Source: Citreimonas salinaria (GTDB lineage: Bacteria > Pseudomonadota > Alphaproteobacteria > Rhodobacterales > Rhodobacteraceae). From it: DNA of 64,000 bases. The notes under the pieces are model-generated. The model was not told the origin of the DNA and searched no databases. It saw nothing but the letters and a program-made list of their open reading frames with translations. A program made the position numbers and the translations under genes. This document shows, one piece after another, positions 1 to 64,000 of this stretch (positions within the stretch are counted from its first letter, which is position 1; each line of letters starts with the position of its first letter). The DNA lies in contig NZ_FNPF01000003.1 of assembly GCF_900107235.1 (NCBI RefSeq), positions 62,001 through 126,000 on the forward strand, read 5' to 3'.

Positions 1-15
1 CAGCGGCCTGTCCGA

Positions 16-1134
16 TCAATCGACGGTTACGAATTCGCCCACGGTCTGGTCGGGCTGACCAGGCTGGACTTCGGCCTCGTTGTATTCCGGCATCTGCTCG
101 ATCTCTTCTGCCGTCATGTCGTCGAGAACCAGGCGGCCCTCCACGATCGAGACGCGGTCCAGCGGCAGCGCGATGGTGCGCTCGCCCATGCCCAGGAAGC
201 CGCCGACGCCGGTGATCAGCACGATGGTCTCGCCGCGCATGCCGACCTGCTCGACTTCACCGACGCGCTCGTCGTCGGCACTGGTGACCGGCTGCCCTTC
301 GATGTCGGCAATGGCAATATCAGCCCAGGGCGACTCCTGGATGAATGCCACGTAGGCTACGCGATCCTCTTCCGAGGCCATCATGCCCATTTCGTCGGTC
401 TCGTAAACCAGCTCGACCGTCGGCTCGGCCTGGCTGACGTTCACGTCCGCGGCTTCGGCATCCTGAACGGTGACCTGCGGCTCGGCCTGGCTGACCTGCA
501 CGTTCGCGTCGCCGGACTGCTGGATGTCAACCTGCGCCTCTTCCTGGTTCACGTCGAGATCGGCACCCTCCGAGCGCTGGATGTCCACGTTGGCGCTGCC
601 GCTATCTTCCATGATCACGCGAGGCTCGGATTCCTGGATGTTGATCTGCGGCTCGGGGCGCACGAAGTTCACGATCGGCTCGGGCATCGCGACGTTCACG
701 TCGGGGTTGTCCTGGTTGACATCGACCGACGGGCGCGGCACGCGGATCGTGATGATCGGCTCGGGGATGCGCACGGTGACCTGGGGCTGCGCCTGCTCGA
801 CCGTGATGATCGGCGCCTGCTGCTGCACGCGGACGTTGGGCTCGGGGACCAGCACGTCGATCTGGGGCTGCGGCTGCTCGATGTCGACCTGCGGACGGGC
901 CTGGTCGACATCTACGCTGGGTTCATCGAGGGTCACCGTGACCCGGGGCTGGCCCTGCTCGACCATGACCTGGCCGCCCGCGACGTCAGCTGCCACTTCT
1001 GCTTCGCCTTCTTCGCCTTCGATGATGATGACCTCGTCGTTGGTCACGATGTCGTCGCTTTGCGCGAAGGCGGCGGTGCTCAGTGCAAGTGCGGATACCG
1101 TCCCGAGAGCGAGACCGAGAGATTTATTGAACAT
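16..1134 (-). CDS. Exported nonapeptide-repeat protein with C-terminal PRC-barrel domain
   Basis: Protein of 372 residues. It starts with a clear signal peptide (basic MFNK, hydrophobic core, AFA cleavage near residue 24). A short acidic stretch follows, then about 18 tandem 9-10 residue units from about residue 64 to 238 of the form x-V-x-V-x-x-x-x-P (SVDVDQARP, QVDIEQPQP, QVTVRIPEP). The alternating hydrophobic residues suggest an extended beta or solenoid-like rod. Residues about 275-345 resemble a PRC-barrel fold (GERTIALPLDRV). I chose the ATG at 1134 because GGAGG lies 9 bases upstream and the signal peptide starts there; an in-frame codon at 1173 has neither. Function is unknown; a periplasmic or envelope role is inferred. 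A GGAAC-N16-CGTT promoter-like site lies 52 bases upstream. Confidence 0.85.
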   Translation of the reverse strand: MFNKSLGLALGTVSALALSTAAFAQSDDIVTNDEVIIIEGEEGEAEVAADVAGGQVMVEQGQPRVTVTLDEPSVDVDQARPQVDIEQPQPQIDVLVPEPNVRVQQQAPIITVEQAQPQVTVRIPEPIITIRVPRPSVDVNQDNPDVNVAMPEPIVNFVRPEPQINIQESEPRVIMEDSGSANVDIQRSEGADLDVNQEEAQVDIQQSGDANVQVSQAEPQVTVQDAEAADVNVSQAEPTVELVYETDEMGMMASEEDRVAYVAFIQESPWADIAIADIEGQPVTSADDERVGEVEQVGMRGETIVLITGVGGFLGMGERTIALPLDRVSIVEGRLVLDDMTAEEIEQMPEYNEAEVQPGQPDQTVGEFVTVD

Positions 1135-1186
1135 GGAATGTCCTCCGTTAATCCGTCCGGTGCCTAGACGCACCGGTCAGTCGCAC

Positions 1187-1211
1187 AACGGCGGTAGTCA
1201 TTCTGTGTTCC
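1187..1211 (-). promoter_or_regulatory. Candidate EcfG-type stress promoter
   Basis: On the minus strand GGAAC (1211-1207) is followed after exactly 16 bases by CGTT (1190-1187). This is the consensus of the alphaproteobacterial general-stress sigma factor EcfG. The -10 element lies 52 bases before the start of the repeat protein. The site is seen; sigma-factor use is inferred, and EcfG is not universal in Rhodobacterales. Confidence 0.35.
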
Positions 1212-1238
1212 AGAAAATGTGAACTTTCGTCAGCGGAC

Positions 1239-2366
1239 TCACCGCCTCTCGATGTCACCCTCCGCCCGCTCGGCGAAAAATCGGTTTTCGAACGCGGCGA
1301 AGGCGCCGGCCGCGATGGCCTCGCGCATCTCGTTCATTAGCTGCTGGTAGTAATGCAGGTTGTGCCAGGTCAGCAGCATCCCGGCGATCATCTCGCCAGC
1401 GCGCTGGACGTGGTGCAGGTACGCACGGCTGTAGTTGCGGCAGGCCGGGCAGGTGCAGTCCTCGTCCAGCGGACGGGGATCGTCGGCGTGGCGCGCGTTT
1501 TTCAGATTGACTTGGCCGCGCCGCGTCCAGGCCTGTCCCGTCCGCCCCGAGCGCGAGGGCAGCACGCAATCCATCATGTCGACGCCCCGCTTGACCGCAC
1601 CCACGATGTCGTCGGGCTTGCCCACGCCCATCAGGTAGCGCGGCCTGTCCTGGGGCAGCTGGTCCGGGGCGAAGTCCAGACAGCCGAACATCGCCTCCTG
1701 CCCCTCGCCCACGGCCAGACCTCCGATCGCGTAGCCATCGAAGCCGATCGCGCGCAGGGCCTCGGCCGACTCCTCGCGCAGGTCCTGTTCCAGCCCGCCC
1801 TGCTGGATACCGAACAGCATGTGACCCGGACGATCGCCGAAGGCGTCGCGCGACCGCTGCGCCCACCGCATCGAAAGGCGCATGCTATCCTCGATGCGCG
1901 CGCGGTCGGCCGGCAGCGCAGGGCATTCGTCGAAGCACATGACGATGTCGCTGCCCAGAAGCCGCTGGTTCTCCATCGACGTCTCGGGCGACAGCACGTG
2001 TTTCGAGCCGTCGATGTGGCTCTTGAACGTGACGCCGGCCTCGGTCAGTTTGCGCAGCCCGGCCAGGCTCATGACCTGGAAGCCCCCAGAATCCGTCAGG
2101 ATCGGCCGGTCCCAGTTCATGAAGCGGTGCAGCCCGCCCAGCCGGTCGATCCGTTCGGCCCCGGGGCGCAGCATCAGGTGGTAGGTGTTGCCCAACAGGA
2201 TGTCAGCGCCGGTGTCGCGCACGCTTTCGGGCATCATGCCCTTCACGGTGGCCGCCGTGCCCACCGGCATGAAGGCCGGCGTGCGGATCGTGCCGCGCGG
2301 CGTGGTGATGGCGCCGGTGCGCGCGCGGCCGTCGCGGGCCAAGACCTGGAAATCCGTCAGTGCCAT
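1239..2366 (-). CDS. tgt: Queuine tRNA-ribosyltransferase
   Basis: 375-residue tRNA-guanine transglycosylase, which swaps guanine-34 for preQ1 in GUN anticodons during queuosine synthesis. Family signatures are visible: [10 protein letters not shown] with the catalytic-site Asp, GGLAVGEG in the substrate loop, the second conserved Asp in [10 protein letters not shown], and a C-terminal zinc site CTCPAC followed by YLHH. Length is normal for the bacterial family. The start MALTDFQ at 2366 matches the usual N-terminus; upstream codons at 2384 and 2405 only add an unconserved stretch. It reads toward the repeat-protein gene with a 104-base gap that contains the candidate stress promoter, so the two need not be co-transcribed. 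Confidence 0.97.
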
Positions 2367-2532
2367 GTCATCCCTCGCCGGCATCCTTGCGCCTCCCCCT
2401 GCCATCCGGCCGCGCTCCGCGCAAGCGCATGCCCGGCGTCACGTCGCCGCTTGTGCGGCCCGCGCCGTGGCGACAAGGTGTGCGCATGAAAGCATACCGT
2501 CCCTCGCTGCTTCGCGCCCATGCGGTGGCGCC

Positions 2533-3480
2533 ATGACCCGCTGGGGTCTCGTCGCCACGATCAGGGCGGCGCCCGACGCGATGCTCGATTTCGCGGCCTG
2601 GCACCTCGCGCAAGGGGCCGCGCGGCTGATGATCTACCTCGACGACCCCGACGGCCATCCCGCGCCGCCGCCCCTGATCGCGCACCCGGCCATCACCGTG
2701 ACCGCCTGCGACGACGCCTGGTGGCAGGCGCGCGGCTTCCGCCCGAAGAAGCACCAGGTGCGCCAATGCGCCAACGCCAACCATGCCCTGGCCGCGGCAA
2801 GCGACCTCGACTGGCTGGGCCACGTGGACGTGGACGAATTCCTGCTGCCCGTGCCCGACGCGCCGCCGCTGGCCGCGCAACTGGCCGCCCTGCCCCGCGA
2901 CGCGCTCTGCGCCCGCGTCCGCCCCGTCGAGGCGCTGGCCCCCGCGCCCGGAGCCGACCCGCAGGTCGCCGCGTTCAAGGCGCTGCACCCCGACCGCCCC
3001 GCCCGCGACCGCGCGGCGCGCGCCTGCTTTCCGCGCTGGGGCCAACACCTCGCGGGCGGGTTCCTCAGCCACGTCGCGGGCAAGGTCTTCGTCCGCCCCC
3101 ATGCCGGTGCCTGGGACCTGCGCATCCACAACGCCTTCCTCGGCGAATCCCAGAACCCCGGAGAGGTCAAGCTCGCCAGCACGGAGTTGGGCCACTTCCA
3201 CGCGTCGTCGTGGCCGCATTTCCGCGACGCACTGACCTTCCGGCTGGACCGCGGCTCCTACCGCGCCGACCTGCGCCCGCCCATGCGCCGCAACGGCGCG
3301 CCACGCCTGCACGACCTGCTGGGCGACCTGCGCGACGCCGAGGGCGAAGCCGGCCTGCGCGCCTTCTTCGACGAGGTCTGCACCGCCACGCCCGCCCTCT
3401 GCGACAGGCTGGAAGATCACGGCCTGCTGCGCCGCCACCGCATGGACCTGTCAGCCCTTCACGCCCTGCATTTCCCCTGA
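2533..3480 (+). CDS. Glycosyltransferase family 2-like protein
   Basis: 315 residues starting MTRWGLVATIRA. The N-terminal motif (a strand followed by FAAWHLAQGA and IYLDDPD) and the acidic HVDVDEF motif, candidate nucleotide-sugar/metal ligands, resemble the Glyco_tranf_2_4 group common in Rhodobacterales. The C-terminal half has many His/Arg residues and no membrane span, so it is probably cytosolic. The substrate cannot be told from sequence. The open frame extends 116 codons upstream over the tgt promoter region, but only the ATG at 2533 starts at the conserved N-terminus. It is divergent from tgt and stands alone on the plus strand. Confidence 0.75.
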   Translation: MTRWGLVATIRAAPDAMLDFAAWHLAQGAARLMIYLDDPDGHPAPPPLIAHPAITVTACDDAWWQARGFRPKKHQVRQCANANHALAAASDLDWLGHVDVDEFLLPVPDAPPLAAQLAALPRDALCARVRPVEALAPAPGADPQVAAFKALHPDRPARDRAARACFPRWGQHLAGGFLSHVAGKVFVRPHAGAWDLRIHNAFLGESQNPGEVKLASTELGHFHASSWPHFRDALTFRLDRGSYRADLRPPMRRNGAPRLHDLLGDLRDAEGEAGLRAFFDEVCTATPALCDRLEDHGLLRRHRMDLSALHALHFP

Positions 3481-3557
3481 AACGGTTCCAGGGATGCCGC
3501 GCAGGCGCCCGAACCCGCCCGAACGCCGCGGATTCGCGACCAAAGCGGCGCTGTCGA

Positions 3558-3586
3558 TTGACCTTGGCGCGTAAATTTCCTACCTA
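3558..3586 (+). promoter_or_regulatory. Candidate sigma-70 promoter for the DEAD-box helicase gene
   Basis: TTGACC (3558-3563), a 17-base spacer and a weak TACCTA (3581-3586). It would leave an untranslated leader of about 90 bases before the ATG at 3685, not unusual for an RNA helicase gene. The -10 match is poor, so this is tentative. Confidence 0.3.
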
Positions 3587-3684
3587 GCACGCAGGGTCGC
3601 GATGCGACGATACGCAGGGCCACCCGGGCCCGACCCGAAGCCAGCCGCGCGGGCCAAATCAGTGTCCGCTCTGAACGGACGCAT

Positions 3685-5403
3685 ATGACAAAATTCTCTG
3701 ACCTCAATCTCAGCCCCAAGGTGCTCAAGGCCGTCGAGGAAGCCGGCTACGAGACGCCGACGCCGATCCAGGCGGGCGCCATTCCCCCCGCGCTCGAAGG
3801 CCGCGACGTGCTGGGCATCGCCCAGACCGGCACCGGCAAGACCGCCGGCTTCACTCTGCCGATGATCTCGATGCTGGCTCGCGGCCGCGCCCGCGCGCGG
3901 ATGCCGCGCAGTCTGGTGCTGTGCCCCACGCGCGAGCTTGCCGCCCAGGTGGCCGAGAACTTCGACACCTATTCCAAGCACGTGAAGCTGACCAAGGCGC
4001 TGCTGATCGGCGGCGTGTCCTTCAAGGAACAGGACATCCTGATCGACAAGGGCGTCGACGTGCTGATCGCCACGCCGGGCCGCCTGCTCGACCATTTCGA
4101 ACGCGGCAAGCTGATCCTCAACGACGTCAAGATCATGGTCGTGGACGAGGCCGACAGGATGCTCGACATGGGGTTCATTCCCGACATCGAGCGTATCTTC
4201 AACCTGACGCCGATGACCCGCCAGACGCTGTTCTTCTCGGCCACCATGGCCCCCGAGATCGAGCGCATCACCAACACCTTCCTCAACAGTCCCGCCCGGA
4301 TCGAGGTCGCGCGCCAGGCCACCGCCTCCGAGACGATCGAACAGGGCGTGGTGGTGCTCAAGCCGTCCCGCAAGGACCGCGAGGCGGGCGAGAAGCGCGC
4401 CGTGCTGCGCGCGCTGATCGACGCCGAGGGCGACGCCTGCACCAACGCGATCGTGTTCTGCAACCGCAAGGTCGACGTCGACATTGTCGCGAAAAGCTTG
4501 AAGAAGAACGGCTACGACGCGGCTGCGATTCACGGCGACCTCGACCAGTCGCAGCGCACGCGCACCCTCGACGGGTTCCGCAACGGCGAGCTGCGCATCC
4601 TGGTGGCGTCGGACGTGGCCGCGCGGGGCCTCGACGTGCCGGCGGTCAGCCACGTGTTCAACTTCGACGTGCCCAGCCACGCCGAGGATTACGTCCACCG
4701 CATCGGCCGCACCGGCCGCGCCGGGCGCGCCGGCAAGGCCTTCACCATCAGCACGCCCCGCGACGAAAAGTACCTCGACGCGGTCGAGAAGCTGCTGCAG
4801 AAGCCGATCCCGCGCGTCGCCAACCCGCTGGGCCAGGGCGCCGAGCCCGAGGCCGAGGCGGATGCGCCCGAGGCCGAGGCCAAGCCCGCCCGCACGCGCA
4901 GCCGCACCCGGCGCAGCCGCTCGGGTGGCGACGCGAAGCCGGCCGAGACGCAGGAAGTCGACGCAGCCGAGGCACCCGCGGTCTCGCAAGAGGCCGGGGC
5001 GACGGCTGCCGACGCGCAGCCCGCCGAGGCCATGGAGAACCAGCCGGCCGGAGCGCCCAAGCGCAGCCGCAGACGCACCAGCAAACCCGCCGGCGCCCCC
5101 GCCGAGGAAGCTGCTGCCGAGGCGCCCGTGGCCGAGGAGGCCGTTGAGGCTTCGCAAGCGGCCCCCAAGGACGCGACACAGGAAAATCAGCGACCGGAGG
5201 CCGGCCAGTCCGAAGGGCGCGACCGCTCCGCACGCGGCGGCCGTTCGGGCCGTGGCAGTGGCGGCGGCCGTGGCCGACGGGAAGGCGCCGACATGCGCGC
5301 CGAGGACGTGCCCGTCATGAACAAGGGCGGCAACGTCGTCGGCATGGGCGAGCACATGCCCGAGTTCATCGCGCTGAGCTTCGAGGAACGCCGCGCAGGC
5401 TGA
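3685..5403 (+). CDS. DEAD-box ATP-dependent RNA helicase (RhlE-type)
   Basis: 572 residues. All core motifs are in order: Q motif (PTPIQ, about residue 25), Walker A AQTGTGKT (46-53), PTRELA, TPGR, DEAD (154-157), SAT (185-187), ARGLDVP and HRIGRTGR. This is a complete two-RecA-domain RNA helicase of about 380 residues. The remaining 190 residues are low-complexity: Ala/Glu/Pro stretches broken by Arg-rich patches (TRSRTRRSRS and a Gly/Arg run), as in RNA-binding tails of RhlE and CsdA relatives. The extreme C-terminus (HMPEFIALSFEER) becomes ordered-looking again. Likely roles are RNA unwinding in ribosome assembly or mRNA turnover; the RNase J gene nearby is on the other strand and not co-transcribed. 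Confidence 0.95.
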   Translation: MTKFSDLNLSPKVLKAVEEAGYETPTPIQAGAIPPALEGRDVLGIAQTGTGKTAGFTLPMISMLARGRARARMPRSLVLCPTRELAAQVAENFDTYSKHVKLTKALLIGGVSFKEQDILIDKGVDVLIATPGRLLDHFERGKLILNDVKIMVVDEADRMLDMGFIPDIERIFNLTPMTRQTLFFSATMAPEIERITNTFLNSPARIEVARQATASETIEQGVVVLKPSRKDREAGEKRAVLRALIDAEGDACTNAIVFCNRKVDVDIVAKSLKKNGYDAAAIHGDLDQSQRTRTLDGFRNGELRILVASDVAARGLDVPAVSHVFNFDVPSHAEDYVHRIGRTGRAGRAGKAFTISTPRDEKYLDAVEKLLQKPIPRVANPLGQGAEPEAEADAPEAEAKPARTRSRTRRSRSGGDAKPAETQEVDAAEAPAVSQEAGATAADAQPAEAMENQPAGAPKRSRRRTSKPAGAPAEEAAAEAPVAEEAVEASQAAPKDATQENQRPEAGQSEGRDRSARGGRSGRGSGGGRGRREGADMRAEDVPVMNKGGNVVGMGEHMPEFIALSFEERRAG

Positions 5404-5435
5404 GCCGGCCGCCACCGCGCTGAAAGATCAAAAAG

Positions 5436-5462
5436 AAAGCCGCCCCGGACAGGGGCGGCTTT
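5436..5462. terminator. Bidirectional rho-independent terminator
   Basis: Perfect 11-bp stem (AAAGCCGCCCC / GGGGCGGCTTT) with a 5-base loop between the convergent helicase and OsmC genes. An A-rich run precedes it and T residues follow, so it can end transcription from both sides. Confidence 0.9.
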
Positions 5463-5488
5463 CGCGTTTCGTGCAGCTGGACGCACGC

Positions 5489-5914
5489 TCAGGCCAGCTT
5501 GGCGTCCATCGTGATTTCGGCGTTCAGCAACTTCGAGATCGGGCAGTTCGCCTTGGCCGTGTCCGCCGCCTTGATGAAGTCCGCCGCCGTGGCGCCCGGC
5601 ACGCTGGCCGTGACGGTCAGGTGGCTTTTCGTGACCGCAAAGCCGTCGTCCTTCTTGTCGAGCGTGACCACGGCCTTGGTCGAGATGTCGTCGGCGGTGA
5701 AGCCGCCCTCGCCGAGGACCATCGACAGCGCCATCGAGAAGCAGCTGGCATGCGCCGCGGCGATCAGCTCTTCGGGGTTGGTGCCGGGCGCGCCCTCGAA
5801 CCGCTTGGCAAAGCCGTAGTTCTCGGCGTCCAGTACGCCGGATTCGGTGGATACCGTGCCGGTGCCGTCCTTCAGGCCGCCCTTCCAGTTCGCCGATCCG
5901 CTCTTGTTGATCAT
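5489..5914 (-). CDS. OsmC family peroxiredoxin-like protein
   Basis: 141-residue OsmC/Ohr-fold thiol peroxidase that would reduce organic hydroperoxides in the cytosol. The two reactive cysteines are in the expected places: one in AAAHASCFSMALS near the middle helix and one in ANCPISKLL near the C-terminus. Conserved EELIAAAHA precedes the first. The start MINKSGSANW at 5914 has an AGGAAAGGGA ribosome site; the longer frame to 5953 adds a non-conserved stretch. The PEELIAAAH and Cys spacing fit the OsmC rather than the Ohr branch, but I cannot settle this without an alignment. Confidence 0.93.
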   Translation of the reverse strand: MINKSGSANWKGGLKDGTGTVSTESGVLDAENYGFAKRFEGAPGTNPEELIAAAHASCFSMALSMVLGEGGFTADDISTKAVVTLDKKDDGFAVTKSHLTVTASVPGATAADFIKAADTAKANCPISKLLNAEITMDAKLA

Positions 5915-6047
5915 GATCCGGTCCCTTTCCTTCAGATTGTTTCCGGGGACCAACTATTCCGCGCAGGCAGGGTTGCAAGCGCGCGGCGACGCCGGCAGAG
6001 CCTGCGACGGAGAGATACCGGACCGGGACAGACCGGGCGGCGGATCT

Positions 6048-6728
6048 TCAGGCGAAGGTCGCGCGGTAGAGCGCGGCGAGCCTCGCGAAGTCGTCGAAGG
6101 CGCGGTCGTGCGGAATGTCCGCCAGCGGCTCGTGCCGGATGCCCTCGGTGAACAGCCAGAAGGGTACGCCGGCGCTGGTCGCGGTCCGGGCATCGATGCC
6201 GTTGTCGCCCACGTAAAGGCCAAGCCCGCCCAGCAGATCGAAAGCGCGATGCAGCGGCGCCGGGTCGGGCTTGCGCACCGGCAGCGTGTCGCCCGCCACC
6301 ACCGCGCCGAAGAGGCCGCGCAGGTCCAGCGCGTCCAGCACCGCATCCAGCGGCCCCGACGGCTTGTTCGTGCACAGCCCCAGCGGAACGCCCGCGTCTC
6401 GCAGGTCCTGCAACGCCTCGCGGGCGCCGGGGAACGGCGTCGTGCGATCCGCCGCCGCGCGGTAGAGGTCCAGCAACCGCGCCATCAGCGCCGCGTCGTC
6501 GGCCGCGTCCAGCCCGGCGGCCGCGATCAGCCGGTCGAGGAAGACGCGCTCGCCCAGTCCGACGAAGGTGCCGATCCGCGCCTGCGGCAGCGGCGCGTGC
6601 CCGCGTTCGGCCAGCAGCGTGTTCGCGGCCCAGGCGATGCCGGGCAGCGAATCCACCAGCGTGCCGTCGAGGTCGAAGACGACCGGGACGGTCGCCCTGC
6701 CGCGCCCCGTCACGGCCGCGCCGATCAC
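6048..6728 (-). CDS. HAD-family phosphatase, phosphoglycolate phosphatase-like
   Basis: About 226 residues with all HAD motifs: the nucleophile DLDGTLVDS, CTNKP (motif II), KPDP with the motif III Lys, and GDN-GID (motif IV, where GDS is more usual). The cap sequence after motif I fits the Gph/PGMB class. The start is uncertain: GTG at 6728 overlaps the RNase J stop as GTGA, and GTG at 6713 is an alternative. It is the last gene of birA-coaX-rnj-HAD. Probably removes a metabolic damage product such as 2-phosphoglycolate; substrate is inferred. A paralogue lies at 40260-40922 and shares the stretch TLPVRKPDPAP. Confidence 0.85.
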   Translation of the reverse strand: MIGAAVTGRGRATVPVVFDLDGTLVDSLPGIAWAANTLLAERGHAPLPQARIGTFVGLGERVFLDRLIAAAGLDAADDAALMARLLDLYRAAADRTTPFPGAREALQDLRDAGVPLGLCTNKPSGPLDAVLDALDLRGLFGAVVAGDTLPVRKPDPAPLHRAFDLLGGLGLYVGDNGIDARTATSAGVPFWLFTEGIRHEPLADIPHDRAFDDFARLAALYRATFA

Positions 6729-8392
6729 GCCAGGCGGCTCACGACCACCGTCACCTCGGGCTTCTTGCCGATCTCGTTCATGCAGGTCTGGCGCACCACG
6801 CGGCGCAGCCCTTCCTCGAGCTTGGCATCGTCCTTGATCGTCTTGCCGTTCGCCCGGCCCATGAACTGGCTCAGATCCTCTTCCAGCACATCGACCAGCG
6901 GCACGCGCGAGCGGCCCTCCTCGGCCAGGCCCATCGGGTCGCACCAGGGATCGCCCAGCGGGCTGTCGTCCTCGTCGATGATGACCGTCACCGTGACGTG
7001 GCCGTTCAGCGCCATGCGGATGCGGTCGCGCAAGATGCCGTCCATTGCGCCGACCTGCACCGTACCGTCCAGGTAGGTGCGCCCGGTCTCGACGTATTCG
7101 ACGATCCGGGGCTGCCTGGTCGACAGTTCGACCATCATGCCGTTGACCGCCAGGACGCCGGTGCGCCCGCGCGCCTGGGTCAGCTTGACGTGTTCGCGCA
7201 GGTGGCGGTGCTCGCCGTGCATCGGCACCACGACCTGCGGCTGCACGATGTCCTGCACGGTCTCGAGGTCGGGCCGGTTCGCGTGCCCCGAGACGTGGTA
7301 CTCGCCATCGTTGTCGTCGACCACGTCCACGCCCTTTTCCGACAGCATGTTCATGATGCGGATCACGCCCTTCTCGTTGCCGGGAATGGTCTTGGACGAG
7401 AACAGGAACAGGTCGCCGTCCTTCAGTTCGATCCCGTTGTACTTGCCCCGCGCCAGCTGGGCCGAGGCGGCGCGACGCTCGCCCTGGCTGCCGGTGACGA
7501 TCAGCATCAGGTTCTCGCGCGGGATGCCGGCGGCGTCCTCCATCGCGACCACCGGCGGAAAGTCCGCCAGCACGCCGGTCTCGACCGCAGCCTCGATCAT
7601 GCGCCGCATCGCGCGGCCCATCAGGCAGACCGAGCGCCCTGCCCGCGCGCCCGCATCGGCCAGCGTCTTCACACGTGCCACGTTCGACGCGAAGGTGGTC
7701 GCCACGACCATGTTGCGCGCTTCCGCCACCAGCCGCTCGACCGACGGGCCGACGGTCGCCTCGGACCGTCCGGGGTGCTTGCTGAACACGTTGGTGGAAT
7801 CGCAGACCAGCGCGATGACGCCGGGCTTGGACACCTCGGCCCACAGCGCAGGATCCCACGGCTCGCCCACCAGCGGCGTGGTGTCGAGCTTGAAGTCGCC
7901 CGAGTGGATCACCCGGCCGGCCGGCGTGTCGATCACCAGCGCGCTGCTCTCGGGGATCGAGTGCGAGATCGGCAGGAACCCGATCGAGAACGGCCCCACC
8001 TTGGTCACCTGCGGCCAAGCCGAGCAGGTGGTGACGGTCTTCGCCCCCAGCCCGTATTCCGCCAGCTTTTGCCGCGCAAGGTTGGCGGTGAAGGCGCGCG
8101 CGTAGATCCGCACGCCCAGCTGCTCGAACGTATGGCCCACGGCGCCCACGTGATCCTCGTGGGCATGGGTGATGAAGACCGCGTCGATGCGGTCCCGGTT
8201 CTCGCGCAGCCAGGTGATGTCGGGCAGGATCAGGTCCACCCCGGGCGTGCCGTCCATGTCCGGAAAGGTCACGCCCAGATCGACGACGATCAGCCGCTCC
8301 TCGCCGGGTTTTCCGTAGCCGTAGACGTAGCAGTTCATGCCGATCTCGCCGGCACCCCCGAGGGGAAGATAGATCAGTCGTTCACCGCTCAT
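6725..8392 (-). CDS. rnj: Ribonuclease J
   Basis: 555-residue metallo-beta-lactamase/beta-CASP nuclease with combined endo- and 5'-3' exonuclease activity in RNA maturation and decay. The zinc motif HAHEDH is near residue 80, followed by SHSIPES, the metal-site HSGDFK, CDSTN, and beta-CASP motifs TTFASNVAR and VTGSQGE, then the MHGEHRH motif. About 105 C-terminal residues form the RNase J tail domain. The start at 8392 overlaps the coaX stop as ATGA, so translation is coupled. Length and motifs match the single RNase J of alphaproteobacteria. Confidence 0.96.
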   Translation of the reverse strand: MSGERLIYLPLGGAGEIGMNCYVYGYGKPGEERLIVVDLGVTFPDMDGTPGVDLILPDITWLRENRDRIDAVFITHAHEDHVGAVGHTFEQLGVRIYARAFTANLARQKLAEYGLGAKTVTTCSAWPQVTKVGPFSIGFLPISHSIPESSALVIDTPAGRVIHSGDFKLDTTPLVGEPWDPALWAEVSKPGVIALVCDSTNVFSKHPGRSEATVGPSVERLVAEARNMVVATTFASNVARVKTLADAGARAGRSVCLMGRAMRRMIEAAVETGVLADFPPVVAMEDAAGIPRENLMLIVTGSQGERRAASAQLARGKYNGIELKDGDLFLFSSKTIPGNEKGVIRIMNMLSEKGVDVVDDNDGEYHVSGHANRPDLETVQDIVQPQVVVPMHGEHRHLREHVKLTQARGRTGVLAVNGMMVELSTRQPRIVEYVETGRTYLDGTVQVGAMDGILRDRIRMALNGHVTVTVIIDEDDSPLGDPWCDPMGLAEEGRSRVPLVDVLEEDLSQFMGRANGKTIKDDAKLEEGLRRVVRQTCMNEIGKKPEVTVVVSRLA

Positions 8393-9162
8393 GCAGTCCT
8401 CATGTTGTAATCGTGGATGACGGTAAGCCCGTGCATCGTCAGGTCGTCGTGGAAGTGGTCGAAGAGGTCTTCGCTCTGCTGGAACAAAGGCGCCAGCCCG
8501 CCTGTCGCTATGATCTTCATGGGTGTGCCGCGCTCGGCCCTGATGCGTGCGCAGATCTCGCGCACGAGGCCGACATAGCCCCAGAACACGCCCGATTGCA
8601 TGCAGGCGACGGTGTTGGTGCCCACCACGCGCTGCGGCTTGGAAATATCGACGTGCGGCAGCGCGGCCGCCGCCTGGTGCAGCGCCTCGAGGCTCAGGTT
8701 CACCCCCGGCGCGATCACCCCGCCCTCGTAGGCGCCGTCCTTGGCGACCACGTCGAAGGTGGTCGCGGTGCCGAAATCGACCACGATCAGGTCGCCGCCA
8801 TGCAGGTCGAACCCCGCCACGGTGTTGACCAGCCGGTCGGGGCCCACCTGCGTGCCGGCATCGACGCGCACCGCCACCGGCAGCGCGCAATCGGGCTTGC
8901 CCACCACCATCGGCCGCGTGTTGAAATACCGGTCCGCCAGGACGCGCAGGTTGAACACCACCCGCGGCACGGTCGAGCTGACGATCACGTCCGTGATGTC
9001 GGCCTCGATCTTCTGCAGCTTCATCAGCGTCGACAGCCAGACATAATACTGGTCCGCCGTGCGCTGATGCTCGGTCGAGGTGCGCCAGGTCGCAAGGAAC
9101 CGCGTCCCGTCCCAGATCGAGAACACGGTGTTGGTGTTCCCGCAATCGATGGCCAGAAGCAT
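8389..9162 (-). CDS. coaX: Type III pantothenate kinase
   Basis: 257 residues. Begins with MLLAIDCGNTNT, the phosphate-binding loop of the acetate/sugar kinase/Hsp70 superfamily, and has VGPDRLVN and VVDFGTATTFD with the catalytic Asp and monovalent-cation site, then GVIAPG. It phosphorylates pantothenate, the first step of coenzyme A synthesis. It overlaps rnj by 4 bases and lies 13 bases after birA; this birA-coaX-rnj order is common in Rhodobacterales. The enzyme is cytosolic and should not be feedback-inhibited by CoA, as is known for type III kinases. Confidence 0.96.
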   Translation of the reverse strand: MLLAIDCGNTNTVFSIWDGTRFLATWRTSTEHQRTADQYYVWLSTLMKLQKIEADITDVIVSSTVPRVVFNLRVLADRYFNTRPMVVGKPDCALPVAVRVDAGTQVGPDRLVNTVAGFDLHGGDLIVVDFGTATTFDVVAKDGAYEGGVIAPGVNLSLEALHQAAAALPHVDISKPQRVVGTNTVACMQSGVFWGYVGLVREICARIRAERGTPMKIIATGGLAPLFQQSEDLFDHFHDDLTMHGLTVIHDYNMRTA

Positions 9163-9175
9163 GCCCGCCGCCCCT

Positions 9176-9916
9176 TCAGAAAAAGATGTCGGCCGCGGCG
9201 ATGGCGCGGCGACCTTGCGCGGTCTTTAGAACGATCGCGCCGCTCTCGTCCACCGTCTCGAAAATCCCCTCGATCCGGTCCTGCGGCAGCCGCGCGGTCA
9301 CGACCTCGCCCAGCCGGGCGGCGTGCGACAGCCAAGCGGTGCGCACCGGGGCAAAGCCGTAGGTGACCAGGCGGTCCTCCCAGGCGGCGAAGGCGGTCGC
9401 CAGCGCGTCCAGCATCGCCTCGGGCTCGATGCGCAGCCCGGTCTCGGCCAGCAGGCTCACCGGCGGCACCGCCCCCGGCTCGACCGCGTCCGCCCCGGGC
9501 GCGGAAATCAGGTTCACGCCCACCCCGATCGCCAGCGACCCGCCGCGCGCCCCCACGGTCTCGAGCAATATGCCCGCCGCCTTGCCGCCGTTCACCAGCA
9601 CGTCGTTCGGCCATTTCAGCGCGAGCGCCTCGGGCGCATGCGTCAGCGCGGCGAATGCCTCGCGCAGTGCCAGCGCCGTCGTGAAGGACCGCAGCGCCGC
9701 CTGCCCCGGCCCGCCCGGCGTCCGCATCACCAGGGTCGCCGCGAAATTGCCGCCCGGATCGCGCCAAGGCCGCCCGCGCCGTCCGCGCGCAGCACTTTGA
9801 CGCCGTGCCATGATCCATTCCGGCCCGGCGAGCGCGTCGGCGACGCGCGCCGCCTCGGTCATGGTGCTGTCGACCTCGTCCAGCACCCGGCGCCCGTAGC
9901 CTGCGGGCCAGCTCAT
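9176..9916 (-). CDS. birA: Biotin--[acetyl-CoA-carboxylase] ligase
   Basis: 246-residue monofunctional biotin protein ligase. It has the catalytic domain only: DEVDSTM, then ARGRRGRPW (the GRGRxGR adenylate loop), LKWPNDVLVNGGKAAGIL and IGVGVNL. There is no N-terminal helix-turn-helix, so it is not a repressor as in E. coli. ATG at 9916 begins at the conserved MSWPAGY; a TTG at 9949 is in frame but weak. Its natural clients include the biotin carboxyl carrier domain of MccA encoded at 32295-34241. It begins just downstream of the nuo terminator. Confidence 0.94.
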   Translation of the reverse strand: MSWPAGYGRRVLDEVDSTMTEAARVADALAGPEWIMARRQSAARGRRGRPWRDPGGNFAATLVMRTPGGPGQAALRSFTTALALREAFAALTHAPEALALKWPNDVLVNGGKAAGILLETVGARGGSLAIGVGVNLISAPGADAVEPGAVPPVSLLAETGLRIEPEAMLDALATAFAAWEDRLVTYGFAPVRTAWLSHAARLGEVVTARLPQDRIEGIFETVDESGAIVLKTAQGRRAIAAADIFF

Positions 9917-9936
9917 CAGCGGCAAGCCCCATACTT

Positions 9937-10000
9937 CTTCTGTTCCCAAATGGGATGAATACTCTGAAGGAGCAGAAGGGGCAGAGCCCCTTCACCCCTG
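9937..10000 (-). repeat. Probable extragenic repeat element with hairpin
   Basis: On the minus strand a perfect 8-bp hairpin (GAAGGGGC / GCCCCTTC, 9975-9993, 3-base loop) is followed by GAGTATT and then AGAAGAAG. From memory, hairpins followed by GAGTATTTT and AGAAGAAG are frequent between genes in Rhodobacterales. There is no second copy in this window, so the assignment rests on recall and not on a search. Confidence 0.4.
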
Positions 10001-10004
10001 TCCG

Positions 10005-10032
10005 AAAAAAAGCGACGCGCCGAAGGCGCGTC
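10005..10032 (-). terminator. Rho-independent terminator of the nuo operon
   Basis: On the minus strand GACGCGCC-TTC-GGCGCGTC forms an 8-bp perfect stem with a 3-base loop, followed by GC and seven T residues. It lies about 28 bases after the nuoN stop and before birA, so it marks the end of the complex I operon. Confidence 0.9.
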
Positions 10033-10060
10033 ACCGTTTCGCAAGGCCTTGGCGCTCGTT

Positions 10061-11503
10061 TTAGCGGACAAGCGTCGCCGCCGCCGCCTGTGCCGCGCCC
10101 TCGATCCCGAACAGGTTGACCACGCCCACGACCATCACCACGGCCGAGGCCATCAGGAAGCCCCACAGGACCGGCGAACGCCCGCCGTCCAGCCCGTCCT
10201 CGCGCTCTTCACCGAAGTACATGTAGTAGACGATCCGCAGATAATAGTAGGCGCCGATGACGCTGGCGATCATGCCGGCGAGCGCCAGCCAGACCAGCCC
10301 GCCCTCGTAGGCGGCGCGCAGCACGTAGAGCTTGCCGAAGAAGCCCACCAGCGGCGGCACGCCCGCAAGGCTGAACATCAGCACCAGCACGGCCAGCGCC
10401 TTTCCGGGCGCTTGGCGGGCGTACATGTTCAGCGCGCGGATGTCGGTCACCGGCTGGCCGTCGCGCTCCATCGACAGGATGAAGGCGAAGGTGCCGACGT
10501 TCATCGCGACGTAGATCGCCATGTAGATCAGCATCGCCTGCACGCCCAGCAGCGTCCCCGCGGCCAGCCCCATCAGCGCGTAGCCCATGTGGGCGATCGA
10601 CGAATAGGCCATCAGCCGCTTGATGTCGCGCTGGCCGATCGCGGCGATGCTGCCCCAGAACATCGACAGTACCGCGATCAGTGCGATCACCTGCTGCCAC
10701 TGTCCGACGGCGCCGCCGAAGGCGTCGTGCAGCACCCGCGCCAGCAGCGCCATCGCCGCGACCTTGGGCGCCGTGGCGAAGAAGGCGGTGACCGGCGTCG
10801 GCGCGCCCTCGTAGACGTCCGGGGTCCACATGTGGAACGGCACCGCCGAGACCTTGAAGGCCAACCCCGAGATCAGCAGCACCAGCCCGATCAGCAGGCC
10901 GAGCGACATTTCGCCCTCCGTCGCGGTGCGCACGATGCCGATGAATGTCGTGGTGCCCGCGTAGCCGTAGATCAGCGACGCGCCGTACAGCAGCAGGCCC
11001 GAGCTCAGCGCGCCAAGCACGAAGTACTTCAGCCCCGCCTCGGTGGATTTCGGGCTTTCGCGACGCAAGGAGGCAATCACGTAGAGCGCCAGGGACTGAA
11101 GCTCGAGCCCCATGTAGAGCGCCATCAGGTCGCCCGCGCTGACCATGACCATCATGCCCACGACGGCAAGCGCCACCAACAGCGGGTATTCGAAGCGCAG
11201 CAGGCCCCGGCGGGCCATGTAGCCCTCGGACATCAGCAGGACGGCGGCGGCGGCGGTCAGGATCGTCACCTTGGCGAAACGGGCGAAGCCGTCATCGACG
11301 AACATGCCGCCGAAGCCCAGCCGCAAGCCCGAGCCGGTGGTGCCGATCCACAGCGCCAGCGCCAGGAAGACGGCCGCCGTGGCCCACAGCAGGACCGGCG
11401 CCAGCTTGTCCTTGCCGGTGTAGACCGCGACCAGAAGCGCCGCCATCGCGAACAGCGACAGCACGATTTCCGGCAGGATGATGGTAAGGTCGGCCGAGAT
11501 CAT
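10061..11503 (-). CDS. nuoN: NADH-quinone oxidoreductase subunit N
   Basis: 480-residue antiporter-like membrane subunit of complex I, about 14 predicted transmembrane helices. It carries the proton-path lysine region ([28 protein letters not shown]), the conserved broken-helix sequence, and [10 protein letters not shown]. It is the last nuo gene. Its ATG overlaps the nuoM stop (ATGA), which couples translation. Residues [11 protein letters not shown] and [13 protein letters not shown] are typical of NuoN and distinguish it from NuoM and NuoL. Confidence 0.97.
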
Positions 11504-13092
11504 TCGTGCGCTCCTTCTAGCTCGGCGGCGGCGTCGCCCGCGACGGCCTGTGCGACCTGCGTGCCGCGCGTGTCAACCCCGGCCTCGGCCAGCGCGGCGT
11601 CGTATGCGCCGACCAGCTGCGCCACGCTCGGCCCGATGCGGTCCAGGATCGGTGCGGGATAGACGCCGAAGAACAGCGTCGCGACGACCAGCGGCGCGAA
11701 GATCGCCTTCTCGCGGCGGGTCATGTCGGTGATGGTCTTCAGCGACGCCTTGATCAGGTCGCCCATCACCACCCGCCGGTACAGCCACAGCGCGTAGGCC
11801 GCAGACAGGATCACCCCCAGCGCGGCACCGGCCGCGACCCAGGTGTTGACCTGGAAGATGCCCACCAGCGTCAGGAATTCCCCGACGAAGCCCGACGTGC
11901 CCGGCAGGCCCACGTTGGCCATGGTGAACAGCATGAACACCAGCGCGTAGGCCGGCATCCGGTTCACGAGGCCGCCATAGGCGTCGATGTCGCGCGTGTG
12001 CATCCGGTCGTAGACCACGCCCACGCACAGGAACAACGCGCCCGAGATGAAGCCGTGACTGATCATCTGGAAGATCGCCCCGTCGATGCCCTGCTGGTTT
12101 GCCGCGAAGATCCCCATGGTGACGAAGCCCATGTGCGCGACGGACGAATAGGCGATCAGCTTCTTCATGTCCTCTTGCACCAGCGCCACGAGGCTTGTGT
12201 AGACGATGGCGATCACCGACAGCGTCCACACCAGCGGCGCCATCACCTCGGAGCCCACCGGGAACATCGGCAGCGAGAAGCGCAGGAAGCCGTAGCCGCC
12301 CATCTTCAGCAGGATCGCCGCCAGCACGACCGAGCCCGCCGTCGGCGCCTGCACGTGCGCGTCCGGCAGCCAGGTGTGCACCGGCCACATCGGCATCTTC
12401 ACCGCGAAGCTCGCGAAGAACGCCAGGAACAGCAGCGTCTGCATCCCGCCCAGGACCTGCACGCCCAGCACCTCGATGCCCACGGACGAGAAGCTGTGGT
12501 TCAGCAGCAGCGCGATGTCGGTGGTGCCGGCGTCGGCATACATCGCCACCATCGCCACCAGCATCAGCACCGAGCCGAGGAAGGTGTAGAGGAAGAACTT
12601 GAACGATGCGTAGATCCGGTCCTTGCCGCCCCAGATGCCGATGATCAGGAACATCGGGATCAGCGAGGCCTCGAAGAACAGGTAGAACAGCACCAGGTCC
12701 AGCGCCATGAACACGCCAAGCATCAGCGTTTCCAGCATCAGGAACGCGATCATGTATTCCTTGACGCGGGTCGTGACCTCCCAGCTGGCGGCGATGACCA
12801 GCGGCATGATGAAGGTCGTCAGCAGCACGAAGAGCACGCTGATCCCGTCGACGCCCATCTTGTACTGCAGGCCCAGCAGCCAGTCGGCCTGCTCGACCAT
12901 CTGGAAGCCCGGATTGCCGGCCTCGAACTGGAACAGGATGAACAGCGACACCACGAACGTCGCGCTGGTCGCGATCAGCGCCAGCCACTTCGCGTTGCGG
13001 TCCGCGGCCGCGTCGCCCCCGCGCAGGAACAGCGCCAGGATCAGCGCGGCCAGCGCCGGCAGGAAGGTGACGATGGAAAGCAGGTTGTCCAT
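11500..13092 (-). CDS. nuoM: NADH-quinone oxidoreductase subunit M
   Basis: 530-residue antiporter-like proton-pumping subunit of complex I. Signatures: [18 protein letters not shown] with the conserved Glu, [20 protein letters not shown] around the key Lys and broken helix, [10 protein letters not shown], and [12 protein letters not shown]. The start at 13092 overlaps the nuoL stop as TAATG. The open frame runs upstream to 13425 but that part is a shadow of nuoL. The C-terminal 40 residues are Ala-rich and unconserved. Confidence 0.97.
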
Positions 13093-15245
13093 TAGTTGCC
13101 GCCCCCCGAAAGCGTCATCCAGGTGATCAGGATCGCGATGCCGATCACCATCGCGAAGGCATAGGTGAAGATGTAGCCGGACTGCGCCCGCCCCGCGAGG
13201 CGCGTGAAGAACGGCACCACGCCCATCGCCAGACCGTTGATCGACCCGTCGATCACGCTGCCGTCGCCGCGGCGCCAGAGCAGCCTGCCGAGCCCCTTGG
13301 CCGGCCGCACGAAGACGAAGTCGTAGATCTCGTCGAAATACCACTTGTTGAGCAGGAACAGGTACAGCGGCCGCTGGCTTTCCGCCAGCCGTCCGGGAAC
13401 CGAGGGCTGAAGGATGTAGAACCACACCGCCACAAGAAAGCCGATCAGCATGGCGACGAAGGGCGACACCTTGACCCAGACCGGGGCGTGGTGCGCGTCG
13501 TCCATCACGTGGTTGTCGGGCGCCATGTAGATCGCGCCCTGTCCCGGCGCGGGATAATCGCCCGCGGCATACTCGCCCTCGCCGGCCGGACCGTGCGCGT
13601 CGGTGGGTTCGGCCACCGCTTCGCCCGCGCTTTCCAGGTCGCCTTCGGCCAGTTCCTCGATCGCCTCGCCCGGCCCCTCGCCGTGGTCGGCGGCGGCCTC
13701 CTCGGCATGGGCCACAGGCACGCCAAAGAACCGGTTCACCGACGCGTGGTCGCCGAAGAAGCTGTTGTACCAGACCATCCCGGCAAAGACCGAGCCCACC
13801 GCCAGCACGCCCAGCGGCACCAGCATGACCATCGGGCTTTCATGCGCGTGCTCGTGCGTGTGGCGATCGCCGCGCGGCGTGCCCCAGAAGGTCAGGAACA
13901 TCAGCCGCCAAGAATAGAAGCTGGTGAACAGCGCCGCGATGACCAGCATCCAGAAGGCATAGCCGCCTGCGGTGCCGGCCCAGGCGCTCTCGATCACCGC
14001 GTCCTTGGACAGGAAGCCGGCAAAGCCGATATGCGTCAGCGGGATGCCCACGCCGGTGATCGCCAGCGTGCCGATCAGCATCGCCCAGAACGTGTAGGGC
14101 AGCTTCTTGCGCAGCCCGCCGTAGTTCCGCATGTCCTGCTCGTGGTGCATCCCGTGGATCACCGAGCCCGCGCCGAGGAACAGCATCGCCTTGAAGAAGG
14201 CGTGCGTGAACAGGTGGAACATCGCCACGGAATAGACGCCCACGCCCGCCGCCACGAACATGTAGCCCAGCTGCGACATCGTCGAATAGGCGATGACGCG
14301 CTTGATGTCGGTCTGGACCAGCCCGATCGTCGCGGCGACGAAGGCGGTGGTCGCGCCCAGCACCGTGACGAAGGCCATCGCGTAGGGCGCGAATTCCATC
14401 ACCGGCGACATGCGGCAGACCAGGAAGACGCCCGCCGTGACCATGGTGGCGGCGTGGATCAGCGCCGAGACCGGCGTCGGGCCCTCCATCGCGTCGGGAA
14501 GCCAGGTGTGCAGGAACAGCTGCGCCGACTTACCCATCGCGCCCACGAACAGCAGGAAGGCCACCAGCTCGGCCGCGTTCCACGAGGTCCACAGGAAGGT
14601 CAGCTGCGTCTCGGCCAGTTCGGGTGCCGCGGCGAAGATCACGTCGAAGTTCACCGAATCCGTCAGGTAGAACAGAGCGAAGATCCCCAGCGCGAAGCCG
14701 AAGTCGCCCACCCGGTTGACCACGAACGCCTTGATGGCGGCGGCGTTGGCCGACGGCTTGCGGTAGTAGAACCCGATCAGCAGGTAGGACGCGACGCCCA
14801 CACCTTCCCAGCCGAAGAACATCTGCACCAGGTTGTCCGAGGTCACCAGCGCCAGCATCGCGAAGGTGAAGAACGACAGGTAGGCGAAGAAGCGCGCGCG
14901 ATAGCTTTCCTCGCCTTCGCGGAAGTTCTCGTCATGCGCCATGTAGCCGAAGGAATAAAGGTGCACGAGCGCCGACACCGTCGTCACCACGATCAGCATG
15001 ATGCTGGTCAGCCGGTCCAGCCGGATCGACCAGTCGACCGACAGCGTGCCGCTCTCGATGAAGCGCAGGATGTTGATCGTCTCGGTCTCGGGTCCGTGGG
15101 TCAGGAACACGATCCACGACAGCGCGCAGGCCAGGAACAGCAGGCCGGTGGTTACCCACTGCGCGCCCTTGATCGAGATGACGCGCCAGCCGAAGCCCGC
15201 GATCAGCGCGCCCAGAAGCGGCGCGAACAGGATGATCGTCGCCAT
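13092..15245 (-). CDS. nuoL: NADH-quinone oxidoreductase subunit L
   Basis: 717-residue distal pumping subunit of complex I, with the long lateral helix region at the C-terminus. It shows [53 protein letters not shown] (split here by description only: [21 protein letters not shown]), [11 protein letters not shown] and [10 protein letters not shown]. Odd feature: about 80 acidic, Ala/Gly-rich residues (roughly 13480-13720) lie between two late helices, starting after [13 protein letters not shown]. NuoL starts 4 bases after nuoK and overlaps nuoM. Confidence 0.97.
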
Positions 15246-15249
15246 GCGC

Positions 15250-15555
15250 TCAGCCCTTCATCACGTTGATGTCTTCCACGGCGATCGTGCCGCGGTTGCG
15301 GAAGAAGCTGACCAGGATCGCAAGCCCGATCGCCGCCTCGGCCGCCGCCACCGTCAGCACGAACAGGGTGAAAACCTGCCCCACCAGGTCGCCCAGATGC
15401 GCCGAGAACGCCACAAGGTTAATGTTCACCGCCAGCAGGATCAGTTCGATGCTCATCAGCAGGATGATGACGTTCTTGCGGTTGAGGAAAATTCCGAAGA
15501 TGCCGATGACGAACAGCACCGCCGCCACCGTCAGGTAATGTTCCAGTCCGATCAT
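15250..15555 (-). CDS. nuoK: NADH-quinone oxidoreductase subunit K
   Basis: 101 residues, three transmembrane helices, with the two conserved membrane glutamates ([11 protein letters not shown] and [11 protein letters not shown]) that link the quinone site to the antiporter subunits. The start MIGLEHYL is the usual NuoK N-terminus. It is followed 4 bases later by nuoL and preceded by a 118-base gap that holds an inverted repeat, an unusual break in a tight operon. Confidence 0.97.
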
Positions 15556-15639
15556 CGCTCGTCCCTCCGGGTTTTCCCCGTATGGTTATCAATTCATGAA
15601 CGGGCCTCTGTAACCCGTTGATTTGTCTAGGCCGGATGC

Positions 15640-15658
15640 GTGTCCCACCGTGGGACAC
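15640..15658. repeat. Inverted repeat GTGTCCCAC-C-GTGGGACAC after nuoJ
   Basis: Nine-bp perfect arms around a single C, starting 15 bases after the nuoJ stop on the minus strand. A hairpin with the same core (GTGTCCCA / TGGGACAC) follows the tyrS stop at 48280-48304. No T-run follows, so it is not a classic terminator; RNA-processing signal, protein site or dispersed repeat are all possible. Confidence 0.75.
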
Positions 15659-15673
15659 CCCTCCGGCGCCCGT

Positions 15674-16276
15674 TTACAGCCCCTGGCCGGGCTTCACGTC
15701 CCGCAGCTCCATCGCCTTCTTCGGGTCGCGATACATCTGCGCCAGCACGTCCTGCCGCTTGACGTCGCTCCGGTGGCGCAGGGTGAGCACGATGGCACCG
15801 ATCATCGCCACCAGCAGGATCAGGCCCGCCAGCTGGAACAGCAGGAAGTACTGGTCGTAGAGGATCATCCCCAGCGCCTGCGTGTTGTGGATGCCCGGCA
15901 CCATCGGCTGAGCGATCTGCCCCGCGGCCAGTTCCGATTCCGTCCAGGCGCCGAAGGCCAGTGCCAGCTGCATCAGGATCACCAGCCCGATCAGCAGCGC
16001 CAACGGCATGGTGCGCGCCATCTGGGCCCTGAGCGCCGAGAAGTCGATGTCCAGCATCATCACCACGAACAGGAACAGCACCGCGACCGCGCCCACGTAG
16101 ACGATGATCAGCAGCATGGCGACGAACTCGGCCCCCAGCAGCACGAACAGCCCCGCCGCGGACAGGAACGCCAGGATCAGCCACAGCACCGAGTGCACCG
16201 GGTTGCGCGCGATCACGGTGAACAGCCCGCCCGCGATCACACCCAGCGCGAAGAGGTAGAAGGCGAATGCCATCAT
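15674..16276 (-). CDS. nuoJ: NADH-quinone oxidoreductase subunit J
   Basis: 200 residues with five transmembrane helices in the first 165 residues and a basic cytosolic tail. The family signature [23 protein letters not shown] is visible (third helix with the conserved VYVGA pi-bulge region). It begins ATGATG, overlapping the stop of the upstream accessory gene by 4 bases. Unlike E. coli NuoJ it has about 30 extra residues ([20 protein letters not shown]) at the C-terminus, common in alphaproteobacteria. Confidence 0.96.
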
Positions 16277-16683
16277 GTCTCGTCATCCTTCTTTCCGTCG
16301 GCCATCACCTCGCGCGCCATCTCCATGGCGCGGGTCATGGCGGGAATCCCGGCGAACATCGACATCTGCGCGATGGTCTCGGCGATCTCTTCCTCGGTCG
16401 CGCCGGCCTCGAGCGCGTGGCGCACGGTCATCCTCAGCGGCGTATCGGCCTGAGCACCCTGCATCGTCAACCCCGCAAGCGTCAGAAGCAGGCGTGTCTT
16501 GGCGTCCAGCCCGTTCTTGCCCAGCCCCTTGCCGAACCACATCTCCATGGCGTCCTTCGGCATGGTCGGCCAAAGGCTCTCGAAGCCCTTGGGATCGAAG
16601 GACGACAGCGCGGGATTGAAGGCCTTCGCCATCTCCTGCGCCTGCTCCATCATCAGCTCGAACGGGGTTTTCTGGCTGCTCAT
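16273..16683 (-). CDS. Carboxymuconolactone decarboxylase-like protein inside the nuo operon
   Basis: 136 residues. The C-terminal 80 residues ([46 protein letters not shown]) match the helical carboxymuconolactone decarboxylase/AhpD fold. There is no cysteine anywhere, so it cannot act as an AhpD-type CxxC peroxidase or disulfide enzyme. It overlaps nuoI and nuoJ by 4 bases each, so it is translationally coupled to both. Role is unknown; assembly factor or regulator of complex I is only a guess from location. Start ATG at 16683 is set by the overlap. Confidence 0.8.
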
Positions 16684-17174
16684 CGGTACGGCGCGTCCAT
16701 CTCGAGGTTGCGGGCCAGCTCGGCCTCCCAGCGCTCGCCGTTCTCCAGCAGCTTGGCCTTGTCGTAGTAAAGCTCCTCGCGGGTCTCGGTCGAGAATTCG
16801 AAATTGGGGCCCTCGACGATCGCGTCGACCGGGCAGGCCTCCTGGCAGAAACCGCAATAGATGCACTTGGTCATGTCGATGTCGTAGCGCGTGGTGCGGC
16901 GGGAGCCGTCCTCGCGCGGCTCGGCATCGATGGTGATCGCCTGCGCCGGGCAGATCGCCTCGCACAGCTTGCACGCGATGCAGCGTTCCTCGCCGTTCGG
17001 ATAACGGCGCAGCGCGTGTTCGCCGCGAAAGCGCGGCGACAGCGGGCCCTTCTCGTGCGGGTAGTTCAGCGTCGCCTTGGGGCCGAAGAAGTACTTGAAG
17101 CCCAGCCCGAGGCCCTTGAAGAAGTCCGTCAGCAGGAAATATCCCGCGGCGCGTCCGTAATCGATGGTCGCCAT
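16680..17174 (-). CDS. nuoI: NADH-quinone oxidoreductase subunit I
   Basis: 164-residue ferredoxin-like subunit carrying two 4Fe-4S clusters (N6a, N6b) that pass electrons towards NuoB. The two ligand sets are [12 protein letters not shown] and [12 protein letters not shown], as expected. The N-terminal amphipathic region ([18 protein letters not shown]) anchors it to NuoH. It ends in an ATGA overlap with the carboxymuconolactone decarboxylase-like gene. Confidence 0.97.
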
Positions 17175-17188
17175 CTTGGTCTCCTGAC

Positions 17189-17236
17189 GCGGGGGCGAGC
17201 CCCGCCATGCTTATGCGGCGGGCGCGTCCGCCCGCC
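17189..17236. repeat. Two hairpins in the nuoH-nuoI gap
   Basis: The 97-base gap between nuoH and nuoI holds two GC-rich inverted repeats: GCGGGG / CCCCGC (17189-17205) and a perfect 8-bp stem GGCGGGCG / CGCCCGCC with a 4-base loop (17217-17236). No T-run follows. They could stabilise or punctuate the polycistronic mRNA. Confidence 0.6.
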
Positions 17237-17271
17237 TGAAGGATCGCCCGGCCCGCGCGGCCGGTATCGGC

Positions 17272-18309
17272 TCAGCCGGCCAGCGGCCAGCGGGCGTAGA
17301 TGCCCCAGAACCAGTCGAATTTCGCCGCGAAGGCCACGAAGACCACCCAGACCAGGCTGAACGGCAGGAACACCTTCCAGCCCAGCCGCATCAGCTGGTC
17401 GTAGCGGTAGCGCGGGGTGATCGCCTTCACCATGGCGAACAGGAAGAAGAAGAACGCCATCTTCGCCACCATCCACAGCGCGCCGTCCGGCAGGCCCGGG
17501 ATCGGCGACAGCCAGCCGCCGAAGAACAGCAGCGTGGTCAGCGCGCACATCAGGAAGATCGCGATGTACTCGCCCGCCATGAACAGCAGGAACGGCGTCG
17601 AGGAGTATTCGACCTGGTAGCCCGCCACCAGTTCGGATTCCGCCTCGGGAAGGTCGAAGGGCGGCCGGTTCGTCTCGGCCAGCGCCGAGATGAAGAACAG
17701 GAACACCATCGGCAGGTGCGGCAGCCAGTACCAGCCGAAGAAATGCGCCGACGTGTCCTGCGCGTAGACGATCGAGCCGAAGTTCATGCTGCCGGTCGAG
17801 ATGATCACGCCGATGATGATCAGGCCGATGCTGACCTCGTACGAGATCATCTGAGCGGCGGAACGCAGCGAGCCGAGGAACGGGTATTTCGAGTTCGACG
17901 CCCAGCCGCCCATGATCACGCCGTAGACCTCGAGCGACGAGATCGCGAACACGTACAGGATGGCGACGTTGATGTTCGACAGAACCCAGGTCTCGTCGAA
18001 GGGGATCACCGCCCAGGCCAGCACCGCCAGCACGAAGGACATCATCGGCGCCAGAAGGAAGACCGTCCGGTCGGCGCCGGCGGGTATGACCACCTCCTTG
18101 GTCACGTATTTCAGCGCGTCGGCGACCGATTGCAGTATCCCGAAGACGCCCACGACGTTGGGGCCCCGGCGCATCTGCACCGCGGCCCAGACCTTGCGGT
18201 CGCCATAGACCAGGAACAGCAGGCTGATCATCACGAAGCCCAGCACGGCCAGGCATTGTGCGATGATGATCACCAGCGTGCCCACCGGCGTGATCAGGAA
18301 CTCTCCCAT
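17272..18309 (-). CDS. nuoH: NADH-quinone oxidoreductase subunit H
   Basis: 345-residue membrane subunit that forms the quinone chamber with NuoB and NuoD. Eight transmembrane helices are expected. Conserved cytosolic loops are visible: [19 protein letters not shown], the acidic [19 protein letters not shown] loop (described in parts: [12 protein letters not shown]), and [12 protein letters not shown] near the end. It starts 7 bases after the stop of a lipoprotein gene and is followed by a hairpin-containing gap before nuoI. Confidence 0.97.
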
Positions 18310-18316
18310 CGGGACC

Positions 18317-18712
18317 TCATACCATCGGTATCGCGTTTTCGGTGCAGGCGCTGGAGACCACTTCCGCGTCGATGGTCTTCAGCCCGCGGGGCAGCGCCGG
18401 CGAGATGGTGTAAATCGCATCCGCCCGCCAGAGGCCACCCTCTTCGTCCACATTCGTGCGCAAATGCCGCGTAAAGCCGTAGCCCCGGATCAGCGTGTAT
18501 TGCGCGGCGGCGCACTCGGCATAGTCCTCGACGTCGCGCGGCCCGCGGGCGCCGCGCATCTCGACGTGGAAGTTGACCAGGTCGCCATCCAGCAGCCGGG
18601 TCTTCACGCCCATGTACTCGGCCTCGAGCGGAGCGGCATAGACGTCCTGCGCGGGCGCGCAGGACGTGGCAGCCAGCACCGCCGCCAGCACCGGGATGAA
18701 CCGCGACGGCAC
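18317..18712 (-). CDS. Putative lipoprotein between nuoG and nuoH
   Basis: 131 residues with a short basic N-terminus, hydrophobic core and lipobox AATSC (Cys at about residue 18), so probably a lipid-anchored periplasmic protein. The mature part has a few aromatic residues and two further cysteines (YAECAAAQY and SSACTEN), which could form a disulfide. The start is GTG, 4 bases after the nuoG TAG. I recognise no family beyond being one of the accessory reading frames seen in Rhodobacterales nuo operons. A periplasmic protein made with complex I suggests a role at the membrane arm, by inference. Confidence 0.75.
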
Positions 18713-18716
18713 GGGC

Positions 18717-20714
18717 CTACTCCGCCGCCAGGGGCGCCTCGGCGCGCGCTTTCGCGCGGCGCGACAGATCGGCCATCAGCTCGGACGCGCGCGCGATCGG
18801 GTTCGTCAGGTAAAAGTCGCTCATCGCGTAGCGGAACGTCGCGTCGCCGAGGGCGCCCTGCTCCAGCGGCTGCCAGTCGTTTTCTGGGACCGTGTCGATC
18901 TCGGCCAGGTGCGGAACCGCCTCGACCAACTTCTGGCGCAGTTGCGCCAGGCTGTCCCAAGGCTGAGTCGCGCCGAGTTCGGCCGACAGGGCGCGCAGGA
19001 TGGCCCAGTTCTCCTTGGCCTCTCCGGGGGCGAAGCCGGCGCGCAGCGCCAGCTGCGGGCGACCCTCGGTGTTGACGAACAGGCCCTGTTCCTCGGTGTA
19101 GGCGGCGGCGGGCAGGATCACGTCGGCACGGTGCGCGCCGCGGTCGCCGTGGCTGCCTTGGTAGATGACGAAAGGTCCACCGTCCGCGTTGCGGGCAGTC
19201 TCGACCTCGTCGGCGCCAAGGTTGAACAGCACGTCGGATTGGCCGATTGCCTCCATTCCGCCGTCGTTCACGGCGCCCACGTCCATCGCCCCGACCCGGG
19301 CGGCGGCGTTGTGCAGCACCAGCATCCGGCCGCTCAGGGCCATGGCCTTGGCCAGCACGGCGGCACCATCGGCCTCGCGCAGGGCACCCATGCCGACGAC
19401 GACGATCGTCCCTTCGGGCGCATCGATCCCGTCGAGCGCCGAGCGCCCCTCGCCCAGTTCGACCACGTCATAGGTCAGGTCGCTGGCCGGCCCCACGCGC
19501 TGCACCGTCGCGCCGTTGATCCAGGCCTTGCGGATGCGCGCGTTCAGCACCGGCGCCTCGATCACCGGGTCGGTGCCGATCAGGATGATGTCGCGCGCCG
19601 TGTCCAGTTCCTCGATCGCGACGTTGCCGACATAGCCGCTGCGGTTGCCGGCGGGCAGCCTGGCGTTGTCGGTGCGGGATTCGACGATGCCGCCCTGCCC
19701 CTCGATCAGCTGTTTCAGCGCAAAGGCCGCCTCGACCGGGGCGAGGTCGCCGACGATGCCGGCCAGGGACTTCGCGCCTTTCATCGCCTCGGCCGTGCGC
19801 GCCAGCGCCTCGGGCCAGGTGGCCGGGCGCAGCTTGCCGTCCTCGCGGATGTAGGGCCGGTCCAGCCGCTGTCGACGCAGTCCGTCCCAGACGAAGCGCG
19901 TCTTGTCCGAGATCCATTCCTCGTTCACGCCGTCATGGTTACGCGGCAGGATGCGCATGACCTCGCGCCCTTTCGTGTCCACCCGGATCGAACTGCCGAG
20001 CGCATCCATCACGTCGATCGTCTCGGTCTTGCCCAGTTCCCACGGGCGCGCGGTGAAGGCGTAGGGCTTGCTGACCAGCGCGCCCACCGGGCACAGGTCG
20101 ATGATGTTGCCCTGCAGGTTGGAATTCAGCGTCTCGCCGAGGTACGAGGTGATCTCGGCATCCTCGCCGCGGCCGGTCTGGCCCATCTGGTTGATGCCCG
20201 CCACCTCGGTGGTGAAGCGCACGCAGCGGGTGCAGGAAATGCACCGCGTCATGTGAGTCTCGACCAGCGGGCCGAGGTCCAGGTCCTCGGTCGCGCGCTT
20301 GGGCTCGCGGTAGCGGCTGAAGTCGACGCCGTAGGCCATCGCCTGGTCCTGCAGGTCGCATTCGCCGCCCTGGTCGCAGATCGGGCAATCCAGCGGGTGG
20401 TTGATGAGCAGGAACTCCATCACCCCCTCGCGGGCCTTCTTGACCATGGGCGAGTTGGTGCGCACGCGCGGCGGCTGGCCATCGGGTCCGGGGCGCAAGT
20501 CCTTGACCTGCATCGCGCAGGACGCGGCGGGCTTGGGCGGGCCGCCCACGACCTCGACCAGGCACATGCGGCAATTGCCGGCGATCGACAGACGCTCGTG
20601 GTAGCAGAACCGGGGAATCTCGATTCCCGCCTCCTCGCACGCCTGGATCAGCGTCATGGCCGAGGGGACCTCGATTTCGGTGTCGTCGATGATGATCGTG
20701 CGCGTGTCGGACAT
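18717..20714 (-). CDS. nuoG: NADH-quinone oxidoreductase subunit G
   Basis: 665-residue iron-sulfur subunit of the NADH arm. The N-terminal 2Fe-2S set (CYHERL, GNCRMC), the HxxxC-type cluster ([18 protein letters not shown]) and two further Cys groups (CISCTRC, CPVG) are present, followed by a molybdopterin-oxidoreductase-like domain that has lost its cofactor site. About 670 residues is normal for alphaproteobacteria and shorter than E. coli NuoG. The start [10 protein letters not shown] at 20714 is the conserved one; the open frame to 20858 covers the leader only. Confidence 0.97.
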
Positions 20715-20797
20715 GGCCGAGCCCTTCGTTTCCCATGGCTGGCAAGGCCCGCCGGCATCGGGCGGGCCGCGATTGCCCCTCCCTTTAGCGCGCCCCG

Positions 20798-20867
20798 CGC
20801 AGCGTTGAAAGGCGTGATCGGCCCGGAACGGCAGGAAAAATCGACGCGTGGCAGGCACAACGCTGCG
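20798..20867. repeat. Long-range inverted repeat in the nuoG leader
   Basis: CGCAGCGTTG (20798-20807) and its perfect complement CAACGCTGCG (20858-20867) are separated by 50 bases within the 199-base gap before nuoG. A large stem-loop in the mRNA is possible; no riboswitch family is recognised. Confidence 0.5.
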
Positions 20868-20913
20868 TCAGCATGCGATGCCTGTCCCGACGGTCTAACT
20901 AGAACACGGCCAA

Positions 20914-21318
20914 TCAGTGCAGCAGGCGGCCGATGGCGCTGTTGCTGTCGATCTGGCGCTGGCCGAAACGGCACAGTTGCTCCGTGTCCGTGCCGTCGAC
21001 GCCCTGCGCAGCAAGCCATGCCAGCGCCTTGCGCTTCATCCGCGCCTTTTCTTCCTTCGAGGTGACGTAGTCGTCGATCTCCTGATCGGAATAGCCCAGC
21101 GACTGCGCCTGCGACTTGAGGTTGTTGATCGTGATGTAGGCGCGCACCATGCGCGCGCCGATCCCGTCGCAGCGCTTGCGGATGTCGTCGGCGACGGCAA
21201 TCACCATCAGCGCGTCGTCGATCTGCGGCACCTGACTGAGCGGCGGCTTGGACTGCGCCTGCACGGGTGCGGCCAGTGCCGCGGCGACCAGAAGTGGGAG
21301 GGTGAGTCGCTTGAACAT
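20914..21318 (-). CDS. DUF5333-like exported protein between nuoF and nuoG
   Basis: 134 residues with a signal peptide (MFKRLTLPLLVAAALAAPVQA, cleavage after AQA near residue 22). The mature part is helical and charged (KEEKARMKRKALAWLA) with two cysteines (RKRCDGIG, TEQLCRFG). From memory it fits the Rhodobacterales family DUF5333, which is often encoded inside nuo operons. No catalytic motif is seen. Periplasmic location is inferred from the signal peptide. It is flanked by two gaps of 170-200 bases, larger than elsewhere in the operon, so it may have its own transcript. Confidence 0.75.
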   Translation of the reverse strand: MFKRLTLPLLVAAALAAPVQAQSKPPLSQVPQIDDALMVIAVADDIRKRCDGIGARMVRAYITINNLKSQAQSLGYSDQEIDDYVTSKEEKARMKRKALAWLAAQGVDGTDTEQLCRFGQRQIDSNSAIGRLLH

Positions 21319-21488
21319 GGGGCGGGCCTTTCGTCGGATTGGGGGTCTGCGGTGTCGGCTCGCGATGACAGATAGTCACTTTGACAGGCAATAACACCTA
21401 CCGGCAAAGCCCGTTTCCGGCGAACCCTTGCCCGGTTTCCCGCAGTTCCGGCGGGGCTTCGCCCGTGGCAGGCCCCTTGCCCATGCCT

Positions 21489-21875
21489 TCAGTCGCGGCA
21501 GCGTCCCGCGAAACGCAGCGCACCGCCCTCGATCACCAGCGCGGCCGGATCCGTGTCGGGGCCGACGGTCCAGTCGATGTCGGAGGTGCCGAAAAAGTGG
21601 ATGCAATGCTTCTTGCCGGCGTGATCGCCCGCAAGGATCGGGCCGCGAAGCGACTGCACGGCGCCCGGCACGCTGACGACGAAGGACTGCTTGTCGCGCC
21701 GTTCGACCGCGCGGGCGGTCGCGTTGAACCGCTGCCCCTCGAACAGGATCTCGGAACTGCCGGAGCCCGGCCAGCCCAAGCCGAACCGGCCGCAGCCCGC
21801 CAGCGCGAGCCCCATGCCCAGAACGAGGACGACGCGCGCAGCTTTCGTCTTCCGACCCATTCCGACCCGATCCAT
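21489..21875 (-). CDS. Putative lipoprotein between nuoF and DUF5333-like gene
   Basis: 128 residues with a twin set of basic residues (MGRKTKAARV), a hydrophobic core and the lipobox LAGC, so a probable lipoprotein. The mature part is beta-rich with two cysteines (KKHCIHFFG and AGRCRD at the end). The start is either ATG 21875 (GGGGGC upstream) or ATG 21860, which gives the cleaner signal peptide. It lies 85 bases after nuoF. No family is recognised; it is one of the accessory reading frames of this operon. Confidence 0.7.
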   Translation of the reverse strand: MDRVGMGRKTKAARVVLVLGMGLALAGCGRFGLGWPGSGSSEILFEGQRFNATARAVERRDKQSFVVSVPGAVQSLRGPILAGDHAGKKHCIHFFGTSDIDWTVGPDTDPAALVIEGGALRFAGRCRD

Positions 21876-21960
21876 CACGCCCCCGTTTGCTGGCTGCCGG
21901 GCCTGCGCCCGAGCGCGCGAACCATCGCCGCCCGGCCCGCCAAGGTCAAGCCGCGCCACG

Positions 21961-23250
21961 TTATTCGGCGGCGACGGCGCTGACGCGCTTGTGCTTGATG
22001 CGGTCCTCGATCTCGTCGCGGAAGTTGCGGATCAGGCCCTGGATCGGCCAGGCCGCCGCGTCGCCCAACGCGCATATCGTGTGGCCCTCGACCTGCTTGG
22101 TCACGTCGAACAGCATGTCGATTTCTTCGACCTCGGCGTCGCCGCGCACAAGGCGCTCCATCACGCGCATCATCCAGCCGGTGCCCTCGCGGCAGGGCGT
22201 GCACTGGCCACAGCTTTCGTGCTTGTAGAACTTCGCCAGCCGCCAGATCGCCTTGATGATGTCGGTGTCCTTGTCCATCACGATCACCGCGGCGGTGCCC
22301 AGGCCGGACTGCAGGTCGTTGCGCAGGTAATCGAAATCCATCACCGCGTCGCGCATCTTCTCGCCGCGCACGCAGGGAACCGACGATCCGCCGGGAATGA
22401 CCGCCTTGAGGTTGTCCCAGCCGCCGCGGATGCCGCCGCAATGCCGCTCGATCAGCTCCTCGAACGAGATGCTCATCTCTTCCTCGACAACGCAGGGGTT
22501 GTTCACGTGACCCGAGACGGCAAAGACCTTGGTCCCCGCGTTGTTGGGGCGGCCGAAACCGGCGAACCACTCGGCCCCGCGACGCAGGATCGTGGGCACG
22601 ACGGCAATCGACTCGACGTTGTTGACGGTGGTCGGGCAGCCGTAGAGTCCCGCGCCCGCCGGGAACGGCGGCTTCATGCGCGGCATGCCCTTCTTGCCCT
22701 CGAGGGATTCGAGCAGCGCGGTTTCCTCGCCGCAGATATAGGCGCCGGCACCGTGGTGCAGGAAGATCTCGAAGTCCCAGCCCGAGCCGGCTGCGTTCTT
22801 GCCCACCAGGCCCGCGTCGTAGGCCTCGTCGATGGCCGCCTGCAGGGCTTCGCGCTCGCGAATGTATTCACCGCGGATGTAGATGTAGCAGGCATGCGCC
22901 TGCATGGCGAAGCTGGCGATCAGGCAGCCCTCGATCAGCGTGTGCGGATCGTGACGCATGATCTCGCGGTCCTTGCAGGTGCCCGGCTCGGACTCGTCGG
23001 CGTTCACGACCAGGTAGGACGGCCGGCCGTCGCTTTCCTTGGGCATGAAGGACCATTTCAGCCCGGTCGGGAAGCCCGCGCCGCCGCGGCCGCGCAGCCC
23101 GCTGTCCTTCATCTCCTGGATGATCCAGTCGCGCCCCTTGGCGATCAGGTCCTTCGTCCCGTCCCAGTGGCCGCGCTTCTTCGCGCCGTCCAGCGTGCGA
23201 TCGTGCATGCCATAGAGATTGGTGAAGATCCGGTCCTTGTCAGCCAGCAT
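21961..23250 (-). CDS. nuoF: NADH-quinone oxidoreductase subunit F
   Basis: 429-residue NADH- and FMN-binding subunit with the 4Fe-4S cluster N3. The glycine-rich NADH/FMN region ([17 protein letters not shown]), [34 protein letters not shown] and the cluster ligands [11 protein letters not shown] plus C in HTICALGD are visible. It is preceded by a 3-base gap from a small membrane protein gene and is the electron entry point of the complex. Confidence 0.98.
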
Positions 23251-23253
23251 GTC

Positions 23254-23472
23254 TCAGTCCTCGTGGTGTTCCCGGCGATCGCGCCAGAGCCCGTAAATCA
23301 TCCAGATCGCCCAGCCGAACCCCGCGAGCACGATCAGGTCCAGTAGCGCGCGCACCCGCTGCGTCAGGTCCAGCGCCTCTCCGATCGCGATGATCGCGAT
23401 CCAAGCAAGACCAAGCCCCGCCACGAACAGCGCGACGCGCCGTCCCCGGCGGGAATGGTCGGCCGACGACAT
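23254..23472 (-). CDS. Small two-helix membrane protein (DUF5337-like)
   Basis: 72 residues: a basic N-terminus (MSSADHSRRGRR), two hydrophobic segments (about residues 13-32 and 42-62) and a charged tail RDRREHHED. It ends 3 bases before nuoF and starts 9 bases after the helix-hairpin-helix gene, so it is surely in the operon. From memory it resembles DUF5337, a Rhodobacterales-specific family. A hairpin-like membrane protein with both ends in the cytosol is inferred. Function unknown; candidate supernumerary or assembly protein of complex I. Confidence 0.75.
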   Translation of the reverse strand: MSSADHSRRGRRVALFVAGLGLAWIAIIAIGEALDLTQRVRALLDLIVLAGFGWAIWMIYGLWRDRREHHED

Positions 23473-23481
23473 GGCGCGTCC

Positions 23482-24132
23482 TCAGCCCTTGTCGCCGCGC
23501 GCCAGCGCCGCGGCCTGCTTCGCCCAGTCGTCACGGCTGGCACGCCCGCGCACGCCGCCGACATTCTCGTCGATCCAGGCGATCTCGCCCGGGGTCCAGT
23601 CGGCGATCTGGTCGAAATGGTAGATGCCGATCTCGTTCAGCGACTCCTGCAGCTTGGGGCCGAGGCCGGTGATGCGACGCAGGTCATCGGCGCCGGCGGC
23701 CCGCGGCGTCTTCAGGCCCGACGGCTTGCGCGAGATCACTGCGGCTTCGGCCGCCTCGGCATTGCCGGGCTCGACCGGCGTGCCGACCCGCGCCAGTTCG
23801 CCAGCCACGCGCGCGGGCTGTGCCGCGGTGTCGTCGGCGCGCGCTTCGGCGTCCGCCTTGTCCGCACCGACGTCGGCGTCGGCCGGCATGGGTTCGGCGC
23901 TGGACGGCTCGCCCGCGGGGGCCATCGCCGCTTCGGTCGCCGCGACGGCGGCGGGCATCATGCCCAGGTTGACGAAGCTGCGCGGCGAAAGGCCCATGGC
24001 TTCCCACGGCGCCATCGCGGCGCGCATCATCTGCAGGTTGAAGGTGAGCATCGCATTGCTTTGCTGGTGCCAGAAATCGACCATGGCGCCGAAATCGTAG
24101 ACCGGCGGCATCATGGGAGTCGTCTTGGTCAT
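23482..24132 (-). CDS. Helix-hairpin-helix protein in nuo operon, copy 1
   Basis: 216 residues. The N-terminal 60 residues are Met-rich and helical (FWHQQSNAMLTFNLQMMRAAM), reminiscent of phasin-like helices. An Ala/Glu/Asp-rich linker follows. The last 70 residues hold a helix-hairpin-helix module: DDLRRITGLGPKLQESLN, IYHFDQIADWTPGEIAWID and RDDWAKQAAALA. The same module ends the next gene and NuoE. The start at 24132 is the first Met of the conserved-looking part. Such modules usually bind DNA or another protein; the link to complex I is inferred from place. Confidence 0.8.
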   Translation of the reverse strand: MTKTTPMMPPVYDFGAMVDFWHQQSNAMLTFNLQMMRAAMAPWEAMGLSPRSFVNLGMMPAAVAATEAAMAPAGEPSSAEPMPADADVGADKADAEARADDTAAQPARVAGELARVGTPVEPGNAEAAEAAVISRKPSGLKTPRAAGADDLRRITGLGPKLQESLNEIGIYHFDQIADWTPGEIAWIDENVGGVRGRASRDDWAKQAAALARGDKG

Positions 24133-24282
24133 GTCATCGCTCCATTCGCGTTGGCAAATCGGGGCGCACACGCGTCCCGCTCGACCCCGCCCTCCCCGCG
24201 GTGCCGAGCGAGGGGTCGCACAGCGCCCCGTGCCGCGCAAGCCCCCGTATCGTCGCAACGTGCCGTCAGCGCGCGCGTTCCG

Positions 24283-25020
24283 CTAGCCAGTCGCGAGCGT
24301 CCTGGCCTGCGCCACCCAGTCATCGCGGATGATCCGTCCCTTCGCGCCATCGACGTTGCGTTCGATCCACGCCACTTCATCGGCCGACCAACCCGCTATC
24401 TGGTCGAAATGATAGATCCCCGCGGCGTTGAGCTGGCCGGCGAGTTTCGGCCCCACGCCCTTGATCCGCTGCAGGTCGTCGCCGCCGGCGCCGCGGGGCG
24501 CGTCCAGCGTCTCGGGCTTGCGGCCGACCGGCTCCGACGCGGCGCCAGGTCCGGGCGCGCCGGCGGGCACCGGATCACGGGGCGGGATCGGCTTCGCCGG
24601 CTCGCGGGGCGCCTCGGCCGCGGGCCGTGCGTCGTCGGCCGGAACGGGTTCCGATTCCGCTGCCGGATCGGCGGGCGGCGTCGTGGCGGCCTGCGCAGTC
24701 GCGGGCGTCACCGCCGCGGCGCCGGCGGGTACCATCGCCTCGATCGGGCGCGGCGCCGTCGGGTCACGTTCCTGCGCGGGACGGTCCGTCGCGTCGGCGC
24801 GGGGCGCGGGCGGCATCGTCATCCTGCCCCCCATCGTGCCGCAGAACGCGTATTGGGCCAAACCCCCAAGCCCCAGCATGACCAGCGCCGCGAGAAAGAG
24901 CGCCCCAAAGAAGCCCCAGCCGCCGGGAACGAGCAGCAGCACGAAGACCAGCGCCCCCCCGGCCACCGCCAGCGCCCAGCATCCCGCCTTGCAACTGAAA
25001 CCGTCCCTGTCGTCGCTCAT
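24283..25020 (-). CDS. Membrane-anchored helix-hairpin-helix protein in nuo operon, copy 2
   Basis: 245 residues. Two transmembrane segments at about residues 15-32 and 36-57 (LVFVLLLVPGGWGFFGALFL region), then about 115 Pro/Ala-rich residues as a flexible linker, then the module DDLQRIKGVGPKLAGQLN, IYHFDQIAGWSADEVAWIE, RDDWVAQARTLA at the C-terminus. It is about 70 percent identical by eye to the module of the neighbour at 23482-24132. The N-terminal hydrophobic pair with cysteines (FSCKAGCWAL) would hold the module at the inner membrane. It lies 47 bases after nuoE. Confidence 0.8.
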   Translation of the reverse strand: MSDDRDGFSCKAGCWALAVAGGALVFVLLLVPGGWGFFGALFLAALVMLGLGGLAQYAFCGTMGGRMTMPPAPRADATDRPAQERDPTAPRPIEAMVPAGAAAVTPATAQAATTPPADPAAESEPVPADDARPAAEAPREPAKPIPPRDPVPAGAPGPGAASEPVGRKPETLDAPRGAGGDDLQRIKGVGPKLAGQLNAAGIYHFDQIAGWSADEVAWIERNVDGAKGRIIRDDWVAQARTLATG

Positions 25021-25067
25021 CCGATCTCTCCCAAGCTTGTCGCCGGGACCGTTCTAGCACGTCGCGC

Positions 25068-26189
25068 TCAGTCCGTCTTGTCCTTCGCAAGCAAGGCCTT
25101 GGCCTGCGCCACCCAGTCGCCGCGGCTGGCAGGCGCGTCGCCGTCCAGATGCGCATCCAGCCACGTGACCTCGCCCGGCGACAGCGCCGCGAACTGGTCG
25201 TAGTGGAACAGCCCCAGCTTGCGCAGCGCGTCGTCCATGTCGGCATCGACGCCGGACAGGCGCGTCAGGTCGTCGGCCTTGCCGTCGCGGGGCGCGGTCA
25301 GGCCGTGCGGCTGGGGATGCGCGGCGCCTTCGGATTCCGCGGCCGTCGCCGGTTCGGTCTCGTCCGGCCGGCCTGTCGCGGGGGTGACCGCCTCGCGCTT
25401 GTCGATCCCGGTCTCATCGACCGGGTGGTCGCCCGCGACCTCCGGGCCGCGCTTGCCCTCGCCGCCGCCGCGGCGACCCGACTGGTCGCCCCAGGGCGCG
25501 CGCAGCGGCTCTTCGGTGCCGTCGATGCGCTTGATCGTATCGCCCAAGTCCACCGCCCGCTGAACCGAGGCGTTGTACTTGATCGAGGCGTTGGTGAAGT
25601 CGGTCAGCGAAGTCAGCCCCGACGCGGGTTCCGACGCGAAGCGGCCGGTCTGGCTGCCCGGAACCGGCACCTCGCCCGCGGCCAGCCGGTCGATCAGGCT
25701 GCGCAGGCTGTCGGCGGTCAGGTCCTCGTAGTAATCCTTGCCGATCTGGGCCATCGGCGCGTTGGCGCAGGCACCGAGACACTCGACCTCCTCCCACGAG
25801 AAGCGGCCGTCGGCGGATAGCTGGTGCGCCTTGGGCGCGATCTTCTCGCGGCAGACGGCGATCAGGTCCTCGGCACCGCAGATCATGCACGACGTGGTGC
25901 CGCAGATCTGGATATGCGCCACGCTGCCCACCGGCTGCAGCTGGAACATGAAGTAGAACGTCGCCACCTCGAGCGCGCGCATGTAGGACATGTCGAGCAT
26001 CGTCGCCACGTGCTCGATCGCCGGGCGCGACAGCCAGCCTTCCTGCTCCTGAGCGCGCCACAGCAGCGGGATGATCGCGCTGGCCTGGCGGCCCGCCGGG
26101 TACTTGGTGATCTGCGCTTCGGCCCAGGCGAGGTTGTCGGGCGTGAAGGCGAAACTGTCGGGCTGGTCGGGATGCAGACGTCGCAGCAT
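25068..26189 (-). CDS. nuoE: NADH-quinone oxidoreductase subunit E with extra C-terminal module
   Basis: 373 residues. The first 170 are a normal NuoE with the 2Fe-2S (N1a) ligands in CGTTSC and ECLGAC. A linker rich in Asp, Glu, Gly and Pro (about residues 210-305) follows, and the last 65 residues carry a degenerate copy of the helix-hairpin-helix module of the next two genes ([51 protein letters not shown]; shown in pieces). Here the hairpin GVGPKL is changed to GVDADM, so the canonical loop is lost. E. coli NuoE has 166 residues; long NuoE forms are known in Rhodobacterales. Confidence 0.95.
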
Positions 26190-26290
26190 GGGATGACCCT
26201 TCGTCTGGCCCGGGCGGTCCGGGCGCATGTTCGTCTCGGGCGGTTTGCGCCGCCAATCATGTCAAGCGCCCGGCACCGCCAGTCGCATCC

Positions 26291-26309
26291 GGCGGCGCGT
26301 GTCGCCGCC
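26291..26309. repeat. Hairpin after the nuoD-nuoE lipoprotein gene
   Basis: GGCGGCG-CGTGT-CGCCGCC, a 7-bp perfect stem with a 5-base loop, 7 bases after the lipoprotein stop on the minus strand. No T-run. Similar hairpins follow nuoI and nuoJ. Confidence 0.55.
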
Positions 26310-26316
26310 CTTCGTA

Positions 26317-26637
26317 TCAGGGGACGGGCGGCGCCTCGGCTGCCACCGGCGCTTCGGGCACCGGCGCGCAGGCCCCCGTCACCAGCCGGACACCGCCGTT
26401 CGACAGGCGGACGGCTTCATCAGTCGCGACGCGGTACTCCGCGATCTCGGCCAGCTTCGCACGCCCGATGCCGGTCTGCAGGCCGACAGCCTGATAATCC
26501 GCGTCCGACGCAAGGTCGCAGCCGATCGAGGCCACCGCCGCGTCGAACGCGGCCAGGTTCTCGTCGGACACGCCCCGGGGCGGCATAGCGCAAGCGGCGA
26601 TCACGGGCAGCGCGGCAAGCGCCAGGAGCTTCTTCAT
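26317..26637 (-). CDS. Putative lipoprotein between nuoD and nuoE
   Basis: 106 residues, starting [16 protein letters not shown]: a compact lipoprotein signal with the lipid-modified Cys at residue 16. The mature part has two more cysteines (SIGCDLAS and TGACAPV) and ends in a Pro/Ala tail. ATG at 26637 overlaps the nuoD stop (ATGA), so it is translated with nuoD. The middle ([21 protein letters not shown]) looks helical. No known family recognised; third lipoprotein of this operon. Confidence 0.75.
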
Positions 26638-27851
26638 CGGTCGACCTCTCCGAAAACGATATCCATGGTGCCGATGATGGCCGCCACATCGGCCAGCTGG
26701 TGACCCTTGGAAACATGATCCATCGCCTGCAGGTGCAGGTAGCCGGGCGCGCGCAGCTTAGCGCGGTAGGGCTTGTTGGTGCCGTCCGCCACCAGATACA
26801 CGCCGAACTCGCCCTTCGGTGCCTCGACCGCGGCATAGACCTCGCCCTCGGGCACGTGGAAGCCTTCGGTGTACAGCTTGAAGTGGTGGATCAGCGCCTC
26901 CATCGAGGTCTTCATGTCCGTCCGCTTCGGCGGCGTGATCTTGCCCCGCGACAGGATATCGCCGGGGCCCTCGGCGCGCAGCTTCTCGATCGCCTGCAGG
27001 ATGATCGAAGTCGACTGGCGCATCTCCTCCATCCGGCACAGGAAGCGATCGTAGCAATCGCCGTTCTTGCCCACGGGAATCTGGAACTCGAACTCGTCGT
27101 AGCATTCGTAGGGCTGCGCACGGCGCAGGTCCCAGGCCATGCCCGAGCCACGGACCATCACGCCCGAGAACGCCCATTCCTGGGCTTCCTCTGCGGTGAC
27201 CACGCCGATATCTGCGTTGCGCTGCTTGAAGATGCGGTTCTCGGTCAGCAGCGAGTCGATGTCGTCCAGCACCTTGGGGAAGTGGTGCGCCCACTCCTCG
27301 ATGTCGTCGATCAGCGCGGGCGGCAGATCCTGGTGCACGCCGCCGGGGCGGAAATAGGCCGCGTGCAGGCGCGATCCGCTTGCGCGCTCGTAGAAGATCA
27401 TCAGCTTCTCGCGCTCTTCGAAGCCCCACAGCGGCGGGGTCAGCGCACCCACGTCCATCGCCTGCGTGGTGACGTTCAGCAGGTGGTTCAGGACGCGGCC
27501 GATCTCAGAGTACAGCACCCGGATCAGCGAGGCGCGGCGCGGCACCGGCGTGCCGGTCAGCTTCTCGATCGCCAGGCACCAGGCATGCTCCTGGTTCATC
27601 GGCGCGACGTAGTCCAGCCGGTCGAAATACGGCAGATTCTGCAGGTAGGTCCGGCTTTCCATCAGCTTCTCGGTGCCGCGGTGCAGCAGGCCGATATGCG
27701 GGTCACACCGCTCGACGATCTCGCCGTCGAGTTCCAGCACCAGGCGCAGCACCCCGTGCGCCGCCGGGTGCTGCGGACCGAAGTTGATGTTGAAATTGCG
27801 GATCTTCTGCTCGCCGGTCTGGGCGTCGTCGAATCCCTTGGAGCCGTCCAT
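26634..27851 (-). CDS. nuoD: NADH-quinone oxidoreductase subunit D
   Basis: 405-residue 49-kDa-type subunit, derived from the large subunit of NiFe hydrogenases, that forms the quinone site with NuoB. Signatures: [18 protein letters not shown] at the N-terminus, [30 protein letters not shown] region, and the C-terminal DIVFGEVDR. The quinone-site His sits in GPQHPAAHG. It is separate from nuoC, unlike the fused nuoCD of E. coli. The start at 27851 overlaps the stop of a tiny membrane-protein gene (ATGA). Confidence 0.97.
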
Positions 27852-28024
27852 CAGTGTCTCTCCATGTCCTGCAGCTTCAGCGCCATGACCCACAGCAGGA
27901 TCAGCGGCACGATCGGGATCACGGCCGCGAAGGCCCAGTACTTGTGGACCCCGAAATGCGGCAGCAGTTTCATCAGCGGGATGATCGTCGCGACGGTGAC
28001 GGCGATCCAGATCAGGAAACCCAT
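27851..28024 (-). CDS. 57-residue two-helix membrane protein between nuoC and nuoD
   Basis: [17 protein letters not shown], a short HFGVHKYW stretch, then a second hydrophobic segment ending in KLQDMERH. Both ends overlap neighbours by ATGA (nuoC stop and nuoD start), which makes it a real translated gene despite its size. Two transmembrane helices are predicted, with charged ends. Its position between two genes for the quinone-site arm suggests it joins or assists complex I. No family recognised. Confidence 0.75.
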
Positions 28025-28641
28025 CAGCCCTTCGCCTTCTCTTCGGTCTTCTCGTCGCCGGGCAGCACGTATTCCGCGCCCTCCCACGGGCTCATGAAGT
28101 CGAACTGCCGATATTCCTGAACCAGGCTAACAGGTTCGTAGACGACGCGCTTCTGCTCTTCGTCGTAGCGGACCTCGGTGTAGCCGGTGGTCGGAAAGTC
28201 CTTGCGCAGCGGGTGTCCGCGAAAGCCGTAATCGGTCAGGATGCGGCGCAGGTCCGGATGGCCCGAGACCAGTAGGCCGAACATGTCGAAGATCTCGCGC
28301 TCGAACCAGCTGGCCGAAGGGTGGATCGAGCTGATCGACGGCACGGTATCGTCCTCGCGCACGGGCACGCGCAGGCGGATGCGGTGGTTCTGCCACATCG
28401 ACAGGAAGTGATAGACCACGTCGAACCGCTTGGCCCGCTGCGGGTAATCCACCGCGGTGATGTCGACCAGCGTGGTGAAGCGGCAGGTCGCGTCGGTCTT
28501 GAGGAACTCGACCAGCCCGCGCAGGTTCGACAGCGCCACGTCGACCGTCAGTTCGCCATGCCGCGAAACCTGCCAGCCAAGTACGCAATCGGGGCGTCGC
28601 GCCTCGATGTGACTTCCCAACTCGTTCAGCGCCTCGGTCAT
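28024..28641 (-). CDS. nuoC: NADH-quinone oxidoreductase subunit C
   Basis: 205-residue 30-kDa-type subunit of the peripheral arm. The family signature [37 protein letters not shown] (seen here in parts: [29 protein letters not shown]) is present. It binds NuoD. It starts 42 bases downstream of nuoB and overlaps the next small gene. Confidence 0.97.
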
Positions 28642-28683
28642 CGCGCCTTCTCCTTCAGGGCTATCGTCTGCACCGTCATCGCC

Positions 28684-29651
<968 letters not shown>

Positions 29652-29771
29652 GTGATTTCCCCTTGCTGGGTCGATGGAGTCCGGGTCGGCCGTGCCGATC
29701 GCCGTCCGTTGGGGCGGCGCTCCGTACCGATACCGGGCGCGCGGCGTCCCGCGACGCACCTTGCAGATGTG

Positions 29772-29800
29772 GCTTTACTCCTGGCGGATCAAAGGGTCAA
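29772..29800 (-). promoter_or_regulatory. Candidate sigma-70 promoter of the nuo operon
   Basis: Minus strand TTGACC (29800-29795), 17-base spacer, TAAAGC (29777-29772). It would give a leader of about 115 bases before the nuoA GTG. The -35 is good and the -10 weak. The gap 29652-29945 has no gene. I looked for an FnrL palindrome (TTGAT-N4-ATCAA) and saw none. Confidence 0.35.
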
Positions 29801-29945
29801 CCGGGCGCGAATACAAGGCCGCGGGCGAATATCCCACCATTTCAGAATGTTGGCCTTTCCGAGGCCTTGCGACAATTGGCTGCGCCGCGCAGACGTCACG
29901 CCTGACGCAGCGTCGACCGCCCCTTTGCGGGATCATGCCGCCGCT

Positions 29946-30737
29946 TCATTCCGCCGCGTCGTCCCACGGCGCGCGCCGTTTTTCAAGGAACGCCGCCACG
30001 CCTTCATGCGCCTCGGCTGTCTCCCATCGCAGGGCCAGCGCGTCGATCGCCATCTCGACGTCCGAGCCGCGGACCTCGCCGGCGAGATCGCGCAATAGCC
30101 GCTTGGCCTCGCGCACCGCGCCCGGCGCGCAGGACAGGTAGGGCGTCACCTCGGCCGCGACCGCGTCGTCAAGCGCGTCGGCCGGCACAACACGCGTCAG
30201 CAGGTTCAGGCGAACGGCCTCGGCCGCGTCGAACAGGCGCGCGGACATGAAAACCTCCTGCGCGCGCGTGGCGCCCATGCGCGCGATCACGTAGGGGCCG
30301 ATGTTCGCCGGGATCAGGCCCAGCTTCGTCTCGGTCAGGCCGAAGCGCGCGCCGTCGACCGCGATGACGACGTCGCAGACCGAGAGCAGCCCGACACCGC
30401 CGCCGAAAGCGTTGCCCTGCACCCGCCCAATCAGCGGCTGCGGCAGCGCGTAGAGCGCCCCGAGCGCGCTGGCGATGCGCTTGGATTCGCGCCGCCGCGT
30501 ACGGGTGTCCATGCCGAACTGCTCGCGCATCCAGGCGAGGTCGCCGCCGGCGCAAAAGCTGCGTCCTTCGGCGGTCAGCACGACGACGCGCGTCTCGGCA
30601 TCCTCGGCCACGGCTTGGGCCACGCCCTCGAGCTCGGTCAGCATCTCGGCCGACAGGGCGTTGTGCTTGTCGGGCCGGTTGAGCGTTATTGTGGTCACGC
30701 CGCGTGCGTCGCGCGCCACGTCGATCAGTCCGGTCAT
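29946..30737 (-). CDS. liuC: Enoyl-CoA hydratase, probably methylglutaconyl-CoA hydratase
   Basis: 263-residue crotonase-fold enzyme. The oxyanion-hole motifs (SFCAGGDLAWM and GNAFGGGVGLLSVCD) and the acidic residue region TETKLGLIPANIGPYV are visible. In this operon, with methylcrotonyl-CoA carboxylase and HMG-CoA lyase, the expected step is hydration of 3-methylglutaconyl-CoA to HMG-CoA. The start at 30737 overlaps the lyase stop (ATGA); the frame to 30785 is not conserved. Substrate is inferred from context. Confidence 0.88.
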   Translation of the reverse strand: MTGLIDVARDARGVTTITLNRPDKHNALSAEMLTELEGVAQAVAEDAETRVVVLTAEGRSFCAGGDLAWMREQFGMDTRTRRRESKRIASALGALYALPQPLIGRVQGNAFGGGVGLLSVCDVVIAVDGARFGLTETKLGLIPANIGPYVIARMGATRAQEVFMSARLFDAAEAVRLNLLTRVVPADALDDAVAAEVTPYLSCAPGAVREAKRLLRDLAGEVRGSDVEMAIDALALRWETAEAHEGVAAFLEKRRAPWDDAAE

Positions 30738-31618
30738 CGTCCTGCCTCCTGCTGGATGGTTTCGCGCGGTGGCCGCATGGCGCACGCCATCGTGGCGGCG
30801 CGGGACAGCAACGCCCCGTCCAGCCCGGTGTCGTAGCCAAGCGCGGTCAGGCGGTCATGCACCGCCTCGGTCGCCACGTTGCCGGCCGCGCCGGGCGCGT
30901 AGGGACAGCCGCCGAGACCGCCCACGGCGGCGTCGAACACCCGCAGGCCCCGCGCCAGCGCCGCCTCGACATTGTCGAGGGCGCGTCCTGCGGTGTCGTG
31001 GAAATGCCCCGCCAGCTTTTCGGCCGGCAACTCCTTTAGAACCGCGGCCAGCATGGCATCTACCGCCTCGGGCGTCGCCTGCCCGATCGTGTCGCCGAGG
31101 CTGATCTCGTAGCAGCCCATGTCGCGCAGGGCCGCCGCGACCCGCGCCACCGCCTCGGGCGCCACCGCGCCGTCGAAGGGACAGTCGCAGACGCAGGACA
31201 CGTAGCCGCGCACCGGCAACCCGGCCTCGCGCGCCGCCGCCGCCACGGGTGCGAAGCGTTCGAGGCTTTCGGCAATGCTGGCGTTGATGTTCGCGCGCGA
31301 GAACCCTTCCGAGGCCGAGCCGAAGACCGACACCTCGTCCGCCCGCGCCGCGATGGCGCGCTCCAGACCCTTCATGTTCGGCGTCAGCGCGGCGTAGGAC
31401 ACGCCCGGCGCGCGGCGGATGCCGGCCAGTACCTCGGCCGAATCCGCCATCTGCGGCACCCATTTCGGACTGACGAAGCTGGCGCATTCGATCCGGCGGA
31501 AGCCCGCGCTGGACAGGATGTCGACCAGCGCCACCTTGTCAGCGGTGGGAATCGCGCGCGTCTCGTTCTGCAGCCCGTCGCGCGGGCCGACCTCGAAGAT
31601 CTCGACGGGTCCGGTCAT
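30734..31618 (-). CDS. mvaB: Hydroxymethylglutaryl-CoA lyase
   Basis: 294-residue TIM-barrel lyase that splits HMG-CoA to acetyl-CoA and acetoacetate, the last step of leucine breakdown. EVGPRDGLQNE at the N-terminus carries the metal Asp and substrate Arg, GHFHDTAG the metal His, and the signature AVGGLGGCPYAPGAAGN the catalytic Cys. Start MTGPVEIFEV is typical. It lies 11 bases downstream of the GST gene. Confidence 0.96.
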   Translation of the reverse strand: MTGPVEIFEVGPRDGLQNETRAIPTADKVALVDILSSAGFRRIECASFVSPKWVPQMADSAEVLAGIRRAPGVSYAALTPNMKGLERAIAARADEVSVFGSASEGFSRANINASIAESLERFAPVAAAAREAGLPVRGYVSCVCDCPFDGAVAPEAVARVAAALRDMGCYEISLGDTIGQATPEAVDAMLAAVLKELPAEKLAGHFHDTAGRALDNVEAALARGLRVFDAAVGGLGGCPYAPGAAGNVATEAVHDRLTALGYDTGLDGALLSRAATMACAMRPPRETIQQEAGR

Positions 31619-31629
31619 GGCGTCCTCTC

Positions 31630-32298
31630 TCAGGCTTCGGGCACAGGATAGAAGTCGCGGTCGTAGAACCGCTGCGGGCCTTCGCGGCCGACCGCGCGGC
31701 GATGGGCATCGCGCGCCTCCATGCGGGCCTTGTAGGCCAGCAGGCGCGGGAATTCATCCATCTTCACGTAGTAGGGCGCCGCGAACAGGTTGAAGCCCAT
31801 CATGATGTCGGCGGCCGAGAATCCCGACGGCAGCAGCCAGTCGCCGGCCAGCCGCTCCTCCATCCCGCGCAGGGTCTGGCGCAACCGCGCCACCGTCAGC
31901 TTGACCACTGTCGCGGGCGGTTTCGCCGGCGGGCGGAGAAAGACCATCATCAGGTTCAACTGCTCGATCAGGCTGGCCTGCGTCTCGGCGTAGTGGATCC
32001 ATTGCAGGTAGGCAGGCCGTTCCGCATCGCCGGGCGCGCGGCCAAGCTGCGGTGCGTGAGTTTCGACCAGGTGCTGCACGATCGCTCCGGACTCGCTCAT
32101 CTCCAACCCGTCATGCTCGATCGCCGGGATGCGCATGGCTGGCGAGACGCGCGGCAGCGCGCCCTCGCGCATGCCCGCGGTGCCGATGCGGTATTCCACC
32201 ACGTCCAGCCCGCCGAAGCGGTCGACGCCGATCTCCTCGGTCAGCCAGAGCACGCGAAAGGACCGGCCGTACTGCACGTGATGCAGGGTGAGCGTCAC
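31630..32298 (-). CDS. Glutathione S-transferase family protein
   Basis: 222 residues with a thioredoxin-like N-terminal domain (LHHVQYGRSFRVLWLTEE, MRIPAIEHDGLEMSESGAIVQHL, with the cis-Pro and the ESGAI glutathione motif) and an all-helical C-terminal domain (GFSAADIMMGFNL). The GTG start at 32298 overlaps the mccA stop as GTGA. A GST in a leucine operon is not needed for the classical pathway; it may handle a reactive acyl-CoA product or be a passenger. Substrate unknown. Confidence 0.85.
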   Translation of the reverse strand: MTLTLHHVQYGRSFRVLWLTEEIGVDRFGGLDVVEYRIGTAGMREGALPRVSPAMRIPAIEHDGLEMSESGAIVQHLVETHAPQLGRAPGDAERPAYLQWIHYAETQASLIEQLNLMMVFLRPPAKPPATVVKLTVARLRQTLRGMEERLAGDWLLPSGFSAADIMMGFNLFAAPYYVKMDEFPRLLAYKARMEARDAHRRAVGREGPQRFYDRDFYPVPEA

Positions 32299-34241
32299 GC
32301 AGTCTCCTCCACCTCTTCCAGCCGGATCAGCGGCGCGCCCGCCTCGACCTGTGCGCCTTCGGTGACCAGAACCTCGGCCACCGTGCCGTCGCGCCAAGCG
32401 GTCATGGCGTGCTCCATCTTCATGGCCTCGAGCACCACAAGCCGCTGGCCTTCGACCACGTTCTGCCCGGCCTCGACCGCCACCGACACGACGCGGCCGG
32501 GCATCGGCGCCAGCGTCAGCGAGTCGCCCGTCGCGGCCGCCGCCGCGCGTTCCAGCGGGTCGATCACGTCGAAAGCGACCGCGGGCGCCGCGAAGACCGT
32601 CACCCGGCCGCGCTCTGCGTGCACGGGTGCTGCGGGCTCGCCATCGATGCGCCAGATGCCGCCGCGGCGCTCGGCAAGCGAGGTCGCCTCGGGCAGCGCG
32701 ATCTCGACCGAATGCGGGCCGCCGACGCGCAGGGTGCAGTCGATCTCGGTGCCGCCGGTGGACAGGGTGATGCGCCGCGCGAGCGGCTGCCACAGGGTGA
32801 ACCCGGCATCCCAGCCATTGTCGCCATCCAGACCCGCCGCCGCCAGCGCCGCGCGCGCGACCACTCGCTGATGGGCCGCATCCAAGGCTGTCAGCGCGTC
32901 GAGATCGCGCGCGATCAGCCCGGTATCGACCTCACCGGCGGCAAAGCCCGGATGCGCCGCCAGCCGCGACAGGAAGGCGAGATTGGTGACGGTGCCGGCG
33001 ACCTGCGTCCCCGCCAGCGCGCGCGACAGCTTGCGCAGCGCGATGGCGCGGGTCGGGCCGTGGGTGATGATCTTTGCGATCATCGGGTCGTAATGCGGGC
33101 TGATCACGTCGCCGCCGCGCACGCCGCTGTCGCAGCGGGCGTCGGCGGGAAATTCCAAGTGCGACAGCCGGCCGGTCGCGGGCAGGAAGCCCGCCGGCAC
33201 GTCCTCGGCATACAGCCGCGCCTCGAAGGCGTGGCCGGAGATCGACAGGTCCTCCTGCCGCGCGGGCAGCGGCTCGCCTGCGGCGACGCGCAACTGCCAT
33301 TCGACCAGGTCCACGCCGGTGATCGCCTCGGTCACCGGGTGTTCCACCTGCAGGCGGGTGTTCATCTCCATGAACCAGAACCCGTCGGGGCGTAGACCAC
33401 GTGATCCGTCGACGATGAACTCGATCGTGCCCGCGCCGGCATATCCGATCGCCTCGGCCGCGCGCACCGCGGCGTCGCCCATCGCAGTGCGCATCTCGGG
33501 CGTCATGCCGGGCGCGGGCGCTTCCTCGATCACCTTCTGGTGGCGGCGCTGAAGCGAGCAGTCGCGCTCGAACAGGTGGACGGCGCGCGTCCCGTCGCCG
33601 AAGACCTGCACCTCGATGTGGCGCGGTCGGGTGACGAACTTCTCGATCAGCACTGCGTCGTTGCCGAAGGCGGTGCGCGCCTCGCCCTTGGCGGATTTCA
33701 GCGCGTCGGCGAAATCGCCCTCGCGCTCGACCAGCCGCATGCCCTTGCCGCCGCCGCCGGCGACGGCCTTGATCAGCACCGGATAGCCGATCGTCGCGGC
33801 CTCGGCCGCCAGCGTCCCGGCATCCTGATCGTCGCCGAGGTAGCCCGGCACGACCGGCACGCCGGCCTCTTCCATCAGGCGCTTGGCGGCGTCCTTCAGG
33901 CCCATCTTGCGGATCGCGGACGCCGAGGGACCGATGAACACCAGCCCCGTCGCCTCGACCGCCTCGACAAAATCGGGGTTCTCCGACAGGAAGCCGTAGC
34001 CGGGATGGATCGCCTGCGCGCCGGTGGCCAGCGCGGCCTCGATGATCGCCTCGCCGCGCAGGTAGCTTTCAGCCGGAGACGCGCCGCCCAGGCTGACGGC
34101 GCGGTCGCCCATGGCCACGTGCGCGGCGCCCGCGTCCACGTCGGAATGGACGGCGACGGTGGTCACGCCCATGGCCCGCGCGGTGCGGATGACCCGGCAG
34201 GCAATCTCGCCGCGGTTGGCGATCAGGATGGTGTCGAACAT
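32295..34241 (-). CDS. mccA: Methylcrotonyl-CoA carboxylase, biotin-carboxylase subunit alpha
   Basis: 648 residues. Biotin carboxylase domain (residues 1 to about 450) starting FDTILIANRGEIACRVIRTA, with ATP loop GGGGKGMR and the family sequence QRRHQKVIEEAPAP, followed by a linker and the C-terminal biotinyl domain with EAMKMEHAM near residue 605. Together with MccB it carboxylates 3-methylcrotonyl-CoA. It is biotinylated by a BirA such as that at 9176-9916. Acetyl- or propionyl-CoA carboxylase alpha is the alternative, excluded by operon context. Confidence 0.94.
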   Translation of the reverse strand: MFDTILIANRGEIACRVIRTARAMGVTTVAVHSDVDAGAAHVAMGDRAVSLGGASPAESYLRGEAIIEAALATGAQAIHPGYGFLSENPDFVEAVEATGLVFIGPSASAIRKMGLKDAAKRLMEEAGVPVVPGYLGDDQDAGTLAAEAATIGYPVLIKAVAGGGGKGMRLVEREGDFADALKSAKGEARTAFGNDAVLIEKFVTRPRHIEVQVFGDGTRAVHLFERDCSLQRRHQKVIEEAPAPGMTPEMRTAMGDAAVRAAEAIGYAGAGTIEFIVDGSRGLRPDGFWFMEMNTRLQVEHPVTEAITGVDLVEWQLRVAAGEPLPARQEDLSISGHAFEARLYAEDVPAGFLPATGRLSHLEFPADARCDSGVRGGDVISPHYDPMIAKIITHGPTRAIALRKLSRALAGTQVAGTVTNLAFLSRLAAHPGFAAGEVDTGLIARDLDALTALDAAHQRVVARAALAAAGLDGDNGWDAGFTLWQPLARRITLSTGGTEIDCTLRVGGPHSVEIALPEATSLAERRGGIWRIDGEPAAPVHAERGRVTVFAAPAVAFDVIDPLERAAAAATGDSLTLAPMPGRVVSVAVEAGQNVVEGQRLVVLEAMKMEHAMTAWRDGTVAEVLVTEGAQVEAGAPLIRLEEVEETA

Positions 34242-34298
34242 GCGCGTCCTCCGGGCCTTGCGCCCCTTGAAATCCTTCGTGCCGGCACGGGGCCGGCG

Positions 34299-35903
34299 CT
34301 ACATCCGGAACACGCCAAAGCGCGTCTCCTCGATGGGCGCGTTCAGCGCGGCGCGCAGGCTCAGCGCCAGAACCGCGCGCGACTTGCGCGGGTCCACGAT
34401 GCCGTCGTCCCACAGCCGGGCCGAGGCATAGAGCGGGTGCGACTGGCGCTCGAACATCTCGATCGTCGGGCGCTTGAACTCGGCCTCGTCCTCCTCGGAC
34501 CAGCTGCCGCCCGCGCGTTCGATCGCGTCGCGTTTCACGGTCGCCAGCACCCCCGCCGCCTGCGGGCCGCCCATGACGCTGATCCGGCTGTTGGGCCAAG
34601 TCCACAGGAAGCGCGGCTGGTAGGCGCGTCCGGACATGCCGTAATTGCCCGCGCCGAAGCTGCCGCCGACCAGAAGCGTGATCTTGGGCACGCTGGTCGT
34701 GGCGACCGCGGTCACCATCTTGGCGCCGTGGCGCGCGATGCCCTCGTTCTCATATTTCCGGCCGACCATGAAGCCGGTGATGTTCTGCAGGAAGACCAGC
34801 GGGATGCGCCGCTGGCTGCACAGTTCGACGAAATGCGCGCCCTTCTGGGCGCTTTCGCTGAACAGCACGCCGTTGTTGGCGATGATGCCGACGGGCATGC
34901 CCTCGACATGGGCAAAGCCGGTCACCAGGGTCTCGCCGAAGCGGGGCTTAAACTCGTCCAGACGCGAGCCGTCGACGATGCGGGCGATGACCTCGCGGAT
35001 GTCGTAAGGTGTCGTCAGGCGGTCGGGCACGACGCCCAAGATCTCGTCGGGGTCGTAGGCGGGCGCTTCCGGCGATTGCAGATCGACCACCGCGCTGCGG
35101 TCGGGGCCGAGCGAGCCTACCGCGCGTCGCGCCAGCGCCAGCGCGTGCGCGTCGTCCTCGGCAAGGTAGTCGGCCACGCCGGACAGGCGCGTGTGCACGT
35201 CGCCACCGCCGAGATCTTCGGCACTGACCACCTCTCCGGTTGCGGCCTTCACCAGCGGCGGGCCGGCGAGGAAGATGGTGCCCTGCTCCTTGACGATGAT
35301 GGTGACGTCGGACATCGCCGGCACGTAGGCGCCCCCGGCGGTGCAGGAGCCCATGACCACGGCGATCTGCGCGATGCCCTTCGCCGACATGCGCGCCTGG
35401 TTGTAGAAGATGCGGCCGAAATGGTCGCGATCGGGAAAGACCTCGTCCTGGTTCGGCAGGTTGGCGCCGCCGCTGTCGACCAGGTAGAGGCACGGCAGGC
35501 GGTTTTCCTCGGCGATCTCCTGCGCGCGCAGGTGCTTCTTCACGCTCATCGGGTAGTAGGTGCCGCCCTTCACGGTGGCGTCGTTGCACACCACCATGAC
35601 CTGCCGGCCCTGAACCAGACCGATGCCCGCGATGACACCGGCTGCTGGCGCGGCCCCGTCGTAGAGGCCATGCGCCGCCGTCGCGCCGATCTCGAGGAAG
35701 GGCGTGCCCGCGTCGAGCAGGTTTGCCACACGCTCGCGCGGCAGCATCTTTCCGCGGTCAAGGTGCCGCTGACGGGCCTTGGCACCGCCGCCCTCGGCGG
35801 CTTGCGCGGCCGCTTGCTGGATCTCGTGCAGAGCGTCCATGTGCGCGGCGCGGTTGCGGGCGAAATCCTCTGACCCGGTCAGGATTTGCGAGGCGATCTT
35901 CAT
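34299..35903 (-). CDS. mccB: Methylcrotonyl-CoA carboxylase, carboxyltransferase subunit beta
   Basis: 534 residues of the crotonase-like carboxyltransferase family. The oxyanion-hole motif [43 protein letters not shown] (the methylcrotonyl-CoA type) and a C-terminal GVFRM are visible. It transfers CO2 from biotin to 3-methylcrotonyl-CoA. 57 bases separate it from mccA. Its ATG overlaps the acyl-CoA synthetase stop by 4 bases. Confidence 0.95.
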
Positions 35904-37471
35904 GTCTTGCCTTCCGTGTCAGGTGAGGTTTCGGCGGCTGCCCGAGCCTTCAGTTCGCGGCGGATGACCTTGCCAGTCACCGTCATCGGCAGCACTTCCA
36001 GAAAAGCGATTTCCCTTGGGCAAGAATAGGTTGCGAGCCGATCCTTCACCCATGCCTTCAGCGCGTCGGCGTCGGGCGTGCTGCCCGTGCGCGGGACGAC
36101 ATAGGCCTTCACGATCTCGGTGCGCAGCGCGTCGGGCTTGCCCACCACGCCCACGTTGGCCACGTCGGGATGCGCCATCAGGCAATCCTCGATCTCGGAC
36201 GGGCCGATGCGGTAGCCGGCGCTGGTGATCACGTCATCCTCGCGGCCGCGGAAGCGGATGAAGCCGTCCTCGATCGTGCCGCGGTCGCCGGTCACCAGCC
36301 AGTCGCCGCGGAACTTCGCGGCGGTCTCGGCGGGCTTGCCGCGGTATTCCAGCATCATCGACGCGGCGCCACGGCGGATGGCGATGTCGCCCTCGCCGTC
36401 GGTCGGATTGCCCTCGGCGTCGATCACGGCCACGTCGAAGCCCGGTACCGCGCGGCCGATCGCGCCGGGGCGTGGATCGAACAGCGCGGCGCAGGCGCTG
36501 GCGACCATGTTGCATTCGGTCTGGCCGTAGAACTCGTTTATCGTCACCCCGAACGCTTCGCGACCCCAGGCCAGCATCTCGGCACCCAGCGGCTCGCCGC
36601 CGCTGGCGACGCTGCGCAGGCCGGGAAGAGACGCGTCCGCCGCCTTCAGCATCCGCAGGGCGGTCGGCGGGAAGAATATGTTCCGGACCGAGGCTTCGCG
36701 GATGATCTTCAGGCACTCGTCGACGTCGAAGCGCGCCATGCGGGCGGCCACGACCCGCACGCCGAGCGCGAGGCCCGGCATCGCCACGTCGAACAGCCCG
36801 CCGATCCAGGCCCAGTCCGCCGGTGTCCACAGCACATCGCCCGGCTGGCCGAGGAAGTCGTGGCTCATCTCGACGCCCGGCAGGTGACCGGTCAGCATCC
36901 GGTGGCCGTGCAGCGCGCCCTTTGGTGCCCCCGTGGTACCCGAGGTGTAGATCAGGCAGGCGGGCGTTTCCGGCCCGGTCTCGACCGCCGGGCTCTCATC
37001 GGGTGCGTCGGGCAGGTCGGCGGCAGTCAGCGCCGCATGGCCCAGCCCCGATACGCGCGCGGCGCCCTCGTCGTCGGTGACGGTGACCTTGGCGCCCGCG
37101 TCACCCAGTCGCGAGCGCAGCGCGTCGTCGCGGAACAGCACGAACAGCGGCACCGAGATCGCGCCCAGCCGCCACGCGGCCAGATGCGCGGCCAGGCACA
37201 GCGGCGACTGCGACAGCAGAACGCCCACCGTGTCGCCCGCAGCCACGCCGCGCGCCACCAGCGCCGCCTGCACCCGGCGCGACAGATGCGCGAGATCGGC
37301 GTAGCTCCAGTCCACGCGCGCGCCGCCCGACAGGTCGATCAGCGCGAGGCGGTCAGGCTCGGACTTAGCGCGGTCGTCGCAGGCCTGCACCGCCATGTTG
37401 AGCCGCGACGGCAGGTCCCACGCGAAATCCGCCCGCTGCGAATCGTATGATCGGGCCGGCTTCAGCATCAT
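35900..37471 (-). CDS. AMP-forming acyl-CoA synthetase
   Basis: 523 residues of the adenylate-forming superfamily. P-loop like [26 protein letters not shown] (motif A5), [14 protein letters not shown] and the C-terminal catalytic Lys in [12 protein letters not shown] are all present. Sequence style ([18 protein letters not shown]) fits the medium-chain/acetyl-CoA synthetase-like (AcsM) branch. In this operon it could activate isovalerate or another short branched acid to its CoA thioester; substrate inferred. Start ATGATG overlaps the upstream LprI-like stop; the reading frame further upstream is a shadow. Confidence 0.88.
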
Positions 37472-37965
37472 TCGGCTCCGAGCTGTTCTTCGAGATACAG
37501 CGCCTGCTGCGCAGTCTGCGACATGAGGCACGCCAGCTGCGCCGGACCGCCGCCGGTGCCGCCGCCCCACAGGCTGCGCTCGTAGTCGCAGCGCCGGTCG
37601 CGATAGGTGATCCAGGCGCGCTGCATCTCGCGCAGCGCCTCGACCGAGGAAGGCACGGGCGCGCCAAGCTGGGCGTTCTCGGCGTCGAGAGTGGCAAGCC
37701 TGTCGCGCAACGCGCCGTAGGCAGTGTTGAGCGCCTCGTCCCAGTATTGAAGCTCGCTGTCGAAGCAGAAGCCCATGGCGACGGTGGAATAGCCGCCCTG
37801 GTTCTCGACCATGCAGGCCTGTGCGCTGGCGCCGATGCACGTGTCGCCCAGGCCGCCCGCGGCAAAGCAGTCGTCCGTGGCCTGCGGCGAAAAGACCAGG
37901 TCCTGCGCGGCGGCAGGTACGGTCGCGGCGGCAAGGCAGAAGACGGCAAGGGCGGCTTTCAACAT
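37468..37965 (-). CDS. LprI-like exported protein (DUF1311 type)
   Basis: 165 residues with a signal peptide (MLKAALAVFCLAAATVPAAAQ, cleavage near residue 21) and about seven cysteines in the mature part. The segment YWDEALNTAYGALRDRL followed by AWITYRDRRCDYE matches the LprI / lysozyme-inhibitor domain (DUF1311). So it is periplasmic and probably disulfide-bonded. It sits between ivd and the acyl-CoA synthetase in the leucine operon with an ATGA overlap, an odd place for an envelope protein. Role unknown. Confidence 0.8.
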   Translation of the reverse strand: MLKAALAVFCLAAATVPAAAQDLVFSPQATDDCFAAGGLGDTCIGASAQACMVENQGGYSTVAMGFCFDSELQYWDEALNTAYGALRDRLATLDAENAQLGAPVPSSVEALREMQRAWITYRDRRCDYERSLWGGGTGGGPAQLACLMSQTAQQALYLEEQLGAE

Positions 37966-37999
37966 GGCAGGGGACCCGGAAAGGGCTTCGGAGACAATG

Positions 38000-38332
38000 T
38001 CATGTGCGCGGCGCGCCGCCGGGCGCGCGCGGCGCTTCGTCCGGGCCGGTCATGCCCACCAATCCGCCCAGACGGTTCACGTCGAACCGCCAGCCCGGGC
38101 CGTCCGGCGGCGCGCAGATCACCGTGATCCAGACCCAGCCACCCTGCCCCGGCACAGCCACGCAATCCGCCGCGCGGGCCTGCGGGCCAGCCAGGGCGAC
38201 GTAACGCTCGACATAGGCCAGGATCGCGTCGCCCTCGGTCAGGTTGGCCGCCAGCCAGCCCAGCCGGAACGCCTGCAGCGCGGCGAGCGAGACGATCAGG
38301 GCAAGCGGCAGGAACCAGACCCATCGCGGCAT
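38000..38332 (-). CDS. Small protein with one N-terminal transmembrane helix
   Basis: 110 residues. MPRWVWFLPLALIVSLAALQAFRLG is one membrane anchor or uncleaved signal. The rest is soluble with two cysteines (ARAADCVAVPG and ITVICAPPDG) and a Pro/Gly-rich tail. It starts 5 bases after the ivd stop (38338), so it is in the operon. No family recognised. Probably exposed to the periplasm, by inference from the helix orientation. Confidence 0.7.
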   Translation of the reverse strand: MPRWVWFLPLALIVSLAALQAFRLGWLAANLTEGDAILAYVERYVALAGPQARAADCVAVPGQGGWVWITVICAPPDGPGWRFDVNRLGGLVGMTGPDEAPRAPGGAPRT

Positions 38333-38337
38333 GCCCC

Positions 38338-39501
38338 TCAGGCGACCGAGGCCAGCAATTCGCGGCCGATCAGCATGCGCCGGATTTCGGACGTGCCGGC
38401 GCCGATCTCCATCAGCTTCGCGTCGCGGAACAGCCGTGCGACCGGTGCGTCGGCCATGAAACCCGCGCCGCCCATCGCCTGCACCGCCTGGTGCGCCTGC
38501 ACCATCGCCTGTTCGGAAGCATACAGGCAGCAGGCGGCCGCGTCCTGCCGGGTCACGGTGCCGCGGTCGCAGGCGCGCGCGACCTCGTAGACATAGGCAC
38601 GGGCCGAGTTCATCGCGGTGTACATGTCCGCCATCTTGCCCTGCATCAGCTGGAACGAGCCGATGGGCTGGCCGAACTGCTTGCGCTCGGCCATGTAGGG
38701 CATGATCTCGTCCAGGCAGGCGGCCATGATGCCGAGGCCGATGCCGGCCAGAACGACGCGTTCGTAGTCGAGGCCGGACATCAGCACCTTCACGCCGCGC
38801 CCTTCCTCGCCCAGCACGTTCTCGAACGGAACCTCGCAATCGTCGAAGATCAACTCGGCGGTGTTCGAGCCGCGCATCCCCAGCTTGTCGAAATGCGGCG
38901 AGGTGCTGAAACCCTTCATCGACTTCTCGACCAGGAAGGCGGTGATGCCCTTGGGTCCAGCGTTGGGGTCGGTCTTGGCGTAGACCACCAGCGTGTCGGC
39001 GTCGGGGCCGTTGGTGATCCAGTACTTGGTGCCGTTCAGCCGGTAATGATCGTTGCGCTTTTCGGCCGTCAGCTTCATCGACACCACGTCCGAGCCGGCG
39101 CCGGCCTCGGACATGGCCAGCGCGCCCACGTGTTCACCCGAGATGAGGCCCGGCAGGTACTTGCGGCGCTGCTCGTCGTTGCCGTTCAGGCGGATCTGGT
39201 TGGTGCACAGGTTGGAATGCGCGCCGTAGGACAACGAGACGGACGCGCTGGCGCGGGCCACCTCCTCGATGGCGACGGTGTGGGCGAGATATCCCATGCC
39301 CGCGCCGCCGAATTCCTCCTCGACGGTTATGCCGTGCAGGCCAAGCTCGCCCATCTCGGTCCACAACTCGGACGGAAAGTCGTTATCGGTGTCGATCTGC
39401 GCCGACATCGGCTTGAGGCGCTCCTGCGCCCAGCGGTGCACCATGTCGCGCAGGGCGTTGACGTCTTCGCCAAGGTCGAAAGTCATCGATTGCATGAACA
39501 T
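38338..39501 (-). CDS. ivd: Isovaleryl-CoA dehydrogenase
   Basis: 387-residue FAD-dependent acyl-CoA dehydrogenase. [18 protein letters not shown]-like N-terminal sequence, [18 protein letters not shown], and [18 protein letters not shown] are family signatures. The catalytic Glu is expected in [11 protein letters not shown], which is the isovaleryl-type position; other acyl-CoA dehydrogenases carry it near the C-terminus. It oxidises isovaleryl-CoA to 3-methylcrotonyl-CoA. First gene of the operon. RBS GGGGAGG lies 11 bases before ATG 39501. Confidence 0.93.
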
Positions 39502-39535
39502 TGGCCGAGGCGCCTCCCCACGCTGGTCCGGCTTA

Positions 39536-39551
39536 TTGAACGCTCGTTCAA
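39536..39551. promoter_or_regulatory. Palindromic TetR-type operator before ivd
   Basis: TTGAACG-CT-CGTTCAA: two perfect 7-base arms around 2 bases. On the minus strand it starts immediately after the -10 element TAGTAT, so a bound protein would block the start site. The form fits operators of TetR-family repressors, several of which control acyl-CoA pathways. No regulator gene lies next to it in the window. Confidence 0.6.
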
Positions 39552-39580
39552 ATACTACGCGCGGGCGTGCCCCCGGTCAA
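39552..39580 (-). promoter_or_regulatory. Sigma-70 promoter of the leucine catabolism operon
   Basis: Minus strand TTGACC (39580-39575), exactly 17 bases, TAGTAT (39557-39552). This is close to consensus for both boxes and overlaps the end of the ivd operator. The start point should fall near 39545, about 45 bases before ATG. Confidence 0.7.
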
Positions 39581-39611
39581 GCGTCGGCTGAACACTGCTG
39601 CGGCGCAGATC

Positions 39612-39637
39612 GGAACGGGGGCGCACCGTCTCGCGTT
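39612..39637 (+). promoter_or_regulatory. Candidate EcfG-type stress promoter
   Basis: GGAAC (39612-39616), 17 bases, CGTT (39634-39637), 38 bases before the ATG of a general-stress-type protein. It is the second GGAAC-N16/17-CGTT site of the window; the first is at 1187-1211. Confidence 0.4.
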
Positions 39638-39675
39638 GGGCAGCCAAACGCAACGCTACGCATGGAGGAGACGAC

Positions 39676-40143
39676 ATGACCGCGCTCAAAGAGACATTCT
39701 GGAAACGCATGGGCAACGTTCAGGCCGGCCTGCTGGCCGCCGATGGCGAACGCCCGATCCCGATGACCCCGCAGGTCGACCCCGAAGCCAACGCGATCTG
39801 GTTCATCACCGCCGCCGGCACGGCTGCCGATCGCGCGTCGAAATCGGGCGGCGAGGCCAGCTTCCACGTCGCCGACCCCAAGGCCGGGCTCTATGCCAAC
39901 GTCTGGGGCAAGGTCGACGAACACACCAACGAGGAAAAGCTGGACGAGCTGTGGAATGCCTTTGCCGCCGCCTGGTTCCCGCATGGACGCAAGGACCATG
40001 CCGTGCGGCTGGTGAAGTTCAGCCCGCACGAGGCCGAAATCTGGGCCAATGACGGCTCGGCCAGCTTCCTGTACGAGGTGGCGAAGTCGAATGTCTCGAC
40101 CCACACCCCGGATGCCGGTGACCACGGCCGGGTGACATTCTAA
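39676..40143 (+). CDS. Pyridoxamine 5'-phosphate oxidase-like general stress protein
   Basis: 155 residues with the split-barrel flavin-binding fold of the general stress protein 26 group: IPMTPQVDPEANAIWFITAAGT, then ASFHVADPKAGLYANVWG and AAWFPHGRKDHAVRLVKF, EAEIW. Members bind FMN or FAD and are not vitamin B6 oxidases in general. RBS GGAGG precedes ATG 39676. It stands alone and is divergent from ivd. A stress-type promoter site in front of it agrees with the name of the family. Exact reaction unknown. Confidence 0.88.
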   Translation: MTALKETFWKRMGNVQAGLLAADGERPIPMTPQVDPEANAIWFITAAGTAADRASKSGGEASFHVADPKAGLYANVWGKVDEHTNEEKLDELWNAFAAAWFPHGRKDHAVRLVKFSPHEAEIWANDGSASFLYEVAKSNVSTHTPDAGDHGRVTF

Positions 40144-40259
40144 GCGCTGACGGCGAAGGGGGCGTTGCCCCGATGCTTCGGATCTCCGTGGAAATGCACT
40201 CGGAGCAGAGAAAACTTCAGGCTCGGGCCATTCGGCCCAGGCCTTCAACGTGTCGGGCC

Positions 40260-40922
40260 CTAGCCGATGAGGCGCGTGACCGCGGGCGGAAGGTCCTCGA
40301 ACCGCTCGATCACGGCCTCGGGGCTCAGCGCGTGCATCGGCGCCGTCCCGCCGACGAACCCGACCAGAACGCACGGCACCCCGGCGGCGGTGGCGGTGTC
40401 GCGGTCGGTATCGGTGTCGCCCACCAGCAGCGCCGTGCCGCGCCCGCCGCCCGCGCCGTCGACCGCGGCCCAGAACGGCGCGGGATCGGGCTTGCGCACC
40501 GGCAGCGTGTCGGCCCCGATGAGCGAGCCGAACAGGTCACGTACCCCGAGGCTGGTCAGCAGCGTCTGCGCCAGCGCGAAGGGCTTGTTGGTGCACACTC
40601 CCACCGCGTAGCCGGCGCGGCGCAGCCCCTCGATCGTCTCGATGGCGCCGGGATACATCTCGGTGTGCACGTGCAGCGCCTCGCCGTAATTCTCCAGCAA
40701 GCGGGGATACCAGGCCTCGACCAAGGCGGCATCCACGCGGCCATTGCGCGCCAGCCCCTCGGTCAGCATGGGGCGACCGCCGCGCAGCGCGATCGCGGCA
40801 TCCGTCGCCGCATCTAGCCGCGCGTCGACGCCCATGCCTTCGAAACAGGCATTCGCCGCGGCCACCAGATCGCCAGATGTGTCGGCCAGCGTGCCGTCGA
40901 GGTCGAAAATCACGCAGCGCAT
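40260..40922 (-). CDS. HAD-family phosphatase, phosphoglycolate phosphatase-like
   Basis: 220 residues with motif I IFDLDGTLADTSGD, motif II GVCTNKP, motif III VRKPDPAP and motif IV LVGDTDTDRDTA, typical of Gph. It shares CTNKP and TLPVRKPDPAP with the phosphatase at 6048-6728, so the two are paralogues. Gph removes 2-phosphoglycolate made by DNA repair or by RuBisCO; I cannot say which of the two is the true enzyme, but this one keeps the normal GD-x-x-x-D motif. It is divergent from glmU. Confidence 0.9.
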   Translation of the reverse strand: MRCVIFDLDGTLADTSGDLVAAANACFEGMGVDARLDAATDAAIALRGGRPMLTEGLARNGRVDAALVEAWYPRLLENYGEALHVHTEMYPGAIETIEGLRRAGYAVGVCTNKPFALAQTLLTSLGVRDLFGSLIGADTLPVRKPDPAPFWAAVDGAGGGRGTALLVGDTDTDRDTATAAGVPCVLVGFVGGTAPMHALSPEAVIERFEDLPPAVTRLIG

Positions 40923-40966
40923 GCGCTCTCCTGTCATATGCTGCAACGCGGCGTGAGGGGGCCACC

Positions 40967-40994
40967 TTGCTCTTGGACTTGCGACAGGTAAAAC
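40967..40994 (+). promoter_or_regulatory. Candidate promoter of glmU-glmS
   Basis: TTGCTC (40967-40972), 16 bases, TAAAAC (40989-40994), 32 bases before the glmU ATG. Both boxes match sigma-70 moderately. The 104-base gap is shared with the divergent phosphatase gene. Confidence 0.4.
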
Positions 40995-41026
40995 GGGCGC
41001 CAAGCGAACACAAACCGGAATAGCGC

Positions 41027-42376
41027 ATGAGCACCGCCCTGATCGTCCTGGCCGCCGGCAAAGGCACGCGCATGATGTCCGACCGCGCGAAGGTCCTGCA
41101 CGAGGTGGCACACGCGCCGCTGCTGTGGCACGCGCTGCGCGGCGGCATAGCGCTGGACCCGGAACGCATCATCGTCGTCGCCGGACATGAGGCCGAGGCC
41201 GTGACCGCCTCGGCGCAGGAGTATGCACCCGATGCGCATGTGGTCATTCAGGCCGAACAGCGCGGCACGGCCCACGCGGTGGTGCAGGCGAAGGACGCGC
41301 TGGCGGGCTTCGCCGGCGACGCGATCGTGCTTTATGGCGACACGCCGTTCATCGGCGAGGAGACGCTGGAGCGGATGGCCCGCGCGCGGGCCGATCACGA
41401 TGTGGTGGTCCTGGGTTTCGAAGCCGGCAATCCTGCGCGCTACGGACGGTTGGTGGGCGACGGCGACGCGCTGGAGCGGATCGTCGAGTTCAAGGACGCG
41501 ACCGAGGCCGAGCGCGCCATCACCCTGTGCAATTCCGGGGTCCTGGCGGCGGATGCGGCGACACTGATGTCGCTGATCGACGCGGTATCGGACGACAACG
41601 CCAGCGGCGAGTTCTATCTGACCGACGTGGTGCAGATCGCGCGTTCGCGCGGGCTGTCCGCGGGCGTCGTGCGCTGCGACGAGGCCGAGACGATGGGCGT
41701 CAATTCGCGCGCCGACCTCGCCCGCGCCGAAGCGGCGTTCCAAACGCGGGCCCGTGCGCAGCTGCTGGATGACGGGGTGACGCTGCAGGCGCCCGACGCG
41801 GTCATGCTGGCCTGGGACACGGTGGTCGGCCGCGACGTGGTGATCGAGCCCAACGTGGTCTTCGGCCCGCACGTGACGGTCGAGACCGGCGCGGTGATCC
41901 GCGCCTTTTCGCACCTCGAAGGCTGCCACGTCAGCCGCGGCGCCGTCGTCGGCCCCTATGCCCGCCTGCGCCCCGGCGCCGAGCTGGCCGAGGATGTCCG
42001 CGTGGGCAACTTCGTCGAAATCAAGAATGCCCAGCTGGCCGAGGGCGTGAAGGTCAACCACCTGTCCTACATCGGCGACGCCGAGATTGGCGCACGCACC
42101 AACGTGGGCGCCGGGACTGTCACCTGCAACTACGACGGCGTCTTCAAGCATCGTACCGTGATCGGAAGCGACGTCTTCATCGGCTCGGACACGATGCTGG
42201 TGGCGCCGGTCACGCTGGGCGACGGCGCGATGACGGGCTCGGGCTCGACGATCACCGAGGACGTGCCCGCCGGCGCGCTGGCGCTGGCGCGGGCGCGGCA
42301 GGTGACAAAACCAGGATTTGCAGAGAAACATTTCAGCATGCTGCGGGCCAGGAAGGCGCGCGGCGGAAAGGACTAG
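41027..42376 (+). CDS. glmU: Bifunctional N-acetylglucosamine-1-phosphate uridyltransferase / glucosamine-1-phosphate acetyltransferase
   Basis: 449 residues. The N-terminal pyrophosphorylase domain has LAAGKGTRM (nucleotide loop, residues 8-16), EQRGTAHAV and YGDTPF. The C-terminal left-handed beta-helix from about residue 250 has hexapeptide repeats, PYARLRPG, NFVEIKNAQ, LSYIGDAEIG and NYDGVFKH with the catalytic-region residues. It makes UDP-GlcNAc for peptidoglycan and lipopolysaccharide. glmS follows after 3 bases, a natural pathway operon. Confidence 0.97.
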   Translation: MSTALIVLAAGKGTRMMSDRAKVLHEVAHAPLLWHALRGGIALDPERIIVVAGHEAEAVTASAQEYAPDAHVVIQAEQRGTAHAVVQAKDALAGFAGDAIVLYGDTPFIGEETLERMARARADHDVVVLGFEAGNPARYGRLVGDGDALERIVEFKDATEAERAITLCNSGVLAADAATLMSLIDAVSDDNASGEFYLTDVVQIARSRGLSAGVVRCDEAETMGVNSRADLARAEAAFQTRARAQLLDDGVTLQAPDAVMLAWDTVVGRDVVIEPNVVFGPHVTVETGAVIRAFSHLEGCHVSRGAVVGPYARLRPGAELAEDVRVGNFVEIKNAQLAEGVKVNHLSYIGDAEIGARTNVGAGTVTCNYDGVFKHRTVIGSDVFIGSDTMLVAPVTLGDGAMTGSGSTITEDVPAGALALARARQVTKPGFAEKHFSMLRARKARGGKD

Positions 42377-42379
42377 TCC

Positions 42380-44197
42380 ATGTGCGGCATCGTCGGAATC
42401 CTGGGACGGCACGAGGTCGCTCCCGCCCTGGTGGAGGCGTTGCGGCGGCTCGAATACCGCGGCTATGACAGCGCCGGAATCGCGACGCTGCGCGACGGCA
42501 AGCTCGACCGCCGCCGCGCCGTGGGCAAGTTGGTGAACCTGTCCGACGCGCTGGTGCACGACCCGCTGCCGGGCAAGTCCGGAATCGGCCACACCCGCTG
42601 GGCCACCCACGGCGCCCCGACCGAACGCAACGCGCACCCGCATCGGGCCGGCTCGGTCGCCGTGGTCCACAACGGCATCATCGAGAATTACAAGGCGCTG
42701 CGCGACAGCCTTGCGGCCGACGGCTACGCCCCCGAAACCGACACCGACACCGAGACCGTGGCGCTGCTGGCGCAGCGGCACGTGGCGGCCGGGAAGGACC
42801 CCGTCGAGGCCGCGATGGCCACGATCGACGAACTCAAGGGCGCCTTCGCGCTGGTCTTCCTGTTCGACGGTCACCCCGACCTGATGATCGGCGCGCGCAA
42901 GGGCAGCCCGCTTGCCATCGGCCACGGCGAGGGCGAGATGTTTCTCGGCTCGGATGCGATCGCGCTTGCGCCCCTGACCGACACGATCACCTATCTCGAA
43001 GAAGGCGACCGCGCGATCCTGACCCGCGACGGCGTCGAGATCCGCGACGAGAGCGGCGCGCAGGTCTCGCGCGAGCCGCAGAAGATTCGCATGGACGCCG
43101 CCCGCGTCGACAAGGGCGGGCACAAGCACTTCATGGCCAAGGAGATCGCCGAGCAGCCTGTGGTACTCGCCAACGCGCTGCAGGCCTACCTGTCGGACGA
43201 CGGCATCGTGCTTCCCGAGCCGGGAATCGACTTCGACAAGGTCGAGCGCATGGTCATGGTCGCCTGCGGCACCGCCTACTATGCCTGCGTCACCGCGAAA
43301 TACTGGTTCGAGCAGCTGGCCGGAATCCCGGTCGAGGTCGATATCGCGTCGGAATTCCGCTACCGCGAGCCGCCGATCTCGAAGGGCACCGTGGCGCTGT
43401 TCGTCAGCCAGTCGGGCGAGACCGCGGACACACTCGCCGCGCTGCGCCACTGCACGGGGCGCGCCGACAGCATCCTGTCGGTGGTGAACGTGGAAAGCTC
43501 GTCCATCGCGCGGGAAAGCGATCTGGCGTTGCCGATCCATGCAGGCACCGAGATCGGCGTCGCCTCGACCAAGGCGTTCACGTGCCAGCTCAACGTGCTG
43601 CTGTTGCTGGCCCTACGCGCGGCCGAAGCTCGCGGAAAGATGAGCAATTCCGAAGTCGCGACGCTGCTGGACGAGTTGCGGCGGCTGCCCGGCGTGTTCA
43701 ACGCGGCGCTGGGGCGCGACGACATCATTCGCGAAACGGCCGAGGACCTAGCCGACGCGCATGACGTGTTGTTCCTGGGCCGCGGGCTGATGTTCCCGCT
43801 GGCGTTGGAAGGTGCGCTGAAACTGAAGGAAATCAGCTACATCCATGCCGAGGCCTATGCGAGCGGAGAACTCAAGCACGGCCCCATCGCGCTGATCGAC
43901 CATGCGGTGCCGGTCGTGGTCATGGCGCCGCGCGACCACCTGTTCGAGAAGACGGTCTCGAACATGCAGGAGGTCATCGCCCGCGGCGGCCCGGTGGTCC
44001 TCATCACCGACGCCGCCGGCGCGGCCGAGGCGGGTGACGACGCTTGGCGGACCATCGTCATGCCCGACGTCGACCCGCGCCTGACCCCGCTGCTATACGC
44101 CCTGCCGGCGCAGCTTCTGGCCTACCACGCGGCGGTCGCCAAGGGCACCGACGTGGACCAGCCGCGCAACCTGGCGAAGTCGGTCACGGTCGAATAA
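42380..44197 (+). CDS. glmS: Glutamine--fructose-6-phosphate aminotransferase
   Basis: 605 residues. Cys2 (MCGIVGILG) is the glutaminase nucleophile; GIGHTRWATHG and VVHNGIIENY are in the amidotransferase domain. Two sugar isomerase (SIS) domains follow, with GTAYYACV, SQSGETADTLAAL and ESSSIARESD, and the C-terminal LAKSVTVE is the conserved tail that closes the ammonia channel. It makes glucosamine 6-phosphate, which GlmU uses after isomerisation by GlmM (not in the window). Confidence 0.98.
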   Translation: MCGIVGILGRHEVAPALVEALRRLEYRGYDSAGIATLRDGKLDRRRAVGKLVNLSDALVHDPLPGKSGIGHTRWATHGAPTERNAHPHRAGSVAVVHNGIIENYKALRDSLAADGYAPETDTDTETVALLAQRHVAAGKDPVEAAMATIDELKGAFALVFLFDGHPDLMIGARKGSPLAIGHGEGEMFLGSDAIALAPLTDTITYLEEGDRAILTRDGVEIRDESGAQVSREPQKIRMDAARVDKGGHKHFMAKEIAEQPVVLANALQAYLSDDGIVLPEPGIDFDKVERMVMVACGTAYYACVTAKYWFEQLAGIPVEVDIASEFRYREPPISKGTVALFVSQSGETADTLAALRHCTGRADSILSVVNVESSSIARESDLALPIHAGTEIGVASTKAFTCQLNVLLLLALRAAEARGKMSNSEVATLLDELRRLPGVFNAALGRDDIIRETAEDLADAHDVLFLGRGLMFPLALEGALKLKEISYIHAEAYASGELKHGPIALIDHAVPVVVMAPRDHLFEKTVSNMQEVIARGGPVVLITDAAGAAEAGDDAWRTIVMPDVDPRLTPLLYALPAQLLAYHAAVAKGTDVDQPRNLAKSVTVE

Positions 44198-44218
44198 GCG
44201 GCGCGGCCCAGCCGCACC

Positions 44219-44704
44219 CTACTCGATCGAGTATACCGTCAGCGTCGGCAGATCGGTCAGCGGTATCTCGAGCAACCGCATCGCGGCCAAAGAGATCCGG
44301 CTGCCCGCGCCCTCCTCGGCCGGCTCCAGCGTGACCTTGGCCGAAGCACCTCCGGCGGTTTCGACCCGGCCCTCGGTCTCGATGCTGACCAGCGGCGTCT
44401 CCAGCCAGAAGCCCGTGCGCGCCACGTCGCCCAGCGACACCACGGTTTCGCCAAGCCGCGTCTCGCCGCCCGAGGGCGCCTCGGTCGCGGCGGCGCGATC
44501 GACCTCGGTCGAGGTGTCGAACTGCTCGGGCGTCGCGGCACCGGCCGGTGGTGGCGGGGTGCGCGGCGCAGCGGCGGTCTGGACGGCCGCGGGCGCGTCG
44601 GCGCCTGCGGTTTCGCTCTGGGCCGGGCCACCGGTCAGGCGTTCGACCTGGGCGCAGGCGGACAGCGCCAGCGCGAGGGGGAGAAGGGTGACAAATCGTA
44701 TCAT
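44219..44704 (-). CDS. Putative lipoprotein of unknown function
   Basis: 161 residues; signal [17 protein letters not shown] with lipobox LSAC at residues 14-17. An Ala/Pro/Thr-rich stretch (about residues 28-60) follows, then a beta-rich domain ([23 protein letters not shown]) similar to small lipoproteins found widely in Rhodobacterales. It is convergent with glmS and divergent from moaA. No enzyme motif is seen. Confidence 0.75.
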
Positions 44705-44820
44705 GGCGCCATGCTATGCGCGCGGCACACCGGTGGCAATCGCCGGTGCGGCGCTTTCCACCCACGACGGTCGTTGCCGCGGCACTTGCCCCACAGCCCC
44801 CCGGCCTTTATCTGTGGACC

Positions 44821-45828
44821 ATGAGCATCCCGTTGATCGACCCGTTCCAGCGCCCGATCTCGTATCTGCGCGTCTCCGTCACCGACCGCTGCGATTTTCG
44901 CTGCGTCTACTGCATGTCCGAGAACATGCAGTTCCTGCCGAAGAAAGAGCTTCTGACGCTCGAGGAGCTCGACCGGATGTGCTCGACCTTCGTTGGCCTT
45001 GGCGTGGAAAAGCTGCGCATCACCGGCGGAGAGCCGCTGGTGCGGCGCGACATCATGACCTTCTTCCAGCGCATGACGCGGCACCTCGACAGCGGCGCGC
45101 TTAAGGAGCTGACGCTGACGACGAACGGCTCGCAGCTGGCGCGCTTCGCCGATGCTCTCTACGCCGCCGGCGTTCGGCGCGTGAACGTGTCGCTCGATAC
45201 GCTGGACGAGAAGAAGTTCGCCGACGTGACCCGCTGGGGCCGCCTGCCGCAGGTGCTCAAGGGTCTGGATGCGGCGCAGAAGGCCGGGCTGCGGGTCAAG
45301 ATCAACGCGGTGGCACTGAAGGGCTTCAACGAGGACGAGCTGGTCTCGATGACCGAGTTCTGCGCCGAGCGCGACATGGACCTGACCTGGATCGAGGTCA
45401 TGCCGATGGGTGATATCGGCAACGAGGACCGGCTGGGCCAGTACTGGAAGCTGGACGACCTGCGCGCCACGCTGGGCGGACACTACACCCTGACCGACCT
45501 GCCCGAGCGCACCGGAGGGCCGGCGCGCTACGTCCGGCTGGAGGAGACCGGCCAGAAGATCGGCTTCATCACGCCGCTGACGCACAATTTCTGCGAAAGC
45601 TGCAACCGGGTGCGACTGACCTGCACCGGCGAACTGTTCATGTGCCTGGGTCAGGAAGACAACGCCGACCTGCGTTCGGCCCTGCGCAACCATCCCGACA
45701 GCGACGCACCGCTGGAGCAGGCCATCCGGGGCGCCATCGCGCGCAAGCCGAAGGGCCACGATTTCGACTATTCCCGTCAGTCCGTCGACGGGCGCGTGTC
45801 GCGCCACATGAGCCACACCGGCGGGTAA
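44821..45828 (+). CDS. moaA: GTP 3',8-cyclase
   Basis: 335-residue radical SAM enzyme of molybdenum cofactor synthesis; it converts GTP to 3',8-cyclo-GTP. N-terminal cluster C-x3-C-x2-C in [19 protein letters not shown] (SAM-binding GGEP), and the second cluster [18 protein letters not shown] region near residue 260. The protein ends HTGG, the conserved C-terminal Gly-Gly. The start at 44821 gives the normal N-terminus; the upstream frame (44716) overlaps the lipoprotein gene and is not needed. No other moa gene is near. Confidence 0.97.
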
Positions 45829-45871
45829 GTTCAGGACCGCAGCAGCCAGACCGCGCCGGCGGGGCGCAGCG

Positions 45872-46969
45872 TCAGGGACGGCTGATCTGTCCACCACCCA
45901 CCGGCGCCGGAACGCCGGTCGTCGATGGCGCCGATGTCGGCAGGCCGCGCGCCACGCGCACGGCGAGATACGCGAAGGCCTGCGCCTCGAGCATGTCTCC
46001 GTCGAGATCCACGGCCTCCACCGGCTCGACCGGGCAGTCGAGACAGGCGCCCAGCATCCGCATCATCACCGGGTTGAGCCGGCCGCCTCCGGTCACCAGA
46101 ACGCGTTCGGGCGGCTGCGGGCAATGTTCCATCCCGCGCATCACCGACGCGGCGGCCATCGCCGTCATCGTCGCCGCGGCGTCGGCATCGCTCAGCCCGC
46201 GCACGAGGTCGAGCATCACGGAAAAGTCGTCGCGATCGAGCGACTTGGGCGGCATGCGGGAAAAGTAGCTCTCGGCCAGGAAAAGCTCCAACGCGCCGTC
46301 GAGCACGCGGCCCTGCCGCGCCAGCGCGCCGTCGCGGTCGCAGTCGAGGCCGAGGCGCTGGCCCACCAGGTCGTTGATCGGCTCCGCCGGCCCGGTGTCG
46401 AAGGCCAGCAGCGCGCCTTCGGCCTCGGGCGCCTCGATGCGCGGGTCGACCCAGGTCAGGTTGCCGACCCCGCCGAGGTTCAGGAACGCGAGCGGCCGCT
46501 TCGCGCCGATGTGACGCGCGCAGGCGTGGTGGAAGAACGGCGCCAGCGGCGCACCCTCGCCACCCATCGCCACGTCGGCCGCGCGGAAATCCCACACCAC
46601 CGGCACTCCCAGCGCGCGGGCGAGGGCTTCGCCGTCGCCAATCTGGTGCGTGCCGCGGCCGCGCGGCTCGTGCGCGAGCGTCTGACCGTGGAACCCGACA
46701 AGCTCCGCGTCCTCGAATTCGCCCAGAAGCGCCGCGTGGGCGGCCTGCACCGTGTCGGCCGCCTGCGCCACGTCGTCATCATGCCAACGGCCGAGCGCCG
46801 CCCGCAGGATCTCGCGTTCGGCGGGGGAGTAGGCGCGGTAGCCGGTCTTTCCGAAGGACTCGATCCGGTTTCCGTCGGTGACCACCATCGCCGCGTCGAC
46901 CCCGTCCAGCGAGGTGCCCGACATCGCCCCCAGCGCCGGGATCGACCCCTGCCCGTTCTTGCCCTTCAC
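45872..46969 (-). CDS. anmK: Anhydro-N-acetylmuramic acid kinase
   Basis: 365-residue kinase of cell-wall recycling: opens and phosphorylates 1,6-anhydro-MurNAc. [12 protein letters not shown] (ATP loop and Asp), [34 protein letters not shown] and [11 protein letters not shown] are family motifs. I chose GTG 46969 with GAGG 6 bases upstream; the ATG at 47023 would overlap the tyrS start on the other strand by 2 bases and adds residues ([12 protein letters not shown]) that families lack. About 25 C-terminal residues are Pro/Ser-rich. Confidence 0.93.
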
Positions 46970-47021
46970 CTTCCGCCTCGCCGGTTGTATGGCTTCGCCC
47001 GCTGTATAACGAGGTGGCCCC

Positions 47022-48272
47022 ATGACCTACCATCCGAAATCGAGTTTCATGCGCGTGATGATCGAGCGCGGCTACCTGGCCGACTGCACCGATTACCAGG
47101 GGCTGGACGAGGCGCTGAACGCGGGGATGGTGACGGCATATATCGGCTACGATGCCACGGCGAAGTCGCTGCATGTCGGCCACCTGCTGAACATCATGAT
47201 GCTGCGCTGGCTGCAGAAGACCGGGCACAAGCCGATCACGCTGATGGGCGGCGGCACGACCAAGGTGGGCGATCCGTCGTTCCGGGCGGATGAGCGCCCG
47301 CTGCTGACGCCCGCGCAGATCGACGACAACATCGACGGGATGAAGCAGGTCTTCGCCAAGTACCTCGACTACGGCGAGGCGGGCAACGGCGCGCTGATGC
47401 TGGACAACGCCGAGTGGCTGGACGGGCTGAATTACCTGGAATTCCTGCGCGACATCGGGCGGCATTTCAGCGTCAACCGGATGCTGTCCTTCGAGAGCGT
47501 CAAGTCGCGGCTGGACCGCGAGCAGTCGCTGTCGTTCCTCGAATTCAACTACATGATCCTGCAGGCCTACGACTTCCTCGAGCTGAACCGCCGCTACGGC
47601 TGCCTGCTGCAGATGGGCGGGTCGGACCAGTGGGGCAACATCGTCAACGGGATCGACCTGACGCGGCGGGTGCTGGACCACGAGATCTATGGGTTGACCT
47701 CGCCGCTGCTGACCACGTCCGATGGCCGCAAGATGGGCAAGTCGGCGGGTGGCGCGGTCTGGCTCAACGGCGACATGCTTACGCCTTACGAGTTCTGGCA
47801 GTTCTGGCGCAACACGACCGATGCCGACGTGGGCCGGTTCCTCAAGCTCTACACCGAGCTGCCGGTCGAGGAATGCGAGCGGCTGGGCGCGCTGGAAGGC
47901 TCCGAGATCAACGATGCCAAGATCGTGCTGGCCAACGAGGTCACCACCCTGTGCCACGGGGCGGACGCCGCCGCGGCGGCCGAGGCGACGGCGCGCGAAG
48001 TGTTTCAGAAGGGCGGCGTGGGTGACGACCTGCCGACGCTGGTCCTGTCGGCGGACGAGGTCGGCGAGGGCATCTCGATCGTGCAGGTGATCGTGCGGGC
48101 GGGGCTGGCGAAGTCCGGCAAGGAGGCCAAGCGCCTGATCGCCGAGAACGGCGCCCGGCTGGACGACGCGCCGCTGGAGGATGCCGGGCTGATGCTGGAC
48201 CGGGGCGCGCTGGCCTCGCCGGTCAAGCTGAGCGCCGGTCGGAAGCGGCACGCGCTGGTCCGGATGGAGTGA
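47022..48272 (+). CDS. tyrS: Tyrosyl-tRNA synthetase
   Basis: 416-residue class I tRNA synthetase. The HIGH-type motif is HVGHLLN (near residue 46), the KMSKS-type is KMGKS (near residue 240), and [10 protein letters not shown] is the tyrosine/ATP pocket. The C-terminal S4-like RNA-binding domain has [16 protein letters not shown]. It is followed 7 bases later by an 11-bp inverted repeat. The adjacent divergent anmK shares the 5' region. Confidence 0.97.
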
Positions 48273-48279
48273 GCGAGTT

Positions 48280-48304
48280 CCGGTGTCCCACGATGGGACA
48301 CCGG
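48280..48304. repeat. Inverted repeat after tyrS
   Basis: CCGGTGTCCCA-CGA-TGGGACACCGG, 11-bp perfect arms, 7 bases after the tyrS stop. Its core is the same as the repeat after nuoJ (15640-15658). No T-run follows. Could act as a 3' hairpin. Confidence 0.8.
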
Positions 48305-48364
48305 GGCGCCTTAGCGAAATCAAGGGCTTGCAGAGACGGATTCACGAAGCGTTAAGCTTCGGCC

Positions 48365-48475
48365 CTAGATCGCCAGCGACGCCAAGGCCAAGATCGCGAA
48401 GGGCAGCGACAGGACGCAGGCCAGCAGGAGGGCCGCGGCGGCGGTGGGTTTCGGGCGTGGCGCGTGCGGAATCAT
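48365..48475 (-). CDS. 36-residue single-span membrane peptide
   Basis: Short frame from ATG 48475 to TAG 48365: a Pro/His/Arg head (MIPHAPRPKPT) and one hydrophobic helix (AAAALLLACVLSLPFAILALASLAI in pieces: AAAALLLACV, LPFAILALAS). It starts 46 bases from the divergent GNAT gene. The head-plus-helix layout is what real small membrane peptides look like, and random high-GC frames rarely give it, but there is no good ribosome site. A candidate CtrA box lies in the shared promoter. Confidence 0.5.
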   Translation of the reverse strand: MIPHAPRPKPTAAAALLLACVLSLPFAILALASLAI

Positions 48476-48483
48476 GCCCGCGA

Positions 48484-48498
48484 TTAACCACGCCGTAA
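48484..48498. promoter_or_regulatory. Candidate CtrA binding site
   Basis: TTAA-CCACGCC-GTAA: one base off the CtrA consensus TTAA-N7-TTAA. It lies in the 46-base divergent region between the small membrane peptide and the GNAT gene. A further TTAACC half-site is at 48509-48514 on the other strand. CtrA also governs GTA expression in this order, but binding here is only inferred. Confidence 0.35.
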
Positions 48499-48521
48499 GC
48501 AAACGGGCGGTTAATGCCCGC

Positions 48522-49412
48522 ATGATCCCCCTGCCCCAGTTCCACGACTCTCAAGACGCCCTGCCCTGCGTGCCGTTGCCGCAATCGCGCGAATTCGCGC
48601 GCGCCCTGGCGCTGCTGGGCGCGCCGTTGCGGCGGCGCGAGGCCGGCGGCGTGACGTGGCAGGCGCGCGAGCGGCGCGCTGGTATTGCCGTCATCTCGCG
48701 CGGGCCCGTGGGGGCCGAAGCGGACCGCCACGCGTGGCTTGCGTCGATCGCGCGGCACCAGCCGGGGACGGTGCTGCTGGAGGCGGACGGCTTCGGGCCC
48801 GAGGCCCTGCGGCAGGCCGGGTTCTGGCCGCTGGTCACGCCGGCGAGCCTGGCGATGCTGCCCTTGGGTGACAACGGCGCGATGCGCGCCGCGATGCACC
48901 AGAAGTGGCGCAACCGGCTGGTCCGGGCCGAGCGCGCGGGGCTTCAGATCATCCGCAAACCGTTGGAACGCGGCCACTGGCTGTTGGGCGCCGACGCGGC
49001 GCAGGCGCGCGCGCGGGGTTACCGGCCGCTGCCGCACGCGGTCTCGGTGGCATTCGCGCAGGCCAATCCCGGCGGCGCGGTCGTGTTCGAGGCCCGAAAG
49101 GCCGGCCTGCCGGTGGCGGCGATCCTGGTCCTGCGGCACGGGGCGATGGCGACGTGGCAGACCGGGCATGCGACACCCTCAGGCCGGCGCTTGAACGCGA
49201 TGAACCTGCTGCTGTGGCACGCGATGACCGCGTTGGCCGAGGACTGCCACGCGATGCTGGACCTCGGGCTGGTCAACGGCGACGACGCGCCGGGCATCGC
49301 GCGGTTCAAGCTGGGGACCGGGGCGCGGCTGCACCGGCTATCGGGAAGCTGGCTGCGCTTCAGCGCGCTGGCGCCGGTGGCGCGGCGTCTGCCGTTGCGG
49401 TTGGCGGGGTGA
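48522..49412 (+). CDS. GNAT-like N-acetyltransferase (FemAB-related)
   Basis: 296 residues. The C-terminal two thirds look like a GNAT fold of the FemAB/lipid II aminoacyltransferase-like type (MHQKWRNRLVRAERAGLQI, then AAILVLRHGAMATWQTGHATPSGRRLNAMNLLLWHAM and FKLGTGARLHRLSGSW in parts). Such proteins use acyl-CoA or aminoacyl-tRNA; the substrate is unknown. The ATG at 48522 fits the usual short N-terminus; the frame from 48444 is not conserved. Alone between tyrS and the cyclophilins. Confidence 0.75.
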   Translation: MIPLPQFHDSQDALPCVPLPQSREFARALALLGAPLRRREAGGVTWQARERRAGIAVISRGPVGAEADRHAWLASIARHQPGTVLLEADGFGPEALRQAGFWPLVTPASLAMLPLGDNGAMRAAMHQKWRNRLVRAERAGLQIIRKPLERGHWLLGADAAQARARGYRPLPHAVSVAFAQANPGGAVVFEARKAGLPVAAILVLRHGAMATWQTGHATPSGRRLNAMNLLLWHAMTALAEDCHAMLDLGLVNGDDAPGIARFKLGTGARLHRLSGSWLRFSALAPVARRLPLRLAG

Positions 49413-49718
49413 GGACGGACGCGAGCGGGTCGCGTACAGCCCTAGGCGGGTGCGGCCAAGGACTTCTGCCCCAGCGCCGCGGATGTTCCCCGGGGCATTT
49501 TTTGAACGAAAGAAGCATCTGCGGCGGCGTGCCGGAGGGACTGTCATGCGTGCTTAAAGGCAGCGGGGAAGCGGCCTGTTTTCCCTTGGCGCGTCGGCGA
49601 CTGCGGAACGGCGAAAGACGGTGACGGCGGAAACGCGAAGGCCGGGCGCTTCGGGGCGCTTTCAAGCGCGCCCGGAGCGGGCCCGGCCTTCGATCCGACG
49701 GGGCGTGCGCCCGCGCCG
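49413..49718. other. 306-base intergenic region without a gene
   Basis: Between the convergent GNAT and cyclophilin genes. It has a GC-rich short hairpin (CCCC/GGGG) followed by six T residues at 49498-49503 that could end the GNAT transcript, and a large nested inverted repeat at 49638-49690. No convincing reading frame or tRNA is seen. Confidence 0.7.
49638..49690 (-). terminator. Nested inverted repeat, candidate terminator of the cyclophilin genes
   Basis: Outer arms AAGGCCGGGC (49638-49647) and GCCCGGCCTT (49681-49690), with an inner stem GGGCGCT / AGCGCGCCC. It lies 28 bases after the stop of the exported cyclophilin gene on the minus strand. There is no strong T-run, so termination is plausible but not certain. 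Confidence 0.55.
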
Positions 49719-50784
<1,066 letters not shown>

Positions 50785-50926
50785 CGGTCTCTCCTGTCTG
50801 TGTCGCATCACACCTAGTGTCCGGCGGCGGCGATGCCAAGCGGGCGTTGACGCAAGGCCCCGGACGCGGCAGACACCCGCCAGAACGCCGGAAACGGGAC
50901 GCCCGCAACGCGAGAGAGGACACCAC

Positions 50927-52120
50927 ATGGCCTGGAAGACGCTGGACGACATGGATCTGCGCGGCAAGCGCGTGCTGACGCGGGTCGACATCAACGTGCC
51001 GGTGCGCGACGGCGAGGTGACCGACGCCACCCGGATTGAGCGCATCGCGGCGACCGTGCAGGACATCCTCGAGCGTGGCGGCAAGCCGGTTCTGCTGGCG
51101 CATTTCGGCCGCCCCAAGGGCGAGCGGCGCGACGACATGAGCCTGCAGCCGCTGATCCCCGCGCTGGAGCGCGTGCTGGGAACGCGGGTGGTCTTCGCCG
51201 CCGATTGCGTCGGCGCGGGCGCGCAGGCGGTGGTGGACAACCTCGGCGAGGACGAGGTGGCGCTGCTGGAGAACACGCGCTTCCACCCGGGCGAGGAGAA
51301 GAACGACGACGCGCTGGCCGAGCAGATGGCGCAGCTGGGCGACGTCTACTGCAACGACGCGTTCTCGGCCGCGCACCGGGCGCATGCCTCGACCGAGGCG
51401 CTGGCGCGCAAGCTGCCGGCCTGCGCCGGTCGGCTGATGCAGGCGGAACTGCAGGCGCTGGACAGCGCGTTGGGCAACCCGGAGCGCCCGGTGCTGGCGG
51501 TGGTGGGCGGGGCCAAGGTTTCGACCAAGCTGGACCTACTGTCGAACCTGGTCGAGAAGGTCGACATCCTGGTGATCGGCGGCGGCATGGCCAACACGTT
51601 CCTGGCCGCGCAGGGCATCGACGTGGGCAAGTCGCTGGCCGAGCACGACATGGCGCAGACCGCGCGCGACATCGCCGAGAAGGCCGCCGCGAAGGGCTGC
51701 GAGCTGCTGCTGCCGCGCGACGTGGTGGTGGCGCGCGAGTTCAAGGAAGGCGCCGACAGCCAGGTCGTGCCGGTCGAGGACTGCCCCGCCGACGCGATGA
51801 TCCTGGATGCCGGCCCCGACAGCGTGGCGCACGTGAAGGGTGCGATCGAGCGGGCGAAGACGCTGATCTGGAACGGGCCCCTGGGGGCGTTCGAGATCCC
51901 GCCCTTCGACGCGGCCACCAACGCCGCCGCCGCCTTTGCCGCCGAGCGCAGCGCCGAGGGCAGGCTCGTGTCGGTCGCGGGCGGCGGCGACACGGTCTCG
52001 GCCCTGAACAAGGCGGGCGCGGCGGAAGATTTCAGCTACGTCTCGACCGCCGGGGGCGCGTTCCTGGAATGGATGGAGGGCAAGACCCTGCCGGGGGTCG
52101 CGGCGCTGGATCAGGGCTGA
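50927..52120 (+). CDS. pgk: Phosphoglycerate kinase
   Basis: 397-residue glycolytic/gluconeogenic kinase. [14 protein letters not shown] (substrate-binding), [34 protein letters not shown], and the ATP site [13 protein letters not shown] with [14 protein letters not shown] are all present. RBS GAGAGAGGA precedes ATG 50927. Divergent from the cyclophilins. The usual gap partner is absent here. Confidence 0.98.
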
Positions 52121-52263
52121 GGCGGCGTGGCGGCCGTGCAGGAATGCCACGGTCGGCGGGCCGGTTCGCGCCGCCACGCGGTCAACGCTTTTTCCGCCGC
52201 GCGCGGTCTGGCACTTCTGGGTGAGCGCCCGGACAAGAGGCGCGTGGACGAGGTCGCAGCAGA

Positions 52264-52566
52264 ATGAGCAACCGCAAGGCCAGCCCGGCGATCGGAGTGC
52301 TGATCTTCTTCGCCGTCGCCCTGTCGTTGTCTTCCTATTTCATCTTCGCCGCGGTGCAGGGCGATTACGGCCTGTTCCGTCGCGCCGAGATCGCGACCGA
52401 GGCCGCCCGCCTGGAGGTCGAGCTGGCCCGACTGAGCGCGGACGTCAAACGGATGGAGAACCTCACCCACCGGCTGTCGGACGAGGCACTGGATCTCGAC
52501 CTGCTGGACCAGCAGGCGCGCGATGTTCTGGGGCTGGTGCGGACCGACGAGATCGTCGTCCACTGA
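52264..52566 (+). CDS. Septum formation initiator family (FtsB/DivIC-like) protein
   Basis: 100 residues: a short cytosolic end, one transmembrane helix (about residues 8-30) and a coiled coil (EIATEAARLEVELARLSADVKRMENLTHRLSD in pieces) of about 40 residues, ending in ALDLDLLDQQARDVLGL, a mark of FtsB/DivIC. It should join the divisome with FtsL and FtsQ. It stands alone, 143 bases after pgk, rather than beside eno as in E. coli. Confidence 0.85.
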   Translation: MSNRKASPAIGVLIFFAVALSLSSYFIFAAVQGDYGLFRRAEIATEAARLEVELARLSADVKRMENLTHRLSDEALDLDLLDQQARDVLGLVRTDEIVVH

Positions 52567-52579
52567 CCCGTACGCCCGC

Positions 52580-53389
52580 CTAGGGCTCGTTGCGCAAAAG
52601 TTGATCCATGTTGACCGCGGGCTGAGAGCATCCGGCTTCTCCCACAATGCGCGCGGGCACGCCGGCGACCGTCTTGCACGGCGGCACCGGGTCGAGCACG
52701 ACCGAACCGGCCGCGATGCGCGAGCAATGGCCGACGGTGATGTTGCCCAGAACCTTGGCCCCCGCACCGATCAGCACTCCGTCACCGATCTTGGGATGGC
52801 GGTCTTCCTCTTCCTTGCCGGTGCCGCCCAGCGTCACCGAATGCAGCATCGAGACGTTGTCGCCCACCACGGCCGTCTCGCCGATGACGATGGAATGGGC
52901 GTGGTCGATCATGATCCCCTTGCCGAGCCGGGCGGCCGGATGGATGTCGACGCCGAAGACTTCGGAACTGCGCATCTGGAAGAAGTAGGCAAGGTCCCGG
53001 CGTCCCTCGCGCCACAGCCAGTTGGCGAGGCGGTAGGCCTGCACGGCCTGAAAGCCCTTGAAGAACAGCATCGGCTGCAGGAAGCGGTGGCAGGCGGGAT
53101 CACGTTCGTAAGTGGCGGCGATGTCCGCGCGCGCGGCCAGGCTCAGGTCCGGGTCGGATGCGTAGGCTTCCTCGCAGATCTCGCGCAGGATCTGTTCGCT
53201 CATTTCGCCGTTGGCGAGTTTCAACGAGGTCCGGAAGCTGAGCGCGCGTTCTATCGTGGGGTGGTGCAGGATCGAGTAATGCACCATGCCGCCCAGCAGC
53301 GGCTCGTCGGCGACCGCTTCGCGCGCCTCACGCGTGATGCGCGCCCAGACCGGATCGGCTTCTGCGAGGTTCGTGCGTGTGACTGCCAT
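52580..53389 (-). CDS. cysE: Serine O-acetyltransferase
   Basis: 269 residues. An N-terminal helical domain (about 1-150) is followed by a left-handed beta-helix of hexapeptide repeats: DIHPAARLGKGIMIDHAHSIVIGE and VSMLHSVTLGGTGKE (in parts), the CysE family hallmarks. It makes O-acetylserine for cysteine synthesis. Its C-terminus ends in QLLRNEP, lacking the Ile-terminus used to bind CysK in E. coli, so the cysteine synthase complex may differ. The start MAVTRTNLAE at 53389 has a GGAG site upstream. Ends 13 bases from the FtsB-like gene. Confidence 0.96.
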   Translation of the reverse strand: MAVTRTNLAEADPVWARITREAREAVADEPLLGGMVHYSILHHPTIERALSFRTSLKLANGEMSEQILREICEEAYASDPDLSLAARADIAATYERDPACHRFLQPMLFFKGFQAVQAYRLANWLWREGRRDLAYFFQMRSSEVFGVDIHPAARLGKGIMIDHAHSIVIGETAVVGDNVSMLHSVTLGGTGKEEEDRHPKIGDGVLIGAGAKVLGNITVGHCSRIAAGSVVLDPVPPCKTVAGVPARIVGEAGCSQPAVNMDQLLRNEP

Positions 53390-53418
53390 CCGATTGCTCC
53401 TTCCGCGCGCATTCCTAG

Positions 53419-53447
53419 CAGATAGGACGCGAAAACCGAAACGGCAA
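53419..53447 (-). promoter_or_regulatory. Candidate promoter of cysE
   Basis: Minus strand TTGCCG (53447-53442), 17 bases, TATCTG (53424-53419). About 30 bases before the ATG. Box matches are moderate, spacing is ideal. Confidence 0.45.
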
Positions 53448-53542
53448 TTCGGAACTGGATCGCCTGCGGAACGTGGCGCGCGCGGAAGGGCGTGGTCCGG
53501 CCGGTGCGCAAACGGCACCCGATCGCCAAGGGCAGGCATATG

Positions 53543-53570
53543 AAAAACGCCGCGCGAGGGCGCGGCGTTT
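53543..53570 (-). terminator. Terminator of the gene transfer agent cluster
   Basis: A perfect 10-bp stem (AAACGCCGCG / CGCGGCGTTT, 6-base loop) followed on the minus strand by five T residues in total. It lies 33 bases after the stop of the last minus-strand gene, so it closes the GTA transcript before cysE. Confidence 0.88.
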
Positions 53571-53602
53571 CCGGGACGGCTGCGTGCCGCCATGCGTTGC
53601 GG

Positions 53603-53932
53603 TCAGGCGACTCTCGCCCGAAGCCGATGGGACGCCGCAGGTTGCGCGGACCGCGCCGTGTCCGCCAGAAGCGCGTCGATCATCAGCCCCAGACACGACA
53701 GGTAGTCGCGGTTGTCCAGCATGGGCTCGGGCGCAGGGCCATGTGCCAGCGCGGCCGACATCAAGGTCCCGTTCCCCAGCTTCGGATGCGCGCGGCCGGT
53801 GAGCAGGCGGTAGGCGTCTGCGCACGCTGCCTCGTGGATCATGCGTGCGGCCAGCGCGTGCCGGCATTGCGGCGGCACGGTCAGCAGCACGCGCGCGGCG
53901 GTCGTCACGTCGCCGTGAACCAGCGGTCTCAT
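53603..53932 (-). CDS. Small Rhodobacterales protein at the end of the GTA cluster (DUF7742-like)
   Basis: 109 residues, soluble, His-rich (PLVHGDVTTAARVLL, then MIHEAACADAYRLLTGRAHPKLGNG). From memory this matches a Rhodobacterales family that follows the GTA tail genes. ATG at 53932 overlaps the GTA g15 stop by 4 bases and the terminator lies just after, so it belongs to the same transcript. It is not one of the named RcGTA structural genes. Function unknown; particle assembly or release are guesses. Confidence 0.7.
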   Translation of the reverse strand: MRPLVHGDVTTAARVLLTVPPQCRHALAARMIHEAACADAYRLLTGRAHPKLGNGTLMSAALAHGPAPEPMLDNRDYLSCLGLMIDALLADTARSAQPAASHRLRARVA

Positions 53933-56900
53933 GCCGCCAGCCTTGCGAACGGGCCCGGCCCGTACCGGTCCGAGATCTGCGCCACGGCGATCTCGACCGA
54001 ACCGCCCTCGCCGTCCCGCGCGCGGTCCGACGCGCGGTAGGTCCAGTGCGGCGCCGCGGTGGCGACCTCTCGCAGGACCGATCCGCCGCGCATGACGCGC
54101 ACCAGGTAGGCCTCGCGCTCTTCGCCCAGCGGAACGTCGTAGCCATCCCACCCGTCGCCGTCGACCCGGGTGCGGCGTACCCAGCTGACCAGAAGGTCCG
54201 CACCGTCGGCCCGCGCGCGCAGGTGCGCCGGGCGGTATGGCCGCAAGCCGTTGCCGTCGAAGGTGCCCCTCAGGTGCGTGAAGCTCGGATCGTCGTAGCC
54301 ACGCTGAGCGGGACCGATGCGGAAATGCCGCTGGACGCGCCGCTGCGCCGACGACAGCGCGATCTGCCGCGGTGCCCCGTTCAGGACGACGACAAGCGAA
54401 CCGGCCGGCCAGACCTCGGGCATCAGGCCATCGCTGCCTGCCTGCCCGCGCAGGCGGTGCGACAGCGACCAGCGATCCTGCGCCAGCAGGCTGGCGTCGC
54501 GGAACTGCAGCAGCTCCCAGTTGCCGGGCGAACCGTCGCCGATCGCCAGCAGGTTGCCGCCCGCCAATAGCTGCGTATCCGAAATCGACTGCAGGGCGCC
54601 CGAGAACAGCCGCACCTCGAGCGGCGCACCGCGGTCGATCAGCCCCGATCGCGCAGCTAAAAGGGCCGTCTCGGTTACGCCGATCACGGACTGCGCAGGG
54701 ACGATCCCGTTCAGCGCATAACCTTCGTCCTGCGCCGCATCATATAGCGCGACTGATCCCGGCCACGGCGTCGCCGTCACCGCGATGTGGGGCGCATGGG
54801 GCAGCTCGTCCCCGGTCATCAGCGGCAGGTCCAGAAACACCGGCGACACGGGTACGGCGGGTGTGAAGGGCCGCAGCGGCGCGCTGTCCTCGGGGAAATC
54901 CGAGGGCCGGAACACGTCCGGTTCGATCCGCACCGCGTCGATGATCTGCCGGTCAGTGACCTCGACCCGGTCGACGCGCGCCAGCACTGGCCCGGAGGTC
55001 GCCTGGACCCGGATCACGTCGCCCGCACCGATCGCAAGCTGCGAGGGCGGCAGCGCGAAGCGCATCGTGTCGCGGGCGATGCGAGCCTCGGACAGCCAAC
55101 GTTCAACCGTCTGGCGGCCTTCTGCACGCGTCAGCGCAAGTGGAAGCTCGCTTTGCGAGACCGCGTGGGTGCGCTCGTCGGGCAGGATGGCCTCTTCGGC
55201 CGCCACCTGGTGGTCGGCGTCGGCCAGCACGAACTTCAGCCTGACCCGCCCGGTCATTTCCGCTTCACCCTCGCGCGACTCGAGGATCGCGCCGTCGATC
55301 TCGTCGAGGTCGGCCATCTCGTCCGGCGACAGGTCGATGGCGCCGGCGCCGGACCGCATGCGGAACACCAGTGCGCCGTCGCGCTCGATCGCGTCGAACC
55401 CATAGGCCAGCATCAGCGGTTGCAGCGCCTGGCGCGCATCCGCGAGATCGGGGATCACGTAGCCGCGGATGAAGCCGTGCAGCGCCGTCGTATCAATCCG
55501 CATGAGGCCCGCGCGCGCGCAGATCTCGGTCACGACCGAGGCCAGCGTACGGCCGGACGCCCGACCGTTGAGCCAGTGACCGCGGCAATAGTTCGGGCCG
55601 TCGGTCCATAGCGTCTCGCTGCTCGGGAACCACGGATAGGGGCGCGCGTCCCATGCCCACACGAAGGCGCGCTCGATGTCCAGCATCGAGCCGCCGTAGA
55701 GGTCGGACACCGGATTGTTGTCCGGGTCGCTCCAGTATTCGAGCGTCGCCGCCAGATACTGGTGCTGGATCAGCTCGTCCCGCAACCCGTTCGAATGATG
55801 CGGCAGATCGCTTTCCGAGCTTTTCGCGTCGAGGAACTTGTTGGGCTGGTTGGCGCCCTTGTCGATCGCGGCGCAGCCGAACTCGGTGAACCAGAACGGC
55901 TTGGACCGCGGAATCCACGCAGTCGGCTCGGACTGGCGAATGCCGCCGATGCGCTCGTGATGGTGGTTGTCCCACCAGCCGCGAAGGTCCTTGTAGCGCC
56001 AGATCCACGGCTCGTCATGCGCGCCGTCCTCGATCGGGATACGACGCTGGGCCGCACGAGACTCGGGGCCGGAATAGTACCAGTCGTATCCCTCGCCGCC
56101 CTCGATGTTCGATTTCAGATAGGCGAGGTTGTAGATCGACCCCCACTCGGCATCGGCATGATCGTCGCCGTCGCGCCAATCGGACAGCGGCATGTAATTG
56201 TCGATCCCTACGAAATCGATATTGCCGTCACCCCAGAGAGGGTCGAGGTGAAAGTAGACGTCGCCGCTACCGTCCTGCAGATGGTAGCCGAAGTATTCCG
56301 TCCAATCCGCGGCGTAGCCGATCTTCACCTCAGGCCCGAGAAGCTTGCGGCATTCGGCCGCCAGCGTGCGAAGCGCGTCCACCGCGGGAAAGCCCGACGC
56401 GCCGCGGATCTGCGTCAGACCGCGCATTTCCGAGCCGATGCAGAACGAGTCGACGCCGCCGGCGGCCGCGCACAGCGCCGCCTGGTGCAGGACGAAGCGC
56501 GAATAGCCCCACTCGTCGGGACCGGAATATGTGACTTCACCATTCTCGACGCCGAAGTCTTTGGCGGTGGCTGCGCCGAAGAACGCCGACACCTCTGCCG
56601 CGGCGTCGATCGTGCCGTCCGGCGTGCCGGCCCGCCCGGGCGCGATGCTCGTCGTGATGCGCCCCCGCCACGGCAAGGCAGGCTGATCCGCATTCCCGCT
56701 CCAGGGATCGGTCCGCGCGTTCGTTTCCAGCTGGTCCATCAGGATGAACGGGTAGTACATGACCGCGAGCCCCTGATCGCGCATTCGCCCGATCGCCTGA
56801 ACGACCGACTGATCGGCCGGGGTGCCGCCATAGACCGGGCTGCCGTCCAGAACGGGAACGGTCGACGCCGCCGCCCGCGTCAGGCCGCCGACCCGCCACG

Positions 56901-57861
56901 GCATCGAAGCCGCGTCATGCGCAGTCTGCACGACCTTGGGCCGGATGGAACACGAACCGCAACGCAGGTCGTCGCCGAACCAGCTTACGATCAGAGAGAC
57001 GGCGCCGCACTCGGGCATTTCGGCACGCAGTTGTTCGAGCGCGACGTTGAAGTCGGGTTTTCCGCCGGGGTTGTTGACGTTGACCACGGCGCGTCTTGCA
57101 CCCATATCCGAGAAAGGTGCAGACGCGTCCGCGTAATGCATATGAACAGGGCTGGCCGCGAGCGCATATTCGCCCGTTCCGGGAATCATCGCGACAGCGC
57201 GGATCTTCTTCGGCACTGCGGACTCGTCGCTCAGGTCGGATCGGGTGACTTCAAAGCTGAACTGCGGCACGCGGTTGCCGAAACGGCCAAGATCGAGGTC
57301 CTCCAGCACGACATAGGCGGTGCCGCGGTAGGCGGGCACCTGCCCCACCCCCTCGACGGCCTCGATCTTGGGGTCGGGCAATTGATCGACGGTGCCGGGA
57401 TAGACGCGCATGTTCAGATCGCCCGGGGCGATCTCTGCGCCGTCGGCCCAGACACGGCCGACAGAAGTGATCTCGCCTTCGCACAGGGCGAGAGCGAGGC
57501 TGACGGAATAGCTGCATTCACGCACCCGGGGACCTGCCGGTGCGCCCTTGCCTCCGCCAGTGCCACCGCGTTTGCGCGCATGCTCGGTGAACTCGCTCGC
57601 CCAGATCACATGCCCGCCGACCCGCATGCGACCGAGAACCTGCGCGATGGGCGCACCCTCGCCCGCGCCTGTCAGGCGGAAACGGTCGATGCGCCCCGTC
57701 TCCACCGCGTCAGAGCCCTGGCCGAGCAGGCTCTGGTTCAGGCGGCGCCCGAGCGCTGCTCCGGCGAATCTGCCGACGGCTGTCATGGAAAGCCCCAGCA
57801 CGCTACCGCCGAAGGAGCTGCCGATCGCGGCACCGGCCGCGGAAAGAAGGATCGTCGCCAT
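53929..57861 (-). CDS. GTA host-specificity protein (g15, 'megatron')
   Basis: 1310-residue protein of the distal tail, equivalent to RcGTA g15. The N-terminal 450 residues start with glycine/alanine-rich hydrophobic stretch (TILLSAAGAAIGSSFGG) and belong to the tail-tip domain. Residues about 450-760 form the GTA TIM-barrel-like domain (IGSEMRGLTQI, YAADWTEYFGYH, WFTEFGCAAIDKG), a likely glycosidase that could cut wall or capsule. Residues about 790-950 are the phage-tail domain; the C-terminal part ends in a fibronectin-like fold and DRYGPGPFARLA. Start ATG 57861 overlaps g14 as TGATG. Confidence 0.93.
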   Translation of the reverse strand: MATILLSAAGAAIGSSFGGSVLGLSMTAVGRFAGAALGRRLNQSLLGQGSDAVETGRIDRFRLTGAGEGAPIAQVLGRMRVGGHVIWASEFTEHARKRGGTGGGKGAPAGPRVRECSYSVSLALALCEGEITSVGRVWADGAEIAPGDLNMRVYPGTVDQLPDPKIEAVEGVGQVPAYRGTAYVVLEDLDLGRFGNRVPQFSFEVTRSDLSDESAVPKKIRAVAMIPGTGEYALAASPVHMHYADASAPFSDMGARRAVVNVNNPGGKPDFNVALEQLRAEMPECGAVSLIVSWFGDDLRCGSCSIRPKVVQTAHDAASMPWRVGGLTRAAASTVPVLDGSPVYGGTPADQSVVQAIGRMRDQGLAVMYYPFILMDQLETNARTDPWSGNADQPALPWRGRITTSIAPGRAGTPDGTIDAAAEVSAFFGAATAKDFGVENGEVTYSGPDEWGYSRFVLHQAALCAAAGGVDSFCIGSEMRGLTQIRGASGFPAVDALRTLAAECRKLLGPEVKIGYAADWTEYFGYHLQDGSGDVYFHLDPLWGDGNIDFVGIDNYMPLSDWRDGDDHADAEWGSIYNLAYLKSNIEGGEGYDWYYSGPESRAAQRRIPIEDGAHDEPWIWRYKDLRGWWDNHHHERIGGIRQSEPTAWIPRSKPFWFTEFGCAAIDKGANQPNKFLDAKSSESDLPHHSNGLRDELIQHQYLAATLEYWSDPDNNPVSDLYGGSMLDIERAFVWAWDARPYPWFPSSETLWTDGPNYCRGHWLNGRASGRTLASVVTEICARAGLMRIDTTALHGFIRGYVIPDLADARQALQPLMLAYGFDAIERDGALVFRMRSGAGAIDLSPDEMADLDEIDGAILESREGEAEMTGRVRLKFVLADADHQVAAEEAILPDERTHAVSQSELPLALTRAEGRQTVERWLSEARIARDTMRFALPPSQLAIGAGDVIRVQATSGPVLARVDRVEVTDRQIIDAVRIEPDVFRPSDFPEDSAPLRPFTPAVPVSPVFLDLPLMTGDELPHAPHIAVTATPWPGSVALYDAAQDEGYALNGIVPAQSVIGVTETALLAARSGLIDRGAPLEVRLFSGALQSISDTQLLAGGNLLAIGDGSPGNWELLQFRDASLLAQDRWSLSHRLRGQAGSDGLMPEVWPAGSLVVVLNGAPRQIALSSAQRRVQRHFRIGPAQRGYDDPSFTHLRGTFDGNGLRPYRPAHLRARADGADLLVSWVRRTRVDGDGWDGYDVPLGEEREAYLVRVMRGGSVLREVATAAPHWTYRASDRARDGEGGSVEIAVAQISDRYGPGPFARLAA

Positions 57862-58295
57862 CACTCAATCTCCAGGGGAAGGGCAAACCGGGCGACGACG
57901 CGACGCGCCCAGGCGTGACTAAGGGGGCTTTCGATGACACCGTGCCCGGAATAGGCATGGATGAAGCTGGCCTCGACCCCGGTGCGCGCTTGGATGCCGA
58001 CATGCTTCGCAATCGCGCCGTCCCGCATCCGGAAAAGCAGGACGTCTCCAGGCGCGGGTCGGTCCAGCGCCCTGCTGCGCAAATGGGCCTGACCGGCGGA
58101 CATAAGCAGTTCATCCCCCTGCGGCTCGCCCCAGTCGTGCGTATAGGCGGGCAGCGCGGCGGGCTCTGCGCCTATCAGCTCGCGCCAGACGCCGCGCAGC
58201 AGTCCCAGGCAATCGGTTCCCGCCCCCTTCGCCGAGGCCTGATGCACGTAGGGCGTGCCGATCCAGCTGCGGGCCGCGTCCAGAACCACGCTCAT
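57861..58295 (-). CDS. GTA cell-wall peptidase, NlpC/P60 family (g14)
   Basis: 144 residues. The catalytic Cys in GTDCLGLLRGVW, the His in AKHVGIQ and a third polar residue in FIHAYSGHGV give a typical NlpC/P60 triad. It would cut peptidoglycan as DNA enters or as the tail docks. It sits between g13 and g15, as in RcGTA, with 4-base overlaps on both sides. Confidence 0.92.
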   Translation of the reverse strand: MSVVLDAARSWIGTPYVHQASAKGAGTDCLGLLRGVWRELIGAEPAALPAYTHDWGEPQGDELLMSAGQAHLRSRALDRPAPGDVLLFRMRDGAIAKHVGIQARTGVEASFIHAYSGHGVIESPLSHAWARRVVARFALPLEIE

Positions 58296-59179
58296 CTCCG
58301 GCTGCCTCCGCCGAGGCGCTTAGCCTGCGCCGGGCTTACGACCATCCAGTCTTCCTCGGGAAGATCCGGGAAGCCGCGGAAGTTGACCTGGTTCGCGAAC
58401 TTCAGACAGCAGGTTTCGAACCGCTTGTCGCACCCCGCCTCGATGACGATCCGATCACCAGGTTTCGTCTGCGCGCGCAGCGGCGAGGAAATCTCGATCA
58501 GTCTTTTGCCCGAATCGTCGATCCGGTCGCGTTTGATGCCCGCACCGAGGCCCGCCGCATCCCCGTCGACGACGCGCAGGCACCCTCGCTGAAACCAGCC
58601 TAGTTCGAACATCGGCAGCATTCCGAAGTCGAAAACGCGGTTCTCCGTAACCGACGCGATCACGCCTTCGAAGCGGTAGCCGGTCTTCGACATGTCGAAC
58701 CGGCAGTCGGCGTTCCCCAGTACAGCCGAGCACGGCTTCTGATAGGCGCGGCCCATCGGCCGGTTCAACGCGTCGGTCAGACCGCGCAACTCGGCGTGGA
58801 AGGCGCCGGCACCGCGCCGGATCTCGCCGATATGGCCGCGAAACATGACCCGGCGCGCCGACACGTCCGCCCAGTTCACCAGCCATGCCGTGACCTCGGC
58901 GCCGTCAAAGCGCCCTGCGGCAATGTCCGCCTCGCGAATCGCCGAGTCGGAGAGCGCACCCATGGCCTCGGTGTTGTCGACCGACAGCCCCGTCGCTTGT
59001 TGAAGTGCACGCGCCGAAAGGCCCGTATCGGCGCGAAAGACCAGACCGTCAAAGGCAAGGTCCATATCGTGATCGGTGAACCCGAAGCGCACACCGTCGG
59101 TGCGTGTGACGGCCCAGGCTCGCGCGACGGACGTCGAGCCGGTTGCGAGATGGCGATGAAGAGCATCGACGCCCGGCAT
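58292..59179 (-). CDS. GTA baseplate hub protein (g13, DUF2163)
   Basis: 295 residues, beginning MPGVDALHRHLATGSTSVARAW. It has the DUF2163 N-terminal part (GVRFGFTDHDMDLAFDG, RYDADTGLSA-like) and a C-terminal part with cysteines (ACDKRFETCCLKFANQVNFRGFP region) that bind a metal or disulfide. In RcGTA the orthologue is the hub of the baseplate. ATG at 59179 forms TGATG with the g12 stop; a GTG three bases earlier is an alternative. Confidence 0.93.
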   Translation of the reverse strand: MPGVDALHRHLATGSTSVARAWAVTRTDGVRFGFTDHDMDLAFDGLVFRADTGLSARALQQATGLSVDNTEAMGALSDSAIREADIAAGRFDGAEVTAWLVNWADVSARRVMFRGHIGEIRRGAGAFHAELRGLTDALNRPMGRAYQKPCSAVLGNADCRFDMSKTGYRFEGVIASVTENRVFDFGMLPMFELGWFQRGCLRVVDGDAAGLGAGIKRDRIDDSGKRLIEISSPLRAQTKPGDRIVIEAGCDKRFETCCLKFANQVNFRGFPDLPEEDWMVVSPAQAKRLGGGSRR

Positions 59180-59811
59180 CACACCCGAACCTCGACGACC
59201 GGCACGTCGGGAACCTGTCCCGCGTGGAAACTGGCGACGCTGACATGGATGCGATCGATGTCGAAGCGCACCGGGACGTCGAACTCGAAGCCGGCGCTGA
59301 CCTCGGCGCCGGACAGCGGCGGCTCGACGAATGTCACGATGCCCGTCGCGCCGTCGACCTCGAAGTCCACCCCCTCGTATTGCGGCACGTCCTGGACGGC
59401 CGCGGTGACCGTGCCGGAAACCGGCTTGGTGATCGGTCGGGCATAGCTTTCCGAACCGGACCGGTAGGTCTTGATCAGCTGGAAGCTTCTCGTCGCCCCG
59501 TCGCCGCGCGCGATGACCTGGTCCGTCGGCGCGGTCGCCCGCGACGGCGTGCAGGATTTGTAATCCGCCCAGTCCTTCCAGCGAAACGCGTGCAGCTGCC
59601 CTTGGCGCGCTTCGAAGAAGCCGATCAACTTCTCGACGTCATCGAGCGAGCGCAGGCCCAACCCGGCATCATAGCGCCGCCGCGAATGCGCCCACGGCGT
59701 GTTGCGCTCCTCGAATCCGCTCGTCAGTTGCACGATATCGGTGCGTCGCTCCGGTCCGCCGACGGAGCCGAAGCTGAGGTCGGCGGGAAATCTCACGTCA
59801 TGGAAGGCCAT
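59179..59811 (-). CDS. GTA distal tail protein (g12, DUF2460)
   Basis: 210 residues of the DUF2460 family: MAFHDVRFPADLSFGSVGGPERRTDIV and RRRYDAGLGLRSLDDVEKLIGFFEARQGQLHAFRWKDW (in parts), then a beta-rich C-terminal part ending VVEVRV. The orthologue forms the ring at the tail tip. It follows the tape-measure gene after 12 bases and overlaps g13. Confidence 0.94.
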   Translation of the reverse strand: MAFHDVRFPADLSFGSVGGPERRTDIVQLTSGFEERNTPWAHSRRRYDAGLGLRSLDDVEKLIGFFEARQGQLHAFRWKDWADYKSCTPSRATAPTDQVIARGDGATRSFQLIKTYRSGSESYARPITKPVSGTVTAAVQDVPQYEGVDFEVDGATGIVTFVEPPLSGAEVSAGFEFDVPVRFDIDRIHVSVASFHAGQVPDVPVVEVRV

Positions 59812-59823
59812 GTGTTCCTCCGG

Positions 59824-60480
59824 TTACCTGTTGCGTCCGCCACGGCTGAGCGCGCGGCTCATCTGGGCGGCGATCTGGCTCTGGCTGCGCTGGAAGCCCT
59901 GGACGTCGGGCGTCGAGATGTTCATCACCACCGTGACCGGCCGCGACCCGCCCTGCGCACGCACGCCAAGCTTGCCGTCGGGCCCGCGGCTCAGCGGCAT
60001 GATTGCCTCGGGGCCGGCCTCGCCCATCAGACCGGTACCGCCCCGCATCGGGAAGGTCGTGGGCCCGTTCACGACGCCGCCCGTCGCAAAGGGCATCACG
60101 CGTCCCTGCGAGAAGCTGCCGCCGTCGGCGAAAGCGCCCCCGAAGATCGTCGAGATACCATTGGCCAGCATGCCGCCCACGTGGCTTGCCACCGGCTTCA
60201 CCGCGGCGCGCCAGGCGGTGTTGATCATCGAATCCGCCACGGTCTTCAGCGCGTCGGACAGCTTCATGCCATCCAGTACGACGCCGTCGATCGCCCGCGT
60301 CACGCCGCGCGACAGCGTAGCCTCCAACCGGGCTGCATTGCGGCCCGTTGCGGAAAAGGTCTCGTTGATGCGACGCAGCTCGGCGTCGAACGACGACGCC
60401 ATGCCGACCGCCCCGGATAGGGACCGCTCCAGCACATCGACCTCGTCGCCGAGGTCCGACAGCTTCTCGTAATCGCTCAT
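59824..60480 (-). CDS. GTA tape measure protein (g11)
   Basis: 218 residues. An N-terminal coiled-coil region (EKLSDLGDEVDVLERSLSGAVG...ELRRINETFSATGRNA, in parts), then a Gly-rich domain (GGAFADGGSFSQGRVMPFATGGVV) typical of phage tape-measure C-termini. The small size matches the short tail of RcGTA (219 residues there). The start is ATG 60480; a GTG at 60483 is possible. Confidence 0.93.
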   Translation of the reverse strand: MSDYEKLSDLGDEVDVLERSLSGAVGMASSFDAELRRINETFSATGRNAARLEATLSRGVTRAIDGVVLDGMKLSDALKTVADSMINTAWRAAVKPVASHVGGMLANGISTIFGGAFADGGSFSQGRVMPFATGGVVNGPTTFPMRGGTGLMGEAGPEAIMPLSRGPDGKLGVRAQGGSRPVTVVMNISTPDVQGFQRSQSQIAAQMSRALSRGGRNR

Positions 60481-60677
60481 CACGACGCTCCTTCATTGCG
60501 GTCGGGAAAGGCCGCCATCAGTTCGGACAGCCGGTCCCGGCTCATTGCGGGGCGACCTGCATCTTGGCCCAGCAGCAGCTGCAACTCGGCCGGGGTCAGG
60601 TCCCAAAATTCCGCCGGGCGCAGGCCAAGTCCGTGCATCCCGGCGCGCATCAGGGCGGGCCAGTCAAACGCCGCCAT
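60480..60677 (-). CDS. GTA tail assembly chaperone (g10.1, rcc01693-type)
   Basis: 65 residues: MAAFDWPALMRAGMHGLGLRPAEFWDLTPAELQLLLG in parts, matching the rcc01693 family of small tail-assembly proteins. It overlaps g10 by 14 bases in another frame and g11 by 1 base. In lambda-like phages the equivalent G/GT proteins act together; here the overlap is consistent with such coupling, but a frameshift site is not obvious. Confidence 0.88.
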   Translation of the reverse strand: MAAFDWPALMRAGMHGLGLRPAEFWDLTPAELQLLLGQDAGRPAMSRDRLSELMAAFPDRNEGAS

Positions 60678-60996
60678 CGGCCTGGTCCGGCAGCATGAAT
60701 GCGCGCGCCAGCAATTCGGCGGCCGCGCGTGCCGCGGCCATCGGTCCGCCCTCGATCTCGACCGACAGCAGGTCCTGCGCCCGCCCCGCCCAGCCACCGC
60801 CTCGCAATCCGGCCACGATCAGCGCCAGCACGTCCCGCGTCGAGAAGGCGCTGCGTTCGAAGCGTTGAACCAGATCGACAAGCGACCCGCTTTCGAGCCC
60901 GGCCTCCAGTTCCGCCAGCGCGCCCAGGGTCAGACGCATCCGGTGACGCTCGCCATCAATGACAAGCGCCACCTCGCCCCTCCACGGATTGGCCAT
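60664..60996 (-). CDS. GTA tail assembly chaperone (g10)
   Basis: 110 residues starting MANPWRGEVALVIDGERHRMRLTLGALAELE, the GTA-gp10 family signature. It is expected to bring the tape measure and tail tube together. It follows the tail-tube gene (stop 60999) with a 4-base style overlap of stop and start regions. Confidence 0.92.
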   Translation of the reverse strand: MANPWRGEVALVIDGERHRMRLTLGALAELEAGLESGSLVDLVQRFERSAFSTRDVLALIVAGLRGGGWAGRAQDLLSVEIEGGPMAAARAAAELLARAFMLPDQADGGV

Positions 60997-60998
60997 GA

Positions 60999-61418
60999 TC
61001 AGACGGGCTGCGCGGTGAACTGCAAAGCGCCCGCCGAGGCCAGCGAGACCTCGTAGGTCGCCTCGCCGTTATGCGAACCGGCGTATTCGATCGCCGTGAC
61101 CTGAAACGCGCCCTGGACCGTGCCGAAGTCCGGTATGATGACCTGAAAGTCGGGCGTCTCGCCGTCGAAGAAGATCTGGCGCGCGCGCTCGTCGGTCCCA
61201 GCGTCCTTGAACACGCCCGAGCCGGAAATGTTCGCCGACTTCACGCCGGCGCCTGCCAGCAGCTCTCGCCATCCGCCTTGCGATTCCAGCGTTGTGACGT
61301 CCACCTGTTCGGCGTTGAAGCTGACGCGCGTCGCGCGCAGGCCCGCCATCGTCTCGAACTGGCCGCTTCCGGTCAGGTCGACCTTGACCAGCAGGTCCTT
61401 GCCGTTTTGTGCACCCAT
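60999..61418 (-). CDS. GTA major tail tube protein (g9)
   Basis: 139 residues, rich in beta (MGAQNGKDLLVKVDLTGSGQFETMAGLRA start). The conserved block TTLESQGGWRELLAGAGVKSANISGSGVF and the C-terminal EVSLASAGALQFTAQ fit the phage major tail 2 family. It forms the stacked rings of the tail. It lies 51 bases after g8. Confidence 0.94.
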   Translation of the reverse strand: MGAQNGKDLLVKVDLTGSGQFETMAGLRATRVSFNAEQVDVTTLESQGGWRELLAGAGVKSANISGSGVFKDAGTDERARQIFFDGETPDFQVIIPDFGTVQGAFQVTAIEYAGSHNGEATYEVSLASAGALQFTAQPV

Positions 61419-61469
61419 CGTAACTCTCCGTCGTGTGGTTGCGCGGCGAAAACCGCGCGGGTTTCGGGG

Positions 61470-61874
61470 TCAGACGTCTTCCACGCGTGCGCGGAACGTC
61501 AGGTCAATGCGGCGCAACCCGCTGTCCCGTGCGGCCGTCGCCCGGCGGAACCAGAGACCCACGAGCCGGCCGCGCGTCAGCGCAAGATCAGCCCGGTCGA
61601 GCGCATCGCTGATCGCCGCCGCGGCCTCCTTCGCGGTCTGGAAGCCTTCATTCTCGGTCACCACCGAGATGACGAGTTCGTGCCAGGCGCCGGCGCCGCT
61701 CGCGTCGCTGGCGTCCTTGGCCGTCTCGGCGCCCAAGGCGACGTAGAGGCGCGGAAGCGTACCCTGCGGCATGGCATCGAAGATGTTGCCCGCGACAAGC
61801 GCGTTCAGCGCGTCGTCCGAAGCAAGCCGTTGATACACGGCCATCTGCAGGGGTGCGGCAAGCGCATAGCTCAT
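61470..61874 (-). CDS. GTA tail terminator protein (g8, DUF3168)
   Basis: 134 residues, MSYALAAPLQMAVYQRLASDDAL, AGNIFDAMPQGTLPRLYVALGAE and a C-terminal DLTFRARVEDV. This is the DUF3168 family that caps the top of the tail tube. ATG at 61874 overlaps the g7 stop by 4 bases. Confidence 0.92.
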   Translation of the reverse strand: MSYALAAPLQMAVYQRLASDDALNALVAGNIFDAMPQGTLPRLYVALGAETAKDASDASGAGAWHELVISVVTENEGFQTAKEAAAAISDALDRADLALTRGRLVGLWFRRATAARDSGLRRIDLTFRARVEDV

Positions 61875-62212
61875 GACGCGATCTCCTCGACGCATTGGCA
61901 AAGAAGGTAGCGGATCGCCGGCTCGTCCTCGGTCACCGCGTCGATCCGGAAGACGCGTTCGCCCATGCGGAACCGGTGACCGGCCACCGGACGCGCGCTG
62001 TGCCCTTCGGGCGCGGCCCGCACGATCACCTGGAACCGCGCCACCGAGAGCGAACCCGCATCGCTGTCCGAAGTCATGCGGCCGGTGCGCGGTCGGACCT
62101 CGGCCCAGAGGGTGCCGAGCGGTGCCCAGCTGTGCACGAACCCGCCAGCGCCATCCTCAAGGCGCGTTCCCGCTTCCAGCACCAGGGGTCGGTTCAGGAG
62201 GACCCTGCTCAT
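61871..62212 (-). CDS. GTA stopper / head-tail joining protein (g7)
   Basis: 113 residues starting MSRVLLNRPLVLEAGTRLEDGAGGF, with the beta-rich WAEVRPRTGRM and ARFQVIVRAAPEG segments of phage head-tail adaptors. In RcGTA this ring closes the head. Overlaps g6 and g8 by 4 bases each. Confidence 0.92.
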   Translation of the reverse strand: MSRVLLNRPLVLEAGTRLEDGAGGFVHSWAPLGTLWAEVRPRTGRMTSDSDAGSLSVARFQVIVRAAPEGHSARPVAGHRFRMGERVFRIDAVTEDEPAIRYLLCQCVEEIAS

Positions 62213-62805
62213 GCGCTGAACCCCAGACGTATCGGCGCGTAGCGCGCGATCAGGCTCGTCACGCCGAACGGCATGCAACCCTGGCCTAAGGCCGTTTCGT
62301 CGCGATATTCGTAGTAGTGCGCCGCCAGAAGCAGCACCGCCTGCCGCAGATCCGCCGGGATGGCGTCGAACCTGTCCCCGTAGCCCGAGTCGAAGCGGAT
62401 CTCCGCGCGCCCGTGGCTCGGCACGCTCGGCAGACTCGCTCCCCGTGCCTTCAGAACGGGCGCATAGGCGTCCTCTTCCAGCCGCCACCGTTCGGCGGGA
62501 ACGACCGACACGGTCGCGCCGTCGGCATCGATCAGGGTCACGCTTTCGATCCGGGTGACGGGGGCCACCGGAAGCGGCTGCGCATGGTGGTCGCGCCAGG
62601 CGCTCAGCCGCAGCACGAAGCGGCGGGACAACAGCGCCTTGCCGACACGCCCTTCGATCGCGGCCATCGCCGCACGCAGGAACGAGCCGAGCACGGGATC
62701 CTGCAGACTGTCCTCGGCAAAGCCGGTGCCCAGCCGCAGGTGCTGCCGCAAATCGGCAATCGGAAGACCCGCGTCCTCGACCTGAGTTTCTTCCAGCAAG
62801 ATCAT
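62209..62805 (-). CDS. GTA head-tail adaptor (g6)
   Basis: 198 residues. MILLEETQVEDAGLPIADLRQHLRLG and the C-terminal AVLLLAAHYYEYRD are the phage gp6/phiE125 gp8-like adaptor signature, with the YYEYR motif near the end. The ATG at 62805 is preferred because GGAGA lies 6 bases upstream; ATG 62811 is too close to it. Follows the capsid gene after a 162-base gap that holds a hairpin. Confidence 0.92.
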   Translation of the reverse strand: MILLEETQVEDAGLPIADLRQHLRLGTGFAEDSLQDPVLGSFLRAAMAAIEGRVGKALLSRRFVLRLSAWRDHHAQPLPVAPVTRIESVTLIDADGATVSVVPAERWRLEEDAYAPVLKARGASLPSVPSHGRAEIRFDSGYGDRFDAIPADLRQAVLLLAAHYYEYRDETALGQGCMPFGVTSLIARYAPIRLGFSA

Positions 62806-62928
62806 GTTCATTCTCCGAAATCCCGTCCCGCGTTCCGCAGGCAAGCAGAGGTGGACGCGCGCCGCCCACGCCGCTCGTGCGGAGGGGAGCTGCTGGCCGA
62901 CGTGACCGTTGATGCGCGCGCCCGGGCC

Positions 62929-62951
62929 GGCCGGAACCTTCAGGTCCGGCC
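62929..62951. repeat. Hairpin between capsid and adaptor genes of the GTA
   Basis: GGCCGGA-a-CC-TTCA-GG-TCCGGCC: 9 paired bases with one bulge, 17 bases after the capsid stop on the minus strand. No T-run. It could process or stabilise the 3' end of the capsid message, needed in large amounts; this is inference. Confidence 0.6.
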
Positions 62952-62967
62952 GACCGTCTCAGGCGCT

Positions 62968-64000
62968 TCAGACGGCGCAGCGCAGCAGCTTGATCGCCGC
63001 AAAGTCACTGACATCGCCGCCGACGCGCTTGGTCGCATAGAACAGGACATGCGGCTTGGCGCTGAACGGGTCGCGCAGGATGCGCAGGTCGGGTCGCTCG
63101 GCGATGGTGTAGCCGGCGCCGAAATCACCGAATGCAATCGGAGTGGCATCGAGACCGATGTCGGGCATGTCCTCTGCGATGAGCACGGGATAGCCGAGCA
63201 GACGGGCCGGCTCTCCGGTCGAGAAGCCGTCGGACCACAGGTGACGCCCGTCCGCGTCCTTGAGCTTGCGCAGCGCGCCGGCGGTACGCGAGTTCATCAC
63301 GAAGCTCGCCTTTGCGCGGTAGACCGCACCCAGCGCGTAGACCAGGTCGATCAGCGCATCGCCGCTGCCGATGTGGTCCGCGACGCCGGTGGCGATGTAG
63401 CCGAGGCGGCCCCACGACCAGCTGCCCTCGACGACGGCGGTGTGGTTCAGGAAGCCGCGTGGCTTGTCGATGCCGTCGCCGTTCACAAAGGCCGACGCTT
63501 CCGAGCGCGCGAACTTGTCGGCGATACGCGTCGCCAGCCAGGTCTCGACGTCGAAGGCGGTGTCGTCCAGCAGGCGCTGGGATACCTTCGGCATGGCGTT
63601 CAGCTCGTAGAGCGGGATCGAGATGCGGTCGATCGTCGGCGTGTTGGTCTCGGCCGTGGCACCGGTCTCGTTCGCCCATCCGGCGCCGGTGTCGTTCTGG
63701 TCGATCAAGACGTCGAAGGACGACGACTCGACGTTCACGATGTTGGCGATCGCCCGGATCGACGCGGTGGATGCCAGAGTCGACTTGATGATCGCCGAGG
63801 TCTGCGGATCGACCAGGAAGCCGCCGTCGGAATTGACCGCCGCTGACAGCGCCTTGCTCTCGAACTCCAGACCGCGCAGGCCGTCGTCGTCGCCCGAGCG
63901 AAGGTAGGCGTCGAACGCCTTCTGGTGCGGCGCGTCGAGTTCGGCGGCCGAAGTGGACAGCGCCGGGCGGGCCGCGCGGGCGTTCTTGTGATCAAGCATG
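62968..64000 (-). CDS. GTA major capsid protein (g5), 5' end outside the window
   Basis: At least 343 residues of the HK97-fold phage capsid family. FESKALSAAVNSDGGFLVDPQ marks the usual site just after the N-terminal scaffold; later DRISIPLYELNAMPKVSQRLLDDTAFDVE, NGDGIDKPRGFL, MNSRTAGALRKLKDADGRHLW and DFAAIKLLRCAV. RcGTA g5 has about 400 residues, so the ATG at 63999 is probably internal and 50 or more N-terminal residues lie upstream. The upstream GTA genes g1-g4 are not in this window. Confidence 0.94.
   Translation of the reverse strand, partial: MLDHKNARAARPALSTSAAELDAPHQKAFDAYLRSGDDDGLRGLEFESKALSAAVNSDGGFLVDPQTSAIIKSTLASTASIRAIANIVNVESSSFDVLIDQNDTGAGWANETGATAETNTPTIDRISIPLYELNAMPKVSQRLLDDTAFDVETWLATRIADKFARSEASAFVNGDGIDKPRGFLNHTAVVEGSWSWGRLGYIATGVADHIGSGDALIDLVYALGAVYRAKASFVMNSRTAGALRKLKDADGRHLWSDGFSTGEPARLLGYPVLIAEDMPDIGLDATPIAFGDFGAGYTIAERPDLRILRDPFSAKPHVLFYATKRVGGDVSDFAAIKLLRCAV

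Follow-up and report, generated by a model that had tools for sequence, protein, structure and literature searches.

The window, the whole 64,000-nucleotide stretch of contig NZ_FNPF01000003.1 of the Citreimonas salinaria genome that was analysed, was found to encode a protein of 372 amino acids that combines a predicted signal peptide, a tandem nonapeptide repeat and a PRC-barrel, and whose gene is present in this genome in a single copy. In a group of aligned homologues the first 13 units of the repeat are a domain of fixed length, better conserved than the PRC-barrel itself, and the gene is preceded by an EcfG-type promoter motif. The product is probably a stress protein of the cell envelope that has received little study, a reading drawn because a general-stress-response promoter precedes the gene. 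It may well be an EcfG-linked exported protein of the envelope that uses a beta-strand spacer of defined length to display a PRC adaptor; our judgement of this proposal is evenly balanced, and its basis is what was observed, namely the repeat, its fixed length, the PRC-barrel and the promoter motif. The fixed-length block and the stress promoter go beyond what an earlier note on this DNA had seen.

The gene was identified from its open reading frame, its translation and a PRC Pfam match, and occupies 16–1134 on the minus strand, as do all of the features described below, with its ATG at 1134. A ribosome-binding site (GGAGG, 1142–1146) was seen in the sequence 7 bases 5′ of the ATG. Inspection by eye revealed a predicted signal peptide (amino acids 1–24, 1063–1134) with an AxA cleavage site before QSDD; this is typical enough to bear out the export that had been proposed earlier. 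Neither a transmembrane anchor nor a lipobox was seen on reading the protein sequence, which leaves the earlier description of a repeat reaching from the membrane without a basis here. A short acidic part (amino acids 25–53) lies between the signal peptide and the repeat domain (amino acids 53–172, 619–978), which consists of 13 units of exactly nine residues with the form P-x-V-x-V-x-Q-x-x. It is followed by less conserved C-terminal units (amino acids 173–243, 406–618) with a spacing of 10 or 9 residues and few prolines. A linker separates the whole repeat (amino acids 54–243) from the PRC-barrel (amino acids 273–342, 109–318), after which there is an acidic tail. The neighbouring genes, named from reading their translations, are tgt upstream and lon downstream, all on the same strand, and this order was also found at five of 71 homologue loci (L032–L035 and L039). 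No RNA element was found near the gene, and scans for sigma-70 promoters and terminators revealed nothing useful.

The nonapeptide repeat is real. It extends from amino acid 54 to approximately 243 (approximately 406–975) and comprises 20 full units of 9–10 residues and one partial unit; the first 13 are exactly nine residues long, and the later ones are 10 or 9 residues long and have lost most of their prolines. The earlier note had placed about 18 units at 421–945, so its array stands with slightly wider limits and a higher count, and its statement that the repeat makes up half of the protein agrees with the 190 of 348 mature residues found here. Autocorrelation at lag 9 was 0.48 for V/I/L and 0.68 for P. 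The pattern P-x-[VIL]-x-[VIL] occurred 13 times, compared to a mean of 1.5 and a maximum of 6 in 5000 shuffles. The longest run of exact nine-residue spacing was 14, against a maximum of 5 in 2000 shuffles, which confirms the tandem organisation; the next best run among the 320 open frames of the window was 4. The only DNA-level repeats seen were one of 57 bases (19 residues) at 421–547 with 75% matches, a weak one of 27 bases and one of 9 bases outside the repeat region, from which we infer that most of the array is old.

A scan of genome contigs gave 71 homologue loci, mainly in Rhodobacterales, and including Paracoccus, Azospirillum, Roseomonas relatives, Microvirga, Hyphomicrobiaceae and Halomonas/Vreelandella. 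The window protein was aligned with the proteins of 46 of the 71 loci, chosen for an easily aligned block, and among these 47 proteins the block corresponding to amino acids 53–172 had a length of 120 residues in all but one, where it was 121; the distant relatives, whose arrays are longer or shorter (for example L109, L011 and L082), are outside this count. Mean column entropy over the 47 proteins was 1.04 in this first block, whereas the later units reached 1.67 and the PRC-barrel 1.65. The fixed length and the low entropy of the block indicate that the repeats are not freely expanding in the aligned group. Conservation was also seen at the level of single units, such as the IPEP unit in alignment A1. 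This alignment contained six of the 18 loci that remained from an initial search, which had yielded 29 loci besides that of the window, after 11 without the repeat in the chosen frame were left out. No paper on the nonapeptide repeat was found in the open-access PMC literature.

Structure prediction agreed in part with the earlier note, which had proposed a short strand and a proline turn per unit within a rod or beta-solenoid. The AlphaFold model of the 13-unit block in isolation contained ten strands, each five or six residues long and in most cases spaced by nine, which supports strand-turn units as the likely organisation of the repeat. The rod or solenoid was not demonstrated. The isolated block had a mean pLDDT of 66.6 (approximately 50–78 by blocks of ten) and a pTM of 0.34, and in the mature protein (mean pLDDT 65.9) blocks of ten fell at 42–71 in the first 13 units and mostly at 32–41 in the later ones. 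Foldseek with the repeat model returned nothing at E ≤ 0.001 in PDB or BFVD, and VIA-align returned one chain with a best Z of 2.0. The search for a solved relative of the repeat gave a best E of 0.55, to ATP synthase subunit b, and this candidate was rejected. Mean z for unit similarity over 26 arrays, which include L122, a repetition of part of the L109 gene, decreased from 1.45 at lag 1 to 0.63 and 0.26 at lags 2 and 3. There was no peak at lag 2 or 3, hence no sign of two or three units per turn; this coil arrangement was rejected, and the geometry is unreadable.

We tentatively read the block as a folded domain that has not been described before, built of proline-capped beta repeats of nine residues and constant in length; it would serve as a standard envelope spacer in the alphaproteobacterial general stress response and have exchangeable ends. 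Somewhat less probable is a repeat that lacks a folded core and serves as a flexible, proline-rich tether in a mainly extended state, for which nothing but length and charge would matter. The low pLDDT values and pTM given above would fit such a tether, as would the very acidic mature protein (74 D+E compared to 15 K+R). Free tethers, however, usually drift in length and sequence, whereas this block had undergone no net change in length in 46 of the 47 aligned proteins and was conserved above the level of the PRC-barrel; its V-x-V alternation is strict, and the conservation of individual units such as the IPEP unit also argues against a tether.

We consider it unlikely that folding of the strands requires assembly into a trimeric fibre or an amyloid-like stack, which a monomer prediction would miss. 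The short regular strands, mostly nine apart in both AlphaFold models, the Q conserved in many units and the weak confidence of the monomer models are all consistent with assembly. On the other side, fibre structures were not matched in the PDB and BFVD searches, a result that leaves room for such a fold, and nearly all of the early units contain a proline, which disfavours amyloid-type stacking.

It is similarly doubtful that the repeat and the N-terminal part of DUF6470 (PF20074) are one module, which would make the protein a known uncharacterised domain fused to a PRC-barrel. The earlier note had known no named domain with this repeat, which is close to correct: none of the Pfam or NCBIfam models matched the repeat of the window protein above its cut-off, although several homologues pass that of DUF6470. 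The window protein scored 20.6–21.2 bits against a cut-off of 28.9, and its best stretches (11–52 and 15–53) cover approximately a quarter of the 178-position profile. A match at E ≤ 0.01 was found in 45 of the 47 aligned proteins, and seven entries scored above the cut-off (L011 and L143, which are the same gene, L161, L079, L109, L110 and L124), with best stretches of approximately 35–58 of the 178 positions, within the first 50 or so. The resemblance depends on direction, as the repeats of two homologues scored 55.2 and 48.8 bits forward and 13.8 and 11.9 bits reversed; a pure composition effect was rejected because the reversed repeats lose the match. A strand motif common to the repeat and the DUF6470 N-terminus is likely. 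Against a common module stand the score of the window protein, the small part of the profile used by the homologues above the cut-off, and the P-x-V-x-V-x-Q pattern, which if shared could produce the match alone. DUF6470 is presumably a Firmicutes family that includes Bacillus subtilis YviE, near flagellar genes, and B. subtilis was one of four control genomes with a match. No paper on DUF6470 was found in the open-access PMC literature.

The RTX nonapeptide beta-roll likewise has nine-residue tandem units with strands, but its GGxGxDxUx motif is absent from the window protein, and an RTX relationship was rejected. In L108, no frame held more than a single match to G.G.[DN].[LIVF]. The antisense frame of RTX (GGxGxDxLx) arrays was observed to mimic the repeat, for example as PPVTVSLPS, at L112, L114, L115, L116 and L155–L159; significant profile matches at such frames should be filtered. 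The CAP_C beta-helix model (PF08603) scored 16.2–17 bits, below its cut-off of 23.8. The repeat block would supply a family model that is missing at present.

In alphaproteobacteria, EcfG is the sigma factor for the general stress response. A perfect GGAAC-N16-CGTT motif of the EcfG promoter type was matched at 1187–1211 (C31:63187–63211), from 77 to 53 bases upstream of the ATG. Analysis of the 150 bases upstream of the homologues, the starts of which were set by a simple rule and may in some cases be wrong, revealed GGAAC-N17-GTT at 18 of the 59 alphaproteobacterial loci and at none of the 12 gammaproteobacterial ones; many of these loci are related, and the counts are therefore not independent. 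Other spacers from 8 to 26 gave 0–3 loci each, and shuffles gave a mean of 0.11 and a maximum of 1. The 59 loci include L093 and L100; dropping both and allowing N in the spacer gave 19 of 57. GGAAC was the commonest of all 5-mers upstream of the alphaproteobacterial homologues (39 of 57, the next reaching 26) in a count without L093 and L100, in which the chosen frame is another gene, and without L102, which is not alphaproteobacterial. Its reverse complement was found in 16 of the 57, and GGAAC itself in none of the 12 gammaproteobacterial upstream regions; no such promoter was present upstream of the Halomonas homologues.

The C. salinaria genome contained 66 sites for the motif compared to 25 for a reversed control pattern, and two NepR matches with PhyR/EcfG-like matches beside them. 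Both features by which membership of the EcfG regulon was assessed, a GGAAC-N16/17-cGTT promoter and the presence of PhyR and NepR in the genome, were found. L103–L107 (C16 near 285 kb and C39 near 33 kb) represent two separate PhyR/NepR/EcfG-type loci in this one genome, and a motif site (C39:33337–33361) lies just before a NepR match. Fifty loci were chosen for the NepR search; with L034 left out, 49 genomes were searched, and NepR was found in 44 of the 49; it was absent from the three Halomonas genomes tested and from those of L079 and L098. The motif was present at L079. Although NepR was present in their genomes, a set of roseobacter homologues (L041, L043–L046, L048, L049, L052 and L053) showed no GGAAC in the 150 upstream bases, and EcfG-type control of the homologues therefore appears to be widespread and not universal.

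Two regulon studies list PRC-barrel genes among EcfG/RpoE2 targets, in Sphingomonas (PMC6599016) and in Sinorhizobium (PMC6180224), and the target lists concerned name them by domain only (PMC6599016, PMC6180224). Sphingomonas #1478 (PMC6599016) and Sinorhizobium SMb20522 (PMC6180224) are described there as likewise combining a PRC-barrel with an EcfG/RpoE2-type promoter. In Rhodobacter sphaeroides, according to a further study, PhyR acts in membrane stress (PMC5830050).

The PRC-barrel of the window protein, which the earlier note had also named, was confirmed as a member of PF05239 (38.6 bits against a cut-off of 21.2, E 1.1e-9) and was modelled with a pLDDT of 84–97 by blocks of ten. Its nearest solved chain was 3htr_B (Z 8.0, rmsd 3.2, 80 residues aligned); 3htr, RimM and photosynthetic reaction centre subunit H share the fold of this C-terminal domain, with best Z values of 8.0, 7.5 and 7.3 respectively, but their structural matches cover none of the 13-unit block. 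A C-terminal PRC-barrel was found in 43 of the 47 proteins of alignment A2 (E ≤ 0.01). In L011/L143 (one gene) and L161 an OmpA domain replaces it and follows a long version of the same kind of repeat; the window protein differs from these OmpA-like envelope proteins in ending in a PRC-barrel. The N-terminal parts also varied, with DUF4142 in L092 and L094, EF-hands in L110, and a pair of cysteines, seen on reading the sequences, in L013, L019, L161 and others; that the cysteine-pair part is helical is a guess. L005 had a second PRC-like domain at its N-terminus (PRC_RimM, E 8.2e-5, under its cut-off), and L005 and L058, which are the same kind of gene, have a PRC–repeat–PRC layout. In the folded-domain reading the exchangeable ends would possibly be PRC or OmpA on one side and DUF4142, an EF-hand, the cysteine-pair part or a second PRC-like domain on the other, an extension we hold equally tentatively. 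Because the length is fixed and the end domains are swapped, the idea of a spacer can be tested directly.

In the mechanism that we propose, EcfG would transcribe the gene, as suggested by the promoter, its conservation and a genome that contains PhyR and NepR. The gene product would be exported via its signal peptide and would stay in the periplasm or envelope, where the block of 13 strand-plus-proline units would form an extended beta spacer, holding the C-terminal PRC-barrel adaptor away from the contact of the N-terminal end. The PRC-barrel may bind an envelope partner, by analogy with PRC-barrels elsewhere and with the relatives that carry OmpA in its place, and the net effect would be an envelope reinforced or organised under stress. 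Several observations weigh against the proposal: the modest to low confidence of the repeat model and its failure to match a solved fold, the roseobacter homologues without GGAAC, L079 with the motif but no NepR match, the Halomonas homologues without such a promoter, and the sparse occurrence of the repeat domain. We know of no established role for the PRC-barrel genes of general stress regulons, and a conserved, unnamed extra domain could give such proteins a role in the envelope.

A profile of the repeat (A3, from which L042 was left out for its ambiguous bases) matched 27 of 295 genomes of the family and 11 of 385 genomes of the class at E ≤ 0.001. Matches at RTX-array loci accounted for five of the 27 (G071, G088, G096, G116 and G188) and four of the 11 (G374, G400, G637 and G670) and were dropped because antisense RTX frames mimic the repeat; further matches in G110 (family) and in G305 and G398 (class) were doubtful. 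After removal of the doubtful matches, approximately 21 of 295 family and 5 of 385 class genomes remained, with the genome of the window in both counts. A higher count from an earlier search (105 of 295) includes many PRC-only matches. As the repeat domain is so sparse in the family, its function is not essential. A phage origin was rejected, as there was no PHROGs family and no phage match. Genome G638, outside the family, has several different genes that combine the repeat with PRC (L109, L124 and L126). L102 encodes an Ignavibacteria protein of 848 amino acids; it matches no Pfam domain at E ≤ 0.01, and its VxV-proline repeats look related. The 13.5 kb Paracoccus plasmid H4 (NZ_CP040756.1) carries a homologue of the chromosomal gene, and all seven of the plasmid homologues found were annotated only as PRC-barrel proteins.
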